A stretch of 64,000 nucleotides of DNA from Lophium mytilinum. Its lineage: Eukaryota > Ascomycota > Dothideomycetes > Mytilinidiales > Mytilinidiaceae. Where the stretch lies: the NCBI GenBank assembly GCA_010093605.1, contig MU004181.1, positions 248,001 through 312,000 of the forward strand, read 5' to 3'. A program made the translations under genes and the position numbers. Shown in pieces: positions 1-64,000 of this stretch. The notes under the pieces were generated by a model. That model saw only the letters and a program-made list of their open reading frames with translations, was not told the DNA's origin and did no database searches. Position 1 is the first letter of the stretch, and the number at the start of each line of letters is the position of its first letter.

Positions 1-665
1 CCATCGCCAGAATCGCTACCTCTCCACCTCCACCTCCACGCCCGACGATCTCTCCGCACACCTGCACGACACCCACGCCTCCAACTCCGTAATCTAGGTT
101 TCCGATCGCGCTCTTCACGATGAGCGTTCTTTCAACCTGCCGCCAACACCTATGTTGATACTTCCCTCAGACTCGCATCAAACTCCCATTTTCCTAGGCC
201 GTACGATGGACGGTATGAGCGTTATCAGTCCAGGTCAAGATCTAGGTCCCCCTACAGACATCCGACATGCCCCCATGGCGAGAAGCGACCCCGCGACTCC
301 CACTCTTACCGCGACGAACACGAGTAGACAACCGCCGCTTTAGAGACTGTCGTCGCCAGTCGTTCGAATCGGACAGACACTTCGACTACGAGGGACGGGA
401 GCGTGGTGGGGAGCTGGCCTAGGCACGGGTTTCGACTAAGCTGGCGGATGAGGAGCGCAAGACGCAAAGATGGGTCGATGATATGGCCACACGGAAACCT
501 AACAACGTTGAGGACGAGAAAGCTGAAAAAGTTGAGGCTTCGACCAAAATGGCGACGATGCCTCCAATGTTTCATCTCATGAGGTTCTTGAAGCGGCACC
601 TGCGCGAATTGGCCAGTCCAAATTCAACCCCGAAGAGAAACGATCAGCTCACACGACATATTTGA
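1..665 (+). pseudogene. RS/RE-rich coding debris, splicing-factor-like
   Basis: No intact gene is visible. Several short stretches in different plus frames read like pieces of an arginine/serine-rich nuclear protein: around 213-260 a segment reads YERYQSRSRSPYRHP; around 331-405 another reads RRFRDCRRQSFESDRHF followed by DYEGRERGG; around 437-560 a Lys/Glu-rich stretch reads LADEERKTQRWVDDMATRK. Such RS/RD/RE-rich sequence is typical of splicing factors and RNA helicases of the spliceosome. The pieces are in different frames and separated by stops. A separate frame running off the left edge is open until a stop at 94-96 and could be the 3' end of a neighbouring gene. Low-complexity sequence makes the identity weak; only the decayed RS-like character is claimed. 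Confidence 0.25.
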
Positions 666-745
666 CGGTGGCTTTATGAAGACTCTAGGGTATGAATTCA
701 GCCCTGTCATCTCCTCAGAAAGTGCCGCTAACACAATCTTCTCAG

Positions 746-900
746 TACTCCCATCTCTACCGTGGCGTGCATCCCTTCTACTTCCTGGAAGAGAAGACCG
801 ACTTCAATACCGTGCCATGGCAAGAGGACGTCGACCGCCGCGTCTATCAGTTCCTCCAGTCATCCTGACCGAGGGTGCTGTCAAGGGTGGTTTTGCCCAG
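746..900 (+). pseudogene. Pyruvate kinase C-terminal fragment
   Basis: Pyruvate kinase makes pyruvate and ATP from phosphoenolpyruvate in glycolysis. From 746 the plus frame reads [17 protein letters not shown] and, a little later, [11 protein letters not shown], which matches the conserved C-terminal domain of fungal pyruvate kinases (usual form [11 protein letters not shown]...WQEDVD/RR). The match then shifts frame: in another frame near 859-895 the sequence reads [11 protein letters not shown], matching the following part of the same domain. A good splice acceptor (pyrimidine run then CAG at 743-745) sits directly before the homologous exon, so this came from genomic DNA, not from a spliced copy. 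The catalytic N-terminal barrel and the last part of the C-domain are absent. Certainly not a working enzyme. A fragment dropped here by duplication or recombination is the simplest reading. Confidence 0.6.
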
Positions 901-1293
901 ACGCTCGTCAAAGGGAGTCTGACTGCTCCTCTCCTGTTCTTGCGAAGGAGGGTCGAAAAGGCAAAGCTCTGTAGGCACCGAGTCTGTCTCTTACACGGCC
1001 CTTCTTCTCACGGTTCCTGTGCAGACCGACATTCCGTGGAGAGACTCCGTGCTCACGACACCGCTTTCAGAACGCATTCGAACCCCACGCGAACCTGTCT
1101 TGCAAACCGAAGTGAAGTCTACCCACGAGCAGATCACTGGGTCACTGCATCTTCCACGGGAGATGCACGACCTGCTGCGGATCAATCTCACCCGTCACCC
1201 GTCATGAAGCTTCCAACGCCCGGCGCTTGTAGAGTCCGAAAGCAAACGCGTCGATGTATGTCAAGGTCTCAGCCATAGTCTCTATGAATATGC

Positions 1294-1590
1294 AGAGGGT
1301 GCTGTTGAGTAGACAATCGCGGCTAAGACAACTACCAGCGGAGCTAAGAGGGCGGTCGTCCTACTTGCTTGGCCTGAACCCACCCTCGTTCAACAAGATG
1401 CCTACAAAGCTAAATGCCAACACCAAACCTCCATCCAACCCTCACGTTACGAAATCTCATTTGGGAAGCTTTCCCGTTCTATCTAGACCAACTTCTACGA
1501 CCGCCGAACATCCTGAGCCGCTACCAAGTCGACTCGCTCGGATCAGGTGCTGAAGCGAAACTCAAGTTCATTCCCGAGGGGACATCTTAA
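1294..1590 (+). pseudogene. Possible relic of the 2EXR-like family
   Basis: One plus frame near 1320-1350 reads RLRQLPAELRGRSSYLLG, which fits the LPxE-type N-terminal motif of the family found intact at 27-38 kb. Some 35 codons on it reads MPTKLNANTKPPS, similar in place and style to VPRAMNARPDAYRR in the gene at 27.3 kb. In a different frame (about 1465-1575) it reads LDQLLRPPNILSRYQVDS and KLKFIPEG, similar to the segment before the family's C-terminal module. The central part that should separate the motifs is missing and frames change, so it would be a shortened, decayed copy. Similarity is by eye and short; low confidence. Confidence 0.25.
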
Positions 1591-1599
1591 AGCGGCGAT

Positions 1600-3540
1600 G
1601 GGTTACAAGCAACGGACCTCGTAGAGCCAGCTTCACGACACGATAATTAGTGCGTATCCTGTGCGTCCGGCAGACCACTCAGCTACGGCAATCAATCAAC
1701 ACCAGTGCCTTCGACAGTCGGTGGAAAGGCAAGAAAGAATGAGATGAGTAGAACAGATAGAGTCAATCCTCAAGTCACGGTCGAGGTAGAGCACCAGCGG
1801 AACCCCGGTGACGTTTGCTGAAATCGCAGCGGAGTAGGCGCGCAAAACATAGACCCAGTTCTCGCTCCCGCCTGGCAGGCGAGTCGCACCGGAGACAGCT
1901 TTGGCGTACATGTTTCTCGGCTCTAGGGTCATGTCCGCATTCCCATCGCAAGCTCCAGACGACGCCGGGCTGAGGAGCTACAGTCCTAGGCCACAAGTCT
2001 GGGCACACTCGGCTCCAACTTGCCCACTCAACACTACTGTTGGGGGTGGTCTGGCTGCTGAGCAGGCAATCAGTCAAGAGGCAGTCTACTCTGTACTTTT
2101 TGAAGCTTGACATCGCTCTTGAGCCCTCGAAACACTGTGGGGGAACCCCAAGCAATGGCATGCCAGTGAGCCCAAACTTGTGGCCTGTCACTGTAGGTGT
2201 CTCTCTTGCGCCCCTCGGAGCAAGCGCGAATCCAGGTCCAGCTCTACAACTCCTGGCATCTGCCGGCTCCAGAAGAGTAACCTTCGTTATGGCTACGGCA
2301 GGTCGGCACAACGGACCGGGAGACCTCACCCTGGATCTGTCCCACTCTTCAGCTTAACCTCGATCCTGTCCAGCAAGTGAAGGCTGAGTGAAGGGCGAAT
2401 GAGAAGCGGATGCAAGAGGCCGGCATATATAACAGACGTTGGATAAGAGAATGCGGTAGAAGTTCGGTCAGCGCTGCTAAGCCTGTGGTCTCCCACGATA
2501 TCACCTTTGCATCCAGTTGGCTCAGGCTTGTGCAGCGAAGGCGTGGCTGCCATTGTTAGAAGAATTGGAACACTGGAAAGCAACCGCGGAGCGCGAATCC
2601 TGGAAGTGGCGCTAGGCGGGGATTCTACGATTCGGCGCTTCACCGGCATAGATGTATATCTGAGGGATGTTGCTGAGCAGCTGGCCCCTTCGAATAAGGA
2701 GAGGGGCGGTGCAGCGGTATCTAGGGACCTGTCTATTGAGGATGGAGAGTTGTGAGAAAGATGATGCCGTTTCGACGATGGCTAGAGGATTAGAAAGGGC
2801 TGAAAATTTGAACATTCGCAAGCTTTGGGCAGGTAGATTTTGGGTTCGACGTGACCTGGAGTGGCAGTACGAAACACCACGATATTGTTAATTAGATGCA
2901 TAGTAATGTCTGTAAGATTCGCAAAGGTTTGTAGCTTTCTAAGTTCGGTTGTCTATTATGTTAACTAGCTCGTGCATATGCTGGCTACCAGGAACCTGAC
3001 CCCAACTGGGAAGGGCTTTAATCGCATGATCGACGGTACAGCAGATGTAATGAAAGGTTCTCTTCTCCGGCACAATGTTCACAGGAGATTGTTAGGTATT
3101 TTGGTTTGAGCTGGTATTTCGCAGAGCTCTATGGAGGACGGAAAAAGCAAATACTACCGCCGGCCTAGCTTCCCTAATCCTTCGCCTGTTGTTTATCTAT
3201 GATGTCCAGGATCTCGTCCACCCAACGTATTCCAATCTTCTGGAGCGAGTTAGCTTGAGTACTAGGACTGATTGTTGGCTGGCCTTACGTTGTCTCCACG
3301 CACGCAGACCCCAGCTGCCGGGTGTGTCGGCTATCTCCACATCTTCATCGTCCTTCTTGGTCTTCGTGCGGCTACGATCGCGACTCCGGCGCGGTCTCTG
3401 TCACGGTCATGATCGCAATAAGTGCTGTGTCGATTATTGCCGGAGCTGACTCGACGCCGGTCAAGGGTTTCGCCATTCTTCATCTCTGCAAGCGCAGCCA
3501 CGAAGCGAGGACGAGCAAGTCTTTCACCTGTAGGACGTTA
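1600..3540. other. No supportable gene; scattered short ORFs
   Basis: Open frames here are short and lack recognised motifs. On the minus strand near 3350-3420 a piece reads DHDRDRDRAG and resembles the Asp/Arg-rich start of the Rsd1-like ORF at 4.5 kb, so it may be a second copy of that segment. Nothing else is supported. Confidence 0.4.
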
Positions 3541-3549
3541 GGTGAGACT

Positions 3550-3800
3550 CTAGAGACAGGTGGTTGTTGGGCTTACAGTAACCTCGCTTTCGGGTCTCGG
3601 ATCTCCCAGCTTACGACCTTCGTCCGCGTCATTCATTGTTGGGGTCGGGAACTTAACGCGGAGCTTGGAGGCCGATGCGGAGCCCATGACCATCGTGATC
3701 TTAGCCTTGTAGAATCCGTGGTCTCCGTGGATCCAGCGTGCCAGGACCATGGTGTTGACCTTGAACTTGTGGGTGGTTTGCACCTCGAGTTGGGGCTTCC
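3550..3800 (-). pseudogene. Tudor-domain (SMN/SPF30-type) fragment
   Basis: The minus frame reads HKFKVNTMVLARWIHGDHGF followed by YKAKITMVMGSAS and LRVKFPTP. This has the pattern of the Tudor barrel of SMN and of the splicing factor SPF30 (V-x-D/T-x-V-L-A-R-W...D-x-x-F-Y-x-A-x-I...G...V-x-F), which binds symmetrically dimethylated arginine on Sm proteins. The frame continues open upstream with a Glu/Asp/Arg-rich stretch (GEADDEERGPAK). There is no start codon in good context and no downstream conserved end, so I treat it as a gene fragment. It lies directly downstream, on the same strand, of the Rsd1-like ORF, another splicing gene. Whether the two pieces were neighbours in the donor or joined here is unknown. 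Other Tudor-like proteins are possible. Confidence 0.5.
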
Positions 3801-4039
3801 GGTGTTTGCACCTTTGCCAAGAACCAGGTGAGAAGCGTAACTTGGCAGGTCCTCTTTCCTCATCGTCCGCTTCACCGCGGGGGCGGACTTTAGAGTTCGA
3901 GGCTTGGGGGTCTTGGTGGAGGATGTGATGTCGGAGTATCTACGGGCAGTTGGGATGACTCGGTCTGATGATGTAGATGCTGAGCTGAAGTTCGATGGCG
4001 TGACGATGGTGGAAGAGACGTGGGAGCATTTCGCTGGCA

Positions 4040-4594
4040 TTAGAGATGGGCTCTGCGGTAATCATGTGCTTGTTGAAGTGACGACCATTGAGTCCGTTGA
4101 GGGCCTTTGTACTCCTCTGAGTCTGGGAATCGAATTTTGTACATGGCATCAGAGACAGGCGCTACGGTAATCATGTGCTTGTTGAAGTATCGACTATTGA
4201 GGGCGTTGAGGCTCTTTGTGCCAGCAGCAAGGTCGACGAACTTGATGTAGACGTCTCCTGGGCTTGACACAGGATCCATCCGGACGCGGAATTGGGCGAT
4301 GGGGACGTTTCCTCTGTGGTTCCAAGACGGGTGACGCTGCCGTTGCGCTTGGGACGATCCGCCATGGCGTCGCGGACGAGTCGATCTTGCTGGAATATGG
4401 CCTGAAGCGGCTATATCATGCGGAAAGTTTCCACGAGAGTGACAACAGCGACCAGGAGCACGGTCCCTGTCACGGTTATGTTCGCCATTTCCATTCTTCT
4501 CAGCGCTCCAGAGCGACGCGCGGCCCTTAGCTGCAGCAGCCTCGGCGGCCTCCTCGAGGAGAGCCTCGATGTCCTGAAGCCCTGGAGTTGCCAT
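4040..4594 (-). pseudogene. Internally deleted Rsd1/RBM39-like ORF (184 aa)
   Basis: A single uninterrupted ORF starts with MATPGLQDIEALLEEAAEAA, the type of N-terminus seen in fungal Rsd1/RBM39 splicing factors, then an Asp/Arg-rich piece (EHNRDRDR). Near residue 117 it passes straight into the second half of the family's C-terminal RRM: GDVYIKFVDLAAGTKSL, then LNSRYFNKHMITVAPVSDAM. Rsd1/RBM39 proteins are normally around 500-600 aa with an RS domain and three RRMs; here RRM1, RRM2 and the linker are gone, yet the junction keeps frame. The C-terminus (EEYKGPQRTQ...) runs into the start of a 107-bp tandem duplication of the RRM3 coding sequence. The retained half-RRM lacks the RNP motifs, so RNA binding is unlikely. 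It may be an expressed short derivative or simply a fragment that happens to be open. The missing central parts occur at 20.5-21.2 kb. Confidence 0.55.
4056..4240 (-). repeat. 107-bp tandem duplication of RRM3 coding segment
   Basis: The stretch coding LNSRYFNKHMIT in the Rsd1-like ORF (about 4166-4240, minus) is followed 107 bases further on by a second version coding LNGLNGRHFNKHMIT in another frame (about 4059-4135). The shared core, centred on a run coding FNKHMIT, is almost identical while the flanks have diverged, so the duplication is old. It is one of several short-unit tandem duplications in the window. Confidence 0.6.
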
Positions 4595-5000
4595 GTTGGA
4601 GAAGATTTGTCTGGTGATGGGGAATAGTCAGTGCCGCGAGGGCTGGGAAGAAAAAATTCGGCCTGGTGATGAGGATGGTGGTGGGGAGGAGGAGTGGAGG
4701 ATTTTCAAGGCGTGAGGAGGTTTTTGTTGTGGGCCGCTAGCGCCTCACTCGCTTGCACGTCCAGTCTCGGCCCGTGTGCAGCTCACTTCGGCCCGAGTTA
4801 TTAGGAGTATCGTAGGTCTGTACTTCAGAGATGTCCAAGTCCACGGCAACCAACAGTAACCGACAGCAACAGGCATTATTTCAAGCACATTTCCCTCCTT
4901 CGAATTACCCAGCTGACAGCCCGCCTACAAGCTTGACAGACACCGTTCATCTGAGTAGCCGTTTGAGCAAAACAGCTCTTCACTGCCCAGACTAGAGGGG
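4595..5000. other. Intergenic; upstream of the Rsd1-like ORF
   Basis: About 400 bases between the start of the minus-strand Rsd1-like ORF and decayed plus-strand sequence. It would contain the promoter of the ORF if that is expressed, but I see no recognisable element. Confidence 0.4.
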
Positions 5001-6300
5001 TTGAGATGGCGGAAGAGGTGGCCCTGGGCAAGAAACCTTTGCAGTGCTGGCCGAAACAGTCACGATGAGCTGGAGGATGAGGAGGAGGTTGAAGGACCTG
5101 CGAATCAGAAGTACGCTGTAAGTCGATCTCTAGATATCACACCCTCGTGCGATAAAATAGACGCTGATTATAGTAGGCTACTGATCTTCAGAAGTACTAC
5201 AAGAAGTCTGCCGAAACCCTTGCTGCAAAGGCTGACTCTGGTTGGGTAAGTTAGCGTCGTCTACTCGATAACTTTCCGCACATCTGACGCGCTTCATAGG
5301 ACCTGTCTCCAAGCTGCCATCCATCTCATTCCATCCCAGAGACGTCGAACACCATTCCTTGGGCACGAGAGCAGCACCGGAGTATCGACAATGGCGCCCG
5401 GGTTCGTCAACGTTGTGACATCCAAGATGCTTGAGAATCAGCGCAAAGACTTCCGGGCTGTGAACGACTCCGTCAAGGAATGTAAGCCAACAGAATCCTG
5501 CATCCGGAACCCCCAGATGATCCGGGCGTCGACGGCCGTCATCGTTCACTGCAGACATCGCCTTCGAAAACCACCCAACCAGACCCATTTACCTTGCTGC
5601 AGTTCCTGAGCAAGAACATCAAGTCGCTTCTCGATCAAATTGTCTCTGGCGGTTCGTTTCTATATGCAAGGGACTAGATTGTGGTTGTCATCAGCGGCAA
5701 ATGCACCGAAAACAGTTGCATCGGGACTTCACTTCGACATGGGGCGACCTCAATCGCCGACTTCGAGCCAACCCCCCCCCCAACCTGCGCCATGTGAGGA
5801 ACGAGTCCCCGAACAGTTCCTGGCTTCAGTGCCCTCGCACGTACTGATCCAGCTATGGATACGCCTGAGCCAAGATCTCCTACGTGGGCAAAAGTCCTCG
5901 CGAGTATTGTGTCATGTCTACCGACTTCTTTCACGACGTCGCGGGCCACGTCAAAAGAATCAATACAATCTCCGTCGAATAAGCCTCAAAAGCAAACGCA
6001 AGCCAGGACATAAAGAGTCCCGAAGGCGGCGAAGACTTCTTCCCGCGGAGCACGTCATGCTATCAATGGGCTTCTTGTAGCCGGAGGAACTGGTCTTGGG
6101 AGACATCGAAAAGGATGCCCGCTCCAACATCAGGACACCCTCTGGAAGCCACACTGTGATTCCGGCTGTATGTGCGGTAGAGGGCGCTTTGGACAACGGT
6201 GGTCGGACAAGTTGCTGGGACTGAGACCTTCTCAGTTGGGTGGATGAGCCCAGTCCAGGAAGCCTATGAATATCACTCGTTCTTTACACCATTAAATCAC
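5001..6300 (+). pseudogene. Decayed multi-exon gene remnants, unidentified
   Basis: Several exon-like pieces keep plausible splice signals. Near 5060-5110 an acidic stretch reads DELEDEEEVEGPANQK; after an acceptor near 5176 a piece reads ATDLQKYYKKSAETLAAK and ends at a good donor (GTAAGT, 5247). From 5391 a frame reads MAPGFVNVVTSKMLENQRKD up to a donor (GTAAGC near 5482), and after an acceptor near 5555 a frame reads IAFENHPTRPIYLAAVP or, in another frame, DPFTLLQFLSKNIKSLL. Later pieces (for example near 5890, YVGKSPREYCVMSTDFFHD) are interrupted by stops. I could not name the family. It could be one gene or fragments of two or three. Confidence 0.2.
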
Positions 6301-6457
6301 ATCAAAAGATGAAGTCAGATTTCCACTGTAATGCGCGTCTCTTGCGGCTCATTAGTCATGATATAGTTCTTGACTTTGCCTTAGGGATGTACAGAACCTC
6401 GCAGGACACCACCATTGCAGTTCGCATCTGCCCATCTACCACTCCTTTGACGTGGGT

Positions 6458-6728
6458 GCGCGTCGAGCGATCATCGAAGCATAGAGACTCAACAAAACCC
6501 TCCGAGGTACCCCCACACCGACGGGGCCAATCAATGCCATGCCCTGGGTCGGATGTCGAAGAACAAAGACTCAACAAAATAGTGTTGAGGGTTTTAATGC
6601 TGCAGCATGACGCAAGATAGGGTGGGTGAGTACTCCTTGGGGAAGGGGCAGGGCGGGGTACACCACCCCCGTGCCCCAGCGTTGGGGGCTCGGCGTGTTT
6701 TGTTGAGTCTTTATGCTTCGCGACGCGC
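6458..6728. mobile_element. Short inverted-repeat element (MITE-like)
   Basis: About 270 bp bounded by imperfect terminal inverted repeats. The left end (from GCGCGTCG at 6458) and the reverse complement of the right end (ending at 6728) share GCGCGTCG and then, after a ten-base difference, GAAGCATA and AGACTCAACAAAAC. A third copy of the AGACTCAACAAAA motif lies in the middle (near 6562), followed by GTGTTGAG, which makes a local palindrome. There is no coding capacity. Flanks do not show a clear target-site duplication (GTGGGT versus TGTGGG is only suggestive). A small non-autonomous DNA transposon or a fold-back repeat is likely; family unknown. Confidence 0.4.
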
Positions 6729-9328
6729 TGTGGGCAGTTGTGTCAGGCTGTAACGTTGCTTGACTGCTAGAGATCTCGGTGGAAGGAGATTTGGATACGA
6801 GTCTGCGGACTAGAGAGACGGAGTTCGTCGCAGTCGGGTGTCTTTTCGTTACAGCGCGCGAGACCCTCCTATGGAAAAAACAAGCTTCACAACCTCCCAC
6901 TCGTCTTGTAGCTCTGGCTTCTGCGTGTTATGAGACCGCTCCACAGTTGACGGGAATCTCGAGGTGCACCGACGGCTCCGCAAGCACACATATCCTAACA
7001 CATGGGACTAGGTCCGGAGCGACAAGAAGCTTGAATAGCTACGTCAAGAGGTCGAAGCGTTCCCGCTTTGAGGTGGAGCGCTAGAATTCTTCAATACTCA
7101 TTAACTGCTTTCCTTTTTTCAGTAGGCAGAATGTGCCACCGCAAGCCGACGGGAAAGTCGAATGGTTCTCCTCGGGGAGATTCTTGAAAGATCTTCGTGA
7201 TGCTTTAGCATGAAGAGCAATATAGGGAAAACAAGATCGAATGCCTGGAAACTGGAAGCGAAGTCGTAGCGCAAGATCAGACCTTGGCTGGAAGCACCCA
7301 GACACAACATTAGTTCCATCGACATCGAACTCGAATTACGGAGCGCAAACCTTAGTCCTCCTTATGATGACATCCCCCCGGGCAAACCCTCGCTTGCATA
7401 GCCCAGACGGGTGCACGACCTTCCACAATGGTCTTAGCCAGGCGTACAGTCCCTCCATCAAGCACATGCGGCGAAAGGTGTAGGAAGCCGTGTAGAGAAG
7501 ATGCGATAATGAGGATCAGAAGAGGCGCCCGTCATAGATGAATGGAAGGCGTCCGTTGATGGTGGGCGATAGAAAGCATCCGTCAATCGTCCGCGATGAA
7601 AGTAGCGTGCAATGTCTGAGAGCTTCGCGCAGGGGAAAAGTGCTACGTGAGAAAAGCAACCAGTATCAATCATAGCTGATAAGCGGCGATGGTGACTGAC
7701 ATCTAGTAGGGATGACTCGTAGTCTATATCGCGATTGCTAAGTACATCTAAGAATGCGTCGAAGCAGGCATCTCGGAAAGCATGTTGAGATAGTAAACTA
7801 AAGAAAAGTGTTGTCAAATCGCGTTGAGGGTGAATGGCCTAAGGCTCGAGCGGCCGCATTGAATGAAGCCAGATTCACAATCCGTTGTCCATTTCCATGC
7901 TCAGGCTAATTCACCGCCTAGAATCCGTTGAATATCCCACAGGAATATCCCACAAGAACTCAAATGCCACCAGCGGCGCTCCCCTGCTCCTTCACCTCGG
8001 CACAAAGCTAAGCTTGGCATCGACAGCGTGAATGACTTCCCCGCGTCGTTCGCAGCGGCGCGGTCATTTCATCCTCAGATCATCTAGCTCCCCCTTTTCA
8101 CATCTCATTGCATCTGGTGCTGCGCGAGAGCCGATGAGCGCCCCCGCCCCAAATGCCTGAGACACTGTGAGCTGAAAAAGGATATGGATGATGCTCGCAA
8201 TGGCTCTGCGGGGAGCTGCAACCACGCCAACTCAGGGTGAACAGGATGTGCTGCAAGCAAGGCCAAGAGAAGCGCACAGGCGGATACCATCTTCAGATCA
8301 AAAAGCTGACCACCGCGAGAGTTGACGCTACGACTGCAAATGCTTAGATCGCTCAAACCTCATGCGACGCCGAAAAGCTCCGACAAAAACGGTGACCGCT
8401 CTTTGGAGCGCCTTCTTTCTTGGCCCCCAGTCACCCGGTGTGCAGATACTGTCCCCATAAAATCAGAACGCAAAGATCCCGTACGGAGGCTGATTTCCAC
8501 GCCCCCGATTCGGGGTGCAGTCCTCGTCCAGTTTGACTGATCGGCTGCTTCCTAGCAGACGCACTCTTGACGGCGGTATTCAGCAAGCAGGATCGGTGTT
8601 GGGGAGTGTCATTATTAGCGGAGAAGCCGGGGCCTCGATGGAAGAATGACTCTGTAATTTTGTGCGGATCGCGAATCAATATTGAACATGCCGTTTGGCT
8701 GGCCGCAGACGTGCTAGCTGGGGTATTCCTGACAGTACTGCGGAGAGAGCAGAAGTCGAGTATAAGTATAAAGATCTATGTTGGACAGATTTAGAGACAG
8801 TGAGTGCAAGGGGAAAGTAAAGACACTCGAAATTGGACGGCCCTTCGATCACCCTGGTATAAGCGACCCGGAGTACCCCTTACGGTGGCGTGGACATAGC
8901 AGACGTGTACAACTTCATGTGCGTCTTTAAGATTGCTGTCGCCCAGATGTCAACGCCGGGACGCATGTACTTGCATAGAACGAGCTAAATCTTTCCTTTA
9001 ATCAGTTTCTACCATCCCTAGTGAGGTGCCTCAGACGACGCTATTTATGTGGCAGTGAGTCAGGGAATGATTCTCAAATAGCCTTTCACGTTCAGTGACA
9101 CTTTCCCAAACGTCTCGAACTCACGGGATGCATCCCCTGGCATGCAAAGAAGTGCCCATGAGTATCAGGCGCCTCGCGCCTAGATCCCAATGCACGACCA
9201 GCACTTTCTCGCCCAATCTGGGCCCTAGTCTTTCCACCGCTGGCCGCTATAATAGAATCTCTATCAGCAAAACGTCGAAGGCATAGTTATAGGTCCTACC
9301 TGGAGCATCCGAAAGCCCTGGTCGCTAA
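6729..9328. other. No confident gene
   Basis: Open frames are short. The best is a minus-strand frame at 7458-7817 with internal small repetition (two related lines near 7540-7600), but it starts at TTG, has no ATG in a useful place and no recognised motif. I see no RNA gene or mobile element here. Confidence 0.35.
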
Positions 9329-10020
9329 TCACCACTGCCGCCTCCCCTCCCAGGTCGCCGAAATCTTCGTCGTCAGTCTCCGCTGTGGGTTGAAGTCTTC
9401 CACGGACCCGGGAGCGGCAGTAGATACGCTCACAACCGTTCCTTCGTCGCCGTTGTTTTCCACCTCCGCGCTCAGCACACTCGCATCGGCTTTTTCATCG
9501 TCGCTGTACTCCACCCCCTGGACCAGGTCCAAACCCTCGTCCGCTTCACTGCCCTCTATGACCTCGCCGGCATTGATGTCCGTATGCGAGCTTTCCCGTC
9601 TCGCCTCCCTGCCGTCGTCGACCTGTTCGTCCGTTTCGGGTTCCTCGCTACTATCCCTGGCGGCAGCGTAACGTGACCACATAATTAGTAGTGAGAGCGA
9701 AGGTAGACTGGGATCTCTTGGGCTGATGTCTCGACCTGTGGGTGTCTCCTCCTGGTACGAAGCGGCATGTCCCGCGACGCTAGCTGTAATGAAGGTTGAG
9801 GGGTCTGGGAGACTACTAGTCTCCGCATCTGCTCGGCATCTGCTTGCAGTTTCTGTGTTTTCGCATCTAGTGTGGAAATACGATTCTGAGTGTCCTGCAC
9901 CTGGCGTAGTAGGAAGTCGTTCTGCTCGTCCCTCGTCGCAATCTCTACCCTGCGGCGTGTGAGGTCTATGGGGGGTGAGACCGGGAAGCGGGGAGGAACC
10001 GGCGGCCGACGGTAAGAAGC
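9329..10020 (-). CDS. Hypothetical protein: coiled coil plus acidic tail, uncertain model
   Basis: On the minus strand an exon appears to start at 10020 after a very good acceptor (long pyrimidine run then CCCACAG). It reads ASYRRPPVPPRFPVSPPIDL, then a heptad-rich coiled coil (RDEQNDFLLRQVQDTQNRIS, LDAKTQKLQADAEQMRRL). In that frame the stop is at 9685. In a second frame, from about 9672 down to 9329, a strongly acidic stretch (SSEEPETDEQVDDG, EGSEADEGLDLVQGVEYSDD) runs to a stop. An intron could join them: an acceptor CCAG precedes the acidic part and a TACTAAT branch lies before it, but the only phase-compatible donor I find (GTCGCG) is weak. Upstream exons were not resolved. The protein would be a nuclear or cytoplasmic scaffold-like protein; no family is recognised. 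The plus-strand frame across the acidic part is Ser/Thr/Pro-rich and is taken as its shadow. Confidence 0.35.
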
Positions 10021-10300
10021 CTGTGGGCAAATAGGAAGGCGGAGAGGAAATGCGGTACGTAGAGAGGAGACGATTTGTCGCGCTGGTATAGAGGACGAGA
10101 TGTGCCGTTTGGTAATCAGCCGTATCGGAGCCTGTAGAGTTGAGTATCATAACCAAAGTGGAATCGTAGTCTCCGGGGCTCCTGTAGTTCAATTTCTCTA
10201 TCCCAAACCAAAGTACATATACGCCCGATCTCCATGCACGCAGACCAGATCTCCCCAGACACTCATTCATCCTCGTCGTCTCCAACCCCCCTCATTGATA

Positions 10301-10841
10301 CTACACATCCTCCCGCAAACCCCAAAACTCTTCAAATTGCTCCATAAGCCGCGTGTTGTACTCGTCGTGCTCCATGATAACGTCCACCATTCGAAGCTCT
10401 GTGCAATGCGCAAAGTTGTGCAGCTGCGCCTCGCATACATGAGGACGCTGGGTGTTGTCAAGCTCCAGAACAACCACGTGCTTAAGCAGGTGTTCGTAGT
10501 CCCAGGGTATGAGCCACGCATACATTGCGGCGCCGTAGATTCCGCCGAAGAGGAGCCATGCGTGATGGCCGGCCATGTGGTCGCCGAGAATGTCGGCCGA
10601 GCCGGTGTGTGGGAAACATGCGGTAAAACGTTCGAATGATAGACGCTGGAGCAATCATCAGTGATAGGAAGAGGTGAAAATGGTGGACTTGAAGCCTACG
10701 TCTGGGAGGAAAGAGCCGCGGATTACGCACATGCCATGGCGGTTGTAGATGCATCGGCGATGCTGTGGCTCTTGTTAGCACACTCGATTCTCTGGCGGCT
10801 AGGGCTGGTGGTACAGCGGGGGGTCATACGATATGGGGCAT
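10301..10841 (-). CDS. Hypothetical protein, about 139 aa, three exons
   Basis: The last exon (10645-10301) is well supported: after a CTCCAG acceptor it reads RLSFERFTACFPHTGSADIL, then HHAWLLFGGIYGAAMYAWLI, HVVVLELDN and ends FEEFWGLREDV. It has the look of a small globular protein with a hydrophobic core strand. A 63-nt middle exon (10762-10700) reads HRRCIYNRHGMCVIRGSFLPD in phase 0, with a GCTAAC branch and CACAG acceptor before it and a GTAGGC donor after it. A first exon of four codons (10841-10830, MPHI) with donor GTATGA completes the model; that exon is the weakest part. The phrase VVVLELDN followed by His/Cys-rich helix resembles segments seen in fungal F-box/2EXR-type proteins, but I cannot assign a family. 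A second minus frame over 10267-10521 is also open and is taken as shadow. Confidence 0.45.
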
Positions 10842-12042
10842 TGGTGCTTCTGGAAGATCTCTTGGAGCGGCGAAACTGTGACCGGATTCGGCAAAAAGGG
10901 TACGCGGGTGACGTTAGGAGCAGGACGGACCAACCGCAGGATTTAGGAGAGAACCTTAGGTACACAGTATATGAAGGTTGCGCAGGTGGAGGCTGTTCGT
11001 GCGGCTGCTAGGAAAAAGCTTGGATGTCGTGGGGAGCTTCGGAGTGACGACGGCGGAGAGGTTTCGGCGGTCATCGAGCTTGGTGTCGAGCGTGGCGCAT
11101 GTTCCACCGACTCGAGATAGCCACTACAACGCGATCACAACAATAAATTATAGAAGTCGAAGCAGTGGGCGTTTATTCTATTCGTGCCTCAAGCTGAGTT
11201 GCTCGGGGTTATCTGGAATGCATTGCTACGCCTTCGAACGCGATGTCACGCCCACCTCCTCCCCACCTCCGCCCCCGCTCGCTACACCACCGCACGTTCC
11301 TCTACGCCGACTTCATGATTTCCAGACCTCCGCAACTTCAAAAACAAATAGCAAAAGAGCACAACGTCGATAGATAGAGCCACCATGATGAATCAAAAAG
11401 AAAAAAAAATGTTTTCCTTATTAGGACTCTACGCGGATACCCGCCTACTTCGGGACTCGAACCCGGCATGTTACTATGATGGACGTTAGCACTGTTTCAA
11501 TACCACCCTCACCACGGTGGTGAGGGCGAAAGACGATCCAACTTACAGGAAATATATAGTTAGGGTGCTAGGAAACTAGTTAGTGTGTGGTCTGAGCTCC
11601 TGGGATGGGGGCGTGGGGGAGCTGTCTCACTGGGCGATCTGTCGGTCTTTCTTCACGAAACCCCTCCATCTCATCGAAGCTGTGCCTTAAGCCGAGTCCG
11701 CAAATCCGCTCTTTGAGGCTTTCGTAAGTCGGCAATTCCTTTTCGTCCCCTTGACCCTATCTCGACTCTCCATCAGAAACGGGTCACATCAGAGTGATGG
11801 GGTCAGTGCAGTTTTGTCGGGTACATCTAGGATGTTCCCGTTAAATCTACTTTGTACTACACCCTCAACCAACTAATCCTTCATATCCTACCCGTCAATC
11901 TACATGAGAACTGTATATTGGTACATTACATCTCCAAAGTCAAGATGGAAGCACCGCCCTCTTCCTCTTTGCTCGAAACCTCCTGCCTGTGGTTGCCGTC
12001 ATCTACAGCAAGTGGATCGTGGATGTCGAGAGAGAGCTGAAA
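10842..12042. other. Intergenic; degenerate tRNA-like box
   Basis: At about 11435-11530 (minus) the sequence contains GGTTCGAGTCCCG, a T-arm/B-box look-alike, with a short T-stem, but acceptor and anticodon stems do not pair, so any tRNA here is a relic. The A-rich tract near 11395-11410 and a short plus ORF starting at 11945 (inside the region upstream of the next gene) are not taken as genes. The rest shows nothing recognisable. Confidence 0.3.
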
Positions 12043-13123
12043 ATGGCTGTGAATAGAATCTACAACCGGTTGGTCCGATTCTTGGATCCTCCAAGGGTGA
12101 GTCATAGTCTAGCTACTTATTGAACCCTGTGCTGACTGCTCATCTAGCCTGCCATGTTCGAAGACCTTCCCGCCGAGATTGTCCTCAAAGCCTTGGAGCT
12201 CCTCTTCTTGCTCAAAATGGCCACCTACGTCGGCCCGGGAGAAAACGCGAACGATATCTCCTTGGACCTCGAGTCTCCACGACCGTTGATACTCCGCCAG
12301 CTCGTCAAAGCCCTCCCTTACCTTCAGATAGATTCTACTACCCGCTCGCTCTTGCTGGACAGCGTCGTAGCTCTGAGTCGCTGGACAACCCACAGCCTCC
12401 CAAATTTCCTCTAATACACGACCAACCTCTTTAATCTCAGCCTCCGTCATCTGCGCCACGTCACGCTCGCCGTACCCGCCAACGTCGACCTGAGCGCCGC
12501 CAAAAAAAAGTCTTGCCGCGCTGCAAGAGGCGCTAGATCTACAACCGTTTGTCATTCACGGCACGGTGTGCGCGGACACCCAAGACACTCCCACTGTGCC
12601 CATAACCCCGAGAAGCAAAGTCCTCGACATCTTCGCTTCCGCCCAGTACGACAAGGACAGGTGGACTGGAGAGCCCCTCCTCCAGCTGCAGTCCGACGCT
12701 CATAGATGCACTTTGAGATCCGAGGCCAAGAAGAGGCGAGGAAACTTGGATGATGCGACGAGGAGGAGGCTGCGCCGTCGAGCCAAGCAGGTTGACATCG
12801 ACTTCGCCGGGAAGCGGAGGGCGCAGATTCAGTGGAGGGCGGCGCGGTTGGGTGGGTTCGGGGCAGTGGATGCGACTGTTGGGCTGCCGCCGGCGCTCCG
12901 AGTGGGGACGCAGATGCCCAAAGAGAGAGGTGCGAATTGCATTTCCTGGAGCGCTTTCGGGGGTGTCAGTCCTGTTTGGGCGGACATCACGGTGAATAGA
13001 TTCCGCACTTGTGAATTGAACCCATTTGACAACGAGCTGAATATACTCATAATGAATGAAGTTACTACTGAGTGGTGCAAAGTATACTTGATGAAACTCG
13101 TGAAACGTAAATGTCAGAAATGA
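12043..13123 (+). pseudogene. 2EXR/F-box-like gene, disrupted
   Basis: Exon 1 (12043-12096) reads MAVNRIYNRLVRFLDPPR and ends at a consensus donor (GTGAGT). After a 51-nt intron, exon 2 opens at 12148 with PAMFEDLPAEIVLKALELLF, an LPxE-type motif as in the family at 27-38 kb, with the intron in the same phase and place. The frame is open to a TAA at 12412-12414. Beyond it the same frame resumes with LSLRHLRHVTLAVPANVDLS, and after an eight-A run (about 12522-12529) the protein-like reading moves by one base into SLAALQEALDLQPFVIHGT and on to the stop at 13123, including a basic helix (DDATRRRLRRRAKQV). Thus one in-frame stop and one apparent single-base shift separate it from a full gene; an unseen intron or an assembly error at the homopolymer could explain part of this. 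The C-terminal half does not carry the GRL module of the 27-38 kb family, so it is at most a distant relative. Confidence 0.45.
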
Positions 13124-13607
13124 GGTTGTGATCGCTCTGGAAGGCGCACAACGTTGAAGTGTTTCAGGGCGGCCCAGTCACGTGATTGCTACCAAAGAAC
13201 GGCCGATCCGCAGGCCGTGATTCTCAACAGCGTTGGAACCACATCCCTATGCGCGCCTCCTTCTAGCCATTCTTCTTTGATATACGCTCGGCCCTTTAAT
13301 TTCGTGCGATGCCCCATAGTCGCTGTCGCGCGGCTGCCAACGGCAGAGGTTTCCCAAACAACCATCCGCATTCGCAAAGGCATGTGACGGCGGGGACGGT
13401 TTCTGGGAGATGGTCGCTGCTCTGCGTCATGAGTGGCGAGGCAAGCGAAAGTGGGGCGCCATTTGACAGGGGTTATGACTCTCAATTTGATATCGCGAAC
13501 TTTGACGCCAGATTCAAATTCGACAGCCGATTCAACACCTCGACACGCATACCAAACTCAGCCACTCCGCACCCAGATTGTATCACCACTCTTCAAAGCC
13601 AAGAATT
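13124..13607. other. Intergenic region with a CACGTG site
   Basis: About 480 bases upstream of the gene at 13608. A palindromic CACGTG (E-box, binding type of bHLH factors) lies at 13179-13184. It is about 430 bases from the start codon; a role is only a guess. No other element is seen. Confidence 0.3.
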
Positions 13608-14499
13608 ATGGCTCAACCTGCGACCCTCCAGCAAAACCGCACGCTCATGGCCGCCGCGATGCTGCCTCGCATGGTACGTAAGATCTTCCGACGTGAAGCG
13701 GACCTGCAACTAACATGGCCGTCAGGTGCAGCTTCCCGGACGCCAGCTTCCCTACCGACAGCTCGCTGTCATAGCATTCGTCATCAGCAAGATGACTACC
13801 TTCACGAAAGAGATCTCCTTCGGCACCTGGCCTGGCTCGATAATGGGCTTCTCGCTCGGCTTTGGGTCCCGTATCCCAGGGAAGATCTGGGCCTCGTTAC
13901 CGCTACTCCACGTCTGCTCTTACATTCGCGGCGTCGTCCTTCCCAAAATCCTCTCCAACAACCGGTTCAAGGCCTGTGGCCTTGATGCCTACGGGTTCTT
14001 CTGCGGACAACTACCAACTCCATTGCTTCCATTTCTCCACCACGTCACCATTTCCGTCCAAAATAGCATCAACTATCTCCGGGACCGAGGCGGCTTGGGA
14101 GCATTGAAGCAGTACAATGGACTCAGGTCACTCACCTTCGTGCTGGAGCCCATACTTCCCGAGCCGATGGATACCACCTGTGGACGATATTCGAGAGAGA
14201 TACTAGACGCACTACGGACCATCTTCTTCGACAGGGAACTTGCTACGGCGGAACCTATCGTGGCCCTCTCCATTACTGGCAACGTAGCGACGTTTGCAAC
14301 CGGAACACTCCTCCTCGAGGCTGTGAGCACGGAGCCGGAGGATCGAGATCCTGAGACCACCGCCCGCCTGATTGCCCCCATTCGTCTCATCCTGCAATCA
14401 AGGGCACGCAATGAGTTGTTCAGAGCGGAGCGCAAGCAGGCGATCGCGGACCGACGCCAGTGGATGAGTGCCAATGGTGTCCCGTTTCCCTCTCTTTGA
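13608..14499 (+). CDS. Conserved-looking hypothetical protein, 279 aa, two exons
   Basis: Exon 1 (13608-13673) reads MAQPATLQQNRTLMAAAMLP then RM and stops at a GTACGTAAG donor. A 52-nt intron ending in GTCAG gives a phase-0 join to exon 2 (13726-14499), VQLPGRQLPYRQLAVIAFVI. The exon stays open for 257 codons with balanced, protein-like composition. Features: hydrophobic N-terminal third (IMGFSLGFGSRIPGKIW, LLHVCSYIRGVVLPKIL); a strand-like PLLPFLHHVTISV; a helix-rich C-terminus with charged RAERKQAIADRRQWM before the end. The GTG at the start of exon 2 is not a start; the spliced ATG is preferred because both splice sites and frame agree. The order leader, phase-0 intron, LP-rich motif recalls the 2EXR-like genes in the window, but the C-terminal GRL module is absent. 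No enzymatic or DNA-binding motif is seen. Likely a real gene of unknown function. Confidence 0.65.
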
Positions 14500-15022
14500 A
14501 CCTTTGGTCTTCCTTTTTCCCCGGCTTCGCCCGCGTCGACTAGTTCGGATTGGATCTAATTGACCACTCGAGCTTGCAGATTCCTACTCTTCCTGCTGAA
14601 ACTCGAGGTGTTTGTTGCCCTTGGTGGCCTGGCCAGGAGGTATCTGCGAGAACATCGGGTTGCAGAACCGGAGAATAGGCTCAATTAAACTGCTGTCTTT
14701 TCTCACGCTGGACAGGGATATAAATCATCATGCTTGTGTCAATGGTTCATGTGCTGTGCAACATTTGGCGGGTAAGTGTAAGCCTAGCATGCTAACAGGC
14801 GTATAATCTAGCGGAGTCTGGACACGTCTAGGGTTTTTATAACAACAGTCTCCACCATCCGTCGAAGCCATCAAACCCATCCCGTTTCGCTCGAATCTTC
14901 CTTCGCCTGCCAAACATTCCAACTGGATGACAACAAACACCTGTACGGTTAGATAATACCCGCCAAAGCTACTTATAAGTAGCCCCTTAGATCCCACCTA
15001 CCAAAGCTTCATCCAAGACACA
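14500..15022. other. Intergenic
   Basis: About 520 bases between two same-strand genes. It should hold the terminator of the first and promoter of the second. Pyrimidine/CAAG-type sequence just before the ATG at 15023 fits a fungal 5' leader. No definite element. Confidence 0.35.
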
Positions 15023-15782
15023 ATGACTGCTTTAGTAAGTTTCTCGACCCTTTCACTAGCGGAAGAGATCTTGCTGTCAATGAATTCCATTTTCTAACCG
15101 GCATTGCAGGCTTCTCTCAACACCATGCGCTGCGTGGCACGACGTTCCTTCTGCTACGTAAGCATGGAGCCCATCCCAGCCGTATGTCCATATCTGCCCC
15201 CACTCGCGGCCAGCTGCATGGCTAACATAAACTGCCTAAACTAAGCAAGGAGACTTCATGGGGCTAAACGCCTTTTATCCAGACATCATCCTCCAAATGC
15301 GCCTCTTTCCCAATTTTCAGATCCTCTACTGCAGTGACGGCGGCTTGACCGGTCTCCTGAATAGAGTCTGGATGATACCACCTGCGTACTGGACCCAGAT
15401 CTTCGGTCTAGTGGTCGCGGAAGGATTGGGAGCACCACCGCATGTACATGATGCGCTTATGGATCACGTTCTATGGCTTCCCAATCTCAGCTTCATTGTG
15501 ATCACCGAGACGGCTACCAATCCGTTAATGTATCGCGCAATAGTTGCGGAAATTCAGGATTCCTTAGCGGCTCGACTGGATCGGTTTAGACAACACCCCC
15601 GGATTTTGTCAGGACAGGTCAAGATTCTATTCATCGCCAACGAGCTCCACATTGATCGATGGCGAGCTCTCGTTGACGCGCAGCGCGCAGCAGGCATGCA
15701 AATCGTGGGCGCTCCTTCGGCCGCTCTTGCTCAAGAGCAGAAGTGGCTCGAGCAGCGTTGGTGGAACATATTCCCGCACTAG
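15023..15782 (+). CDS. Hypothetical protein, about 206 aa, three exons
   Basis: Exon 1 (15023-15034) codes MTAL and ends at GTAAGT. Intron 15035-15109 ends TTGCAG. Exon 2 (15110-15181) reads ASLNTMRCVARRSFCYVSME then PIPA, ending at GTATGT. Intron 15182-15245 has a GGCTAACAT branch and ends CTAAG. Exon 3 (15246-15782) reads QGDFMGLNAFYPDIILQMRL and stays open to the stop. All joins are phase 0. The last exon holds a leucine-rich strand LPNLSFIVITETAT, a helix with RLDRFRQHPRILSGQVK and the end EQKWLEQRWWNIFPH. No named domain is recognised; LPNLSFIVI is reminiscent of leucine-rich or F-box-associated strands. It follows the 13608 gene on the same strand at 523 bases and shares the short leader plus phase-0 intron design, so the two may be distant paralogues. 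An alternative is that exon 2 ends earlier at CTACGTAAG. Confidence 0.55.
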
Positions 15783-16283
15783 AAAGGCGCAGTGACACTA
15801 CTACTCCCAACATAGCGTGACTGCGTACATACTCCGGAGGCTTAGCATTTATCAAAAGGTCCGAAACCAGAGACTCTTTACTACCAATGTTTGCTTTTGC
15901 CATAGGAATGGCGTTCCGAGTGCTACATGTTACAAACAGCTTTTGTAGGAAAATATCTTCATGACCCTCATTCTTGACGTCGGCGTAGCAATACCATTAT
16001 AGTATAACGTGAAATGCTCAAATATCAGAACGTCAAACTCAAGCTAGATAATGCTCGACAAAGCGCATGCTCGCCAGGCTGTGCCTCCCCGTCAATTGCA
16101 TCTTCTCAGCACTACATCCCGGTCTATGGGTCATGTTGGCATTGTTGGGACGGCGATGTCTCCGATGCCTAATATTATAATAAACTATTCCCCCAGAACA
16201 CGAAAGCTCAAGCACCGCCTTCCCGCCTCCACCAACCCACAAACAATCTCCAAATACCCACAACCAAACCATCAACCATCAAA
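15783..16283. other. Intergenic; leader of the gene at 16284
   Basis: The last 90 bases are CA-rich and G-poor, with a CATCAAA before the ATG at 16284, as in many fungal 5' UTRs. A TATAATAAAC-type AT tract lies at about 16176-16185. Nothing else is seen. Confidence 0.4.
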
Positions 16284-16574
16284 ATGACCACGCCGCGCCG
16301 CTCCGCCCCCTCCACCCCCTCCACCCCCTCCGAGAATGGCACCCTCGGTGGCGCCGAAGTGGTTCTGCACCCTGTGGCGGTTCTTGTGCCCGGAGAGACG
16401 GATGCCCGTCTGTACCTCGTCCCCGGCGCCGGTTCCGGCGATTTCGAAATGTATGTTCAAATGTGGAAGACTTCGCGTTTTACATGTATTCATGACGCTC
16501 GTAGTGCTGCTGTTCTTTTGCTCGCTGCTCGCGGAGCGGAGGCCGTCGTGGTTGTTGTTGTCGAATCTTCCTGA
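16284..16574 (+). CDS. First exon of a hypothetical gene, probably truncated
   Basis: A good leader leads to an ATG and the frame reads MTTPRRSAPSTPSTPSENG, a Ser/Thr/Pro-rich disordered start, then GGAEVVLHPVAVLVPGETDA and RLYLVPGAGSGDFEM, a compact beta-rich segment. At 16452 there is a possible donor (GTATGTTC). The unspliced frame continues with less protein-like sequence to a stop at 16572-16574 (96 aa in all). Downstream there is no matching second exon; instead a 170-bp tandem array begins. The simplest reading is that exon 1 of an older gene survives and the rest was lost or replaced. Unknown family. The strong start context and composition are the reasons for keeping it. Confidence 0.4.
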   Translation: MTTPRRSAPSTPSTPSENGTLGGAEVVLHPVAVLVPGETDARLYLVPGAGSGDFEMYVQMWKTSRFTCIHDARSAAVLLLAARGAEAVVVVVVESS

Positions 16575-16699
16575 ATTTGGGGACGATTAGGGGAGTGAGG
16601 GTGGCGTTCGGATTGCGGTGTCGTGGTGGGGAGATGGACTGGGCGTGGTAGATTTAGCTGTTCTTTTCCTAAGTGCTGCATAAAGGTTCAAATCAAAGC

Positions 16700-17500
16700 C
16701 TTTTACGTCTTCCATTGCTGTTCGTATGCCGGTGTTTGGGGTGCCTCAGTGACGGTTTTTGAATCTGGATGGATGTAGTGGCTGCAGTTGCGAATCTTAC
16801 GCTGCGTTTCAAGAACTCTGGGATGTGAGACGTTAACAGGAAGTGATATATATAGTGTTGATTTCAAGGCATTCGAAATCGTTCATTGCGCATATATGCC
16901 ACCGTGTGAGGTGCCTTGGTAGATTCTCTAGGTCCAGAGCAAACTGCCATAGACGTAGCCCCAAAATCTGTGCTTCGTCAAAAACGGCCTGAGATTCAAA
17001 GATTGGGAGAAGACATCTCCGTAGCTTCAGATCTGACCCCTCTAATCTTTCTATATCCGGATACGTCGCTGTTTGAGGTGCCCCGGTAGCCGGTCTTCTT
17101 TCTAGATGAAGTGCAATTGCCGACGCTGCAGAATCTGACCTGTGTTGAAGGGATCCCGGAATGCCAGGCTACGGAACAAAGAGAGTTCCTAGAGGTTCAG
17201 CTCGTTGCTTTGTATTGGCTATTGCATTTATATACTGCCGTATGAGGTTCCCTGTAAGTGTCAAGACGTTTTGATGGGAAGTGCCTTGCCAGAATGGCCA
17301 AATCTAAGCATTCTTAGAAGGTTTCTTGAACGACGACTTTGTGAGAGAGACAATGCCCTACCAAGTCAACTCGTTACCCCATTCACCTTCTAATGCACTC
17401 TTAAGTCACCGCTTGAGGCGCCCGCGTATACGTCAAGCTGGCTAGGTGAGGTTTACCGTGCGACAGACGAAAGGTCTGAAACGAGGATGGAGGATTCGAC
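16700..17500 (+). repeat. Ancient tandem array, five units of about 170 bp
   Basis: Two independent anchors recur with the same period. Anchor A, consensus GAGGTGCC, is found at about 16733, 16903, 17071, 17240 and 17411 (steps 170, 168, 169, 171). Anchor B, consensus AATCTnnGC, is found at about 16792, 16963, 17131, 17300 and, weakly, 17471 (steps 171, 168, 169, 171). Between anchors the units have diverged heavily, so the array is old. In one frame anchor B codes for strand-like peptides such as LPTLQNLTCVEG and LPEWPNLSILRR, so the units might derive from leucine-rich-type coding repeats with short introns; stops in most copies mean this is no longer coding. It directly follows the orphan exon at 16284. 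Confidence 0.6.
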
Positions 17501-19139
17501 GCTGTCGTAGTGCATCACATTCAATTCTAGTCGACATTCTGAGCATTCCGTGAACGTTGCACCTCTGTTGCGTTCCAGACGCGTCACTGTCGTTCGTTCG
17601 GCCCGATCACGTGTCAGTCGTGGCGTCTTCGCTTCTTATCACCCACCAGCAATTTCTCACTTTCGTCTCTCCTCCTTCATCTACAACCCCTTGCTTCTTC
17701 TCTTTTCCTTCATCTGCACTCCATCACTTCTTCATCACCTGTCGCTCTGCGTGTGGTGGGCATGCCAGACCGCGCATTCACTGAAGAAGCTTGCATATGC
17801 CCCTCACTCATCTTTCCTCTTGATGGTTCAGGCCGCAAAGTCGGGAAAGGTACGGCTGAAGTTCATCGCGCCATTCGAGTCCGCAAGATTTTACTAAGAA
17901 CGGTTATCAGTACTCCTCTCGCCGATCAAGCGCGTCTTCAAGTTTCTACAAACTGCTCAAACCACCTTCAAGCTTCCATAATCCCGCCAACACGACTCGA
18001 TTCGGATACAAATGCAACCCCGCGTCAGAGCAGAGGCCGTGATCAGGATGTAAAGCCTAAGAACGATGTTCACTGCCCCTCTAAGCATTCGATGGGTTGA
18101 TGGATGAGTCTACAAGCATTGTTATTGACGATGCGGTCGAGAGGATGCGAACAACGAGGACGGAGTATGGTTTTGGAAGTACTGTTTTCCATACTCGCTT
18201 TTACATCGCTGACCTTTCTACAAGCACCTTGTAATAGGCACTTGAAGCATCTGCGCGATCGATGGGCCGGGTCGCTGGGTCCGGCATTCGATAAGGTTAG
18301 CCTTCTCAGCTCTCAGCTTCTACTGTAGATACCGAAGCTCTCTTCCTTTCTCAACTGCTCCTCCTTCTCCCTACTACTTCCTTCCTCGTGCTCTCTTTTC
18401 TGCGGTGACCCCACTCCACGGCTCGTTACAATCGACAAGACCTCCTCGAGAGCTTGTGGAAGAGACGCCGGCCAAGATCAAAACTCCTCACATCCACGGT
18501 CCTCGTGGCTGTGCAGGATTGGGTTCAAACAGATTCGCGCCGCTTTTCTCATAGCGTAAGCCATATCACGCACTGGCTCCAGTCCGTCCAAAGGGGCAGC
18601 TGGGGTAATGGCTAGTGATCGTCTACTCTGGCGGACCGGGGGAAGTGCGCATCCGAAGTCCAGAGTAGTACGAGGTTTGTTTGGCTCATACATATAATGC
18701 AGACTTTTAGGGTCTCTTTGAATAATGATACTATGCTTTTACCTTTGTCCATTTTGACTCATGCCGTGCCTTCGACGTCCTGTGTGTCCTTTGCTTTGCG
18801 AGAGTTGCGCTTGACCCTCCCAGTTCATGCACACGCAGACCTACAAAGTTGAGAACATCCCTAACGCCCTACCCTGACAATCACTGGATACCTCCTCACG
18901 GATTGCAATCGCGAACGCGCACTCAAAGACCGTCCATCGGTCACGTCTCCTCGCCGAGCTCCGTGATACCGATCTCTACAGTCCGGAAGCGTTTTCATAT
19001 GCCTGTAGCAAGTCCGCTACCTCCAGATCCGCGATACGCTGGCCCGCCACATTTCCGGCACGAGCGCTAACTCTGACGTCGCCTCCTCATCGTTACCACG
19101 ACAGCCCACCCCATTCTCCCACCCCTCAGAGTCCAAGCC
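17501..19139. other. Coding-like debris, no gene model
   Basis: A pyrimidine-rich tract at 17640-17750 resembles a 5' UTR. Pieces that look like old exons include a Ser/Tyr-rich stretch near 17900-17970 (NGYQYSSRRSSASSSFYKLL), a helix near 18100-18190 (STSIVIDDAVERMRTTRTEY) and, near 18910-19000, SKTVHRSRLLAELRDTDLYS. They lie in different frames with stops and cannot be joined. No family recognised. A CACGTG occurs at 17610-17615. Confidence 0.3.
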
Positions 19140-19400
19140 CTCGTCCCTACCGGCCCAAGGATGGCCTTTGGTAGCCGCCGCGCGGGACGCCGTTCACCCA
19201 GCCGGCGAGTCCGCCGTCATCCTTCCACCCCCGTCCCAACCGTCTTGGGAATGGCCTAACATAGGCCTTGCCCGCGACCGCGATCATCAAGCCGGTTAGT
19301 GCGCCCGTGTGTTCCGACTCTTCGTTCCCACCGTCCTAGGAACGTTCTAACATAAGGCACGCTCATGACGACGATCATCAAGCCAGCGAGTACACCCCCC
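19140..19400 (+). repeat. Three tandem 91-bp units shaped like mini-exon plus intron
   Basis: Units begin near 19148, 19238 and 19330. Each has a segment ending in a branch/acceptor-like string (CTAACATAG at about 19256-19264, CTAACATAAG at about 19349-19358; GGCCTTTGGTAG in the first), then about 30 bases ending in AAGCC or CAGCC, then a donor-like GCGAGT or GTTAGT. The second and third 30-base pieces share GCGATCATCAAGCC / ACGATCATCAAGCC. So each unit looks like a 30-nt exon with its flanking intron. Whether these were ever spliced is unknown. It could also be a chance reading of a decayed minisatellite. Confidence 0.45.
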
Positions 19401-20520
19401 ATCTTCCACCGCAACGCTGCCAGGGCTCTGCAGTACACCCGCGCTGTCTGGCTCTCACCGACTTCGGATGTGCCGTTGAAAGGGTGGGACGCCATGAGTA
19501 TCCGTCTCCTCGCCGTTAGCGTTCTCAGCCTCGGGGAGAATCAACAGCGGGTTGTTGCTTCAAACACGGACCTGGACGATGGGGCTCGCAATCACGTTTG
19601 CGAGGCGTAAGTATCATGCTTGCGAAGATGCAGTGGGTGCCGGGCTTCGCAGACTCTTCTGCACCGCCCTTTCGCATTCCCATAGACTAAAAAGCGTAAC
19701 AAGTGTGTGTGGAATGACAACCTGCCAGAGCATCAGGGAAACCTTGCCGTTAGGCCCCACACTCAGTTTCTCAATCATGGTAGCTGCAGAGCAGCCAGAA
19801 AGGCCCCGTAGCGGTGGCCGTTGTCTCCGGCGATGAGGCTGTGGCTGGGTGAAAGTAATGGAAGAGGGTGGCAAGACGGAGATGTCGGGTACTCCTACTA
19901 GGCCCTCAAGGCTGGCAAAGAACGACGTGGTTACATGATTAGATGGGGAAGCATGAAGAGGTTCTTTGGTTTACAGAATACAGAGCAACTCTGCTGGCTG
20001 GTAAGTTTGACTTCGCGCATAATTGCATCGTGCCACATTCATATGCCTTGTTCTCATGTCAAGGGCCACTTGTCCACATCTTGTAGCTACATAGTATCGC
20101 CAACAACCCGAAGGACACTGAAGCTGGTATTCAAGCTGAGATCTGTGAAGGCACGTTTGCGGGGGCCTCGGACACTTCACTGCTGCGCTTCTCATCACGC
20201 CAGCGCCACTTACAAGCCCACACCCCCAATCTTCACTATCAAGACACGCCCCACAGTGGCAGTGCACTAGGCAGCAGCCTGCTCCCTATCGCCGCTGGAG
20301 TGGCTGCGTTGACGCTAAGGCGCTAGTGTGAGCGGGGCTACAAAAAGACTTCGCTGGCCCTTCGCAACCAACCTTCCTACAACATCACGACACAACTGGG
20401 CTCGGTACCCCCGGGGTATCTACTGCCTTTTTGCAGTTGGTTATTGTTTGTTTTGTTTCTTGTGAGGCTCGGGAGAGCCCACAAGGTACGTACACCCATG
20501 ATTTGTTGGACGCAAACACT
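19401..20520. other. No supportable gene
   Basis: Short frames only. A frame at 19365-19610 is open but has no motif. The region just before 20540 leads into an Rsd1-like fragment. Confidence 0.35.
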
Positions 20521-20541
20521 GACGAGCTTTCAGAGACTGCT

Positions 20542-20690
20542 GGTGGCGCCAGCGCCCTAGACGACACTGATGTCGTCGGCGTCAACTTCAGCAACTACTC
20601 ACGAGACTCGCTCACGCGGAAGCTTGCCCGGACCGATGACCCCCCAGCCGCCAAGGCCGAACGCAAGCCAGCACAAGTCAAGCTTCTCCC
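20542..20690 (+). pseudogene. Rsd1/RBM39 linker fragment
   Basis: The plus frame reads GGASALDDTDVVGVNFSNYS and then RDSLTRKLARTDDPP, which matches the conserved linker between RRM2 and RRM3 in fungal Rsd1/RBM39-type splicing factors (ALDD-D-GV-F-NYSRD-L-RKLART). In the normal gene this lies downstream of RRM2; here it lies some 300 bp upstream of the RRM2 fragment, so segment order is inverted though the strand is the same. It is not an intact exon. Confidence 0.55.
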
Positions 20691-20858
20691 ACCCAGGTCT
20701 GCGCGTCACAGTATTTTTTGAAGCGTGGAATGGGATCTGCTGGCGGTACGTGTTCTTGTTCTTCACTCTTTCCAGTCCATCTTCCTCACCTCCGCCACAC
20801 ACTGCTGCTGGCTGTGCTATCGAAAACAGTCTGTAGCACGTCGCGACGGTGAGGCGGG

Positions 20859-21240
20859 ATGGCTTCACTTCTTCAGCATGCTGACAGTCCACAGGCTTCC
20901 GGCACCGTCAGCGGGGTCCCCTTCCATCGTCTCTACGTGGGCAATGTTCACTTCAGCATCACGGAGGCCGACTTAACCACTGTGTTCGTGCCCTTCGGCG
21001 AGCTCGAGTTCGTCCAGCTGCAAAAGGAGGAGAATGGACGTAGCCGGGGCTACGGATTCGTGCAGTTTGTAGTCCTCTCCCTGTTCAGCTTGCTTTATTA
21101 ACTATCTAGATTCCACGACCCAATCTAGGCCAAAGAAGCACTGGAGAAGATGAACGGCTTCGAGCTTGCCGGCCGCCCAATTCGCGTTGGCCTTGGCAAC
21201 GACAAGTTTACCCCATGATGTTGCTGGCGGCAACTTCGAG
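20859..21240 (+). pseudogene. Rsd1/RBM39 RRM2 fragment with an intron
   Basis: From 20859 the frame reads QHADSPQASGTVSGVPFHRL, then LYVGNVHFSI (RNP2 of an RRM), GELEFVQLQKEENG and RSRGYGFVQF (RNP1). This is a close match to RRM2 of Rsd1/RBM39. A GTAGTC donor follows at 21069. After an acceptor near 21110 the homology continues: AKEALEKMNGFELAGR, PIRVGLGNDKFTP. Just before AKEAL the codon expected for Gln reads TAG, a CAG-to-TAG change of the C-to-T kind. After KFTP the sequence turns Gly/Glu-rich and ends. The RNA-binding residues on both RNP motifs are intact, but the gene around it is not. It is a genomic (intron-bearing) fragment. Together with the pieces at 4.0-4.6 kb it covers most of the Rsd1 layout. 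Confidence 0.7.
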
Positions 21241-23017
21241 CGCACCGGAGGAGGAGATCGGCCCGGACGGAGGACGCGGGGAGAATGAGGGTTACATGAT
21301 GAGGGAGTAGGCAGATTGCGGGAGTGGTCCTGAAGCTGGCTGTATCGTGTTTTTAAAAACTTTAAACTTTCGACAACATCCTCGCCTAAATCTATGAAGT
21401 GACCATCGCATCCACATCGCTGTTCTCAATTATTGATGCCGTGATTCTCGCATCTTTTGCGGGCTTTCAATGTCTCGATGGAGTGCAGGTCCAACCTTGT
21501 GGAATACTTCGCGTGGCGCGTCAACAAACTTTCCCACCTTCTTGTCTTCGCGCCTCCCCACCCTTCCTCTCCACCATCCTTTCTCTCTACTAGCCTACTC
21601 TCAGCTTTTTCCTCACCATTCTTTGTCAGCCCTCTACCAGCTGGATCCGTTAGGCCAACTTTCCAGCTTCCCCATCTTCTGTTAACCCCCGGGTGCGGAA
21701 AATCCTTCAATCCATCCTGCTGCTGATTTGCGGCGGAAAACAGAAGGGGACGGTAATATCAACGAGGAGGTTGACTTCGAAAACGCGAGACTTGTACGTG
21801 TTGCCATCGACAACCCCGCGAGTGTTCTATCCCGTCTCTATTCTCCTTACTGTCCGCTGACATGATCTTCAGGGCCCTTTCCAACCCAGCCAACCTCAAA
21901 CGAATTCGACGACCCTTCTATACCTCGTATGCCTATAAACTACAGAATTCCAATGGGCAGCTGGAGGGCTATATTCATCCCGTCGGATGGACCGGTAGGG
22001 TCGATAGCGAGGAGATGGCTGCCATAGTTGTCACGGAATGTACCGTGGGCGAATCACCCTGCATATCAAGGACGCATCGAGAACGTGGACGTTCAAATCA
22101 GGAAGATCCGAAGCCATCTTTTCTGGCCGTTTCATAACCTCGCGCACCCCGAAAAGGTTCGCGTCGACTGCGGTGTCTGGAACAAGAAGAAGTCGGCACA
22201 GCGACTCGGAAACGATTCTGTACCGAGGCCGTCCCCGTGTGCAACTGCTACGAGTCCCCGATATAGGACCTGGCCACGAATACTACCCATCTCTTGAATC
22301 TGGGCACCGACAACTGCCAGAACTGCCAGCGAGAAGCTGCTTTTGCGCGATCGTCAGCTTTCATAACAGTCTTGCTATCTAGATAGGTTTGCCCGCAACG
22401 ACTGCGCCTACTCCTGCCATGATCGCCGGCCACACTGCAAGCGCCACGACCGAGACAGAATTCTGGGCTAAGCTTGGGGATCCACCAAACCTAGAGATGA
22501 AGCAAGCCGTCAAAGTCGTGGTACTGGACGTGAGGTTCCAAAACGCCCTCCTCCAACGCGGTCTTTGGTAACCACCTTGGGGCAGAGGAAGACGGATAAG
22601 CTCCGATTCTTGTTGGGAAGCAAAGGACAAGCCGCCGATGGGGTGAGTACTTGGCAGGCCAAGAGGAAGGAACAGGTCAACCGCGACGATGCCATCGCTA
22701 ACGGCGGGATAGCCACGAGCGTGCCACTCTGCAATCCCGTCATCGCGATTGAGCTCATGGCCGTAGTGTTGGGGTAATGGCCGCGTCCTTCGCGCTCCCG
22801 GAAACACGGATGTCACCGACTTCGGTCTGGAGAAGTTCGGGTCATGAGGCTCGCGCCCTCGCCCTGTGCCGCTGGAGGAATGGACGTGAAGCAGCTAGAA
22901 ATTTGATCAACTATCCGCCGTTGGAACTACCTGCGACCGCCTCGACCTGCAACCTCCCTACAGCACCGGCTCCTACGAAGAATAAGAATGTCCTGGCATC
23001 AGAATAAGACTCCGTGA
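21241..23017. other. Coding-like debris, unidentified
   Basis: From about 21730 exon-like pieces occur: GDGNINEEVDFENARL ending at a GTACGT donor (21795), and after an acceptor at 21873 a frame with FPTQPTSNEFDDPSIPRMPI and, past a stop, NVPWANHPAYQGRIENVDVQ. Another run at 22389-22780 (EFWAKLGDPPNLEMKQAVKV, then TTLGQRKTDKLRFLLGSKGQ in a shifted frame) looks like an old gene with one frame change. Splice phases do not agree for the first pair. No family recognised. Confidence 0.25.
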
Positions 23018-23225
23018 GCTCAAGCACTAGATCACCCCGAAGCTCGAAGAAGTGTAAGATCCCCTCGTCCGGCTACTTCGAAGAGTACTTACCGGATGTT
23101 TAGCTCAGATGCAGATTCTGAAGTCCTGGCCGACTGCATCCTCGCGCTTGTGCGCAACGAAGGCCATGATCACCATATCGAATACACTGTCATACTGACT
23201 TGCCGTCCTTCCTCCTTGACAGTAA
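23018..23225 (+). pseudogene. PWI-like domain fragment (RBM26/27-type)
   Basis: After a TTTAG acceptor near 23103 the frame reads SDADSEVLADCILALVRNEG, matching the N-terminal PWI-like fold of RBM26/27-type RNA-binding proteins (usual form SDADPEVLADYVLALL). It goes on to TDLPSFLLDS and a GTAAGA donor near 23220. Upstream of an intron-like stretch (23056-23103) a piece reads ITPKLEEV, as expected for the preceding part (W-x-x-KLE). One frame has a stop between the parts. The rest of the gene (zinc finger, RRMs) is not present. The identification rests on about 35 residues and should be tested by a profile search. Confidence 0.4.
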
Positions 23226-25966
23226 GAGGCTCACTGAAGGCATTGGCCAAGGGAATATGGCTGACCTCGCCCTAGATACCGCTCGAATGTCTCGTCCTGC
23301 TCGAAGCCCACGTACTATGAGGGAAGGTCTAAGGAGCTCTACGAGGCTGGCTCAATAGCTACGGCCGGAGAGCTAGCCATGAACATGTCCACGACTTCCC
23401 AGTCTCTCCATGGTGCGTCCCAAACTGCGCGCTTTACAGATCAGACATCACCGTGAGCTACCACGTGGCTTTTCAAAATATGCTACCGAAGAGGTTAGAC
23501 CTCAAAGATCTCGAATTGAACGACCCATTCCGGCACGGCGGATCTGGTGCGAATGAGGATACTGAGCCGTCGACATCCTTTAGGCACCATTCTGGCCAAT
23601 AGATCCGTGTACGACGCCACACAATAGCAGTCGTAGGGGTAGTTTCATCCCTCAGAATCAGCACCTGCAGCTGGCAACTCAAAATCTCGAGCTTGACCGC
23701 GTCGGTCGTCCCTAGATCGATAGAATTGCAGCCCTAGAGGCCAAAGTTGGCTGCATGGATTCGGCTTACTGGGAAGAAGATTGGAAACGGAATATGCTGA
23801 GGTGACTTTAAGGATCCTATGCTGGCTTCCCCGTGGATTGAGTACTCCGGGTCGCGAGCACGTTCGCCGTATCGAACATGTCGAACATGCCCATGATGCC
23901 CACTGCTCCACCCGACTTTTCGCTTTTCGACCCCAACGATCCTATGGCGGTATTGATGATTATGCATGCGATGGGCTTTTCGGTCCAAGGCATGTAACAA
24001 ACGCCTCATCCTAGCTCTTCTCCGGCAGTGGTCCTCCCGGTTCCCCTATACAGATGCTACATGTACCCAAGAACGAGAGGTGCAGTGACTACGATACTAG
24101 GAGCTTCGGTGTCTACGATAGCGTCTGGCCATACTAGCTAAAGAGCCAGCCGCACCAAGATGGTGGAACAAAAGTGGTGGGGTGGTTTCAACCCTCCAGA
24201 TACTCTCGGAAATTCTGGTTTTTTGGTGGGACAAATGTTAGGAAAAGCGAGCATGCCCGCCATGTTGGGCTTTCGCAGGATGGCCTAATGGATTAGGTAG
24301 TAATTCCTTCTCCTCTACGAATCCCGCCGCGATCGTGGCCCAATCCCTGAATGACGCGCTCAAGAACGCAACTGGTCTGACGCGAATTGGTCTTCATCCA
24401 AGTGTTGCTCCAGCCCGTCCGCCACGCGTGCGAGATGACAATGGGAGAGGTTGACACTAGTGAAGTACAGGACATATCCATCCTCCCTGAAGCTGCTGAT
24501 GCCATGAAATAGGGTTGCTATTACGCGGGCTCCTATAGTGAATAGGGGACCAAATGAAGCCGGAGGCGACCAAGTCGGAGCGTTTCTGTGGGTGAAACGA
24601 ACCTTCAATGGAAGGTCCTCATTTCTAGGTACTGCCATGAATCGCGTTCTTAACTCCTGTTCTCCTTCCCTACTCGTTGTGCAAGTTGGTCGCGATGGGG
24701 TGATGTGAGGGCAGTACATTTGCTTCTTCGGGTCACTCACCATTTTCCCAACGTGGTAAGAGCTTTTTAGCATATGTGGAGTAGTCCTTGGAAGACGTTG
24801 ATACGGTTGCTCGTGCCTATCAGGCAAGCATGCTGAGCCATACTGCTCTCTCCATGAATGAGCTTAAAAACCTCGAAGGCCGTCGGCATTCACCACCATA
24901 CCCAGAAGCTCAAGTAGGAAGGTAGATGACTCCATACGTTGTCGAGGCCGTATTTTCAACCACTGGCAAGTGCGGAAGTTTGGTGAGCCTTAGGAGCTTG
25001 TTGGCTATGCCACGCCCCTCGACCAGCCAACCTCTCGTTCTAAGACATATAGCTAAAAGATGGCTTCCAAGCAACCAGAGTTGCTCTCCGTCCCCAGAAA
25101 GACTACTGGCACACTCGTACTGTCTTCTATTCTTAATCGCCACGTTCCCATTCTGCGTACTCTTATCAATAGCCTGAATTGGACGTCCGAAGTCCGCGGC
25201 AAAAGCCTGTAAAAGATGCAGCTTCGGCGGGAGAGATAGCCTGCATCCGTAAGCTAGGCCTTTAGTCTTAACCACCACCCCCCTCATCTACTGCTGCCTA
25301 GTACGCAATGAAGTTATTCCTATCGATGACACTTAGTCCGAGTCGGTACATGGTACACCTAGTTGTATGCTGGAAAGGATGGGATCAAAGGAGGCACCAT
25401 CTACCTATCTTGGTATTAGTAATTCGACTTGCTCCCGTTTCATAGCGATCAGCCTCACCAGCGTCTTCCGGCATTAGGAAGCTCAGGAGCCTTGCCGTCG
25501 GTAGAGTCCTATGTCCCGTATATGGTCACGTGGATATGGCACCACCCTGGCTCCACGTTCTCCCGCTGAATACCAAACTCGACAGTGCTACAGGTAGCAG
25601 CTGATGCCTTCGCCAGATGATAGTTCGCTCTCCATTGAGTTGACCTTTACATTGTATTTACAGTCTCAAATCTTATCGGGCGACCCTTGGCTGTTGCAAG
25701 AAGCGCCCAAAGCATTTGGCTTGGGGCTGTAGGGGAACCGTCTCATCATCTATGAACCCGCAGATTTAGTTCTCGAATGTACGACTCCCGTCGGCACGTC
25801 GTCTCGCATTCAACCATCGATCGGTTGATTACCCAGCCTACTTTAAGATTAGCTACTGTTCTGGATGCGTGTAATACGGACATGAAGTTGGAAACATGTC
25901 TGGAACCATCTGCAGAGCAGGAAAAGAGGCTGAAGCTGAGAGGAGGAAGATCAGCTCCGCCGATTC
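23226..25966. other. No confident gene
   Basis: The longest frame is minus 24360-24827 (REGEQELRTRFMAVPRNEDL, then SFREDGYVLYFTSVNLSHCH), protein-like but without recognised motif or clean splice partners. Other frames are short. No repeats or RNA genes noticed. Confidence 0.3.
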
Positions 25967-26882
25967 TTACATGATAGTGCTCAGCCCCTCCTGCGCACCC
26001 AGGATCGTCATGCGCAAGGTCGGTGCTCCTAGGTTGGAGACGTTCGGTGGGTGAAGCGTCGTAGTGTTCTCCTGTATGCCAAGCCCAGGGGGCGATGCCA
26101 ATTGGAACTCGTTTTCCATGTTGTCCGCGACATCCGCGACATCCGCGTTATTAAAGTTAGGAAGCGGTGCTAGCATGTCTCTCAGTAGTGGGTGACGTGG
26201 GGTACCGGAGGTGTCTTTAGCACTCTGAACACGGTTGGTGTGGGCATCGTTCGTGGGCTCATTCGTTATGTTGGAATCCTAGGACTCGAGATTCGGAGCC
26301 ACCATTTGCTTGATGGCCACGCCTTGAGCGCAGGAGTCTGTAGCTGGTACGGTCTGCGACAAGCTTGTTTCGCCTTTCATACGGTGTATCGTGAGCGCGT
26401 CCGTAAGCGCTTCCTGGCTCGGCATGACCCCCGATAGCTGGTTGAGGAGTAAGTTTGGGCCTTGGGGCGTTGGATTGGCAAGGAAGCGTTTATCGATATT
26501 CAGGGACCACGAACCTATGGGACATACGAGTCCTATTGAGGAGGCTATTTCCTTCTCCATCAATGGTTGGGCGCAGAAAGTTCGCTAGCGTCCGAGTAAC
26601 TATACTCACCACCCACGAATTCCACAGCTGCGGTCGGAGATGCACGGCATCCAAGCTACAGTATTGGATATGCAGGACCATATGAGCTCCCGTGATATAA
26701 TAGAAAATGAGAGAAGCAAGGCTCTGAGAGGCTTCTGGAGCCATCATCGAGAAAAGCGAGCATTGATCCATATGGACAGTGGGATGCTGGACATAGGACA
26801 CGGGGGTCAAAGGGTCGACTGTGGATGGATATACTAACAGCGTGGATGGATATACTGACAGCGTGAGAAGCCATGCTATCAA
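25967..26882 (-). pseudogene. Decayed or mis-split hypothetical gene
   Basis: On the minus strand a frame (26882-26490) reads PEASQSLASLIFYYITGAHM, VLHIQYCSLDAVHLRPQLW and then TIDGEGNSLLNRTR. A possible intron (donor GTATGT, acceptor CCAAG) joins this in phase to a second frame, PNLLLNQLSGVMPSQEALTD and IHRMKGETSLSQTVPATDS, which meets a TAG at about 26279-26281. The same frame resumes to 25967 with LPNFNNADVADVADNMENEF. The helical part with LHIQY and the acidic tail are loosely reminiscent of the middle-homology and C-terminal regions of fungal zinc-cluster regulators, but no Zn2Cys6 motif is seen, so this is only a guess. A 9-bp triplet repeat (CGCGACATC type, about 26127-26150) codes the ADVADVADN part. 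Confidence 0.3.
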
Positions 26883-27307
26883 CGTTGGTTGGGAGAAGAA
26901 ACTGATACTTTTCTTGTTGTTTCCACAATTTGGTGCAAGGAATATGTGGAGCTTGAACTCCTGAGCGAGGGCTTGATTCTGTCTTGCAACGCGCGGTAGC
27001 GTAGTTGCCGCATAGCACTAAATATTCAGACAAATAGAAGATAAAATGACATGCGACGGGGGCTTCACATTTTGAAACGCATGATTGAAACGAACTCCTT
27101 ACGTAAGCGTCCTGATGGGTGAATGGTGGAGACCGCGCGCTGCCGTAGAGCTGTGCGCTTGCCACGCCTCCTTCTTGGCCTAGCTCGCCATCCCCACCTA
27201 CCACGAACATCAACCACGACAACCGTACGAACCAGTCGTGCAAGCCCAGCATGGGAGACCGCCGTACTGCCGCGCACGGCTCGGGTACTGCCGCTGCTGT
27301 CGGTGTG
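26883..27307. other. Intergenic, upstream of the family gene at 27308
   Basis: No convincing reading frame. At 26816-26862, just before this stretch, a 24-bp unit (GTGGATGGATATACT.. type) is repeated twice. This 425-bp region would hold the promoter of the next gene; no element can be named. Confidence 0.35.
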
Positions 27308-28444
27308 ATGCTCAATTGTCGGCTGACGCTACCTCCCCCACAGGTTGGTCCCGCGCCTATTGTACTCTCAAGGTGCTCAATTACTAAACTGCGCCGCAGA
27401 ATTTCTCGGTGATTCTTGCAGCTCAACAGGCGCAATCCCAATCTCAGGCAGAGCTGGAGGGCTCTCAGCCTTCAGACCAGTTGCAGAAGGACTACTTCGG
27501 TCCGCCCCACCACCATCATGTCGGGTTTAGGTACTTTGGCCCGGAAGAAGAGAAGGTATGTTTTCTGCCCTTTATAGCGCGCCGCATCAAGACACTTACA
27601 CTCTGGATAGAGCGGTGTTGGTTTCTTCTCCCTGCCACGAGAATTACGTGATCAGATATACGAAGAGTCTGCGACAAACGGTGGCTTGGCAAAGGTGTTA
27701 TGGACGGATCCCAGAAAGCGCAAGGTCATCGTCGAGAACACTACGGATCCTGCTCTGACGGCTACTCTGAGCGCGCTGCAAGCGGTCCACCCGCAGGTCG
27801 CAGGGGAGGCCCCGGAGAGGGCTTGGACTTATACGACCCCACTCGTGGACGACTCCCGCCAATTCCTCGCCTTCAAGAAAAAATTAGACACAGAGACCGT
27901 CTTAGGAGAGCCCAAACTATCCAACCGCGTCAAGTCAGTGGCCTTTCGCCGCCTTGCTGGACCATACGCCAACAGAGCCATGGAGAAGTTGTTGGGAATG
28001 AAGAAGCTGAAAAAGGTGTTCATCGTCCCAAAGAAGGTACCACGCGCAATGAATGCTCGCCCGGATGCGTATCGTCGCACCCAAACCGCCATGATAAACC
28101 AGCTGTTCAGTTCGCCCGCCATTGTCCGATTCTGTCAGGACCTGTTGGAAAAGCAAAAGGCCCTGTCTTTTGACGCAAACCTGGACAAAGCGTTTGAGAA
28201 GCACGAGAAGACTCGGGCTAGGTGTAGGGCGTTACCGATGGGTGGACGTCTTGGGGATCAGGTCAGAATGCAACAAGCAGAAGAGCTCAATGAGCTTTTC
28301 GCTCAGGAGCGCAATCAAGCCATGCGAAGCCTTTACAGCGAGCAGATCGAAGCCGACACTGAAGAACTATCTTCGCTGAAAGCGAGAACCCGAGCGGTTC
28401 GTAAGAGACTAGCAAGTCGGAGAAAGCACCATGATGCCCTCTGA
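27308..28444 (+). CDS. 2EXR-like family member 1 (341 aa, three exons)
   Basis: Exon 1 (27308-27343) codes MLNCRLTLPPPQ; intron 27344-27399 (TTACTAAAC branch). Exon 2 (27400-27555, 52 codons) is Gln/Ser/His-rich disorder, AAQQAQSQSQAELEGSQPSD to a GTATGT donor. Intron 27556-27610. Exon 3 (27611-28444) opens SGVGFFSLPRELRDQIYEES, the LPxELR-type motif of 2EXR/F-box-like proteins (about residues 72-83). Then follow VKSVAFRRL, a strand KKVFIVPKKV (about 200), a helix DAYRRTQTAMINQLF, and the family module SFDANLDKAFEKHEKTRARC (about 240-259) with PMGGRLGDQV. The C-terminus is highly charged, probably a coiled coil ending RRKHHDAL. All introns are phase 0. Function unknown; 2EXR-type proteins are widespread and expanded in ascomycetes without defined roles. 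No signal peptide or catalytic motif. The exon model is inferred but mutually consistent with the 32170 gene. Confidence 0.75.
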
Positions 28445-30151
28445 TCCCCTTCCCTTTCATGTAAGTAGCTACGAAGAGCTTGAGGCGGTGTTCTGTGATG
28501 TAGGAGTAGTTGCCACAGAGGCCACTCCGCACATAAAAGGCGAGAAGAAGGCTTGACATTCAAATATAATCTCTTCCTTCACAAGAAGTAATCAATGCCA
28601 GTATGCTCAACTCGGTGGAGGCAGAGTATATAAATAACTATTTTCATCCAGGTCATCCTATTATGCACATCATCAACTGTCTTGTTCACCCTTATGCCAC
28701 ACATGCCGCCATTCCACCGCGCCCTTCTATATTTCCCAGCCCAAGAGCGAATTCATATCGTTCTACAATGAAGATGATCAAGAGTCACGATTACTGGTTC
28801 ATTTCTGCACGCAAGACCGGGCTTCTAGAACCTCAAACAAGAAGAGATGTTTACGAAATGCAAAACGCGCAAACCTGCGGTGCACGGTAACCCATCTTGT
28901 GGAGTCTATCTTAGCCCTTCACCAATGAGCTTGGGAGTCTCCTTGTAGAATGGGATTCTCAGCTGTCGACTCCGGATTGCAGATCCTGCGAATGAGACTC
29001 CGAAATGTACAAGCTGATGTTTCCACCTCTCTCGCATTCGCAAGCTCCGAAAAGCTCGAGATTGGGAGGCGTAAGCCGGCGGTGCAGGAACACTCATGCT
29101 GGGCGTGCTGTTCTTGACAAATATGGCTGAACGCGGAAGGTTCCTCGGCGTCTGACCGAATATGGTCACCAACTACCAATTTCATGGTTGGCGTTTCAAT
29201 CTCGACGGCATGAGTGTGTTGCGGCGCCTGGTCCTTGCACGTACTAGGCACATCAGCATCGACAAGCCGAGCAAGCCTTAAGAAAGATCACGAATAAACA
29301 CATTGTATAAATCTTTCTTGGGAATGTAGTATAGGAAACAAATGTTGGAAACCAATCAGGGGAGGCTAGTGACTGCCCGAATTGTCGTCCTATGTGGCAT
29401 CTTTCTGAACAGATGGTTGTTTGATCACTTGTAACTCTTGTGTCGCCCGCATTCTATGGCCGTGCTTTTACGTAAAGTTCCTTAATTGTTTCGAAGAATG
29501 CGAAACGGGTAAGGTGAACTTGGTGAATAAATTGAAGCCCTGAATCGCAGTGACTGGTTCGTAGAATAGGATATGTGATTGCAAGATCAGTGTCCGCATC
29601 CTTCGTTACCGCCGTCCGCATGATTCAGCCCACTGTAAATATTTAGTGGAAACCTATCAGTCTAAACAGCCTAGAATAGAGAGGTTTTACATAAGCTACA
29701 ATCGCCGACAAGACACATGACCTTGGAACAAACCGTACCTTGGCGCGAGAAATGCGAGTGGCTGGGATTTGAACCACAAGTCCTGGAATTTTCATTGTCA
29801 GCGTAGGGCTTCTCTAGTCTATCAGCACATCACTGTGGCCCCCTAGCGGCTACTCCATCTACATCACACTATCGACATTTCATCCATTCCGCTATCGGTC
29901 AGCAACTTATCCGAGCAGTTTGGCGCTCTACCAAGCCGAGCTCCGCCCCACGCAGCTCAACGTTGGTAACGCAGACGCTGAAAACGGGATCATAACAGCT
30001 CGTTAGACTAATATCGGTTCCAGAATTGCGGCAGCCTCCCACGAATAACGTCTCATTACCCCGGGCACGACAACCTCCCGTACTCCTACCACTACCTCCA
30101 ACCCTACGGCGACTACCTACAACCCTACAACGATCTACGCAGGCTCCCGTG
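28445..30151. other. Intergenic; degenerate tRNA-like remnant
   Basis: Around 29745-29850 (minus) a B-box-like GGTTCAAATCC and a 3' part AGCCACTCGC follow a long arm, and a loop with CTAGAGA recalls a tRNA-Ser (AGA) anticodon loop, but stems do not pair, so at best it is a mutated tRNA pseudogene or tRNA-derived repeat. Two overlapping minus frames at 28906-29251 have no motif. The remaining sequence shows nothing. Confidence 0.25.
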
Positions 30152-30828
30152 ATGTCACCCTTAGGACGCCAATCTAATAACGGGGATGTGGAAGAAGCTG
30201 TGCTTAGACAAGAGCTCGTCGACCGGCTTGCTGTCTACGGGGATGCGCCAGCCCCACAGCAGGTAAGCGTGCGTCACCATAGAATAACCATTGCTTAGGC
30301 TTATGCATTGAATAGGAAGGCCTCGCCGTCCGTCTTAGAGGGCACAACCCCATTCAAGTTCTTCCGGCAATTGTCCCCGCTTGGATGAATAATAACCTAT
30401 ACTCCTACATGGAATGCCAGACGCACTATATCAAGGCTGTCATCGCCGCTGAAAACGTTCTCGATGTATTCTTGGACCTCATGGCGGAACATGCTGCAAT
30501 CGGGGGACGCCTAAGTATCTTCTTCGCCTCCAATTGGGAAAATGCCGCCCAGGACTTCGAAGTGATACGGTTTCAATATCAAGCAGTGCTACCCAGCGGC
30601 AGGCTGGATGCTGATACAGTCCGTCAAATCTGCCTCCTTCTCGAGAGATACTGGGACTCCTTGCTGCGTGCAAGCCTTATCAAGCACATCAATCGCAAAG
30701 TGGAGGCGAAGATGTCCCACTACCTTGACCTCCTTGCCCGCCACCCAGATCGCAAAGATGAAATAGAAAGTATTGTGCAAGAGATTATTGAGCTACAGGT
30801 CTTGAGGGTCGACCACGTCCAGAAGTAG
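30152..30828 (+). CDS. 2EXR-like family member 2, N-terminally shortened (about 207 aa)
   Basis: Exon 1 (30152-30262) reads MSPLGRQSNNGDVEEAVLRQ and ends APAPQQ at a GTAAGC donor; the frame is open further upstream (Pro/Leu-rich from 30026) but without ATG. Intron 30263-30315, phase 0. Exon 2 (30316-30828) begins EGLAVRLRGHNPIQVLPAIV, equivalent to the IVP strand of the family, then a helix YMECQTHYIKAVIAAENVLD and the module FASNWENAAQDFEVIRFQYQ with SGRLDADTVRQICLLLERYW. Exon 2 therefore starts directly in the middle of the normal domain: the LPxE motif and about 100 following residues are missing, although the leader exon and the intron remain. It ends VDHVQK at a TAG; a further intron (GTAGGT donor, GCTAATAG acceptor at about 30886) would instead extend it by about ten residues. 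It may be a functional short form or a recent pseudogene. Confidence 0.5.
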
Positions 30829-31092
30829 GTACGTCTCATACTGGCAGTGCATAATCTTGATGCGTCGTACTGACATGGTGCTAATAGGAACGATGGTGCT
30901 CTGGCAGCTACATAAGGACCATGGTTTCTTGCCGGCTCTACATTCATTGCCTTCCAAGTTCAGACCGGCTGCTCCTAGGACGTCTTTGGCTGGGCGGAGG
31001 GAGTTGTGAAGGACGTCAGGCCAGACCAACTCTTGTTAGGCATGTAGCAACTAATACAAAATTGACGAGTACATACCATATATGCGACTACA

Positions 31093-31534
31093 ATGTCTTC
31101 TACTCTGCTCCATCGACCCCACTGTATGGAGTGCCTGGTGCAAGACGCGATTGTCCCCCAGAAGCCCCCATTTCCTAGAGCACGAAGTCCTTCTCCTTGC
31201 TATTACCCAGTGGAAGATCGTCAGGAAGCTGTTCAAATCGCTAAAGGTGGTAAGTCTTGCGAGGCATCTCAAGGAAGCACGGGAGAAAAACACGGCTCGC
31301 TGTATCTAGCTGTATCTTCAATCGAACTGGCGCAGCATCTTCAATGAGTTTGAGCGTGATCGACCGAAGTATAAACCACTCAGACCAGAAGGAAGGCTCG
31401 ACGAGAGGACTATAAGCTACCAAACTGGTAGACCAAAGACATTCTTTGAGTACATTCGGTATGGCGCGGTTAGAAAGCTGTACAAAAAGAATATGATAAA
31501 GGTGCAAGAGGTGATGATCAAGCTACAGGGTTAG
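31093..31534 (+). pseudogene. 2EXR-like family relic (C-terminal half)
   Basis: Homology to the family can be followed through three frames. Near 31130 the reading CLVQDAIVPQKPPFPRA matches the IVP strand; near 31180-31280 another frame gives EVLLLAITQWKIVRKLFKSL and LARHLKEAREK, matching the helix after it; from about 31325 to the stop at 31534 a third reads SNWRSIFNEFERDRPKYKPL, then PEGRLDERTISYQ, the family module. No N-terminal motif is found upstream. At least two frame changes separate the pieces. It lies between the shortened gene at 30152 and the intact gene at 32170 on the same strand, as expected for tandem duplication followed by decay. Confidence 0.55.
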
Positions 31535-32169
31535 TTGAACAATTCGCGTCGTAGATACCATGAACTACGAGAGAACGGCGGCGCCGATGTCTAATTGCTC
31601 GCCCTTGCTTTTTCCTACGATAGAGCGAGATGAGCGTTCCGATTCCGAAAGACCTGCCTAGTAGGCGAAGAAGATGTGACGGAAACCTTCCCTGTGTCAA
31701 TCATTTCTTTAGGATTCGGTAGGGTGAGTAGGATATTCCAAATAGGGTTTTGGCAGACCTCTTTAGAGGAGTAGTGTTGTGGATAGGCAGTATAATCCTC
31801 TTCTACTTTCATAAGCAATGATGTTGCTATCTGCGCCTGTGACTCGTAGCGTACTGCTGTGTCAACATTTAGCATATCCATGTACCAAGACCTATGGCCT
31901 ATTACTCTACACAGCTCCATCCGTTCATTTCTCGGGTGAATTATAGTAATAGTATGTCTATTAGCCTCCGCGTTTTATCTACTAGATAATTGCCTCGGTC
32001 ACGGGATGACCGAGCTCTTGGCCCAAGTGATTTCTAGCCACAGCGCCGTGCAAATCCGATCCCCGCCACCTCCATCTCCAAGTTCGGCGAACCTCGACTC
32101 TGTCAATACCAGTGAACAACAGCTTCAACCCAGGAAGCGCGGCCCCCGTTATTCCACTCCCTCATCACA
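31535..32169. other. Intergenic upstream of family member 3
   Basis: About 630 bases with short frames on both strands and no motif. The last 100 bases are CA-rich and lead to CATCACAATG at the next start. Confidence 0.35.
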
Positions 32170-33392
32170 ATGAACGTGCCAGCAGCGACTCAATCGACCC
32201 CGACAAATGTTGGAGCGCTACACTCCACCCCACTAGTTAGTCAAGGCAAAACGGGTCAACTATTACCTCTCAACTAAGATGCGTAGCAGAATCATGATGT
32301 AGCTTCTGCGACCTCTTCTGCCGCTCCATTAGTTCGCCTGCACCCTCCTCGATGCCCCATCTACCAGCCCCAAGCTCACACTCAGCAGGCTCCTACACTG
32401 CTCGCCGCCGCTCTGACTGCTGCTGTTAGAGGCAACCACACCAGAGTAGGCGATCCTTCCGACTAATTCAAAGGAAGCGTTCATACTGAAAATGTTCATA
32501 GAACGCCGCCCCATTCCCGTTCCTTGCGCTGCCCCGCGAGTTGGCTGATATGGCCTACGAATTTGTGTTCACGAACAATGGCCGAACCTGCGCGGTCTGG
32601 ACAACCGGCACAAACAAGCGGGAGGTGTGCCTCATCAATCTCAAGGATCGAGCTGTTACCCAGAGCTTTCATGCTCTGGCCTTGTCGAACATGAAGGTTT
32701 ACCTCGAAGCTTCCGAACGCTACTGGGCGAAAACCACTCCGGAGTTTGATAACGCTGAGCAATTCAACGCGCTCTGGGACCAGCTCAACGAAGAGCGTAC
32801 CGACGGCAAACCCAAAGCCTACCACCTCTTCAAGTCTATCGCGTTCAAAAATCTCAAGGGGCGCCACTCTATCAAGGCGTTCAAGCGCATCCTCCAGATG
32901 CCAAACCTCCGCCGCGTGGTGATCGTACCGCGTAAGGTATCCAAGAAGCTGAACGCAGCTCCAAATGCCTACTACAACTGGCAGCGCGCTGGATTCGACA
33001 GCTTTCTCTCTTCTCCGAAGACTCTGGACTTCTTAGTGAAGCTGAAGCAGAAGCGCATGGACGACGGCCGCCAGGCCCAGGTGATTGGCGGCCCTAACTG
33101 GTACAATCAAGCTTTTGACTACGAAGCGGGCCGACGGAAATGTCGGGCGCTGGGTCGGCCGGGAAGACTTCACTCGAACGCGATTCACCATGAAGTTGCG
33201 CAGTTGGAAGATTACTGTGACAATGAGCTTGCGAATAGGATCGATGCCCACGTAGCCAGTCTGATCCAGGCCAAGACGACCCGCATTCAAGAACTTGAAG
33301 CTGGTATTCGTACTCGGCGTGTAGAACTTCGGATCCGCAAACTTGAACATGAGCGCAATCGTCTCCGCGTCCTGAGGAACTCTAATGCCTAG
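32170..33392 (+). CDS. 2EXR-like family member 3 (371 aa, three exons)
   Basis: Exon 1 (32170-32235) codes MNVPAATQSTPTNVGALHST then PL; intron 32236-32286. Exon 2 (32287-32445, 53 codons) is Gln/Ala/Pro-rich (CPIYQPQAHTQQAPTLLAAA). Intron 32446-32501. Exon 3 (32502-33392) opens NAAPFPFLALPRELADMAYE, the LPxE motif at residues 85-88. Next come FKSIAFKNLKG, a strand LRRVVIVPRKV (about 210-220), helix NAYYNWQRAGFDSFLSS, the module GPNWYNQAFDYEAGRRKCRA with RPGRL (about 262-288), and a long charged tail (AKTTRIQELEAGIRTRRVE, then RIRKLEHERNRLRVLR), a likely coiled coil. The exon 2 length (53 codons) almost equals that of the gene at 27308 (52), which supports both models. All joins are phase 0. 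The TTG in frame at 32541 lies inside the motif and is not a start. Function unknown; charged tail suggests nucleic-acid or protein contacts. Confidence 0.75.
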
Positions 33393-35417
33393 CGGAACGA
33401 ATGAATACGTCGGTCACGGTGGCAAGCTCCCTCTTCCAACACTTCGTCATTATCTTAATTAACGGCAAAGTTAGCACCATGAGTGTAGCCACCACGATGG
33501 GCGATTCGGAAGGGAAGGCAGGTTTGAAATCGGGCGAAAATGAGGTGAGATAGGAAGGGCGGTGGGGTGCCTCAGGGCTATACATGCTTGTCACTAGCAC
33601 AGCCCGTAATACATAGACTTGATATTCAAGCTATGATAAAGCAATTGGGTAATCATATCATTATTCTCCTCAACTAATCATGCGTATTTCAGCGAGACAC
33701 GCCATTCTCAGCGCTGTCCGTCAGCCAACGGAGCTGAGTAAGCCATACTTACAAACATTTCCACCTTCATATTCGTTGTATGGTTGCTACGATGCATCTC
33801 CTACTAACTCCATCTCAACCATAAAGCCTGAGTGAACCCCAAGGACACCACTCGCCGTCAGAACTCCCAAGGCTATTCCGACGTCTTTAGTTAATGGGTG
33901 CATCACTGCAACATCGACAAGACCATGCGCATTCATACCCTATCCTTCCCTCACAGAACAAAATAAGCCTTCTTTGACCGACATACAAAAGCTACGTTTC
34001 TTCAAACACGTTAGCAAAACGTTTGAAAGCTGACCAAAACCTGGATCATTCGACTTTCCTGTTTTGGTTGACGTATGAAACCTTGTAGGATCTGAAATCT
34101 TTTGATCTGGTTGCCTCCAGCGTCTTGCATCTATGCCATTTTCGAAGTGTCTAAGAGTAGCACAATAGCCTCATTACAAACTTGAAGGTATTTATTGCGG
34201 CATGGTCACGCCGTTCGAAGAGACCAGGCTCGTACATCCAGCCTAGCGCTTTGGGGTCCTCACTATATCTGTTCTTCTGCCCTATCAATCACGCGCACTA
34301 GTCTCCGCTGCGAGTGCAGATGCGCGACTGCCATGTCGGCCTTCTGCTAGAATTGCACGAAGCCGGCCAACTGAAACGATCCTCGCAACAAGCTGGCAAG
34401 CGACGCGCACGCGAGAGGGTATATACCTCTTGTCCCGAGACCCATGCGGGCCGCCCAGTGGAGACTGCAGGGGTATGGTCCGTGTCGCCCAGGAAGCCAC
34501 TGGCGCGGTTGGAATGAAGTTTGCATTGGAACTCCTCTTATCGATCCTACGATCGTGAACATGCTAGCATTGCTTGAAATCACGCCAGATAGTGGCGGGC
34601 GACCCACAAGCGTTGCGCTCGCAAGCTACCGAGAAGGGTTGTGTTTAAAAGATGGGAGGGGCATGCAGTAACTTGGGGCGCTGAGTCCGTTCGCGCACGG
34701 ATTGCTGACATGGAGACAACGGTGGGTGCACCTTGACTGAATTCGAGGAAGAAGTAGAAGCTCCGAACTCCTAATGTTTGAAGAGATTGCGAGCTTCCCG
34801 TCCATTTTTGCGTTTTTGATTGGGCTGGGAGTTCTTTCTGGATCGTAGACAGTCTATAAGGAAAAAACTATGGCAATTGAGGTATTTGCGGCGACGTAAA
34901 TAGCGGGTCTTTCTGGTTCCTTTGGCGAGGAAATAACTCTTCCGAGCACGTTCTGGATCATTCTTCCCCCTTCGCGCTTGTGGTGAAGATGATCTGGCTC
35001 CGTTTTGATATGTTGCCCAGGTAGTGACCGCGATATGGGTGTTCTAGTATAATCGTAGTTAGCATGTTTATGATACCATTGGTGTTAACAGGAAAACAAG
35101 TTGTACTAACAGGAAAACAAGTTGTAGTCTCGTGATGGGTGTCTTGAGCTCTGAAAGATCTGAAGCACATTCAGCAGCAATGAGACTCTGTAGAAAAAAA
35201 TTGGTTTGATTCGTAATCGCCAGCGAGCAAGGGTGGCTCGGAAAGCTCCCGACGCGAAGCGCTCGGTTAGCTAGCCTGGCTTTGGACTTTGGCGAGAGGT
35301 TTGCTCTAAGTACTCACAACGACACCGCCGTCTCCTGCGTGTACACCTTCAACAACAATATCTACGACAGCAGGTCTACAGATTGCTTCGCGTTCCACTG
35401 CAGCTGCTCAAGGCGCG
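33393..35417. other. Intergenic; small tandem repeat
   Basis: No supported gene in about 2 kb. A 21-bp unit (TAACAGGAAAACAAGTTGTA type) occurs twice in tandem at 35086-35127. A frame open from 35310 into 35459 (Thr/Ser/Ala-rich, ACTPSTTISTTAGLQIASR) is probably an upstream part of the leader of the next gene, whose true start is uncertain. Confidence 0.35.
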
Positions 35418-36473
35418 ATGATCACTTTCGGCGCCGCGGGAAACACCGCTCGCTCACAGGTACGCCACTCCCGAATGATGAAACTCTCCTCTTTTAGCCT
35501 GGATTGCTAATCGAGCTACTAGCCCTTTCGCATGCAAGATTTGCCGGCGGAGATTCGACAGAAAGTCATCGCCCAGATGTGCTGGGGCAAGATTCTGGAG
35601 TTCTCTTGGAATGCCCCTCCTGCGCCAAACACCGCCCTCGGGCCCGCGCTCGTTGTCAGATGCCAGAGAGATCCGTTGCTCGTACCAACCCTCAAGGCTC
35701 TAATGCTTGTAAACAAGTTGATGGCCAACGAAGTGCCGCGTAATGCGTGGCCAAACATGATCCTGTTCTTCGAGGCTCCTCGACAGCTTACCGCCCTGGG
35801 CAGGGTTCTTCACTTTGCTGGTAGCTCCGACTTGAACGAGGACGAGCAGCCTATTCGCCCGCACACGTACATCCGGTCTGTCGCATTCAAAGAGCTTCCT
35901 GAAATTCCAGAACCTGGTGCGTACGATTGGTTCAGGGACATGCCCGGCATCAAGGGCATCACGGACATCATCGTCACCCCTCGCATGTGGATCCCCAAGC
36001 AGCATCGGAGAAAGCTGGAGGCGTTCCGCTTGACTCAAGCGGATCATATACAGGCTCTGCTCAACAACGTGTGGAATCTCCGGCTCCTCGTGGATATCGA
36101 GATTGCTGAGAAAAAGAGGGGGGACGTCGTTGGGAAAACTCGCTTCATTTTCGATCCCAACTTCGACGACATGTGGCTCAACTTCGAGCAGACCCGTCAT
36201 CTCCGCCCAAAGCTTGAAAGCAAGAGATACACTGTCGAAGAAGTCACCGCCCAAGCCGAGGCTCTTGCGTCCGATTTCGTCATCCGACGTGATCAAGGCC
36301 GTCTTTCCTACGCCAACAAGGTGATGCCTATAATCAAGAAGACCATCGAAGACAAGAAGCGGCATATGGAGGAGCTGCAGAAGTGGACCGATCGGCAGGA
36401 AGACAGGCTACAGATCATGGGCGTATTGTACACAGACCCCACAACCGGCGCCGCATCCAGCAGCAGTGGCTAA
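35418..36473 (+). CDS. 2EXR-like family member 4 (about 330 aa)
   Basis: Exon 1 as modelled (35418-35459) codes MITFGAAGNTARSQ, but the same frame is open to 35310, so the real leader may be longer with an additional 5' exon as in members 1 and 3. Intron 35460-35522 (GTACGC donor, GCTAATC branch, ACTAG acceptor), phase 0. Exon 2 (35523-36473) opens PFRMQDLPAEIRQKVIAQMC, the LPxEIR motif, then LKALMLVNKLMANEVPRNAW (second 2EXR-like helix), IRSVAFKELPEI, a strand TDIIVTPRMWIPK, helix KLEAFRLTQADHIQALL, the module FDPNFDDMWLNFEQTRHLRP, and a coiled-coil tail (MPIIKKTIEDKKRHMEELQK). The GRL tripeptide is replaced (KRYT), so this is a divergent member. It ends in a Ser/Gly run. A minus-strand frame of 221 codons over the same region is a shadow. 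Confidence 0.75.
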
Positions 36474-36856
36474 AGAGCAGGAGGTAGGAGGAAGGCTAGT
36501 GTAGTTCTTACGATCTGAATACTATCCAAACCTCTTGCTGAATAGGCCGTGTTGACCTTTCATGAAGCAGCCTTTGCCGCCTTCCAACTTCTTATGTCCT
36601 GATTCACTGCTCTCCAATCTTGCTAGAAAGCACAACATTACCCACCGTGAAAGCGTTAGGTTAACTAGTGCACAAAGTGAAACCACTACATTTCGAAGAG
36701 GTAAGGCCTATATTTTCTACTCTAGGTTTCCTCCACTAACCGATCCGAAAACTCCTGTATCGCCCACACCACCACCACACACTTTGATTCAGTCACACCA
36801 AGGCCTATCCGCAGCACACTTGTCCCCCAAAACACCCTCTATCCCCACGTCACAAA
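36474..36856. other. Spacer between family members 4 and 5
   Basis: 383 bases. The final 120 are CA-rich and G-poor, typical of a fungal leader, and run into CACAAAATGG at the next start. No other feature. Confidence 0.4.
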
Positions 36857-37871
36857 ATGGCGTCTGCAGCTGCCGCCCAGCCGGCTGAAAATGCGCAGTC
36901 TTCCAATCAAACTCAAGAGGTTTGTACCCCTTTCTAATGCCGACTCCCGCTTGCCCGTATGCTAACATTACAAACAGGCGCCGAAACCTTTGACGTTCCG
37001 TGGCCTCCCCGGAGAAATGCGCAACATGGTCTATATCAGCCTCGTGGAAGGAGCCGTGATCAAGTACTCCTATAATCTCCGTCGCGGTCCCTTCCGGTTG
37101 ATCAGCGAAATCCCCAAGAACCCAAAACTTCGAGCCACGCTCGCTACCCTTGCTGAAGTGGACGAGGACCTTGGAAACGAGGCTATGGGACTATTCACGG
37201 AGCTGTCACGCCCAGAGTTCGAGAACATTCATCAGATGTCGTTGATTTACGACGCCGAAGGACCCAGAACTGAGTTGGAAACGTACCAGTGGAAGGACAA
37301 TGTTCGGGTCGTCGGGTTCTCCAAGCTGGAGCCGGGCCGCCACGCTGGCTTCGGGAAGCTCGTGGATATGGTGAAGAATATGCCACTCCTCCGCGAGGTA
37401 GCCATCGTGCCTTCGAAGGTCCCACAGAACAGCAACCCGGAGCCAGACGCGTTCTACAACCAACAGCGCTGGTTTATCCGGCGCATTCTGGCCAAGAAGG
37501 ACAATGTGATGCTCTTCCGGGAAATGAAAAAGGCTCGGCATGAAGGGGAAGAGCGGGCGAGGGTGACCTTCCGCGCCGATTGGGACGACGCCTTCGAAGC
37601 GCACGAGAATAATCGTCCAAAATGCCGTAAACTTGCTGCTAGCGGAGGTAGACTGACTGCCGAAGTTCGTTTGAGGCAGACGGAGGAGCTTCGGGTCTAC
37701 TTCGACGAGCAACTTGATCAGGCTTTGGATGGACTCTTCAGGGAGAACGTTGAGCGGGACACGCGGCATGTGGTGAAACTCAATGCAGATCTGGCGAAGC
37801 TTCAGGCAGATATTGCTGTCGCCGAAAAGGAACGTATCGATGAAGAGACCCTTTGGGCCTCCAACGCCTAG
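36857..37871 (+). CDS. 2EXR-like family member 5 (318 aa, two exons)
   Basis: Exon 1 (36857-36919) codes MASAAAAQPAENAQSSNQTQ then E, an Ala/Gln-rich leader. Intron 36920-36977 has a GCTAACATT branch and ACAG acceptor; phase 0. Exon 2 (36978-37871) opens APKPLTFRGLPGEMRNMVYI, the LPxEMR motif at residues 31-36. Then VRVVGFSKLEPG, a strand REVAIVPSKVPQ, helix DAFYNQQRWFIRRILAK, the module FRADWDDAFEAHENNRPKCR with SGGRLTAEVRLRQTEELRVY, and a coiled-coil tail (VKLNADLAKLQADIAVAEK). This is the best-preserved and simplest member: start context, splice sites, motif and module are all clear. It lies 383 bp from member 4 on the same strand. The track start at TTG (36990) is internal. No catalytic residues recognised; unknown function. 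Confidence 0.8.
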
Positions 37872-38869
37872 CCAGAGACCAAGATCAACAAGTCGTGCTG
37901 CGCCACATGCTCACGAGAGCGGCTTCATCCCCGGTCCTGTGGGCGTGTGTCTTTTACTGTTTTCGCGATTGCGTGGGCTGATGCAACAATTGAGACATTC
38001 CGTAGATTTGTAGGAATTATCGAACGTCCCTGGAAGTCTTTCTATTACATGCTAGGGTTACTCCTTTTCAGTAATTGGTATTTGATCTCAACTAAGCGGC
38101 CAGTATGGGCAGGTAGACTGTGAACGAGGTTCTCTTTCAATGAATGGGAAAGATTATCGGAATGCTAGATAGATCGTAGTAGAGTTCTAGTCTTTCTTCC
38201 AAAATGCAACTGATTCGCGCCATTGGAACATGAAGATGGAAGCATGGATATCAAACTCCTAGATTTCCACTATTGCCCTCTCGATGCACTATGAGGAGGG
38301 CTCCAGACACTAAATCGGAAAGAGGGTATTATAGCTCAGGTCTGATTTGATTGACCCGTGCCATCCCAACGTTGCGGTTATTTTGGGCATTTGATTGGGA
38401 TCGAAGGAAACGATTCCGCGGCCTGGGGTGGCTCAACAGTCCCACCACATCAAAACACAGTGCGAATTGATCGATCGATAATACATAACAATGCTCGTGA
38501 CTCGTATTCCCATTTCATCATGCCCACAAATAAACCAGTAGGACGACAAGATGGCTAAATACCCAACAGTCTTGCTGATGCTTCTCAATATCGATGAACT
38601 CACTTCTATGATTTGGCGTCGCCGCTGGATGTAAGCCTCCGCCAACGGGGTCCGCTCCTCCAAGTTTGGGACCTCTTCAACCACAGCTATCGAATTGTTC
38701 CGCTGTTCTCACATTCGAGACTCTGCCATCGACTTACAGTCAGTGTCAGCTGAGGAGACAACTCGTTATCATGATGCCTACTACTGCCTTAAAACTGCCA
38801 GAAGCATGTAGTTCCCTGGTGTGGCGTTCCTACAGCAACGTATCACGGGTGCTCGGCTAAATGACGTCT
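37872..38869. other. No supportable gene
   Basis: Short frames only. A minus frame at 38433-38684 is open but begins at GTG and lacks any motif. AT-rich patches follow member 5 and may contain its terminator. Confidence 0.35.
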
Positions 38870-39650
38870 TTCCAATATTCAACGCGCTTCGCCGTCCTAA
38901 CCGCGACCTTAGCTCTTCCTCGATCCTCTACACAAGCAACACCAGCCCACCAACACCGCCGCACCAGCTCTTCGAGCCGTGGACCTCGTAAGTAAAACAC
39001 TCTTTGATCCTCGTTCTCCGCGAGCACTATTTCGAAAAAATGATGAGCTTGGCTTGACTCAAGAGAGTCATTCTGGAACGCTGATGGGGTCGTTCTGACA
39101 CTTCCCAAAAGCTATACTGTTGGAAACCCGATCTGATCCTGGCACTGCATCTGCTTCCTCTTTTTCTCATCTTTTTCAAAGCCAGGACACTAACGTCTTT
39201 CTCAGCCGCCTTCGCCGTCGCTAACCATGCCGCCAACTTCGCATGGTTGTGTTCTTAGTCTCGACCTCGCCACACCATCCTCCACAAACGAACACACCGC
39301 ACCAGTCTTTCAAACCGTCAACCTTGTAGGTAAAGTCGCTTTCATCCTCGCTCCCCACAAAATACGCTTTTTTTTGGAAATGATGAGTTTCACGTTAATC
39401 CATTCCTGATACGCCGTTGGGACGAGTCGTTCTGACTCGCCCTAATAGCTATGTGGATCGAAACGGCAATCTGATCTACGCTACATACTGCTCCTTTTTG
39501 TGTCGTTTTCCTCCAAGCTTGGTGGCTAACATCTTTTGAAGCCGCCGTCGCTGTCACCAACAATACCGCCAACTTCGCATGTCTCGCTGCGACTACAGTA
39601 ATCACTATGCCGGTCAAGGCAACCTCTGTGGATCTGAAAGCGACGGACTC
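38870..39650 (+). repeat. Tandem repeat of about 335-340 bp, two and a third units
   Basis: Matching anchors: AATGATGAG at 39039 and 39379 (340 apart), TCGTTCTGAC at 39090 and 39427 (337), and a CGCCGTCGCT../CCAACTTCGCATG block at about 39207 and 39541 (334), with a weaker first version near 38887. Units 1 and 2 each contain a Thr/Ala/Pro-rich frame ending at a donor (GTAAGTAAAA at 38989, GTAGGTAAAG at 39328). In unit 1 that frame reads MTSFQYSTRFAVLTATLALP, which could pass for a signal peptide. So the unit looks like an old exon-intron block, now diverged. No intact gene can be built. Confidence 0.55.
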
Positions 39651-42600
39651 GACTTCAATCGGCATAATCAGTCCTGATCCCGTCCGCCGCGTAACTCCAT
39701 ATTCGATTCATGGTCGGGCCCGTAAATCTCTCATAACGTGGCAAGTGGGCTACGAATGGGCTCAACTATCAGACTGACTCGGGGATAGCACCGTCAAGCA
39801 CAATACCAAGTCCACGGCTTTCTCTTTCCCGGTCGGTAAACGAACGAGCGACCCTGCACCTCCCTCCTGACCTGCTCCCTCTCCGCCTCTATGTGGCTAA
39901 GCTACACATCTCTCCTTCACCCCAAACACGAGTTAGTATACATCAATTCATGGGCCGACGCTCTGGGCGTCTTTGGTAACCCATACTACGTCAACATCAT
40001 TGAGCTCAAGACGTACTCCTGCTCCGCCTGGCCACACTCGACACAGTCGTATCGAAGTGCTCAAACAATCCTCCTCATCGCCGAACAAGCACCCATCGCC
40101 CAGATATCTCCGTGTCATCTACCGTCGTAGGCGGTACACATATTGATGCATCGAAGTCGGGCAGTGTGATTCATATCTCGAGGCCCGGGTGGCTGTGTGC
40201 ACCACTAGCCAGGTCTCTTACGCTAAGGCAGTATGTTATCATCCCACCCTCAGGTCCATGGCTTTCTACCAGAGTCAGCAGAGGCATCGAGCAGACACGC
40301 ACTGAAGTCTGCTCCTCGGCAGTACGGAAGCTATCATCTCCATGAGTCGGGCATGAAACGGCGAAAAGGTCAGTCCGGTCAGCTCTTTTTGTTTTCCGCT
40401 TTAATCCACATGATGACCCTTGCCAGTTATGCTGATTTTATGTTGAGAACTATCCTGTACAGAAATCTGAAAAAACGATCATATTGCTCTTGTTCTTTTG
40501 AATCCGCACGGACAAAGCTAACCTTCAACGACATACTCAGCAAGGTGGGACTTGCGCCGTGATCCCGGGAAAGGCTTGAGCAGACCCGTACCTCGATCTT
40601 CTCCCTGGAAATATGAAAATGTCCGTCTCTTCACGGTGGTGGTCACTATCCTAAGGAAATGAATCCGAGCCGGCGGTAAGTCTCACACCCTCTCCCTAGT
40701 GCGACCAGTGTTTCAGATGATTAAGATCTGTCACCAACACTATCCTCGAGGGACTCGCTTATGCTTTGTGCCCGTTGAAGAACGACCTTTTCAATATTGA
40801 GCATACAAATCCTGATGAAACATCATCATTACGGGAATGTCCGATGTCGTAGCTGGCCCGGGGGTACAGGAGGAAGGAAACAGACAAGATATTACAAGAA
40901 CAACTCATCTCAAGCTGGGGTGCGCTGCTTTTGCGCGATGGCGGACAGGTCGGACTTCCCGCCTCCATTCCTTCTCTCGACGAGCTCCGCACTCTCACCG
41001 CCATTGCACCAGCCAAAAGTCGCGAGTTGGTGCTAAGGCAGGTAGTCGCGCTTCAGAGTGTATTCAATATCAGGACCTGGTATCCTAGAACAGGTATAAT
41101 TGACATTGCCGGGGTAAAAAGCAGGAAAGATCACTCGGGCTGAAACCGTTCACACAATCAGGGAAAGACTATACGATATCGTTTCGAGGCCAAGCTGACG
41201 CCACCAGTAGAAACCCAGGCCCGCTGATTCTAGACAGCCACTGAGCATCTGGTTGAGCGCTTTGACGTAAGTAAAGCTACGTCTAAAAAGGTCGGTCTCT
41301 CTTCTCTCTTTCTTCCGTTGCGCTGGCATCCAATGATGATACCTGGAAAACAAACCTTCAATGACATTCAGATTGACTGAATCTATCATGTTGACACTCA
41401 TACTTGGTTTAATCTGATGGCCCTTTTTCTTCCGCTTTGGCACATACTGTTGTCCCAATTACGCTGACCTCCCACCCCAATCCAGGGTCGTGATTTTGAA
41501 GCGCCAAGGTCTATACCTCGGCCACACCTTTCGAGGGACTTTTTCTGAACTGCAGGGCATTAATCTCCTTTTTTTGCGGCCAGCCCTCAGCAATACCGGC
41601 CATTGTGGGACTCGGCGACAAAGTAAGCTTCCACTTCCGTTTCATCACTCCTTTGACGTTTCCTATGATTATGGAAAACTACATATTTAAATCCGAGAGA
41701 TGCTGCTCTTGAATAATGCATGTCTCAGCGAGGACAGCGTTGGCTTCCATGCCAGTATGAGGAACTGCTCTATCACACTACCTGTACGAAACCGAGCATC
41801 TTGAACTCAGCTGACCATATCTTTCAGGAAAATGGGAGTGGCATCGTATGGCCATAGCGCAACTTCGTAGGTTGAAGTCTATGAGGTCATTTTCAGCATG
41901 TAGGACACTCTCCCAGTCTACCTAGGTAGTTTTGACCTGTTCTCTGTCACCAATCCCCCACTAGCCCCTTATCATCTGGCTTTTCGATGGTGTAGAAATA
42001 AAGGAACCCGTCTTGTCGGCTTCTTTGGCGGAATAGATGACGCAGAAGAGGGTTGATCTCTAGAACTACCTATCACGACGTTTGAAACGTGTAGCCAGTC
42101 GATGGAGGAACTGTCTGTGATGGCCGAAAGTACTTTAATCTCTCCAGTCTTAGCTAGCTAAACCCTATGTTTGCTACCAATCTATTTTTTTGTACCGCAG
42201 GAATAAAAAAGGGTAGTCGCCTTTCTTACGTCATCATTCTGGTGTGATACGAAGACGGAACCTCGAAATTCTCCACTTGAGAAGGTAGAGCGATCGTGTA
42301 GTAGAGTCGCTGTGCGCAACAGGCATTCTTGTGTATGATCTTGAGGGGAACCCAGAGAGAAGGTCGATAGGTAGAATTTACGTACAAAGAAGACTAAGAC
42401 TTTTCTCATGGCAGTGCTTTGCGTCGGATTTGGAGCCTTGTAAATCGAAACAAAACGTTTTCATGGCCCACCAACTTGCGTCTCGAAAAGCTCGCGTGCA
42501 AGTTCTCCTTTGCCAGCTGGCCGCGGGACGGTTATTGCATTGATAGACCTTTTTCGCTGCTGCGACAGCCGAGCCTTGTGTTCCTTCTCAACTGGGTCGT

Positions 42601-43894
42601 ATGCTCCATCCATCGCAACGGGGAACGGCTGCTACGTGCTGGTGCGGCGAGCGCCATGAAACATCCCTCCAGGTACGGGTCGTGCAAACCCCCTGTTCTC
42701 CGACCACCCGCAGCCACCTTTTGACCAACCTCAATCCCAAATCAGCTCCCTCTGACGACCGCGCTGCCAATAGTTCTCTGTGTGCTCCGCAACTCATAAT
42801 GCGCTCCAGTATATCCCCTCACGATATCCTCCCTTCGAACAAGACTAATGACGACCTAGAGCGTCCTTCAGCCACTCGCAGCGCGCACCCGCCCGAAGTA
42901 ACTATTCCTCCCTGCGTTCGGAACGGGAGTAGCACTCCCCGTTCGACGGCAAGGTCCGTGGCCTGTGTCCACACAAGAAACGTCCGCATAACTCGACTTT
43001 CATCGTCCTCTTAATCAAATCAACGTGAAGGCCACGCCGGACTCAGACATCGCCCTACTCCCTCCCGGAAAGCGAGAAGCCTGTACACCCCTGTCGTCTC
43101 CGGTTCCTACCGCGTTCTAGCTGCAGCACGAGTGCTATCATCCCCTTAAATGGATTAATCTTGCCATCGACCCAAGCGGCGACGAAGCCGGCCGACGCTG
43201 ACCACAGTTGGGGGATGCCGAAACACAGAAGAAAAGTACCAGAGATGGTCATCTACTGAGTGCAGATGTATGCGCGCTCCCATAGTTGCGGTCGGATATC
43301 TTTAGCACCGTCAAGCTGGGAGCGGTTGCTGCATTCTTCACCCTCTCTACAGTTGAGAAGCCACCGTTTTTGAGGGTATCAGCCACTCACAAAGTCGGAC
43401 GCCATATTCCCTGTTGAATACGCAAGCAACTACGAAGCATAAGCCTTTAAGTTGATGCAACTGTGGATACTGAAGGGAATGGCCAAGCCAACGGAGAAGC
43501 CCTATTGAACTGGCTGTCCTAGAAAGTTGGTGATGAGGGGAGTGCGGAGATGCATCTAGTCCATAACGCCGAGCTAATCACGTCTTCTTAGGCTCACGAT
43601 GAGAATCTAGAAGTTCCCCCTCCTCACGATACTAACTAAGACTAGGACCTGCTACGCTTACGAGGAAAGGCCAAGCGGGAGCGGTTCCAAACGACTGATC
43701 AAAAAGTGCTGGTCCGGAGGCTGGGTTGCTCCGAGAAATATTTCCAGATATGTGAAGATTCTCGCCGGTGGATTGAATGTCAATATCTCTGCTTTCTAGC
43801 GCATTCCTCGTTGTTTGAGACAGAACCGGAATGTTGAGATGAAGTTCCAAGGCGCGATCAATCTCTTGGGTAAGCAGGAGGGGACTCAAAAAGC
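39651..43894. other. Gene-poor stretch with a few protein-like frames
   Basis: A plus frame at 39891-40130 (HELVYINSWADALGVFGNPY) and a minus frame at 41150-41458 (SFTYVKALNQMLSGCLESAG) are open but have no recognised motif. At 42601-43014 a Ser/Pro-rich plus frame is open. Near 40516 and 41363 two related strings (AACCTTCAACGACAT and AACCTTCAATGACAT) suggest another diffuse duplication, but I could not fix a period. No family or RNA gene is assigned. Confidence 0.3.
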
Positions 43895-44215
43895 AGGATA
43901 CTTCCCGATGACGGCAGCTTCTGCTTTTGATTGAGCCGCTTTCATTTGCGGACATCATGACCTTCCAGCAACATATTCTTAGGGCTGGCGAGAATACAAC
44001 TTCCTGATGACAATAGACTCTACTTTGGGCTAAGTCACATTCATTCCTAGATATCATGATCTTTCCGCCGCAGATTCGACAAGTGAAAGGCCTAGACGAC
44101 TTCCCGATGACAATAGCATCTACACTAAGCTATGCAGCAGCGATCTGAGGATATTACGACCTTCCAGCAGCATATCTTAGGGGCCATGAACAAGGCTGGA
44201 GCCCCTTGATGAGAG
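43895..44215. repeat. Tandem array, about three units of 99-100 bp
   Basis: Anchor A (ACTTCC[CT]GATGAC) is at about 43900, 43999 and 44099, with a degraded fourth near 44201. Anchor B (GACCTTCCAG / GATCTTTCCG) is at 43959, 44058 and 44158. Steps are 99-100. On the minus strand two units translate in one frame into related 33-residue blocks (ISRNECDLAQSRVYCHQEVV and MSANESGSIKSRSCRHREVS), but the third is out of frame, so a protein repeat is not established. Confidence 0.6.
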
Positions 44216-45252
44216 CTGGGACCTGGACAGGTGCTGGAATTGGGATATGGCGTAGGGTACTACCGCTGGGCGCTCTACACAAAAATCTTCAGTCTCTTTT
44301 GGTGGGCGAGTTCCTTTTCAGAGGCGGCAAAAGTAAAAACCACGGATGGTTTGGGTTCCCCTGAAAAGAGCGTATGGTAAAAGAGGTTTATTAGAAAATC
44401 GCGGCTTTCAACGTAATCAAGAGCTGATTAACAATTGACAACAGCTAGCACGCGGAGGAAATTAGCAACAGGAACACAGTAAGGGTGGAGTTGGTAGAGA
44501 CGAGAAAACACGTCCGGCTCCAACATAGTAGTAAATTCATCGCGCCCAGTCATATGAACACCGCGTTATCCGTTATGCTTAGAGGACGCGTGAACGGCGA
44601 GGCTCGATGTTGAGGAGCAAGGGGACCTTCAGCATATAGCCTCCAGGCAGTGAGAGACGAGTCACATTTACATACAATGCAGGAAAAGAAAATTTAAATA
44701 CGTCGAACCCTTGAAGCGGCACGCAAGATCTAGCGGCTATCCGATTGGGTATGATTCTCTCTGGTGGCAACGAAGATACGCATCCTCCACCCTGCGACTG
44801 TTCCCGTACTTTCTGGAAGGATCAAACCTCAACCTCCACTTTTCTCTACGCCATTCACTTCCCGAAATGTTCGCACGAGGTGGGCCTCTAAGACGACAAG
44901 TTTGGAGAGCGGGAGGGCCCGTGAAGGGAAAGGTGGACTAGCCCGCGCGAGATTCAGCCCAGGTTACTGGGAGCTGGCTTTGACAGCTATGGTGGTCAGG
45001 ATATTCGCGGTATCCTCTTCATGCAACTGCTAGTGAACTCAAATACGACTTTTGCGGTCGACAAAGACGCCAGTGAGAAATGATAACTTCGAGCTGGAGG
45101 AACCAGCACTGGAAAAGGAATACAACCCATTGGCCTGGTATAGACCTTATTGGCGCCTTGGATATGGATGGAACAGATCTGGTTTAAAGACGGGGCTATC
45201 GGCACGTAGAGAATAGTGATATACTCTCTAAAAGAAATCGGTTATATCGGCT
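44216..45252. other. No supportable gene
   Basis: Only short frames without motif. The stretch ends at the target-site duplication of the transposon at 45261. Confidence 0.4.
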
Positions 45253-45260
45253 ATAATAAA

Positions 45261-46081
45261 GGGGGCTAGTACTAGTACCCCCCCTAATTAGTGCGAGTAC
45301 ACCCCCTTTTTAGTGCGCGTACACCCCCCATCTCGTCCAGTCTTCTGATTGGCCCGGAGGGGTCCTCCAAGGCCTCCGATTCGCTCGCTTAACTCGCTCA
45401 CGAACTCCAAGTGCTCTCTCCAAGTGCGGCCTGGCCACAAACAATTACATCCTCATCCTTATCCTCTACCTCTATAATACGCTCACCATGAACCTTCCAG
45501 CCGCCGCCGTAAGCCTTAGCCTCAGCCTACTCCTCAGCCTCAGGGCAGCGCCTGCGCTGCTTCCTCTTAAGAAGCTCTAACGTTAGATGGCATTGCACGA
45601 TTAGCATATGGAGGCTTTAATGGATCAGGATAGCTAGGGGGGCGCAGGGGCGATGTAGGGGGGCCAGGTTTGATGCGGAGAGGCCGTAACAAGGTAAGGA
45701 TTTGACTGTTTTGGCATACTTATAGGCACGTAGGCACGTAGGTAGCAATACAACGGCCTATATTCACTATAGGAAACGGGAAGTATATATAGTAAAACGG
45801 GTATGCTGCACAGCTTTGCCATAACTACGGCCTTATGTACGGCCTTACGCACGGCCTATATATATAACCTTATCTACGGCCTTACGCGCAGCTGAGTATA
45901 GTCTGTTAAACGGTAAAAATGCACGATGAAATGGGAAGGCTGTACAGCCTTACCATGAAGCGCCGGAGGAGTGTTCCGAGCCCTCCGGGCCAATTAGAAG
46001 ACTGGACGAGATGGGGGGTGTACGCGCACTAAAAAGGGGGTGTATAGCTACTAATTAGGGGGGGTACCAGTACTAGCCCCC
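45261..46081. mobile_element. Non-autonomous DNA transposon (MITE-like), 821 bp
   Basis: The two ends are about 105-bp inverted repeats. Left end starts GGGGGCTAGTACTAGTACCC and goes on through CCTAATTAGT, TACACCCCC, TTTTTAGTGCGCGTACACC, CATCTCGTCCAGTCTTCT and ATTGGCCCGGAGGG. The reverse complement of 45976-46081 follows it with only a few differences (one in the first 15 bases, a five-base patch after AATTAGT, and a G/A change before ATTGGCC). Directly outside both ends lies the same 8-bp string ATAATAAA (45253-45260 and 46082-46089), a perfect target-site duplication. Eight bp is typical of the hAT superfamily. Within the ends the string GTACACCCCC occurs twice. The interior has no ORF for a transposase, but has short local repeats (CACGTAGG near 45727, ACGGCCTTA near 45830-45885). 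The few differences and intact duplication imply a rather young insertion compared with the rest of the window. Confidence 0.85.
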
Positions 46082-46089
46082 ATAATAAA

Positions 46090-49000
46090 AATAGATTGTG
46101 CATTGATTCCCATGGAGAAAGGCCGTCTTGTCGGTGAATTAAGCCCGGATTATTGTGGGCACACAATCTCCTGTTCTACAAGCCGGGATACCGCAGAGGT
46201 CTCTGCTACAAGAACGCTCTCGTGGACCTTCGGGATGTCAGTGAGCACTCGGTCGGAAGGCGGAGAACAAAAAACATGGAACTCCTCCCACGACGACGCT
46301 TATTGGCCATTGAGCATCGATGACGTGAATGCAGCCTCGAAGGTCGTTGCCTGGAAGCGCCACAAAGTGCTAGGACACTAGCGTCGACGAATTTTCTAGA
46401 GGGTATATCTTTCACGTCTGCGTCTCAGAGGAACAGCAGAGGGGAAGTTGCGACCTCATCGCTGCAACACGAACCGGAAGCCGGAGAAATGGTGGCTTGG
46501 GTGATCAAAAAGGAATGACAGTGGGATTCTATGGTGCTGGGGTCGAGCGCGTGGCTTTTGCAAAACTGTTCGACCTGAAAACCCATGATTGGGGAGTAGA
46601 GGGACACGAAGTTTTGATGCTGATAGCCAACGAGTACTCCTGATGCTGCAGAACTACGCGTAGGGCATGATGGGGCTATCCGCCATAGCCACACTCTGGT
46701 CTGTGGGCCACAGCGAGGTACAAGGTATCATCGCTTTTAAGTATCGGGCTTCATCATCACCAATGTCTAGCCTCTTCATGGAATCTGGACCTGAGCTATT
46801 CTGCCCACCGGCCATCAATCCTCTCAGTGCCAACCCCGCCCAATCATGAATACGTCCTTCATGATCTGTTGATAGCCACCCACCCAACAGCTCTGACATC
46901 CGAATCAATGGAGAGGAAGAGACCTTTTATATTGCGTTACAGGAGAAACTTCTATGACTAAGTGTTGGCACTAGCTAGGGGTTCCAGAATACGCCTGCGG
47001 AAAGCGCTTGTAGACACGGCACCGGCAGTCTCAAGTTCCGTTCCAAAGGGCTGGCGCCGTGGAGGAAAAGCCGTCACCTTACACAAGTCCCGTGTTCTAG
47101 ACACCCTTCACCATTCGGCGCCCTTTTCAGCACAGCACAGATGGAGCGAGGCACCGAGAGGTCCAATAGGGACTTCCGGCGGTGATATTGAGCTGGGGGT
47201 TTAAGGCTGTGGAGGTCGCTTCAGGGGCCTTTCTTGATGTCCAATTTGTAACGGAAGACAATCAAGTTCAGCTTCTCCTTCGCATATCATGCTCCAGCGT
47301 GTAAAGCGGGGCCGCAGTGTGAATTGCGATGAAGATCTCGCGCTTTTGATCGTGGCCAAGATACCGTTTGCCACCCCTCCAGTTGGCCGCCTGACCTGAG
47401 AGTCGGCATGAACATCACCTCCGCGCGTTGGTCGCACCGACTAAGCAGGCTTCTCGACCCTCCATCCATACACGCCGACGCAGACTCGGATTGCCGCCGT
47501 CACCTCGATTTCTCTCTGTCGGACATCATCGCACGCCCACATTGCAGCGACGCGCGCGTCCACGGAGCGCCCGCGGCGAGGGTGGGGCGTCGCGCGACCG
47601 GTCGCTCAGAGCGTCAGACTTGTCCACCATTTCCACGTTGGTGAGCATCCTCAGCAGTCACCCGTAATTCTGTACAGTTTTCAATTATATGAGGAAGGCC
47701 TAGATTCCTGGCCATAGACGACCTACCCGCCTCCCACCGGTACCAATCCTCCCAAAAACCATTCCTCTCACGGCCACGTACCACAGCAAGACAGAAGGTG
47801 CATCACATAGATCTTCGAAGACCTCGTGCTCTGAGCAGCAATACCGACGATCAGCACTCACGCGACATCGATAACCAGCTCTGCAATTTCGGCGAATTCG
47901 GCTCAAAAGCTTTCGACATCGACGACCAGAAACCGATGCATGCAGCCGTGGTGAGCAAATCCCAGTGGCTGCTGCGGCCCTCGTCCTACGAGCGGTCAAT
48001 CTTTGTTCCTAGAAGTGCGTCGCTGAAACGCTATGATGGGTGCTCCATATCTGTAGGCGTCGGAAAGCCGCGCATTCAGTACTAGGTCGCAAGTTCGGGC
48101 ATCCCGGCTATACCACTGCACCTGTTTCATTCTTGATTTATCGACACCGCTTTCGAAAGGAGCCCAGCTAACACATCCTCAGTCCTCCAAGATGTATCGA
48201 GCTTTTCATCGCATTTCACGTTTATGACCTCCATCTTCGGACCCAGAACAGCAGGAGAGTGTGGCCCAGCCGAGAACGCAGAAGTCACACCCCGAGACAT
48301 CTTTCCGCGCATATACAGAGGGTCAAGATGATCAAGCGATAGCAAACGAGCAGAAGATGAGGAAGCAACGGGTCTGATCGATGCCTTGCTATGGGGAGAA
48401 CGTGCTCCAAAGGCACTAGGGCTTGCAGCTCGAGTATTACAACCGCGCCCGTGCTGGCAGAGCCATCGTCTCTTGCAGCGAGCTCAGCACCCCACATACG
48501 CCATTGTAATTGTGCTCCATTCATTCAGCCTTATGTTCTCGACAAAGAAAAAGGAATGCGCGCAACATTTATCTCCATCGGACCCTTTTCCGAGTCCGCT
48601 GTCTTTTATTATAGCATGCCCAGCTTCAATAAGGAACGTCACGGTACTCCATACCAGGCGCAGACCGGAGAATGTGAATGTCCTTTCGATGACTAAACGG
48701 TTAGAGTGGGCCTACGATAAGCGGGTTCCAAGCTGATATCTCTTCGAAGCCAGGTCAACCACGAACACGAATTCTCACGATTCGACACGGAATAGTCCAT
48801 TCTACTGGGGCTGGTAAGCAACCGCCAAACTAGAAGGACGCTAACTAGTGGCTAGTAAAGTACATACGAATCGAGCTAAATCAAGCGACATGCTCACATG
48901 TACGGTGGAACCGTGAAAAAATGCTTCGTCGCCCACCATACGCATAACGGGTTTCAAGACCCGATACCCAACAGCAAGCACCAACCATTTCGTTTTTCTT

Positions 49001-49789
49001 CTCAAACTCTTATCGTTCTGATGCGAGTCAACACCGAAAGCTCTTGAGAGCTTCGAAAGGCCTTAAGCTTAGGTTCGGTTGAAATTCTTCCAAGCGGGCC
49101 ACCTTCAAGTGGAACGTTCCACCTTTCAGCTTGAGATCGCCTTACTAGAGCTAGGACGTACTAAAGTAGATGAAACAGTTTCTTGGACAGCATTGATATC
49201 TACTCGAAAGAAGCGGAGTGCGCTCTTATACGACTTCATATCTTAGGAATGCTCAAACCCCTACGATGACGGCGAGTTCGGTACCAGCGACCAGCAGCGG
49301 ACCGCAAACTCTAAAGCTCATTTACTCATATTGCTACCACTCTGTCACAATCATATGCTAATAATTTCTAGAGGATCTGAAGAAGCTCCGTCGCCCAGAG
49401 TGGAGAAGATGCCCAACGTTTACGACATGCAGGCAGAGCAGGCAATGGTACCTACCAACTGATTCTTTGTTGTAGACGCAGCACTGTACTCCCGCCCAGC
49501 ATCACTGGTCAGAACCATCAATCGATTGCCACGCTGGCGGTCTCTTTTACTTTCGGAAATGCGACCCGGAGGACTCTGGCTCTTTGATGCCTGGTGGCTG
49601 CAGCGCACGTGACGCCACCACCAACATGTGCGCAAACCCTGCCAACCGCCATGGCAGACACGACCCATGCTCGACATCATTCCCACACCACGACGACGCA
49701 TTTCCTAGCACTCTCTCGGTCATGTCGCCAAATTCTACGTCACATACATCGTTGTCGCGCACGTACCACCGTGAGCTCCAACCTAACAC
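46090..49789. other. Gene-poor stretch, protein-like frames only
   Basis: Candidate frames: plus 47408-47644 and the overlapping plus 47428 frame, the latter ending at a GTGAGC donor near 47641 (LRASDLSTISTL); plus 47798-48085 (DIDNQLCNFGEFGSKAFDID); minus 48127-48345 (PLYMRGKMSRGVTSAFSAGP). None shows a known domain or agreed splicing. A tRNA A-box look-alike (AGTGGTATAGC, minus, near 48110) has no matching rest. No repeats noticed. Confidence 0.3.
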
Positions 49790-49915
49790 ACCGCATGCCT
49801 CCTCCCAGCCAAGCATCTACAGCAAGCGCACCCTATCCGTACGAGTTGCGCACTGGCATGTAGGACGTTGTCATCGCTATTCTCTTCAAGAAGATGGTGG
49901 TCGTAATAGAGTAAG
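49790..49915 (+). pseudogene. Possible 2EXR-like N-terminal relic
   Basis: After an acceptor-like CCCAG at about 49803-49807 the plus frame reads ASTASAPYPYELRTGM, a stop, then DVVIAILFKKMVVVIE. This fits a family leader followed by an LPxELR-type motif and its first helix (compare LPAEIRQKVIAQMC at 35.5 kb), with one stop. No C-terminal module was found downstream; the 162-bp array starts soon after. Short match, low confidence. An overlapping longer frame (49584-50108) has no motif. Confidence 0.2.
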
Positions 49916-50149
49916 ACAAGCCTCGCCAATCGCCACGCTGCCGTCCGAGCGATCCCTGGTCCGGCCCGCGCCGCGCGAAAGCTTATTTCGACCTCAGAAT
50001 GGCGACGACACGTCCCTAGCGACTGCGACGGCGGCGGCGACGAGCTTGGAAATCGCGGAGGTTTTGGAAAGACCTTTTGGGGCAATTTTGAGTCAAATCT
50101 GGGATTAAAGGAGGGAAACTGAAAATTTTCATTTCGGCAAGGAATCTGG

Positions 50150-51130
50150 GGTCCTTTTGGCCGGCTCGCTGGCTGCTGGCCGAGCCGCTCCTAACGCTGG
50201 TAACGGGCGTGCAAAATTGGAGATCCAGAGGTGCGATATCTATGTACACGTACTCATAGTATCCGAACTTGATCTAGAACAGGAAGTTTGCATTGGGGCA
50301 ATCGGAATGAGAGAGCATTTTGGCGGGCCGGATACATGCTAGCTAAGCTCCTCCTCGCGGTGGTAACGTGAATCCAGAGGGAAGCTAAAGAGATGAGATA
50401 TGCGTTTATGCGATTTGATGGCACCTAGTATTGAGCGAAGCCAGGAAGCCCTCACCAGGACAAGCCAAATGAGAGAGCCTTTTGGCGAGCCAGCTGCCTG
50501 CGGGCCGAGCTGTTCCTCACGGTGGCACCAACCATGCAAAATTGGAGCTCGGGTAGTAATATATCGCTATTCTGGAACCCAGAGTATGTAGCATTCAATG
50601 ACGATGGAGTCTGAACGTCCATGCTATGTGAATCGGACGACTTTTTGACCAGCCAGCTGGTTGCTAGCTACGCTACCCTTGACAGCGCCATCAAGCCCTC
50701 AGAATCCGAGCTAGAGCAACCATCTTTTAGCTCCCTCGAAATGATGTCAGCATTTCTTGGTAGTATCTAACAGCAGCGATCGAAACATCATGAATTGAAC
50801 AATCCATTGGCTGACTAGCGACTAGGTCGTCAAGCGGCTCCTCACGGTGGTGTCGATTCCGCAACAATTAACCCCAAGTTGCGAAATCTCCGCGCTCCTA
50901 GATTAACTACCTACAGTAATCAATGAGGTTTAGAACCCAACATAAACGTCGCGAATATCAGGCAACCTTTTGGCCGACCAGCTACATGCCGGTTGAGCTA
51001 TTCCTCACGGCAGTATTGAGCTTGCAGAGGCGGACCTGAAGCAGCAAGATAACAATGGTCAGATCTGTTCAGTCTGCAGGCTTTGAAGCAACGGGGTAAT
51101 CCAGATATTACAGCCAGGAAGCCAAACTAG
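50150..51130. repeat. Ancient tandem array, six units of 162-163 bp
   Basis: A hallmark block, consensus CTTTTGGCCGnCCAGCT followed about 20 bases on by CTCCTCACGGTGGTA, occurs at about 50153, 50316, 50478, 50641, 50803 and 50966. The steps are 163, 162, 163, 162 and 163. A second anchor, GCAAAATTGGAG, is found at 50211 and 50535, exactly two units apart. Elsewhere the units have diverged to near unrecognisable, so the array is old but has kept its spacing. One unit (50157-50342) is open in frame by chance; the period is not a multiple of three, which argues against a coding repeat. No relation to a known satellite is recognised. Confidence 0.65.
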
Positions 51131-51747
51131 GCGTTGAGCATCGGAAATGCCCGCCGGGATGAGGAGGCCTACGGTGAATCGTCGAAACAGGTGAATGATG
51201 GGGTCTTCGGACCAGATTTGACCACTATGCATCTGATAAAAGCTTTCAAATTACAACATCGCAATGCATAATCGGAAAACCCGAAACCTGCCTCTTTACG
51301 CTGCTCCTAATAGTGCTCTCTGGCGTCCAAAGTAGAAATTGAGCATGAACATATCAGTGCGCTATCTGCCCAGATTCGTGGACTCGGTTGAAGTCGAAAC
51401 ACCCGCTAGCTCCCTTAGAGATGCTCCCAATTTGATGATGTGGCTGGAGAGCTAGCATATTTCAAAAACATTCACAGAACGAAGTCTGATCAAATTTATA
51501 GTCCGCGGTGACTCCCAGTACAGAAACCTCGTCCAGTTGCCACATGATAGCCGTGATGAAACTAGATGATGACTGCCTTTGGGAATACTTCACTTTCGTG
51601 CATTTGTTGCGTCCCGGGAGCTTCTTTCAAAATGATGCCTGCCGTCTTTGAAGCACGATGCCGATAACTCAATCGGAAGTTTTCCCTAAAACCACGACGT
51701 AAGATTGTCTCGTCAGTCTCTTAATGATAGATTTGTACAAGGAGCTG
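51131..51747. other. No feature seen
   Basis: About 600 bases after the 162-bp array, without open frames of note. A seventh, degraded unit near 51129 is possible but not convincing. Confidence 0.4.
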
Positions 51748-51999
51748 CTAATAACGTGGCGTATTATGATCGGAAGCTTCTACAAACAGCTGAATATTAT
51801 AGCAGATACTACTTTTGAAAGACGCCCCGAGATTTCTCAATCGACGTCTGTCTAAAACGGTCCATCTCCGGCGATTGCAGCCCTCTGCCTCCATGCGACC
51901 CTCCTCTTCCTCAGTGCGGAAGAGCTTCCGTGATTTGTAAAGAAAAGAGATTCCACACAGCAGCGTGCTAGTAGCGAATATGAAAATGACCGGTTTCAT
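51748..51999 (-). CDS. Small putative membrane-anchored protein, 83 aa
   Basis: The ATG at 51999 opens MKPVIFIFATSTLLCGISFL followed by YKSRKLFR: a hydrophobic segment of about 18 residues flanked by basic residues on the inner side, as in a signal anchor or uncleaved signal peptide. The rest (EEEEGRMEAEGCNRRRWTVL) is charged and short. No splice evidence or family. The hydrophobic start could arise by chance in AT-rich sequence, so this is tentative. Confidence 0.25.
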   Translation of the reverse strand: MKPVIFIFATSTLLCGISFLYKSRKLFRTEEEEGRMEAEGCNRRRWTVLDRRRLRNLGASFKSSICYNIQLFVEASDHNTPRY

Positions 52000-52161
52000 C
52001 AAGGAGGCTGAAACCTTAGAACAAGTGGTGCCAGGTTATCCGAGCCGTGACCTCGCTGCGGACCGCTCAAAACTTCTGAGGAGGTTAGCTTTAGAGCAGT
52101 TGAACGAAGACACAGACGTTTGTTTGAGTTAAAACCATACGCATGATACTTTTAGCCTCCG

Positions 52162-52408
52162 CTAGCGTCTCTGTACACGCTGATTATAGTCCACTAGTCC
52201 TACTTCATGCCGGTCTTTACAGGGCATCCACCAGTCGTCGGCCTCAGTAATGCAAGCCATGGACGCATCCCTCCTGAAACAGAGTCCCCTCTCGGTGGTA
52301 GGGTCTATCTTGAACCGAGGCGGATCGTGATAATCGTGTTGATTGCTTTCCGTGAAAAAGGGCCTAGCTATGAGGATCTTGTACCCGTATGGCACGCGAT
52401 CGCTGAGC
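52162..52408 (-). CDS. Possible last exon of an unknown gene
   Basis: On the minus strand a strong acceptor (CTCTTTCTTCTTCTCAG) precedes an open exon reading LSDRVPYGYKILIARPFFTE, then HDYHDPPRFKIDPTTERGLC and DDWWMPCKDRHEVGLVDYNQ to a TAG. The composition (aromatic, charged, few low-complexity runs) is very protein-like. The upstream exon was not found. The plus strand has an overlapping 98-codon frame (52207-52503) that I take as shadow, although either could be right. No family recognised. Confidence 0.3.
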
Positions 52409-53843
52409 CTGAGAAGAAGAAAGAGGGACACCAGGACGATACCAGGAGGCTGATAATAGCCGTGGGAGAGATCTCAAGTCGCGACAGTCCAAAGAGTAAA
52501 TGAGCGGCCACGGGAGACGCCCTGCACATCCCCGTTCAACGTCCGAGATGCGGGGCGAGGGGGAGGCCGAGACAGACAGGTAATGAAGAAGATCTTTTGA
52601 GGCCGGTTTTGTCTTGCTCTGCGCTTGCTAACGGGGCGGCGCACCATGCACCCCTCTCCCATTCCACGCTTCGTAGGCTCGGTCTCGGGTGCGCGGGAAG
52701 AATTCAAAGGTATCAGACTCCAAGCTCTCTTGCGAGCTCTCCTCACGTGGTCCTTCCAGTCTTTACCCCTTTGCCGAGCTCTAGACTTCTCTTAAGACGC
52801 ACCCCAACTCAGCATTCCCGTCATTCCCGTCAGAGAGCCCAGTACTTCCGAAAAACTGCTGATATTAGGTCATGTTTCTCATCTCACCGCGCCAGCAGGT
52901 ATACCCATATTGTCGAGCTCTTCTTGGACGCAATCACCGGGCACTTTCGATGTCCTTCGTGTGAGCTCAAAGGTCGCTAATCTCGGTTCGTGCTGCCATC
53001 GAACCGTATGCTTTCGGAGTGGAAGAGATCGTGCCAGACCATGAAGTGCCAGACAGTTATAGATCGGGTAGTCGTGCTGTCGGGCAGCGTCGGCCTCGGG
53101 CTATGGTATGAAACACCGGGACACTATTATAGGTCGATCCGTTAAGACCCGGCGAGGAGCGAAGGTGTGTCGTGATAGGTCCGGAATCCGGGGATCTCCT
53201 GGGATGCTCAGCGCAATAGTTAGTCGCACGCGCTCGCCCTCCCACGAGTTTGTAATAAGAGACTTCACGAACTTGAAAAAGACGTCATCTGAAACCATAT
53301 GCAGAAAAAGTGGGACCCGACTGAATCTGCGCTAGGTATGCAGTACGTCTTCATTCTAGTTCTGACCAATATTTCCGGGCTGCTCGGGGAAGCCTCCACA
53401 TGGACCTCACGGCCAGAGATACCACTCTTTGCTCATCACCTCCTCCTAGGATGCGTGAGTACCCTTCATTCCCTTCCCACCGTCATGTTCCAGAGGCAGC
53501 ACGAAATCCACTGCATCCAATTGTGATTGCCTATCAGGTCGCAGGGTCTGGGACGCTGATTGTGAGAGTGCGCCCTTTCGCGGAGCTTCGACGTTGTCAT
53601 ATCTTCAAGCAACCTCAAAAGTCTTCGCCGCTGTGTTCCCGCCGGTGGCGGTGGTGGGCGCATGGATGGTGTTGAAGTCATTCTCCTAACCGCGGAAGGG
53701 CGTGACGAAGCTCGGAAGGCGCGTAGGCATAGATCCTGGTGTCGCTTTTGACCAGAGGTTCGACGAAACTCAGCAACACCATTTTCATCACCACGTCGAG
53801 CAATGATGTGACAAATTAAGGTTTCGCCGTCCTATAGCTCAGG
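52409..53843. other. No confident gene
   Basis: Short frames on both strands (for instance minus 53101-53298, VFFKFVKSLITNSWEGERVR) without splice partners or motifs. A tRNA A-box look-alike (CTATAGCTCAGG, 53831-53842) is not followed by a tRNA. Confidence 0.3.
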
Positions 53844-54437
53844 TCAGTATTCGAATCTTTCAACCGATAACCTCCCGGGGAACCGCTTGCTACCGCCTGC
53901 TTTGCAGCTATCGAAGCAGTTCTCAAAGCGGCATGCAGCGGCGGCTGTCTTGCCGTCAAAGTCACGGCATAAGCGCATACCGTTGGGCCTTGTGTCCTCT
54001 AGGATGAGATCCAGTCTCTCGAGAAATCTGGACCGGGATCGACATACTTGCATTCAATCCGCTGCCTTCTCGATGCTGGCCGCCAGGCGATCGGCTACGG
54101 CGTCCAGGAGGATTGTGGCCATTGCAGCAGCCTCCACGCATGTAAGTGGTATCTCCGAGGTCTCAATCGGCGTACGGGACCTGGCGATCGTCGTCATATC
54201 GACCCCTGAGGCGGCGGTCGTGTACGCGGTAGTAAGAGAGGGAGTGGCAGGGTCCCTTCGCTCCATGAGAAGACGAAGGATATTTGTAGGGAGATATAGA
54301 TGAGGAGTTGCGGTCGATCCTTGCGCTATGAGCCTAGAACGCGTTGTTGCTGAAAGCCCGGAGCTTTCTCGCAGTAGTCCAGAAGAACGAACTCTTGGTG
54401 GTCGAAATTGCCGTGGGAAACATAGTCGTATCGACAA
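53844..54437 (-). pseudogene. Hypothetical minus-strand gene interrupted by one stop
   Basis: Two frames in the same register are separated by a single TGA. The upstream part ends VEAAAMATILLDAVADRLAA; after the stop it goes on RFLERLDLILEDTRPNGMRL and DGKTAAAACRFENCFDSC. Helical and coherent composition on both sides suggests one former protein of about 190 aa, with the stop of the TGG-to-TGA type. No family recognised. A plus-strand frame over 53887-54303 competes, so the strand call is uncertain. Confidence 0.25.
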
Positions 54438-55215
54438 CTGGACTCATAACACTTTCCTTGTCCATTCAAGCGCCTAGGAGATTGAGAAATGGATGGGCGC
54501 GTGGATGAGGCGTCAACACAACTTTTGGCTGAAGATTGAGAGAGCTTTCGCCTTGGCTCCACAAGATCGGTCCATGATCCCTCTCGTGTTTGATGTCGGT
54601 GAGGCGATGGATGACGTGGTAGAGAGTATGAGTGTCTATGTTTGGACCAAAAGTAAGCCGATGTTGCTGGGTCGGTATTGAAATCGATGTCTGTAGAAAA
54701 GGAAACGCCTAAGGGGTGATTGAAAAAGCGATTGCTACTAGTCGATTAAGGCGGAGACATTCGAGGCCATGGCTAACGTGCGCGCGGCAGATAAGGTTGT
54801 TGGAGCGGCATTGACGTTTGCCTCAGATGCCAAATCCTGCGATATGAGGCATGGTCGGGATCGAGCCTGGATTCCAACTTGTCGTCATCTCAGTCCTGCC
54901 CTCGCCCTGAATCCGAACGCTGGCATTCTCGTTCCCGCTACCTACAGAGATCGAATTAGTATAGTTATGACGCAGCGGCATGACTTGAGTCCGGTTGTTA
55001 CAGAGTGAAGGGCTATTGGGCTGGTATGATAAGTGAAGCGAGATATGAAGGCGAAAACAGCTCCGAACGGTGTAGAGTTTATCCGACCACAATGGGTCAT
55101 CTAAATCCTAACCTCCACTCTCAATTTTCCACTCGTCAGCCAGCCATTGCACGCCATTTCCACAACCACGACCCTAACCACAATCACGACCACTTTCTAC
55201 ACAAGCACATACGCA
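54438..55215. other. Intergenic; one short frame
   Basis: A frame at 54493-54681 (LVFDVGEAMDDVVESMSVYV) is open but has no context. The last 90 bases before 55216 are CA-rich with many CCACAAC-type strings and fit a 5' leader of the next gene. Confidence 0.35.
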
Positions 55216-55521
55216 ATGTCACTCTATCGTACCACCACGTACCGGGCCATCGTGGCCACCGACGACCCCGCCCTCCTCAAGACAGGAGCGCCCCCCTTGG
55301 TCGACCACGCGCACGCCCTCGGAAAGATGCACAAGTGGAACAACAAGAAGGCGCGCAAGATCGCCCTGAAGAACCTGAACGACCAGACGGAGGACATCCT
55401 CTGGCATCTGAAGAAGGTAAGAGCATCCACGCTCGCGCTCAAAATGTTCCAACTGCTGACGCATTTGTGCCATTAGCTGGTGCCTCAGTTCGAGGCCATC
55501 GCGGAGTACTGGGGGTGGTGA
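55216..55521 (+). CDS. Small conserved-looking protein, 81 aa, two exons
   Basis: Exon 1 (55216-55416) reads MSLYRTTTYRAIVATDDPAL, then LVDHAHALGKMHKWNNKKAR and LNDQTEDILWHLKK, ending at a GTAAGA donor. The 60-nt intron (55417-55476) has a CTGAC branch and CCATTAG acceptor and joins in phase 0 to exon 2 (55477-55521), LVPQFEAIAEYWGW, stop. The spliced protein is basic in the middle and helical, with no signal peptide. CA-rich leader, canonical splice sites and a sensible end make this one of the cleaner small genes here. The unspliced frame continues into unlikely sequence, which favours splicing. No family recognised. Confidence 0.6.
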
Positions 55522-57835
55522 TCGGGAGAGGGGAGGCACTTACATCACGACAGGGGAGACATTTACATCATGAGGGCTGGTGTTTTGGAGGTAAAGAAGA
55601 CGGTTTGGACCGCCCTCAGGCTTGTTCAGGTTGGGTAAATCCTGGAGCTGTAGATTAGAAATGTCACCGTTCTCTCCATCACACAACCTTCATTTTCGTA
55701 TAATGCGTGCTGTTTCATGACCTTCCATCCTGAATCGTCGACTAGCTCGGTGACACTTGATGCGCACTCGACACCGTCTGAAGTCCTCTAGCACATTCAC
55801 TCTGTTTGAGCGCGGATGTCACGAGCAGCATCTCTCAGACCTGATACGCGGTAAAGAAATTGTTTCTCTAGTGCCTTTATGCTGCCAGGGGCGCTTGAGA
55901 TTGGGAAAGACGATCGGTCAAGATGACAGAAACTAGAGGCAAGTATACAGCAGTCAGCCACCGGATACTGCTCTTGAGAATGCTCATACTGCCACCCCGA
56001 CTCCTTCCAGCTCTTCTCGCAAAAAGGCTCTGCCGCCAAAAAGTATCTGTTCGAGTTTTAGAAAACCTCCACCGACTCCAATGAAGACTGCCGGTGCCTG
56101 CCATGCAGTCCATGAAGAAGTGGTAACTTCCGCTCACCCGCCGTGCTTTCTTCTTGAATGAGTTTGTCATTCTTAGCAGAAATCGTGTCGCGCCCTTTGC
56201 CAAACTTTTCGAAAGCCCACCAGCACGACAGGTTTGTTTGATCTGAGCACATGGCCGATGCACATCGCCGAGGGAATGGAGGCGACACGTACCCGAAGGC
56301 TGAGGGCAATGTGTTGTGAAGGAGAAGGAGAGGTTGGGCTCGTGAAGGCGAGGAGTTCTGGCGGGTAGCGGAGGCATTTCCGTCACCCACCATAACACGG
56401 TGCAATGGGTGGCTGGACTGGCACATGCAAAATCTGATCAGTATCTCCAATTGAGTTATGTGTTTATGTGAAAGTCTGTATGACGTTTAGGAAACCTCCA
56501 CCGTCCTCAGCTTGCTTTGCAAGTTGCTGGGCAGAGCTCAACGTGGTATCTCTTATCGTCCATCTGTCGCGCTATTTGGTGGGCTTTCTCCAATTGCCGA
56601 AGCCCTGCTGCCCTGACCCGACTGGAGCACTCTTGGTGATAGGTAACTCCCCCTGCGCCCACTTGCCCGGTTTGCCGCATGCGGCCGCGCAACAGACTTG
56701 TTTGATCTTGCTTGCAGAGTCGATGCGTGGCCTCAAAACGCCATAGGAAGGACGTCGGGCGTCATCACTGAAGCTGATGGTGGAGGGAAGAGAGGGAGCC
56801 GAGAGAGCGCGTCCATAAACGAGAGTCAAAAGCTGCTAGTCGAAAGTAGTTAGCGTGTTTTTGGGGGTTGCCTTGCCCACAACAAAATCCGCCGTTGGCT
56901 TGCCCGACCAACTCTTCATCTTCTTCACCACCTCTTCCTTCACCAACTTCGACAACACTCGCTGGCTGCAGCCGCAGCCTGCTCAAGGGGCTGCCTCCAG
57001 TCAAGGCGACTCGTCGAGAGCTTTGGCTCCTCTCTGGGAACTGGGAACTACGAAAATATTACTCGAGACGGCATGTCCCACCCGTTCAGCCTGAAGTCAT
57101 GCGGCTTGCCTGTCAGCTTCAAGTCAAGCTACTCGTCAGTCGGATGTTTGGTCGGTAAGCATGCGTCACTCTCAGTGGTCAGTCAAGCACTAATACGTCA
57201 AGCAGGCAAGCTTAGAAAGATTAATAGGTGCATTGCACCTCGTAAGAAGCTTATTAGAAAACGTATGCGCGCCGCAAAGATCGTGCAGAACGAGGACGAA
57301 CTTGACGGCCTGTGGAGGAGAAGTCTCAACTCAGCAAGCAGAACATGGGAAACTACCGTAGGCTCAAGAGTCCGTAAGTCTCTTTCGTCAGCACCAAGCC
57401 TCGGCGTTTGCTATCAGAAGTCAAAGTCATCTACTCTGGTCGCACAGAGAAATGGCAAGACCACATCCTGTTCAACCATCCCGGTAAGATCGCCATTTCC
57501 GCATGCTCGACACATCAACCACACCCAATGATGATGGTGAACGTTATTGGTCTGGCTGGTCGCAACATGTGCTGCTCCAGGGTCGATGCTGCTATTCGTT
57601 AAGAATGCCCACTGGGCTCAGCTTGACACGAGGGTACTTGGCGTGATGACCCAAGCCCAAGAGGCGCTGGCCTTGGTGGATTGGGGCACATCGGCTCGGT
57701 TTTGAGACTGGCTGTGTACCGTCCAGCAGAGACACAGGGACAACATCCCAGACCATCTCATAACGTTGAAATCTGAGGGACAGCATACCCCATACTGTCG
57801 ATGAGCTTCATGCTAGAGCAAGAACCTACGCTGAC
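55522..57835. other. Debris with exon-like pieces
   Basis: Minus frames at 55797-56450 overlap in three registers; none has a motif. On the plus strand near 57205-57370 a basic exon-like piece reads CIAPRKKLIRKRMRAAKIVQ and NEDELDGLWRRSLNSAS, and near 57405-57490 another reads LLSEVKVIYSGRTEKWQDHI. They could be exons of one decayed gene upstream of the gene at 57836, but phases were not resolved. Confidence 0.25.
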
Positions 57836-58433
57836 ATGTCTGAACTTCAGGGCCCTGCGACTCCCAAGCCTCGAACTCCAAAGCCGGCTCCCACGGTCAA
57901 GCACGCAAAAAGCAAGCAGCTTGTGCAAAGGTGCGTGACTTGGTATTCCATATCAGCGAGACTGGCGTCACTAATTCCCTCTCAGCAATTTCAGCACCCC
58001 GAAACCACCTCCCCTTTGCGCCCCATTGCTGGCAACACCGAATCGTCCGTACCAGGCCGTCAACATCGCGACGTTGTTGAGTAACCCAAACACAGAGCAG
58101 ACAAGCCGCAGCGCTATATCGAGCGGGTTTTGGAGGACAGGCTGTGGTGAAACACATTCCAATTCTCGCGCAAGAAGAGCCATACGGAGGGATGGGAGTG
58201 GGCTGGCTGGATACTCAGGTACGTCCCTTCACATTCATTCGCGCATATCATCTCCGCTTCTCATCCATTTCGTTCAATGGGCCACGCCGAAACCTCCTGT
58301 CTGTTACCATAGACTAGAGGATTCCAAGGCACTGGGGCCGACATCAACGGGGTACAGTGAACAAGTGCCTTTCTCAAGATCGGATCCGGTTTCGGCTGGT
58401 CCTAACGACGGAGAGGGAGCTGTCCACGCTTAG
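57836..58433 (+). CDS. Pro-rich hypothetical protein, about 180 aa, two exons
   Basis: Exon 1 (57836-57930) reads MSELQGPATPKPRTPKPAPT, basic and Pro-rich, with a GTGCGT donor. The 55-nt intron (57931-57985) has a CACTAATTC branch and CTCAG acceptor. Exon 2 (57986-58433) continues SNFSTPKPPPLCAPLLATPN, then ISSGFWRTGCGETHSNSRAR and ends PNDGEGAVHA. A further intron is possible (GTACGT donor at 58218, acceptor before GAGGATTCC near 58320) but the frame is open either way. The start resembles a stretch next to the Tudor fragment at 3.85 kb (TKTPKPRTLKSAPAVKR), perhaps only through shared low complexity. Exon 2's 3' part is the first unit of a threefold tandem duplication. Disordered, probably nuclear; function unknown. 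Confidence 0.4.
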
Positions 58434-59115
58434 GTCCACGCTTTAGCGTCGAGACAGCACCATGAACGGCGTGCTTGCTGTGGTATTGCTGCTTCAAGGC
58501 ACCAATCCCGACAGATTTTCATAACTTTTTTCTTCGTGTCTTCTTCGCCTAGCAGATTCTTCGGCGCGCAATAGCTAACTTCTGCGCTGCAGTCTCGTTC
58601 TCCTTCCGGCTCACATTTGCTGGCTCGCTGGATATTCAGGTACGTTCGTCTACACTCATTCCTATATGCAATCTTCGCTTTTCTTCATTTCCTCTAATCG
58701 GCCCCGCGTAAAAGTCAAATCCCTCCTGTCTGATACCTAGGTATCAGTGGCTTGAGGGAGCCAGTGGGGCCAAGATCAAATACCCACGGGGCAAAGTGAA
58801 CATGTGCCTTGCTCAAGATTGGATCCGACTTCGGTTTGGTCCTAACAATGAAAAGAGAGCAGTCGCAACCCCGACATCTCCTCATATCTCTTTCTCTGGT
58901 GTTTTCGTTTAGTGTGATCGTCTGCGCTCGATCGTTAACGTCTGCGCTGCAGTCTAGTACTTCTTCCGGCTCAGATGGGGATCGTCTTCCACTTGAATCT
59001 TCAGGTACGTTTTCCACTATCTCTGTCACGCTGTCCCAATTGGTCGAACCTACCGATCTGCCTTCCACTCCATCGGCCCCATATCACCCCTCCTGTCTGG
59101 ATCTCGTGGCTTGAG
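58160..59115 (+). repeat. Threefold tandem exon-intron unit, about 370-420 bp
   Basis: The donor-bearing string [AT]CTTCAG/ACTCAG followed by GTACGT recurs at about 58212, 58633 and 58999. Before the second and third copies lies a near-identical acceptor, CTGCGCTGCAG (about 58586 and 58945), giving mini-exons that read RSPSGSHLLARW and STSSGSDGDRLPLESSG. Each copy is followed by CCTCCTGTCTG.., then GTGAACA[AT]GTGCCTT or its relatives and a GGTCCTAAC-type string. In the third unit, a frame starting near 58849 reads REQSQPRHLLISLSLVFSFS, signal-peptide-like. The copies have diverged, and only the first is part of an apparent gene (57836). Confidence 0.55.
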
Positions 59116-60158
59116 GGGATTAAGCGGGGCCTAGATTAACGGGGAATCTTGAACATGTCTTTCTCAACTTCGGGAGCTTTTTCGATGTGATCCTATCGAC
59201 GGAGAGACTCGACCATAGATGGCATGTTCCTTTTACACACCACGCCTGCGTGTTCCTCTCTTACACACCACGCTTGCCCCAACATACTTTTACACACATG
59301 CTTTCTTTTTCGTTATGCGTCGATATTGGCATATCAGCGGATGATGGCTAACGTCAGATGCTTAGGTTGCTGGTCGTTCAAGACCTCGTCGACCTGGCTG
59401 CGACATGCATATGCGACAGAACCTCTCGATGTCGCTGAATGATGGCTTGGTGGGGCCTAGGATGTGTTGGAGACGTAGAGCGAGGCTGCGGTATGGAATA
59501 AGACTGAAGAGAGATGACGGAGGCGTGGGGTAATGAACCTGCTGTACATAGCTGAATGTTGGACTCTTTCATTCTCTTTGTGCTCTCTTCACAAGTATTG
59601 GGTGTTTTCAGACTATGTTGGGAAAGGTGACAATGAAACGAAGCTCCATTTTTCTGCTCATTACTCCCGACAAGATTCAATGCAACATGGGATATGGATG
59701 AGGTTAAGGCAGCTCAGATCAGACTACCTCTCGAATGATGAGCTGTCTTCTCGTTGGGATGCTCCTGGCAGCGGCGTCGAGGGAGCATGATCAAAGCTCC
59801 GAAGGCAAGAAATCATTAGTGGAACAAAATCATGCTACCCCGTCTTCCATTGTATCCTGTGAAGTAAAAGCCTCGATATCGACTTGATCTACTACGGTTG
59901 GTTCTTTCGCGGGATGACGGTGCCCTACTTACGGTGACGGATCGTATACCTGAAAGAGAGTCTGGTGTCCGTGGCACTCGATAAATGGCACTTTGAAGGT
60001 CGTAAGGGTATCTACCCAAAGTGACGCTAGCTCGAGAGGGCCGCTGCTACTTTCACAACAGCGCAAGCTCTCGACTACTCCAGCTCTACGAACATCCATA
60101 CAACCAGGTATATGCGCCTATCACGGAAACTACTTCTTGTGCTAATTCTGCAAGCAAA
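59116..60158. other. Intergenic
   Basis: A CACACCACGC-type string is repeated at about 59238-59275. Frames are short. The final part (60060-60158) leads to the start of the family gene at 60159. Confidence 0.35.
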
Positions 60159-61281
60159 ATGGCTACCCACGATACCCGTTACAACCAAGTACTAGGAGCC
60201 ATTGGTACCGCACCGACGTATCCACTTCTCCAACCGGTGCCCGCGGACTCGATCCTGCACAAGAACATCCAAAACTTCATCGATCTCACGTCGCCTCAAT
60301 ATCCGCCTCAGCCTGCGCATGGTGCCACATATATTGCCTCGCAGCCTGTCGCTCATGCCGAAGACGTGGTTCGTGTTCCAACGGCTACCGCGGCGACGAG
60401 TCCGCTGCTAATTCTTGGAATAGGCCACAGTCCCTCGGTCTCTACTCCAACTGCCAGCGAAATTCATGACGCAAGTATTTGAAGACGCCGTTGGTCTGGA
60501 GGGGCCACTGCAACGTAGAGCGCTGGGCTACTCCTATCTCGTAGCAGATCCTCCCGCCGACAACTTCCTGCCGACGAGATTCCGGGTCGAAGATGTGCTG
60601 AATCCGGATTCGATCACGGACTACCTGGCTCTAAGCTTGAGCTGCCAGACACTCTACGCTGAGGTCGGCAAAGCTTTTTGGAAGCGCAAATTCCCGGCGG
60701 GGGACTGGACGAGAGTCTCCGACACACTGCTGCCACTTGCCCGCTCCAAAACCGACTCCAACTTCCTGCATTTGATTCCCGCCATCGTGATCACAAGCGG
60801 CAGTAAGCAGAACGTCCGCGAGAGTTGCGACATCATCCTCGTCATGCAAGGGCTGAAGACCTTGACATTTGCCGGCCTCGGCGAAATCGATCCAACTGTT
60901 CCAGTGCCACCCACGTTCGTAGCGCGCAACACGACCTATATTGATCAGCTACTTTGTCAAGAGTCAATGTGGTTCTGGGACCTCTTAGAGCAGAAGGGTG
61001 TCAAAGTCAAGTTCGATGCTGACTACGAAGCGGCGTACGAGAAGCATGAGGCTGGGTGGCGTAGATTACACCTCCTTGGGAAGGTTCACACGCCTTGCCG
61101 GACCGCTACTCAGAGGGAGGCCGACTCCACCTCCCTAAGCCAGTATTTCGACACTGAGTTGGTTCGCCGCCGTCAAATCTTCACAGATGTCGTACATCGA
61201 GCTCAGGCGGCCAGAGAAGCTTCCCACGCGCAACAGGCGCAGAAGCCTCAACAACAACGACCTCGACGACACACCACGTAA
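60159..61281 (+). CDS. 2EXR-like family member 6 (354 aa, two exons)
   Basis: Exon 1 (60159-60365, 69 codons) codes MATHDTRYNQVLGAIGTAPT, continuing Pro/Gln-rich to VAHAED. A 58-nt intron (60366-60423: GTGGTT donor, GCTAATTC branch, GGAATAG acceptor) joins in phase 0 to exon 2 (60424-61281), ATVPRSLLQLPAKFMTQVFE, where LLQLPAKFMTQVF is the LPxE-type motif in its usual place after the intron. Further on: YLALSLSCQTLYAEVGKAFW (second 2EXR-like helix), a strand LKTLTFAGLGEI, helix FVARNTTYIDQLLCQ, the module FDADYEAAYEKHEAGWRRLH and a Gln/Arg-rich tail (AQQAQKPQQQRPRRH). GRL is replaced by GKV. Without splicing, exon 1 would end at a stop at 60480-60482, and the ATG at 60466 would begin in mid-motif; the spliced model is preferred. 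It is the most divergent intact member and lies 22 kb from the main cluster. Confidence 0.65.
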
Positions 61282-62120
61282 AAGACTATGTCCAGGTCCC
61301 AGGCCCACTGAACTTTTAAGAGAATATACGAAGTGTGCAGTCCGCTGGCAGCCCCTGACGAAAGCGCCTACAACAGCGCTCGGTGTTCCAACTTCACAGG
61401 ACTAGATCCTCCGTCCTGCGACTCCACCTCGATCCGGTCCTCACGAAAGCTACAACAATCACGTCGAGGTCTCAGATACTAGCGAAGCTTCTCGACTGTT
61501 AGGTATGCAAGATATGTTTGCCAAGAGGACAAGGAACAAAAGGGCTTCCCGAGAACAAAAGCGTTGAACACCACCTCCTTTCCCTTCCCCGGATTCCCTT
61601 CCTCTCCCCTGCCCCCTCTTTCCACTCCCATTCCCCTTCTCGGATTCTAGTCCTAATGTCACTACCTTTCCTCCCCTGCTTGCTGCCCCATCTGGGCGAT
61701 CTTTCATCACAGGAAAGGTATTATGATGTCCTTTGGTAACTTGTAGCCGACTGCGCTCTATGGGAGCCAATGGTGGACATATTCCCTTCTTCTCTTACAG
61801 TACTGTTTTAGCTACTCACGGTAGACCACGGCAACATGTAGAAACGATACAAGTTACTATGATTCTGGCGATATGTACAATGGTGATACAGAGACTAACT
61901 TTGAACAAATACCCTGATTCAATGCCGGAGATGCCCGTGGTATGCCGTAAACCCATCCTTATCGACCCCCGAGATAACGATTCCTACAGCACTACCACGC
62001 TCGACCTCGTGCACATGGAACCTGTCATTCTATTCCCAAGAAACCCCCGTCAACTAATGCTGGTCTGCTTTTCAAGCATAATCGTGCAACGGCGCTCATA
62101 CTCAAATCTGGCACCCGTAG
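61282..62120. other. Intergenic
   Basis: Pyrimidine-rich tract at about 61575-61690. Frames lack motifs. No repeats or RNA genes noticed. Confidence 0.35.
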
Positions 62121-62806
62121 TTGATTCCGCACCCAGGACATCGCCGCTCATACAACCAGTATCACCTCGAACATGCGCGACAGTCCGAGAACCTCCCTTT
62201 GCAAGTTCGTCGCCTCATCGCCGTTTCGTTCCTCGTTTCTCGTCCCTCGTCCCCTCAACACCTGGCTACCGCGCTCCACCTCTACACGTTCCCAGAATTG
62301 CACCACCACGGTCCTCGTTTGCCCGTCCAAACTTTACGTTCGAAGCCCATAGCATCGCCAATCTCGCATTCAGAAGGGTGCAAAACTACTGAATTAGGGC
62401 GTCCGCCCAAATACAACTGCCCCGATGAGGAGGAGCTCGAATGGAGACGGGTCCTCCGCTTCGCTTCGGATATCTCTATGTCTTTCTCCGGCGTTATTGC
62501 GGCTCGATACGACCCATCCAATCCTGAGAATATCCATCGGCAGTAGGCTTCAAGATTGAAAGGGCCGGCACTTCGTGGGGACACAATACCAACATTCCAT
62601 TTCTTGCGATAGAGCTCGTTCTCAAGCGCCGAGCCGGCATCGTGCTTGGCCACCCGCGAAAAGAGGACATTCTTCGCGCGCACTATAGCCTCATGGCTGT
62701 AGGTGGGATGAACACCATGCGCATCCTCGCTCGCTGGAAGCTTCACGACGACCGCGGAGAGCAGGCTGCCGATCGTTTGAGCCGACGTTTCAGCATGACC
62801 TCGTGA
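62121..62806 (+). pseudogene. Probable 2EXR-like relic, one frame change
   Basis: A plus frame reads SENLPLQVRRLIAVSFLVSR (from about 62184), an LPxxVR-type motif like DLPAEIRQKVIAQM, preceded by an acceptor-like CCGAG. It goes on to DEEELEWRRVLRFASDISMS and SGVIAARYDPSNPENIHR, stop at 62545. Directly after, in another frame, the reading continues VGFKIERAGTSWGHNTNIPF, LAIELVLKRRAGIVLG and HYSLMAVGGMNTMRILARWK to a TGA at 62804-62806. Together this looks like one gene of about 220 residues with a single shift near 62540. The GRL module is not seen, so it belongs at most to the wider LPxE group. A 199-codon minus frame (62282-62881) overlaps; it has no motif and I take it as shadow. Confidence 0.35.
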
Positions 62807-63824
62807 CAAGTTTGTGGAATTCCGTTCACCTGCCGAAGGTGACCGGGATGGCGGCATTGGGCATTGTGAGGGGAGAGGCATTCTTCCGTCTGCGCCTCAA
62901 CTTGCGCAGCTTCGACGTCGCCGACAATCGGGTCGCTGACCGTGTGGGGAATCTGTTTCCACTCTTCCTTGAGTTCGTGACGGGTTCTGCTGAAATGGAA
63001 TGGAACACTAGATGAGGTTTGGCTCTGTGTACCACGTCAGATGCTAGGTTGGAAACTCCTTCACGCTGACGGTTTTGAGGATGATGGGGAGGGCGAAACG
63101 GAGGGGAGTGAGGCACAGCATGGTGTGACGGTCACTGAAAACGAGGAAAGAGAAAAGAGACTTCACTCAAGGTTGAGTAGGAGTCATTGAGGGGGTAGTT
63201 TGATGCTGGAAATGTTGTCTTTCTTGCTTCCCTTTCCATCTTTCCTTCGTTTTCTCATGAAAATAGGAAGGTTTCCAGCAGAACTACTCTCCCTTTCATT
63301 CAGGGCCGCAGAATCCCTCGCAAGGAATGCACCCTTAAGATCAGCCTCGTGATGCGCGATGATTGCCAACTAGCTAACACCGTCAACATATTCCTGAGAA
63401 TGCGTAAAGATGGGATGTATACTTCACCGGGGACAGGTTCAGGAATGGAGATGCGTCATTCGCCACACCAATATAGAGGACCTTCGCAAAGACATGGTAT
63501 TTAAGTAAGCAGATGATCTCAGTACTCTCATGTCGATGTTGAAGATTTGGAAATTACCGTAAAGTTCATCACCTTTTACCAGATTTGAAAGCCGCCAATG
63601 ACCTTCCAACGTCGCAAAAGGGCGAACCATTCCGCCTCTGCGATGGGCTCGTATGAAGAAGATGCGAGAATCGTTCCTCTCTAAGAGCAAGGGCTTCCGC
63701 TTCAATGTCGTAGTGTAGCGATCGTCTGCAGTTGGCGACGGGGTTGGCGGCCAGGCTGCGCTGCCGGGGGTGTCCTCCCCGTCTAGCCTACGCCCCAGAC
63801 ATGCCGACCAAGCGCCTATATACA
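62807..63824. other. Mostly empty; one minus-strand frame
   Basis: A minus frame at about 63520-63750 reads KPLLLERNDSRIFFIRAHRR, then GHWRLSNLVKGDELYGNFQI and meets a possible donor (GTACTGAG). It could be an exon of a gene without visible partners. Nothing else is supported. Confidence 0.25.
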
Positions 63825-64000
63825 ATGGATCAATGGATTCTCATCCTCATCAGAGGTGCCATCGAAGGCTTTGCTGCTGCGCAGCGTAATCCTCACCTGC
63901 CCAGTGCTCCCTCTGCCATACCGCCCGCCCACCGCGGGGGCTCGCCCCAACCCCGTGACCCTCCCCAAAACCCCGATGACGTCCCCAACTCCCCCAAACC
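63825..64000 (+). CDS. 5' part of a Pro-rich ORF running off the window
   Basis: An ATG preceded by a TATATACA-type string opens MDQWILILIRGAIEGFAAAQ, then turns Pro-rich (PSAPSAIPPAHRGG, PQNPDDVPNSPK) and is still open at the last base, 58 codons in. The start context is fair and the C-terminal side is disordered. Too short to identify; it may be exon 1 of a real gene or chance. Confidence 0.3.
   Translation, partial: MDQWILILIRGAIEGFAAAQRNPHLPSAPSAIPPAHRGGSPQPRDPPQNPDDVPNSPK

Follow-up and report, generated by a model that had tools for sequence, protein, structure and literature searches.

Nematode genomes hold hundreds of F-box genes in many tandem clusters, and in C. elegans pseudogenes lie among the clustered genes and the clusters are thought to act in pathogen resistance, according to the part of the published account drawn on here (PMC5041008). 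For the fungus Macrophomina phaseolina, the portion of the survey that we consulted reports that no F-box cluster was seen (PMC7991009). The 2EXR family is described, in the section of the source used here, by two conserved ExR motifs (PMC9621593). A literature search that covered its sources in part found no function for 2EXR-type or DUF7730 proteins, and this genome has many 2EXR-type proteins (71 matches). Set against the nematode arrays, as far as the consulted part of that account describes them, the locus reported here is alike in its tandem clustering and its pseudogenes, but the nematodes have many clusters whereas here there is one, and its genes carry a different C-terminal module (PMC5041008).

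The window, by which we mean the whole stretch of 64,000 nucleotides that was analysed, had been described from its sequence alone as carrying a same-strand row of genes, four of them intact and one shortened, together with one relic and, near 60.2 kb, a further intact member. We recovered this row on the plus strand at 27251-37871, and the further member is a fifth intact gene (Table 1). The length of the array, however, had been underestimated about 13-fold. It spans 138 kb (C1:171.6-309.3 kb) with 18 copies or remnants, and the window genes are the right-hand part of what looks like one old tandem array. The array probably extends to 314 kb with a 19th copy at 313-314 kb (D313), which lies outside the window.

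Table 1. Family members in the window and the parts delimited in them (positions in the window)
Feature	Position	Strand	Structure and support
G1, intact, 360 aa	27251..28444	+	Exons 27251-27343, 27400-27555, 27611-28444; spliced model; leave-one-out 146 bits
G1 motifs			LPRELRDQIYE, IVPKKVP, C-terminal module
G2, shortened, 207 aa, C-terminal half only	30152..30828	+	Exons 30152-30262, 30316-30828; spliced model
Relic of C-terminal half	31208..31537	+	Match to family with two in-frame TAG codons
G3, intact, 371 aa	32170..33392	+	Exons 32170-32235, 32287-32445, 32502-33392; spliced model; leave-one-out 132 bits
G4, intact, 330 aa	35418..36473	+	Exons 35418-35459, 35523-36473; spliced model; leave-one-out 67 bits
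G5, intact, 318 aa	36857..37871	+	Exons 36857-36919, 36978-37871; spliced model; leave-one-out 116 bits
G5 N-terminal 2EXR/F-box-like part	36978..37262	+	LPGE helix, beta-hairpin, two helices; alignment, hhalign, model
G5 C-terminal module core (limits approximate)	37557..37655	+	Strand 195-198, HE..R helix, to GGRL; alignment, profile, model
G6, intact, 354 aa	60159..61281	+	Exons 60159-60365, 60424-61281; spliced model; leave-one-out 86 bits

Splice sites in these models are predicted and were picked by reading the sequence; each model is complete, with start, stop and GT-AG introns, and all eight introns are in phase 0 and 51-63 nt long. The start proposed for the first gene, 27308, is an in-frame ATG but only the second in exon 1, and the first is at 27251. 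Open reading frame length alone is weak evidence for these genes because 30 Markov-1 windows contained stop-free frames of up to 280 codons (mean of the longest, 217). In leave-one-out profile searches, shuffled copies reached at most 10.3 bits, whereas 15 of 16 members reached 30-210 bits; the remaining member is D313, which scored 15.0 bits (E 0.52; shuffled 1.5) when left out of the profile. The shortened G2 reached 30.0 bits (E 1.5e-5), and as a genome-search query it matched G3 at 6.3e-6. Among the six window proteins, phmmer, run with a database size of 6, linked G1 to G3 (E 1e-40), G5 (3e-29), G4 (3e-11) and G6 (8e-5), and G2 to G3 (1e-9); the leader exon of G1 was shifted by one base in this comparison, at a place that the matches do not cover. 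All six window genes score as one family, as had been proposed, and on these comparisons membership is beyond chance.

LPxE is near-invariant across the 15 aligned members, and GRL, said to occur in most, is present in G1, G2, G3, G5 and the relic and absent from G4 and G6, the latter being the most diverged member in the window. The C-terminal pattern of the sequence-only reading (F-x-x-N/D/S-aromatic/L-x3-F/Y-x3-E-x2-R) fits G1 and G5 to the letter, but the relic, G2, G3, G4 and G6 each deviate from it in at least one position. Upstream members, by reading, mostly have E-E-x2-R.

A search of the whole 43.2 Mb assembly with nine members and one probable member as queries found no full family copy outside the array; these were single-sequence searches, which can miss diverged copies, and identity between full-length members is as low as 11%. 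D313 as a query matched only itself. A partial relative lies at C1:494.9 kb, where U211 matched at 4e-6 over the N-terminal and middle parts, and this match is a blemish on the confinement to a single locus. In contrast, the 71 Pfam 2EXR matches in the assembly are spread over 19 of 24 contigs. Confinement of this kind would be expected if the array were carried by a giant mobile element or had been acquired by introgression, and an AT-rich block with strong RIP indices does interrupt the array. No recombinase or transposase model, however, was matched in a partial sample of 20 stop-to-stop ORFs, the GC content of the six genes (51-56%) is like that of the window (52%), and the gradient of divergence along the array points to expansion in situ. 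We consider such an origin very improbable.

Relatedness tracks position along the array (Mantel r 0.64), and this correlation, together with the relics, bears out the proposal of local duplication and death. Near-identical copies were absent among 15 coding segments (U216 left out), whose best DNA match was 78 nt at 72%, and recent turnover was not seen in this comparison. Because near-identical copies are absent and the RIP block is present, the births of the copies look old. We infer that one tandem duplication after another gave rise to the copies, that these stayed where they arose, and that in a genome with RIP traces only sufficiently diverged copies survived. How at least 18 tandem copies grew and were retained at one place despite strong RIP traces is an evolutionary question in its own right. 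Genomic drift, in which duplicates of little or no function persist by chance and decay slowly, would account for the shortened gene and for three copies with stops in the match (the window relic; about 173.4-174.7 kb, with one TAG and possibly an intron; and about 188.5-189.0 kb). Against this, long open frames persist in 14 members whose mutual identity is 11-48%, complete splice models can be built for all five of the long genes in the window, and neutral copies this diverged should by now be riddled with stops. We consider drift an improbable explanation.

The N-terminal part had been called 2EXR-like, and profile-profile comparison supported this. In hhalign, the family N-terminal part aligned with 30 2EXR segments of the same genome at a probability of 97.4 (E 3.3e-11, 87 columns), whereas eight column-shuffled controls reached at most 0.2. 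Our N profile found 15 of 31 scattered 2EXR loci at E<0.01, against a best shuffled match of 1.5. No member reached the Pfam 2EXR (PF20150) cut-off of 24.8 bits; only one of 15 N-terminal segments matched that model at any score, and the sub-threshold scores of G1 were 15.3 and 16.9 bits, the latter, from a fragment, being the best. Profile comparison shows homology of the N-terminal part to 2EXR, and this is the strongest domain signal of the family. The LPxE helix, the hairpin and the subsequent helices of 2EXR align with array members, but array members add a C-terminal module and occupy one locus, whereas 2EXR is dispersed. ExR occurs at LPxE in four of the 15 members carrying the N-terminal part, versus 26 of 30 scattered Pfam 2EXR segments. 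Two ExR motifs within the first 110 residues were found in two of 15 members; the second ExR does not separate the array from 2EXR, because only seven of the 30 scattered segments show two (of the 30, L036 was read in the wrong frame). DUF7730 (PF24864) matches five of seven scanned scattered LPxE relatives, two of them over its cut-off, but no array member scanned.

F-box models gave a partly different picture. They were matched by five of nine upstream members, mostly below cut-off, and none of these five matches 2EXR; among the window members, F-box models find no match. A fragment of U211, in two stretches, passed the PF12937 cut-off (24.5 vs 24.3 bits) and was the only one of 15 N-terminal fragments to do so, but the full U211 ORF scored 19.0 bits, below it. 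The likeness to F-box (PF00646, PF12937, PF13013) consists of the LPxE[LI] helix, which in several upstream members aligns to profile positions 1-15, and of the second half of the profile in U197 (22-45) and U220 (22-42). In these two, however, the second half aligns about 50 residues after LPxE, and a contiguous F-box domain of about 45 residues was not found. The F-box-like part of the upstream members that match is perhaps split by an insertion, and the G5 model places a beta-hairpin between the helices corresponding to the two F-box halves. Second-half pieces scanned separately matched F-box in one of ten cases, and the nine without a match count against a split F-box. F-box proteins are present in the PDB. 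Profile searches found no relatives among PDB sequences (best E 0.18), Foldseek gave no match to a PDB fold (best E 0.15), and the lack of a sequence or fold relative there is a point against an F-box mechanism.

These signals leave two main readings. The family may be a lineage-specific 2EXR branch with an added C-terminal module, made up of proteins that are not ubiquitin adaptors, in which the LPxE part would be structural or partner-binding and the long C-terminal helix of window members would dimerise. The strength of the 2EXR signal agrees with this, as does G1, which matches 2EXR and not F-box in a window where no member matches F-box models, and a long C-terminal helix is predicted in the models of both G5 (AlphaFold2, exon 2; pLDDT 83.4, pTM 0.75) and G6 (pLDDT 75.2, pTM 0.67). 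The upstream members that match F-box and not 2EXR argue the other way. Moreover, 2EXR may itself be derived from F-box, so that the two readings overlap. We regard a non-adaptor 2EXR branch as possible, if doubtful.

The reading that we tentatively favour, while granting that it may well be wrong, is an old single-locus tandem array of diversified F-box-type substrate adaptors, a family that no model in the searched libraries represents. The N-terminal part would dock on Skp1 or an equivalent partner in F-box fashion, and this step is weak because the F-box scores are weak. The C-terminal module of each paralog would then recognise a different target, to be ubiquitinated or sequestered. A bolder form is unlikely as a whole: a single-locus fungal repertoire of substrate adaptors, like the F-box clusters of nematodes or the NLR clusters of animals, built on a hairpin-split F-box, with the 2EXR superfamily as an F-box derivative and the C-terminal module as a new recognition domain diversifying where RIP forbids recent duplicates. 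Were the split F-box real, many fungal proteins of a large class with no assigned function could be tested for a role as ubiquitin-ligase adaptors.

The C-terminal module, which may pick out target proteins, had been thought not to be a named domain, and no Pfam, PDB or BFVD counterpart was found. The Pfam scan of members gave nothing over cut-off for it, searches of PDB sequences gave no match (best E 0.38 and 0.58), and neither did Foldseek against PDB and BFVD folds (best E 0.15 in PDB, and 0.24). Its profile found array copies left out of it (U174, 1.2e-13; G2, 1.7e-4) but missed the window relic (E 4.6), and the upstream modules and the window modules, when profiled separately, matched each other at a probability of 92.3. 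None of the 31 scattered 2EXR loci examined (of 71 match places) matched at E<1. Among the loci examined, this strand-helix module is seen only in the array.

Scans for Rfam families, tRNAs, tandem repeats and other repeats turned up nothing relevant to the family. Neighbouring ORFs (10 + 10 stop-to-stop frames, two of the first ten being possible relatives) had no Pfam match over cut-off. Two window ORFs that look alike by eye, 13714-14496 and 15240-15779, were rejected as distant members, scoring -0.3 and -1.8 bits against 0.7 and 0.9 for shuffled sequences; the former had nonetheless drifted into an iterated profile at 2.5e-4, once that profile included 2EXR genes. The model of G6 shows the helix order of G5 with a longer hairpin region. 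Beyond D313, a minus-strand ORF at C1:316.6-317.4 kb (L069:4627-5448:-) carries LPAE and a WH..E..R stretch; the N profile gives it 5.7 bits and its shuffled versions 4.9, a relationship that is suggestive only.

ORF length alone is no proof of family, because stop-free frames reach 280 codons in random windows. The six window genes (G1 to G6; G2 is shortened) each have a start, a stop and GT-AG introns, and all eight introns are in phase 0 and 51 to 63 nt long. Such short introns, together with the 2EXR genes and the RIP traces, suggest an ascomycete. Phmmer comparisons among their proteins gave E values as low as 1e-40. A leave-one-out test covered 16 members (five window genes, G2, nine upstream genes and D313, a probable member downstream of the window), each scored against a profile of the remaining members; 15 reached 30 to 210 bits, with their shuffled copies staying at or below 10.3, and D313 scored 15.0 bits and its shuffles up to 1.5. 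On these sequence comparisons we regard the window genes as one family, in agreement with the sequence-only reading, which had also described a same-strand cluster. That cluster was correct and understated, as the array is much larger.

Family copies and a related gene (bare five-digit coordinates are window positions; C1 is the contig, on which the window spans C1:248001-312000)
Feature	Coordinates	Strand	Description
G1	27251-28444	+	spliced model, built by reading
G2	30152-30828	+	spliced model, built by reading; lacks N-terminal half
Relic	31208-31537	+	two TAG codons inside matching stretch
G3	32170-33392	+	spliced model, built by reading
G4	35418-36473	+	spliced model, built by reading
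G5	36857-37871	+	spliced model, built by reading
G6	60159-61281	+	spliced model, built by reading
Upstream copies	C1 ~171.7, 179.2, 183.5, 197.2, 211.6, 213.8, 217.0, 218.7, 221.1 kb		sequence search
Upstream copy	C1 ~173.4-174.7 kb		one TAG; sequence search
Upstream copy	C1 ~188.5-189.0 kb		with stops; sequence search
LPxE gene	L075:256-1026 (C1:494.6-495.3 kb)	-	N-terminal and middle part, 27.6 bits; ~180 kb off array

Searching the 43.18-Mb assembly (24 contigs) with nine members (G5, G4, G1, G3, G6, G2 and the upstream U218, U183 and U211) revealed eleven copies outside the window, upstream on C1, which with the window's seven give 18 copies or remnants spanning C1:171594-309278. D313 (C1:312961-314085) is a probable nineteenth and, used as a query, found nothing in the assembly except itself. 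Outside the array, C1:494894-495295 matched the N-terminal and middle part of the family (E = 4.3e-6), and a second match (C1:3583305, E = 0.93) is an LPxE gene that resembles DUF7730 and 2EXR at scores below threshold. C1 was read continuously over 169.0-188.5 and 194.5-322.0 kb, and within the reach of searches that used single sequences and scored the best candidates, the array appears to occupy a single locus, although such a procedure could miss diverged copies elsewhere. Pfam 2EXR has 71 matches on 19 of 24 contigs, 44 of them above cut-off (two of these with neighbours only), and none of the 71 falls inside the array. Downstream, C1:373-389 kb holds three plus-strand 2EXR matches, two below cut-off. 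One member (L071:4449-6932, minus strand; C1:183.4-185.9 kb) has an unusually long N-terminal extension, with an 828-codon frame and an RG-rich stretch. An ORF that carries LPAE and, towards its C terminus, a WH..E..R stretch (L069:4627-5448, minus strand; C1:316.6-317.4 kb), scoring barely above shuffles, is possibly a further diverged member.

A profile of the C-terminal module was built from 15 members, which it recovers by construction; it also recovered two array copies left out of it, U174 (1.2e-13) and G2 (1.7e-4), and missed the window relic (E = 4.6). At E < 1 it matched none of 31 scattered 2EXR loci, a subset of the 71 match places (best shuffled match 0.14). Separate profiles of the upstream and window modules match each other with a probability of 92.3. 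The module matched nothing in Pfam or PDB sequences, nor any fold in PDB (best E 0.15) or BFVD (best E 0.24), which supports the earlier view that it seems not to be a named domain. In G5 it is predicted to alternate strands (111-114, 140-143, 195-198) and helices, and its end is formed by the F...HE..R stretch together with a long helix; the model of the outlier G6 has the same helix order and a longer hairpin region, although the two predictions are not independent because both were built on the same six window sequences.

The N-terminal part of the family aligned over 87 columns with 30 segments of the genome's own 2EXR matches (probability 97.4, versus at most 0.2 for eight column-shuffled controls), and its profile found 15 of the 31 scattered loci at E < 0.01 (best shuffled match 1.5). 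All members stay below the 2EXR cut-off of Pfam, and ExR occurs at LPxE in 4 of 15 members versus 26 of 30 scattered segments. The DPCfam paper goes no further than to say that the pair of ExR motifs in 2EXR may matter for function (PMC9621593); two are present in 2/15 members and, since 7/30 scattered segments also have two, the second ExR divides the groups poorly. We consider these genes a new variant of 2EXR/F-box-like proteins with their own C-terminal module.

Substrate adaptors typically show this pattern, in which many tandem copies share a conserved docking-type N terminus and differ in a diverged C-terminal module. We tentatively propose F-box-type adaptors as the most likely function of the family. 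The 15 N-terminal segments gave matches to F-box (5), F-box-like (4) and F-box-like_2 (3), mostly below cut-off; in per-protein tables these fall in five upstream members (U197, U211, U213, U216 and U220), with none in the window members scanned. As an N-terminal fragment, U211 exceeds the PF12937 cut-off (24.5 vs 24.3 bits, matching in two stretches). At ~50 residues past LPxE, U197 and U220 each align with the second half of the F-box profile. The predicted G5 layout (helix 12-23, strands 27-32 and 41-44, helices 51-61 and 63-76) would be compatible with an F-box whose first helix is followed by an inserted hairpin. Against such a split F-box, however, the full U211 ORF gets only 19.0 bits, and second-half pieces scanned alone matched in 1 of 10. 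The main rival, that these are 2EXR proteins with another function, draws on the N-terminal homology to 2EXR, and we consider it only slightly less probable. Two papers bear on F-box clusters: a role in pathogen resistance is proposed for those of nematodes (PMC5041008), and none was found in the fungus Macrophomina phaseolina (PMC7991009). We found no literature under the name DUF7730, and no description of this array in titles and abstract openings, mostly outside subscription papers.

In a tree of 15 members, with good support on 5 of 12 inner branches, one branch (88/90) sets nine upstream genes to one side. G1, G3, G4 and G5 group together (99/98), and the upstream genes pair as U179 with U183 and U197 with U211 (each 100/99) and U213 with U218 (83/88); the long branches of G6 and D313 are of unsure placement, and the window's five genes are not one group. 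Tree distance rises with chromosome distance (Mantel r = 0.64, p = 1e-4), also among the nine upstream genes alone (r = 0.73, p = 0.006). Because the closest protein pair is 48% identical and the best DNA match 78 nt at 72%, recent copies are not seen among the 15 coding segments compared. Fast birth-and-death, as first proposed, is half right, since the array shows deaths and old births in place but no recent ones. The six window genes carry no RIP signal (composite index below 0; relic at 0), and we infer that duplicates in this genome would survive only after diverging. The first 600 bases of C1, in which no telomere repeat was seen, are AT-rich with strong RIP indices, like a block inside the array (C1:198.7-210.2 kb; L072 from ~4200 and all of L060) with 26% GC and very strong indices (main part: TpA/ApT 1.77, CpA+TpG index 0.09). 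Immediately downstream of G5, at 39089-39581, lie two direct repeats ~336 nt apart and 74% identical.
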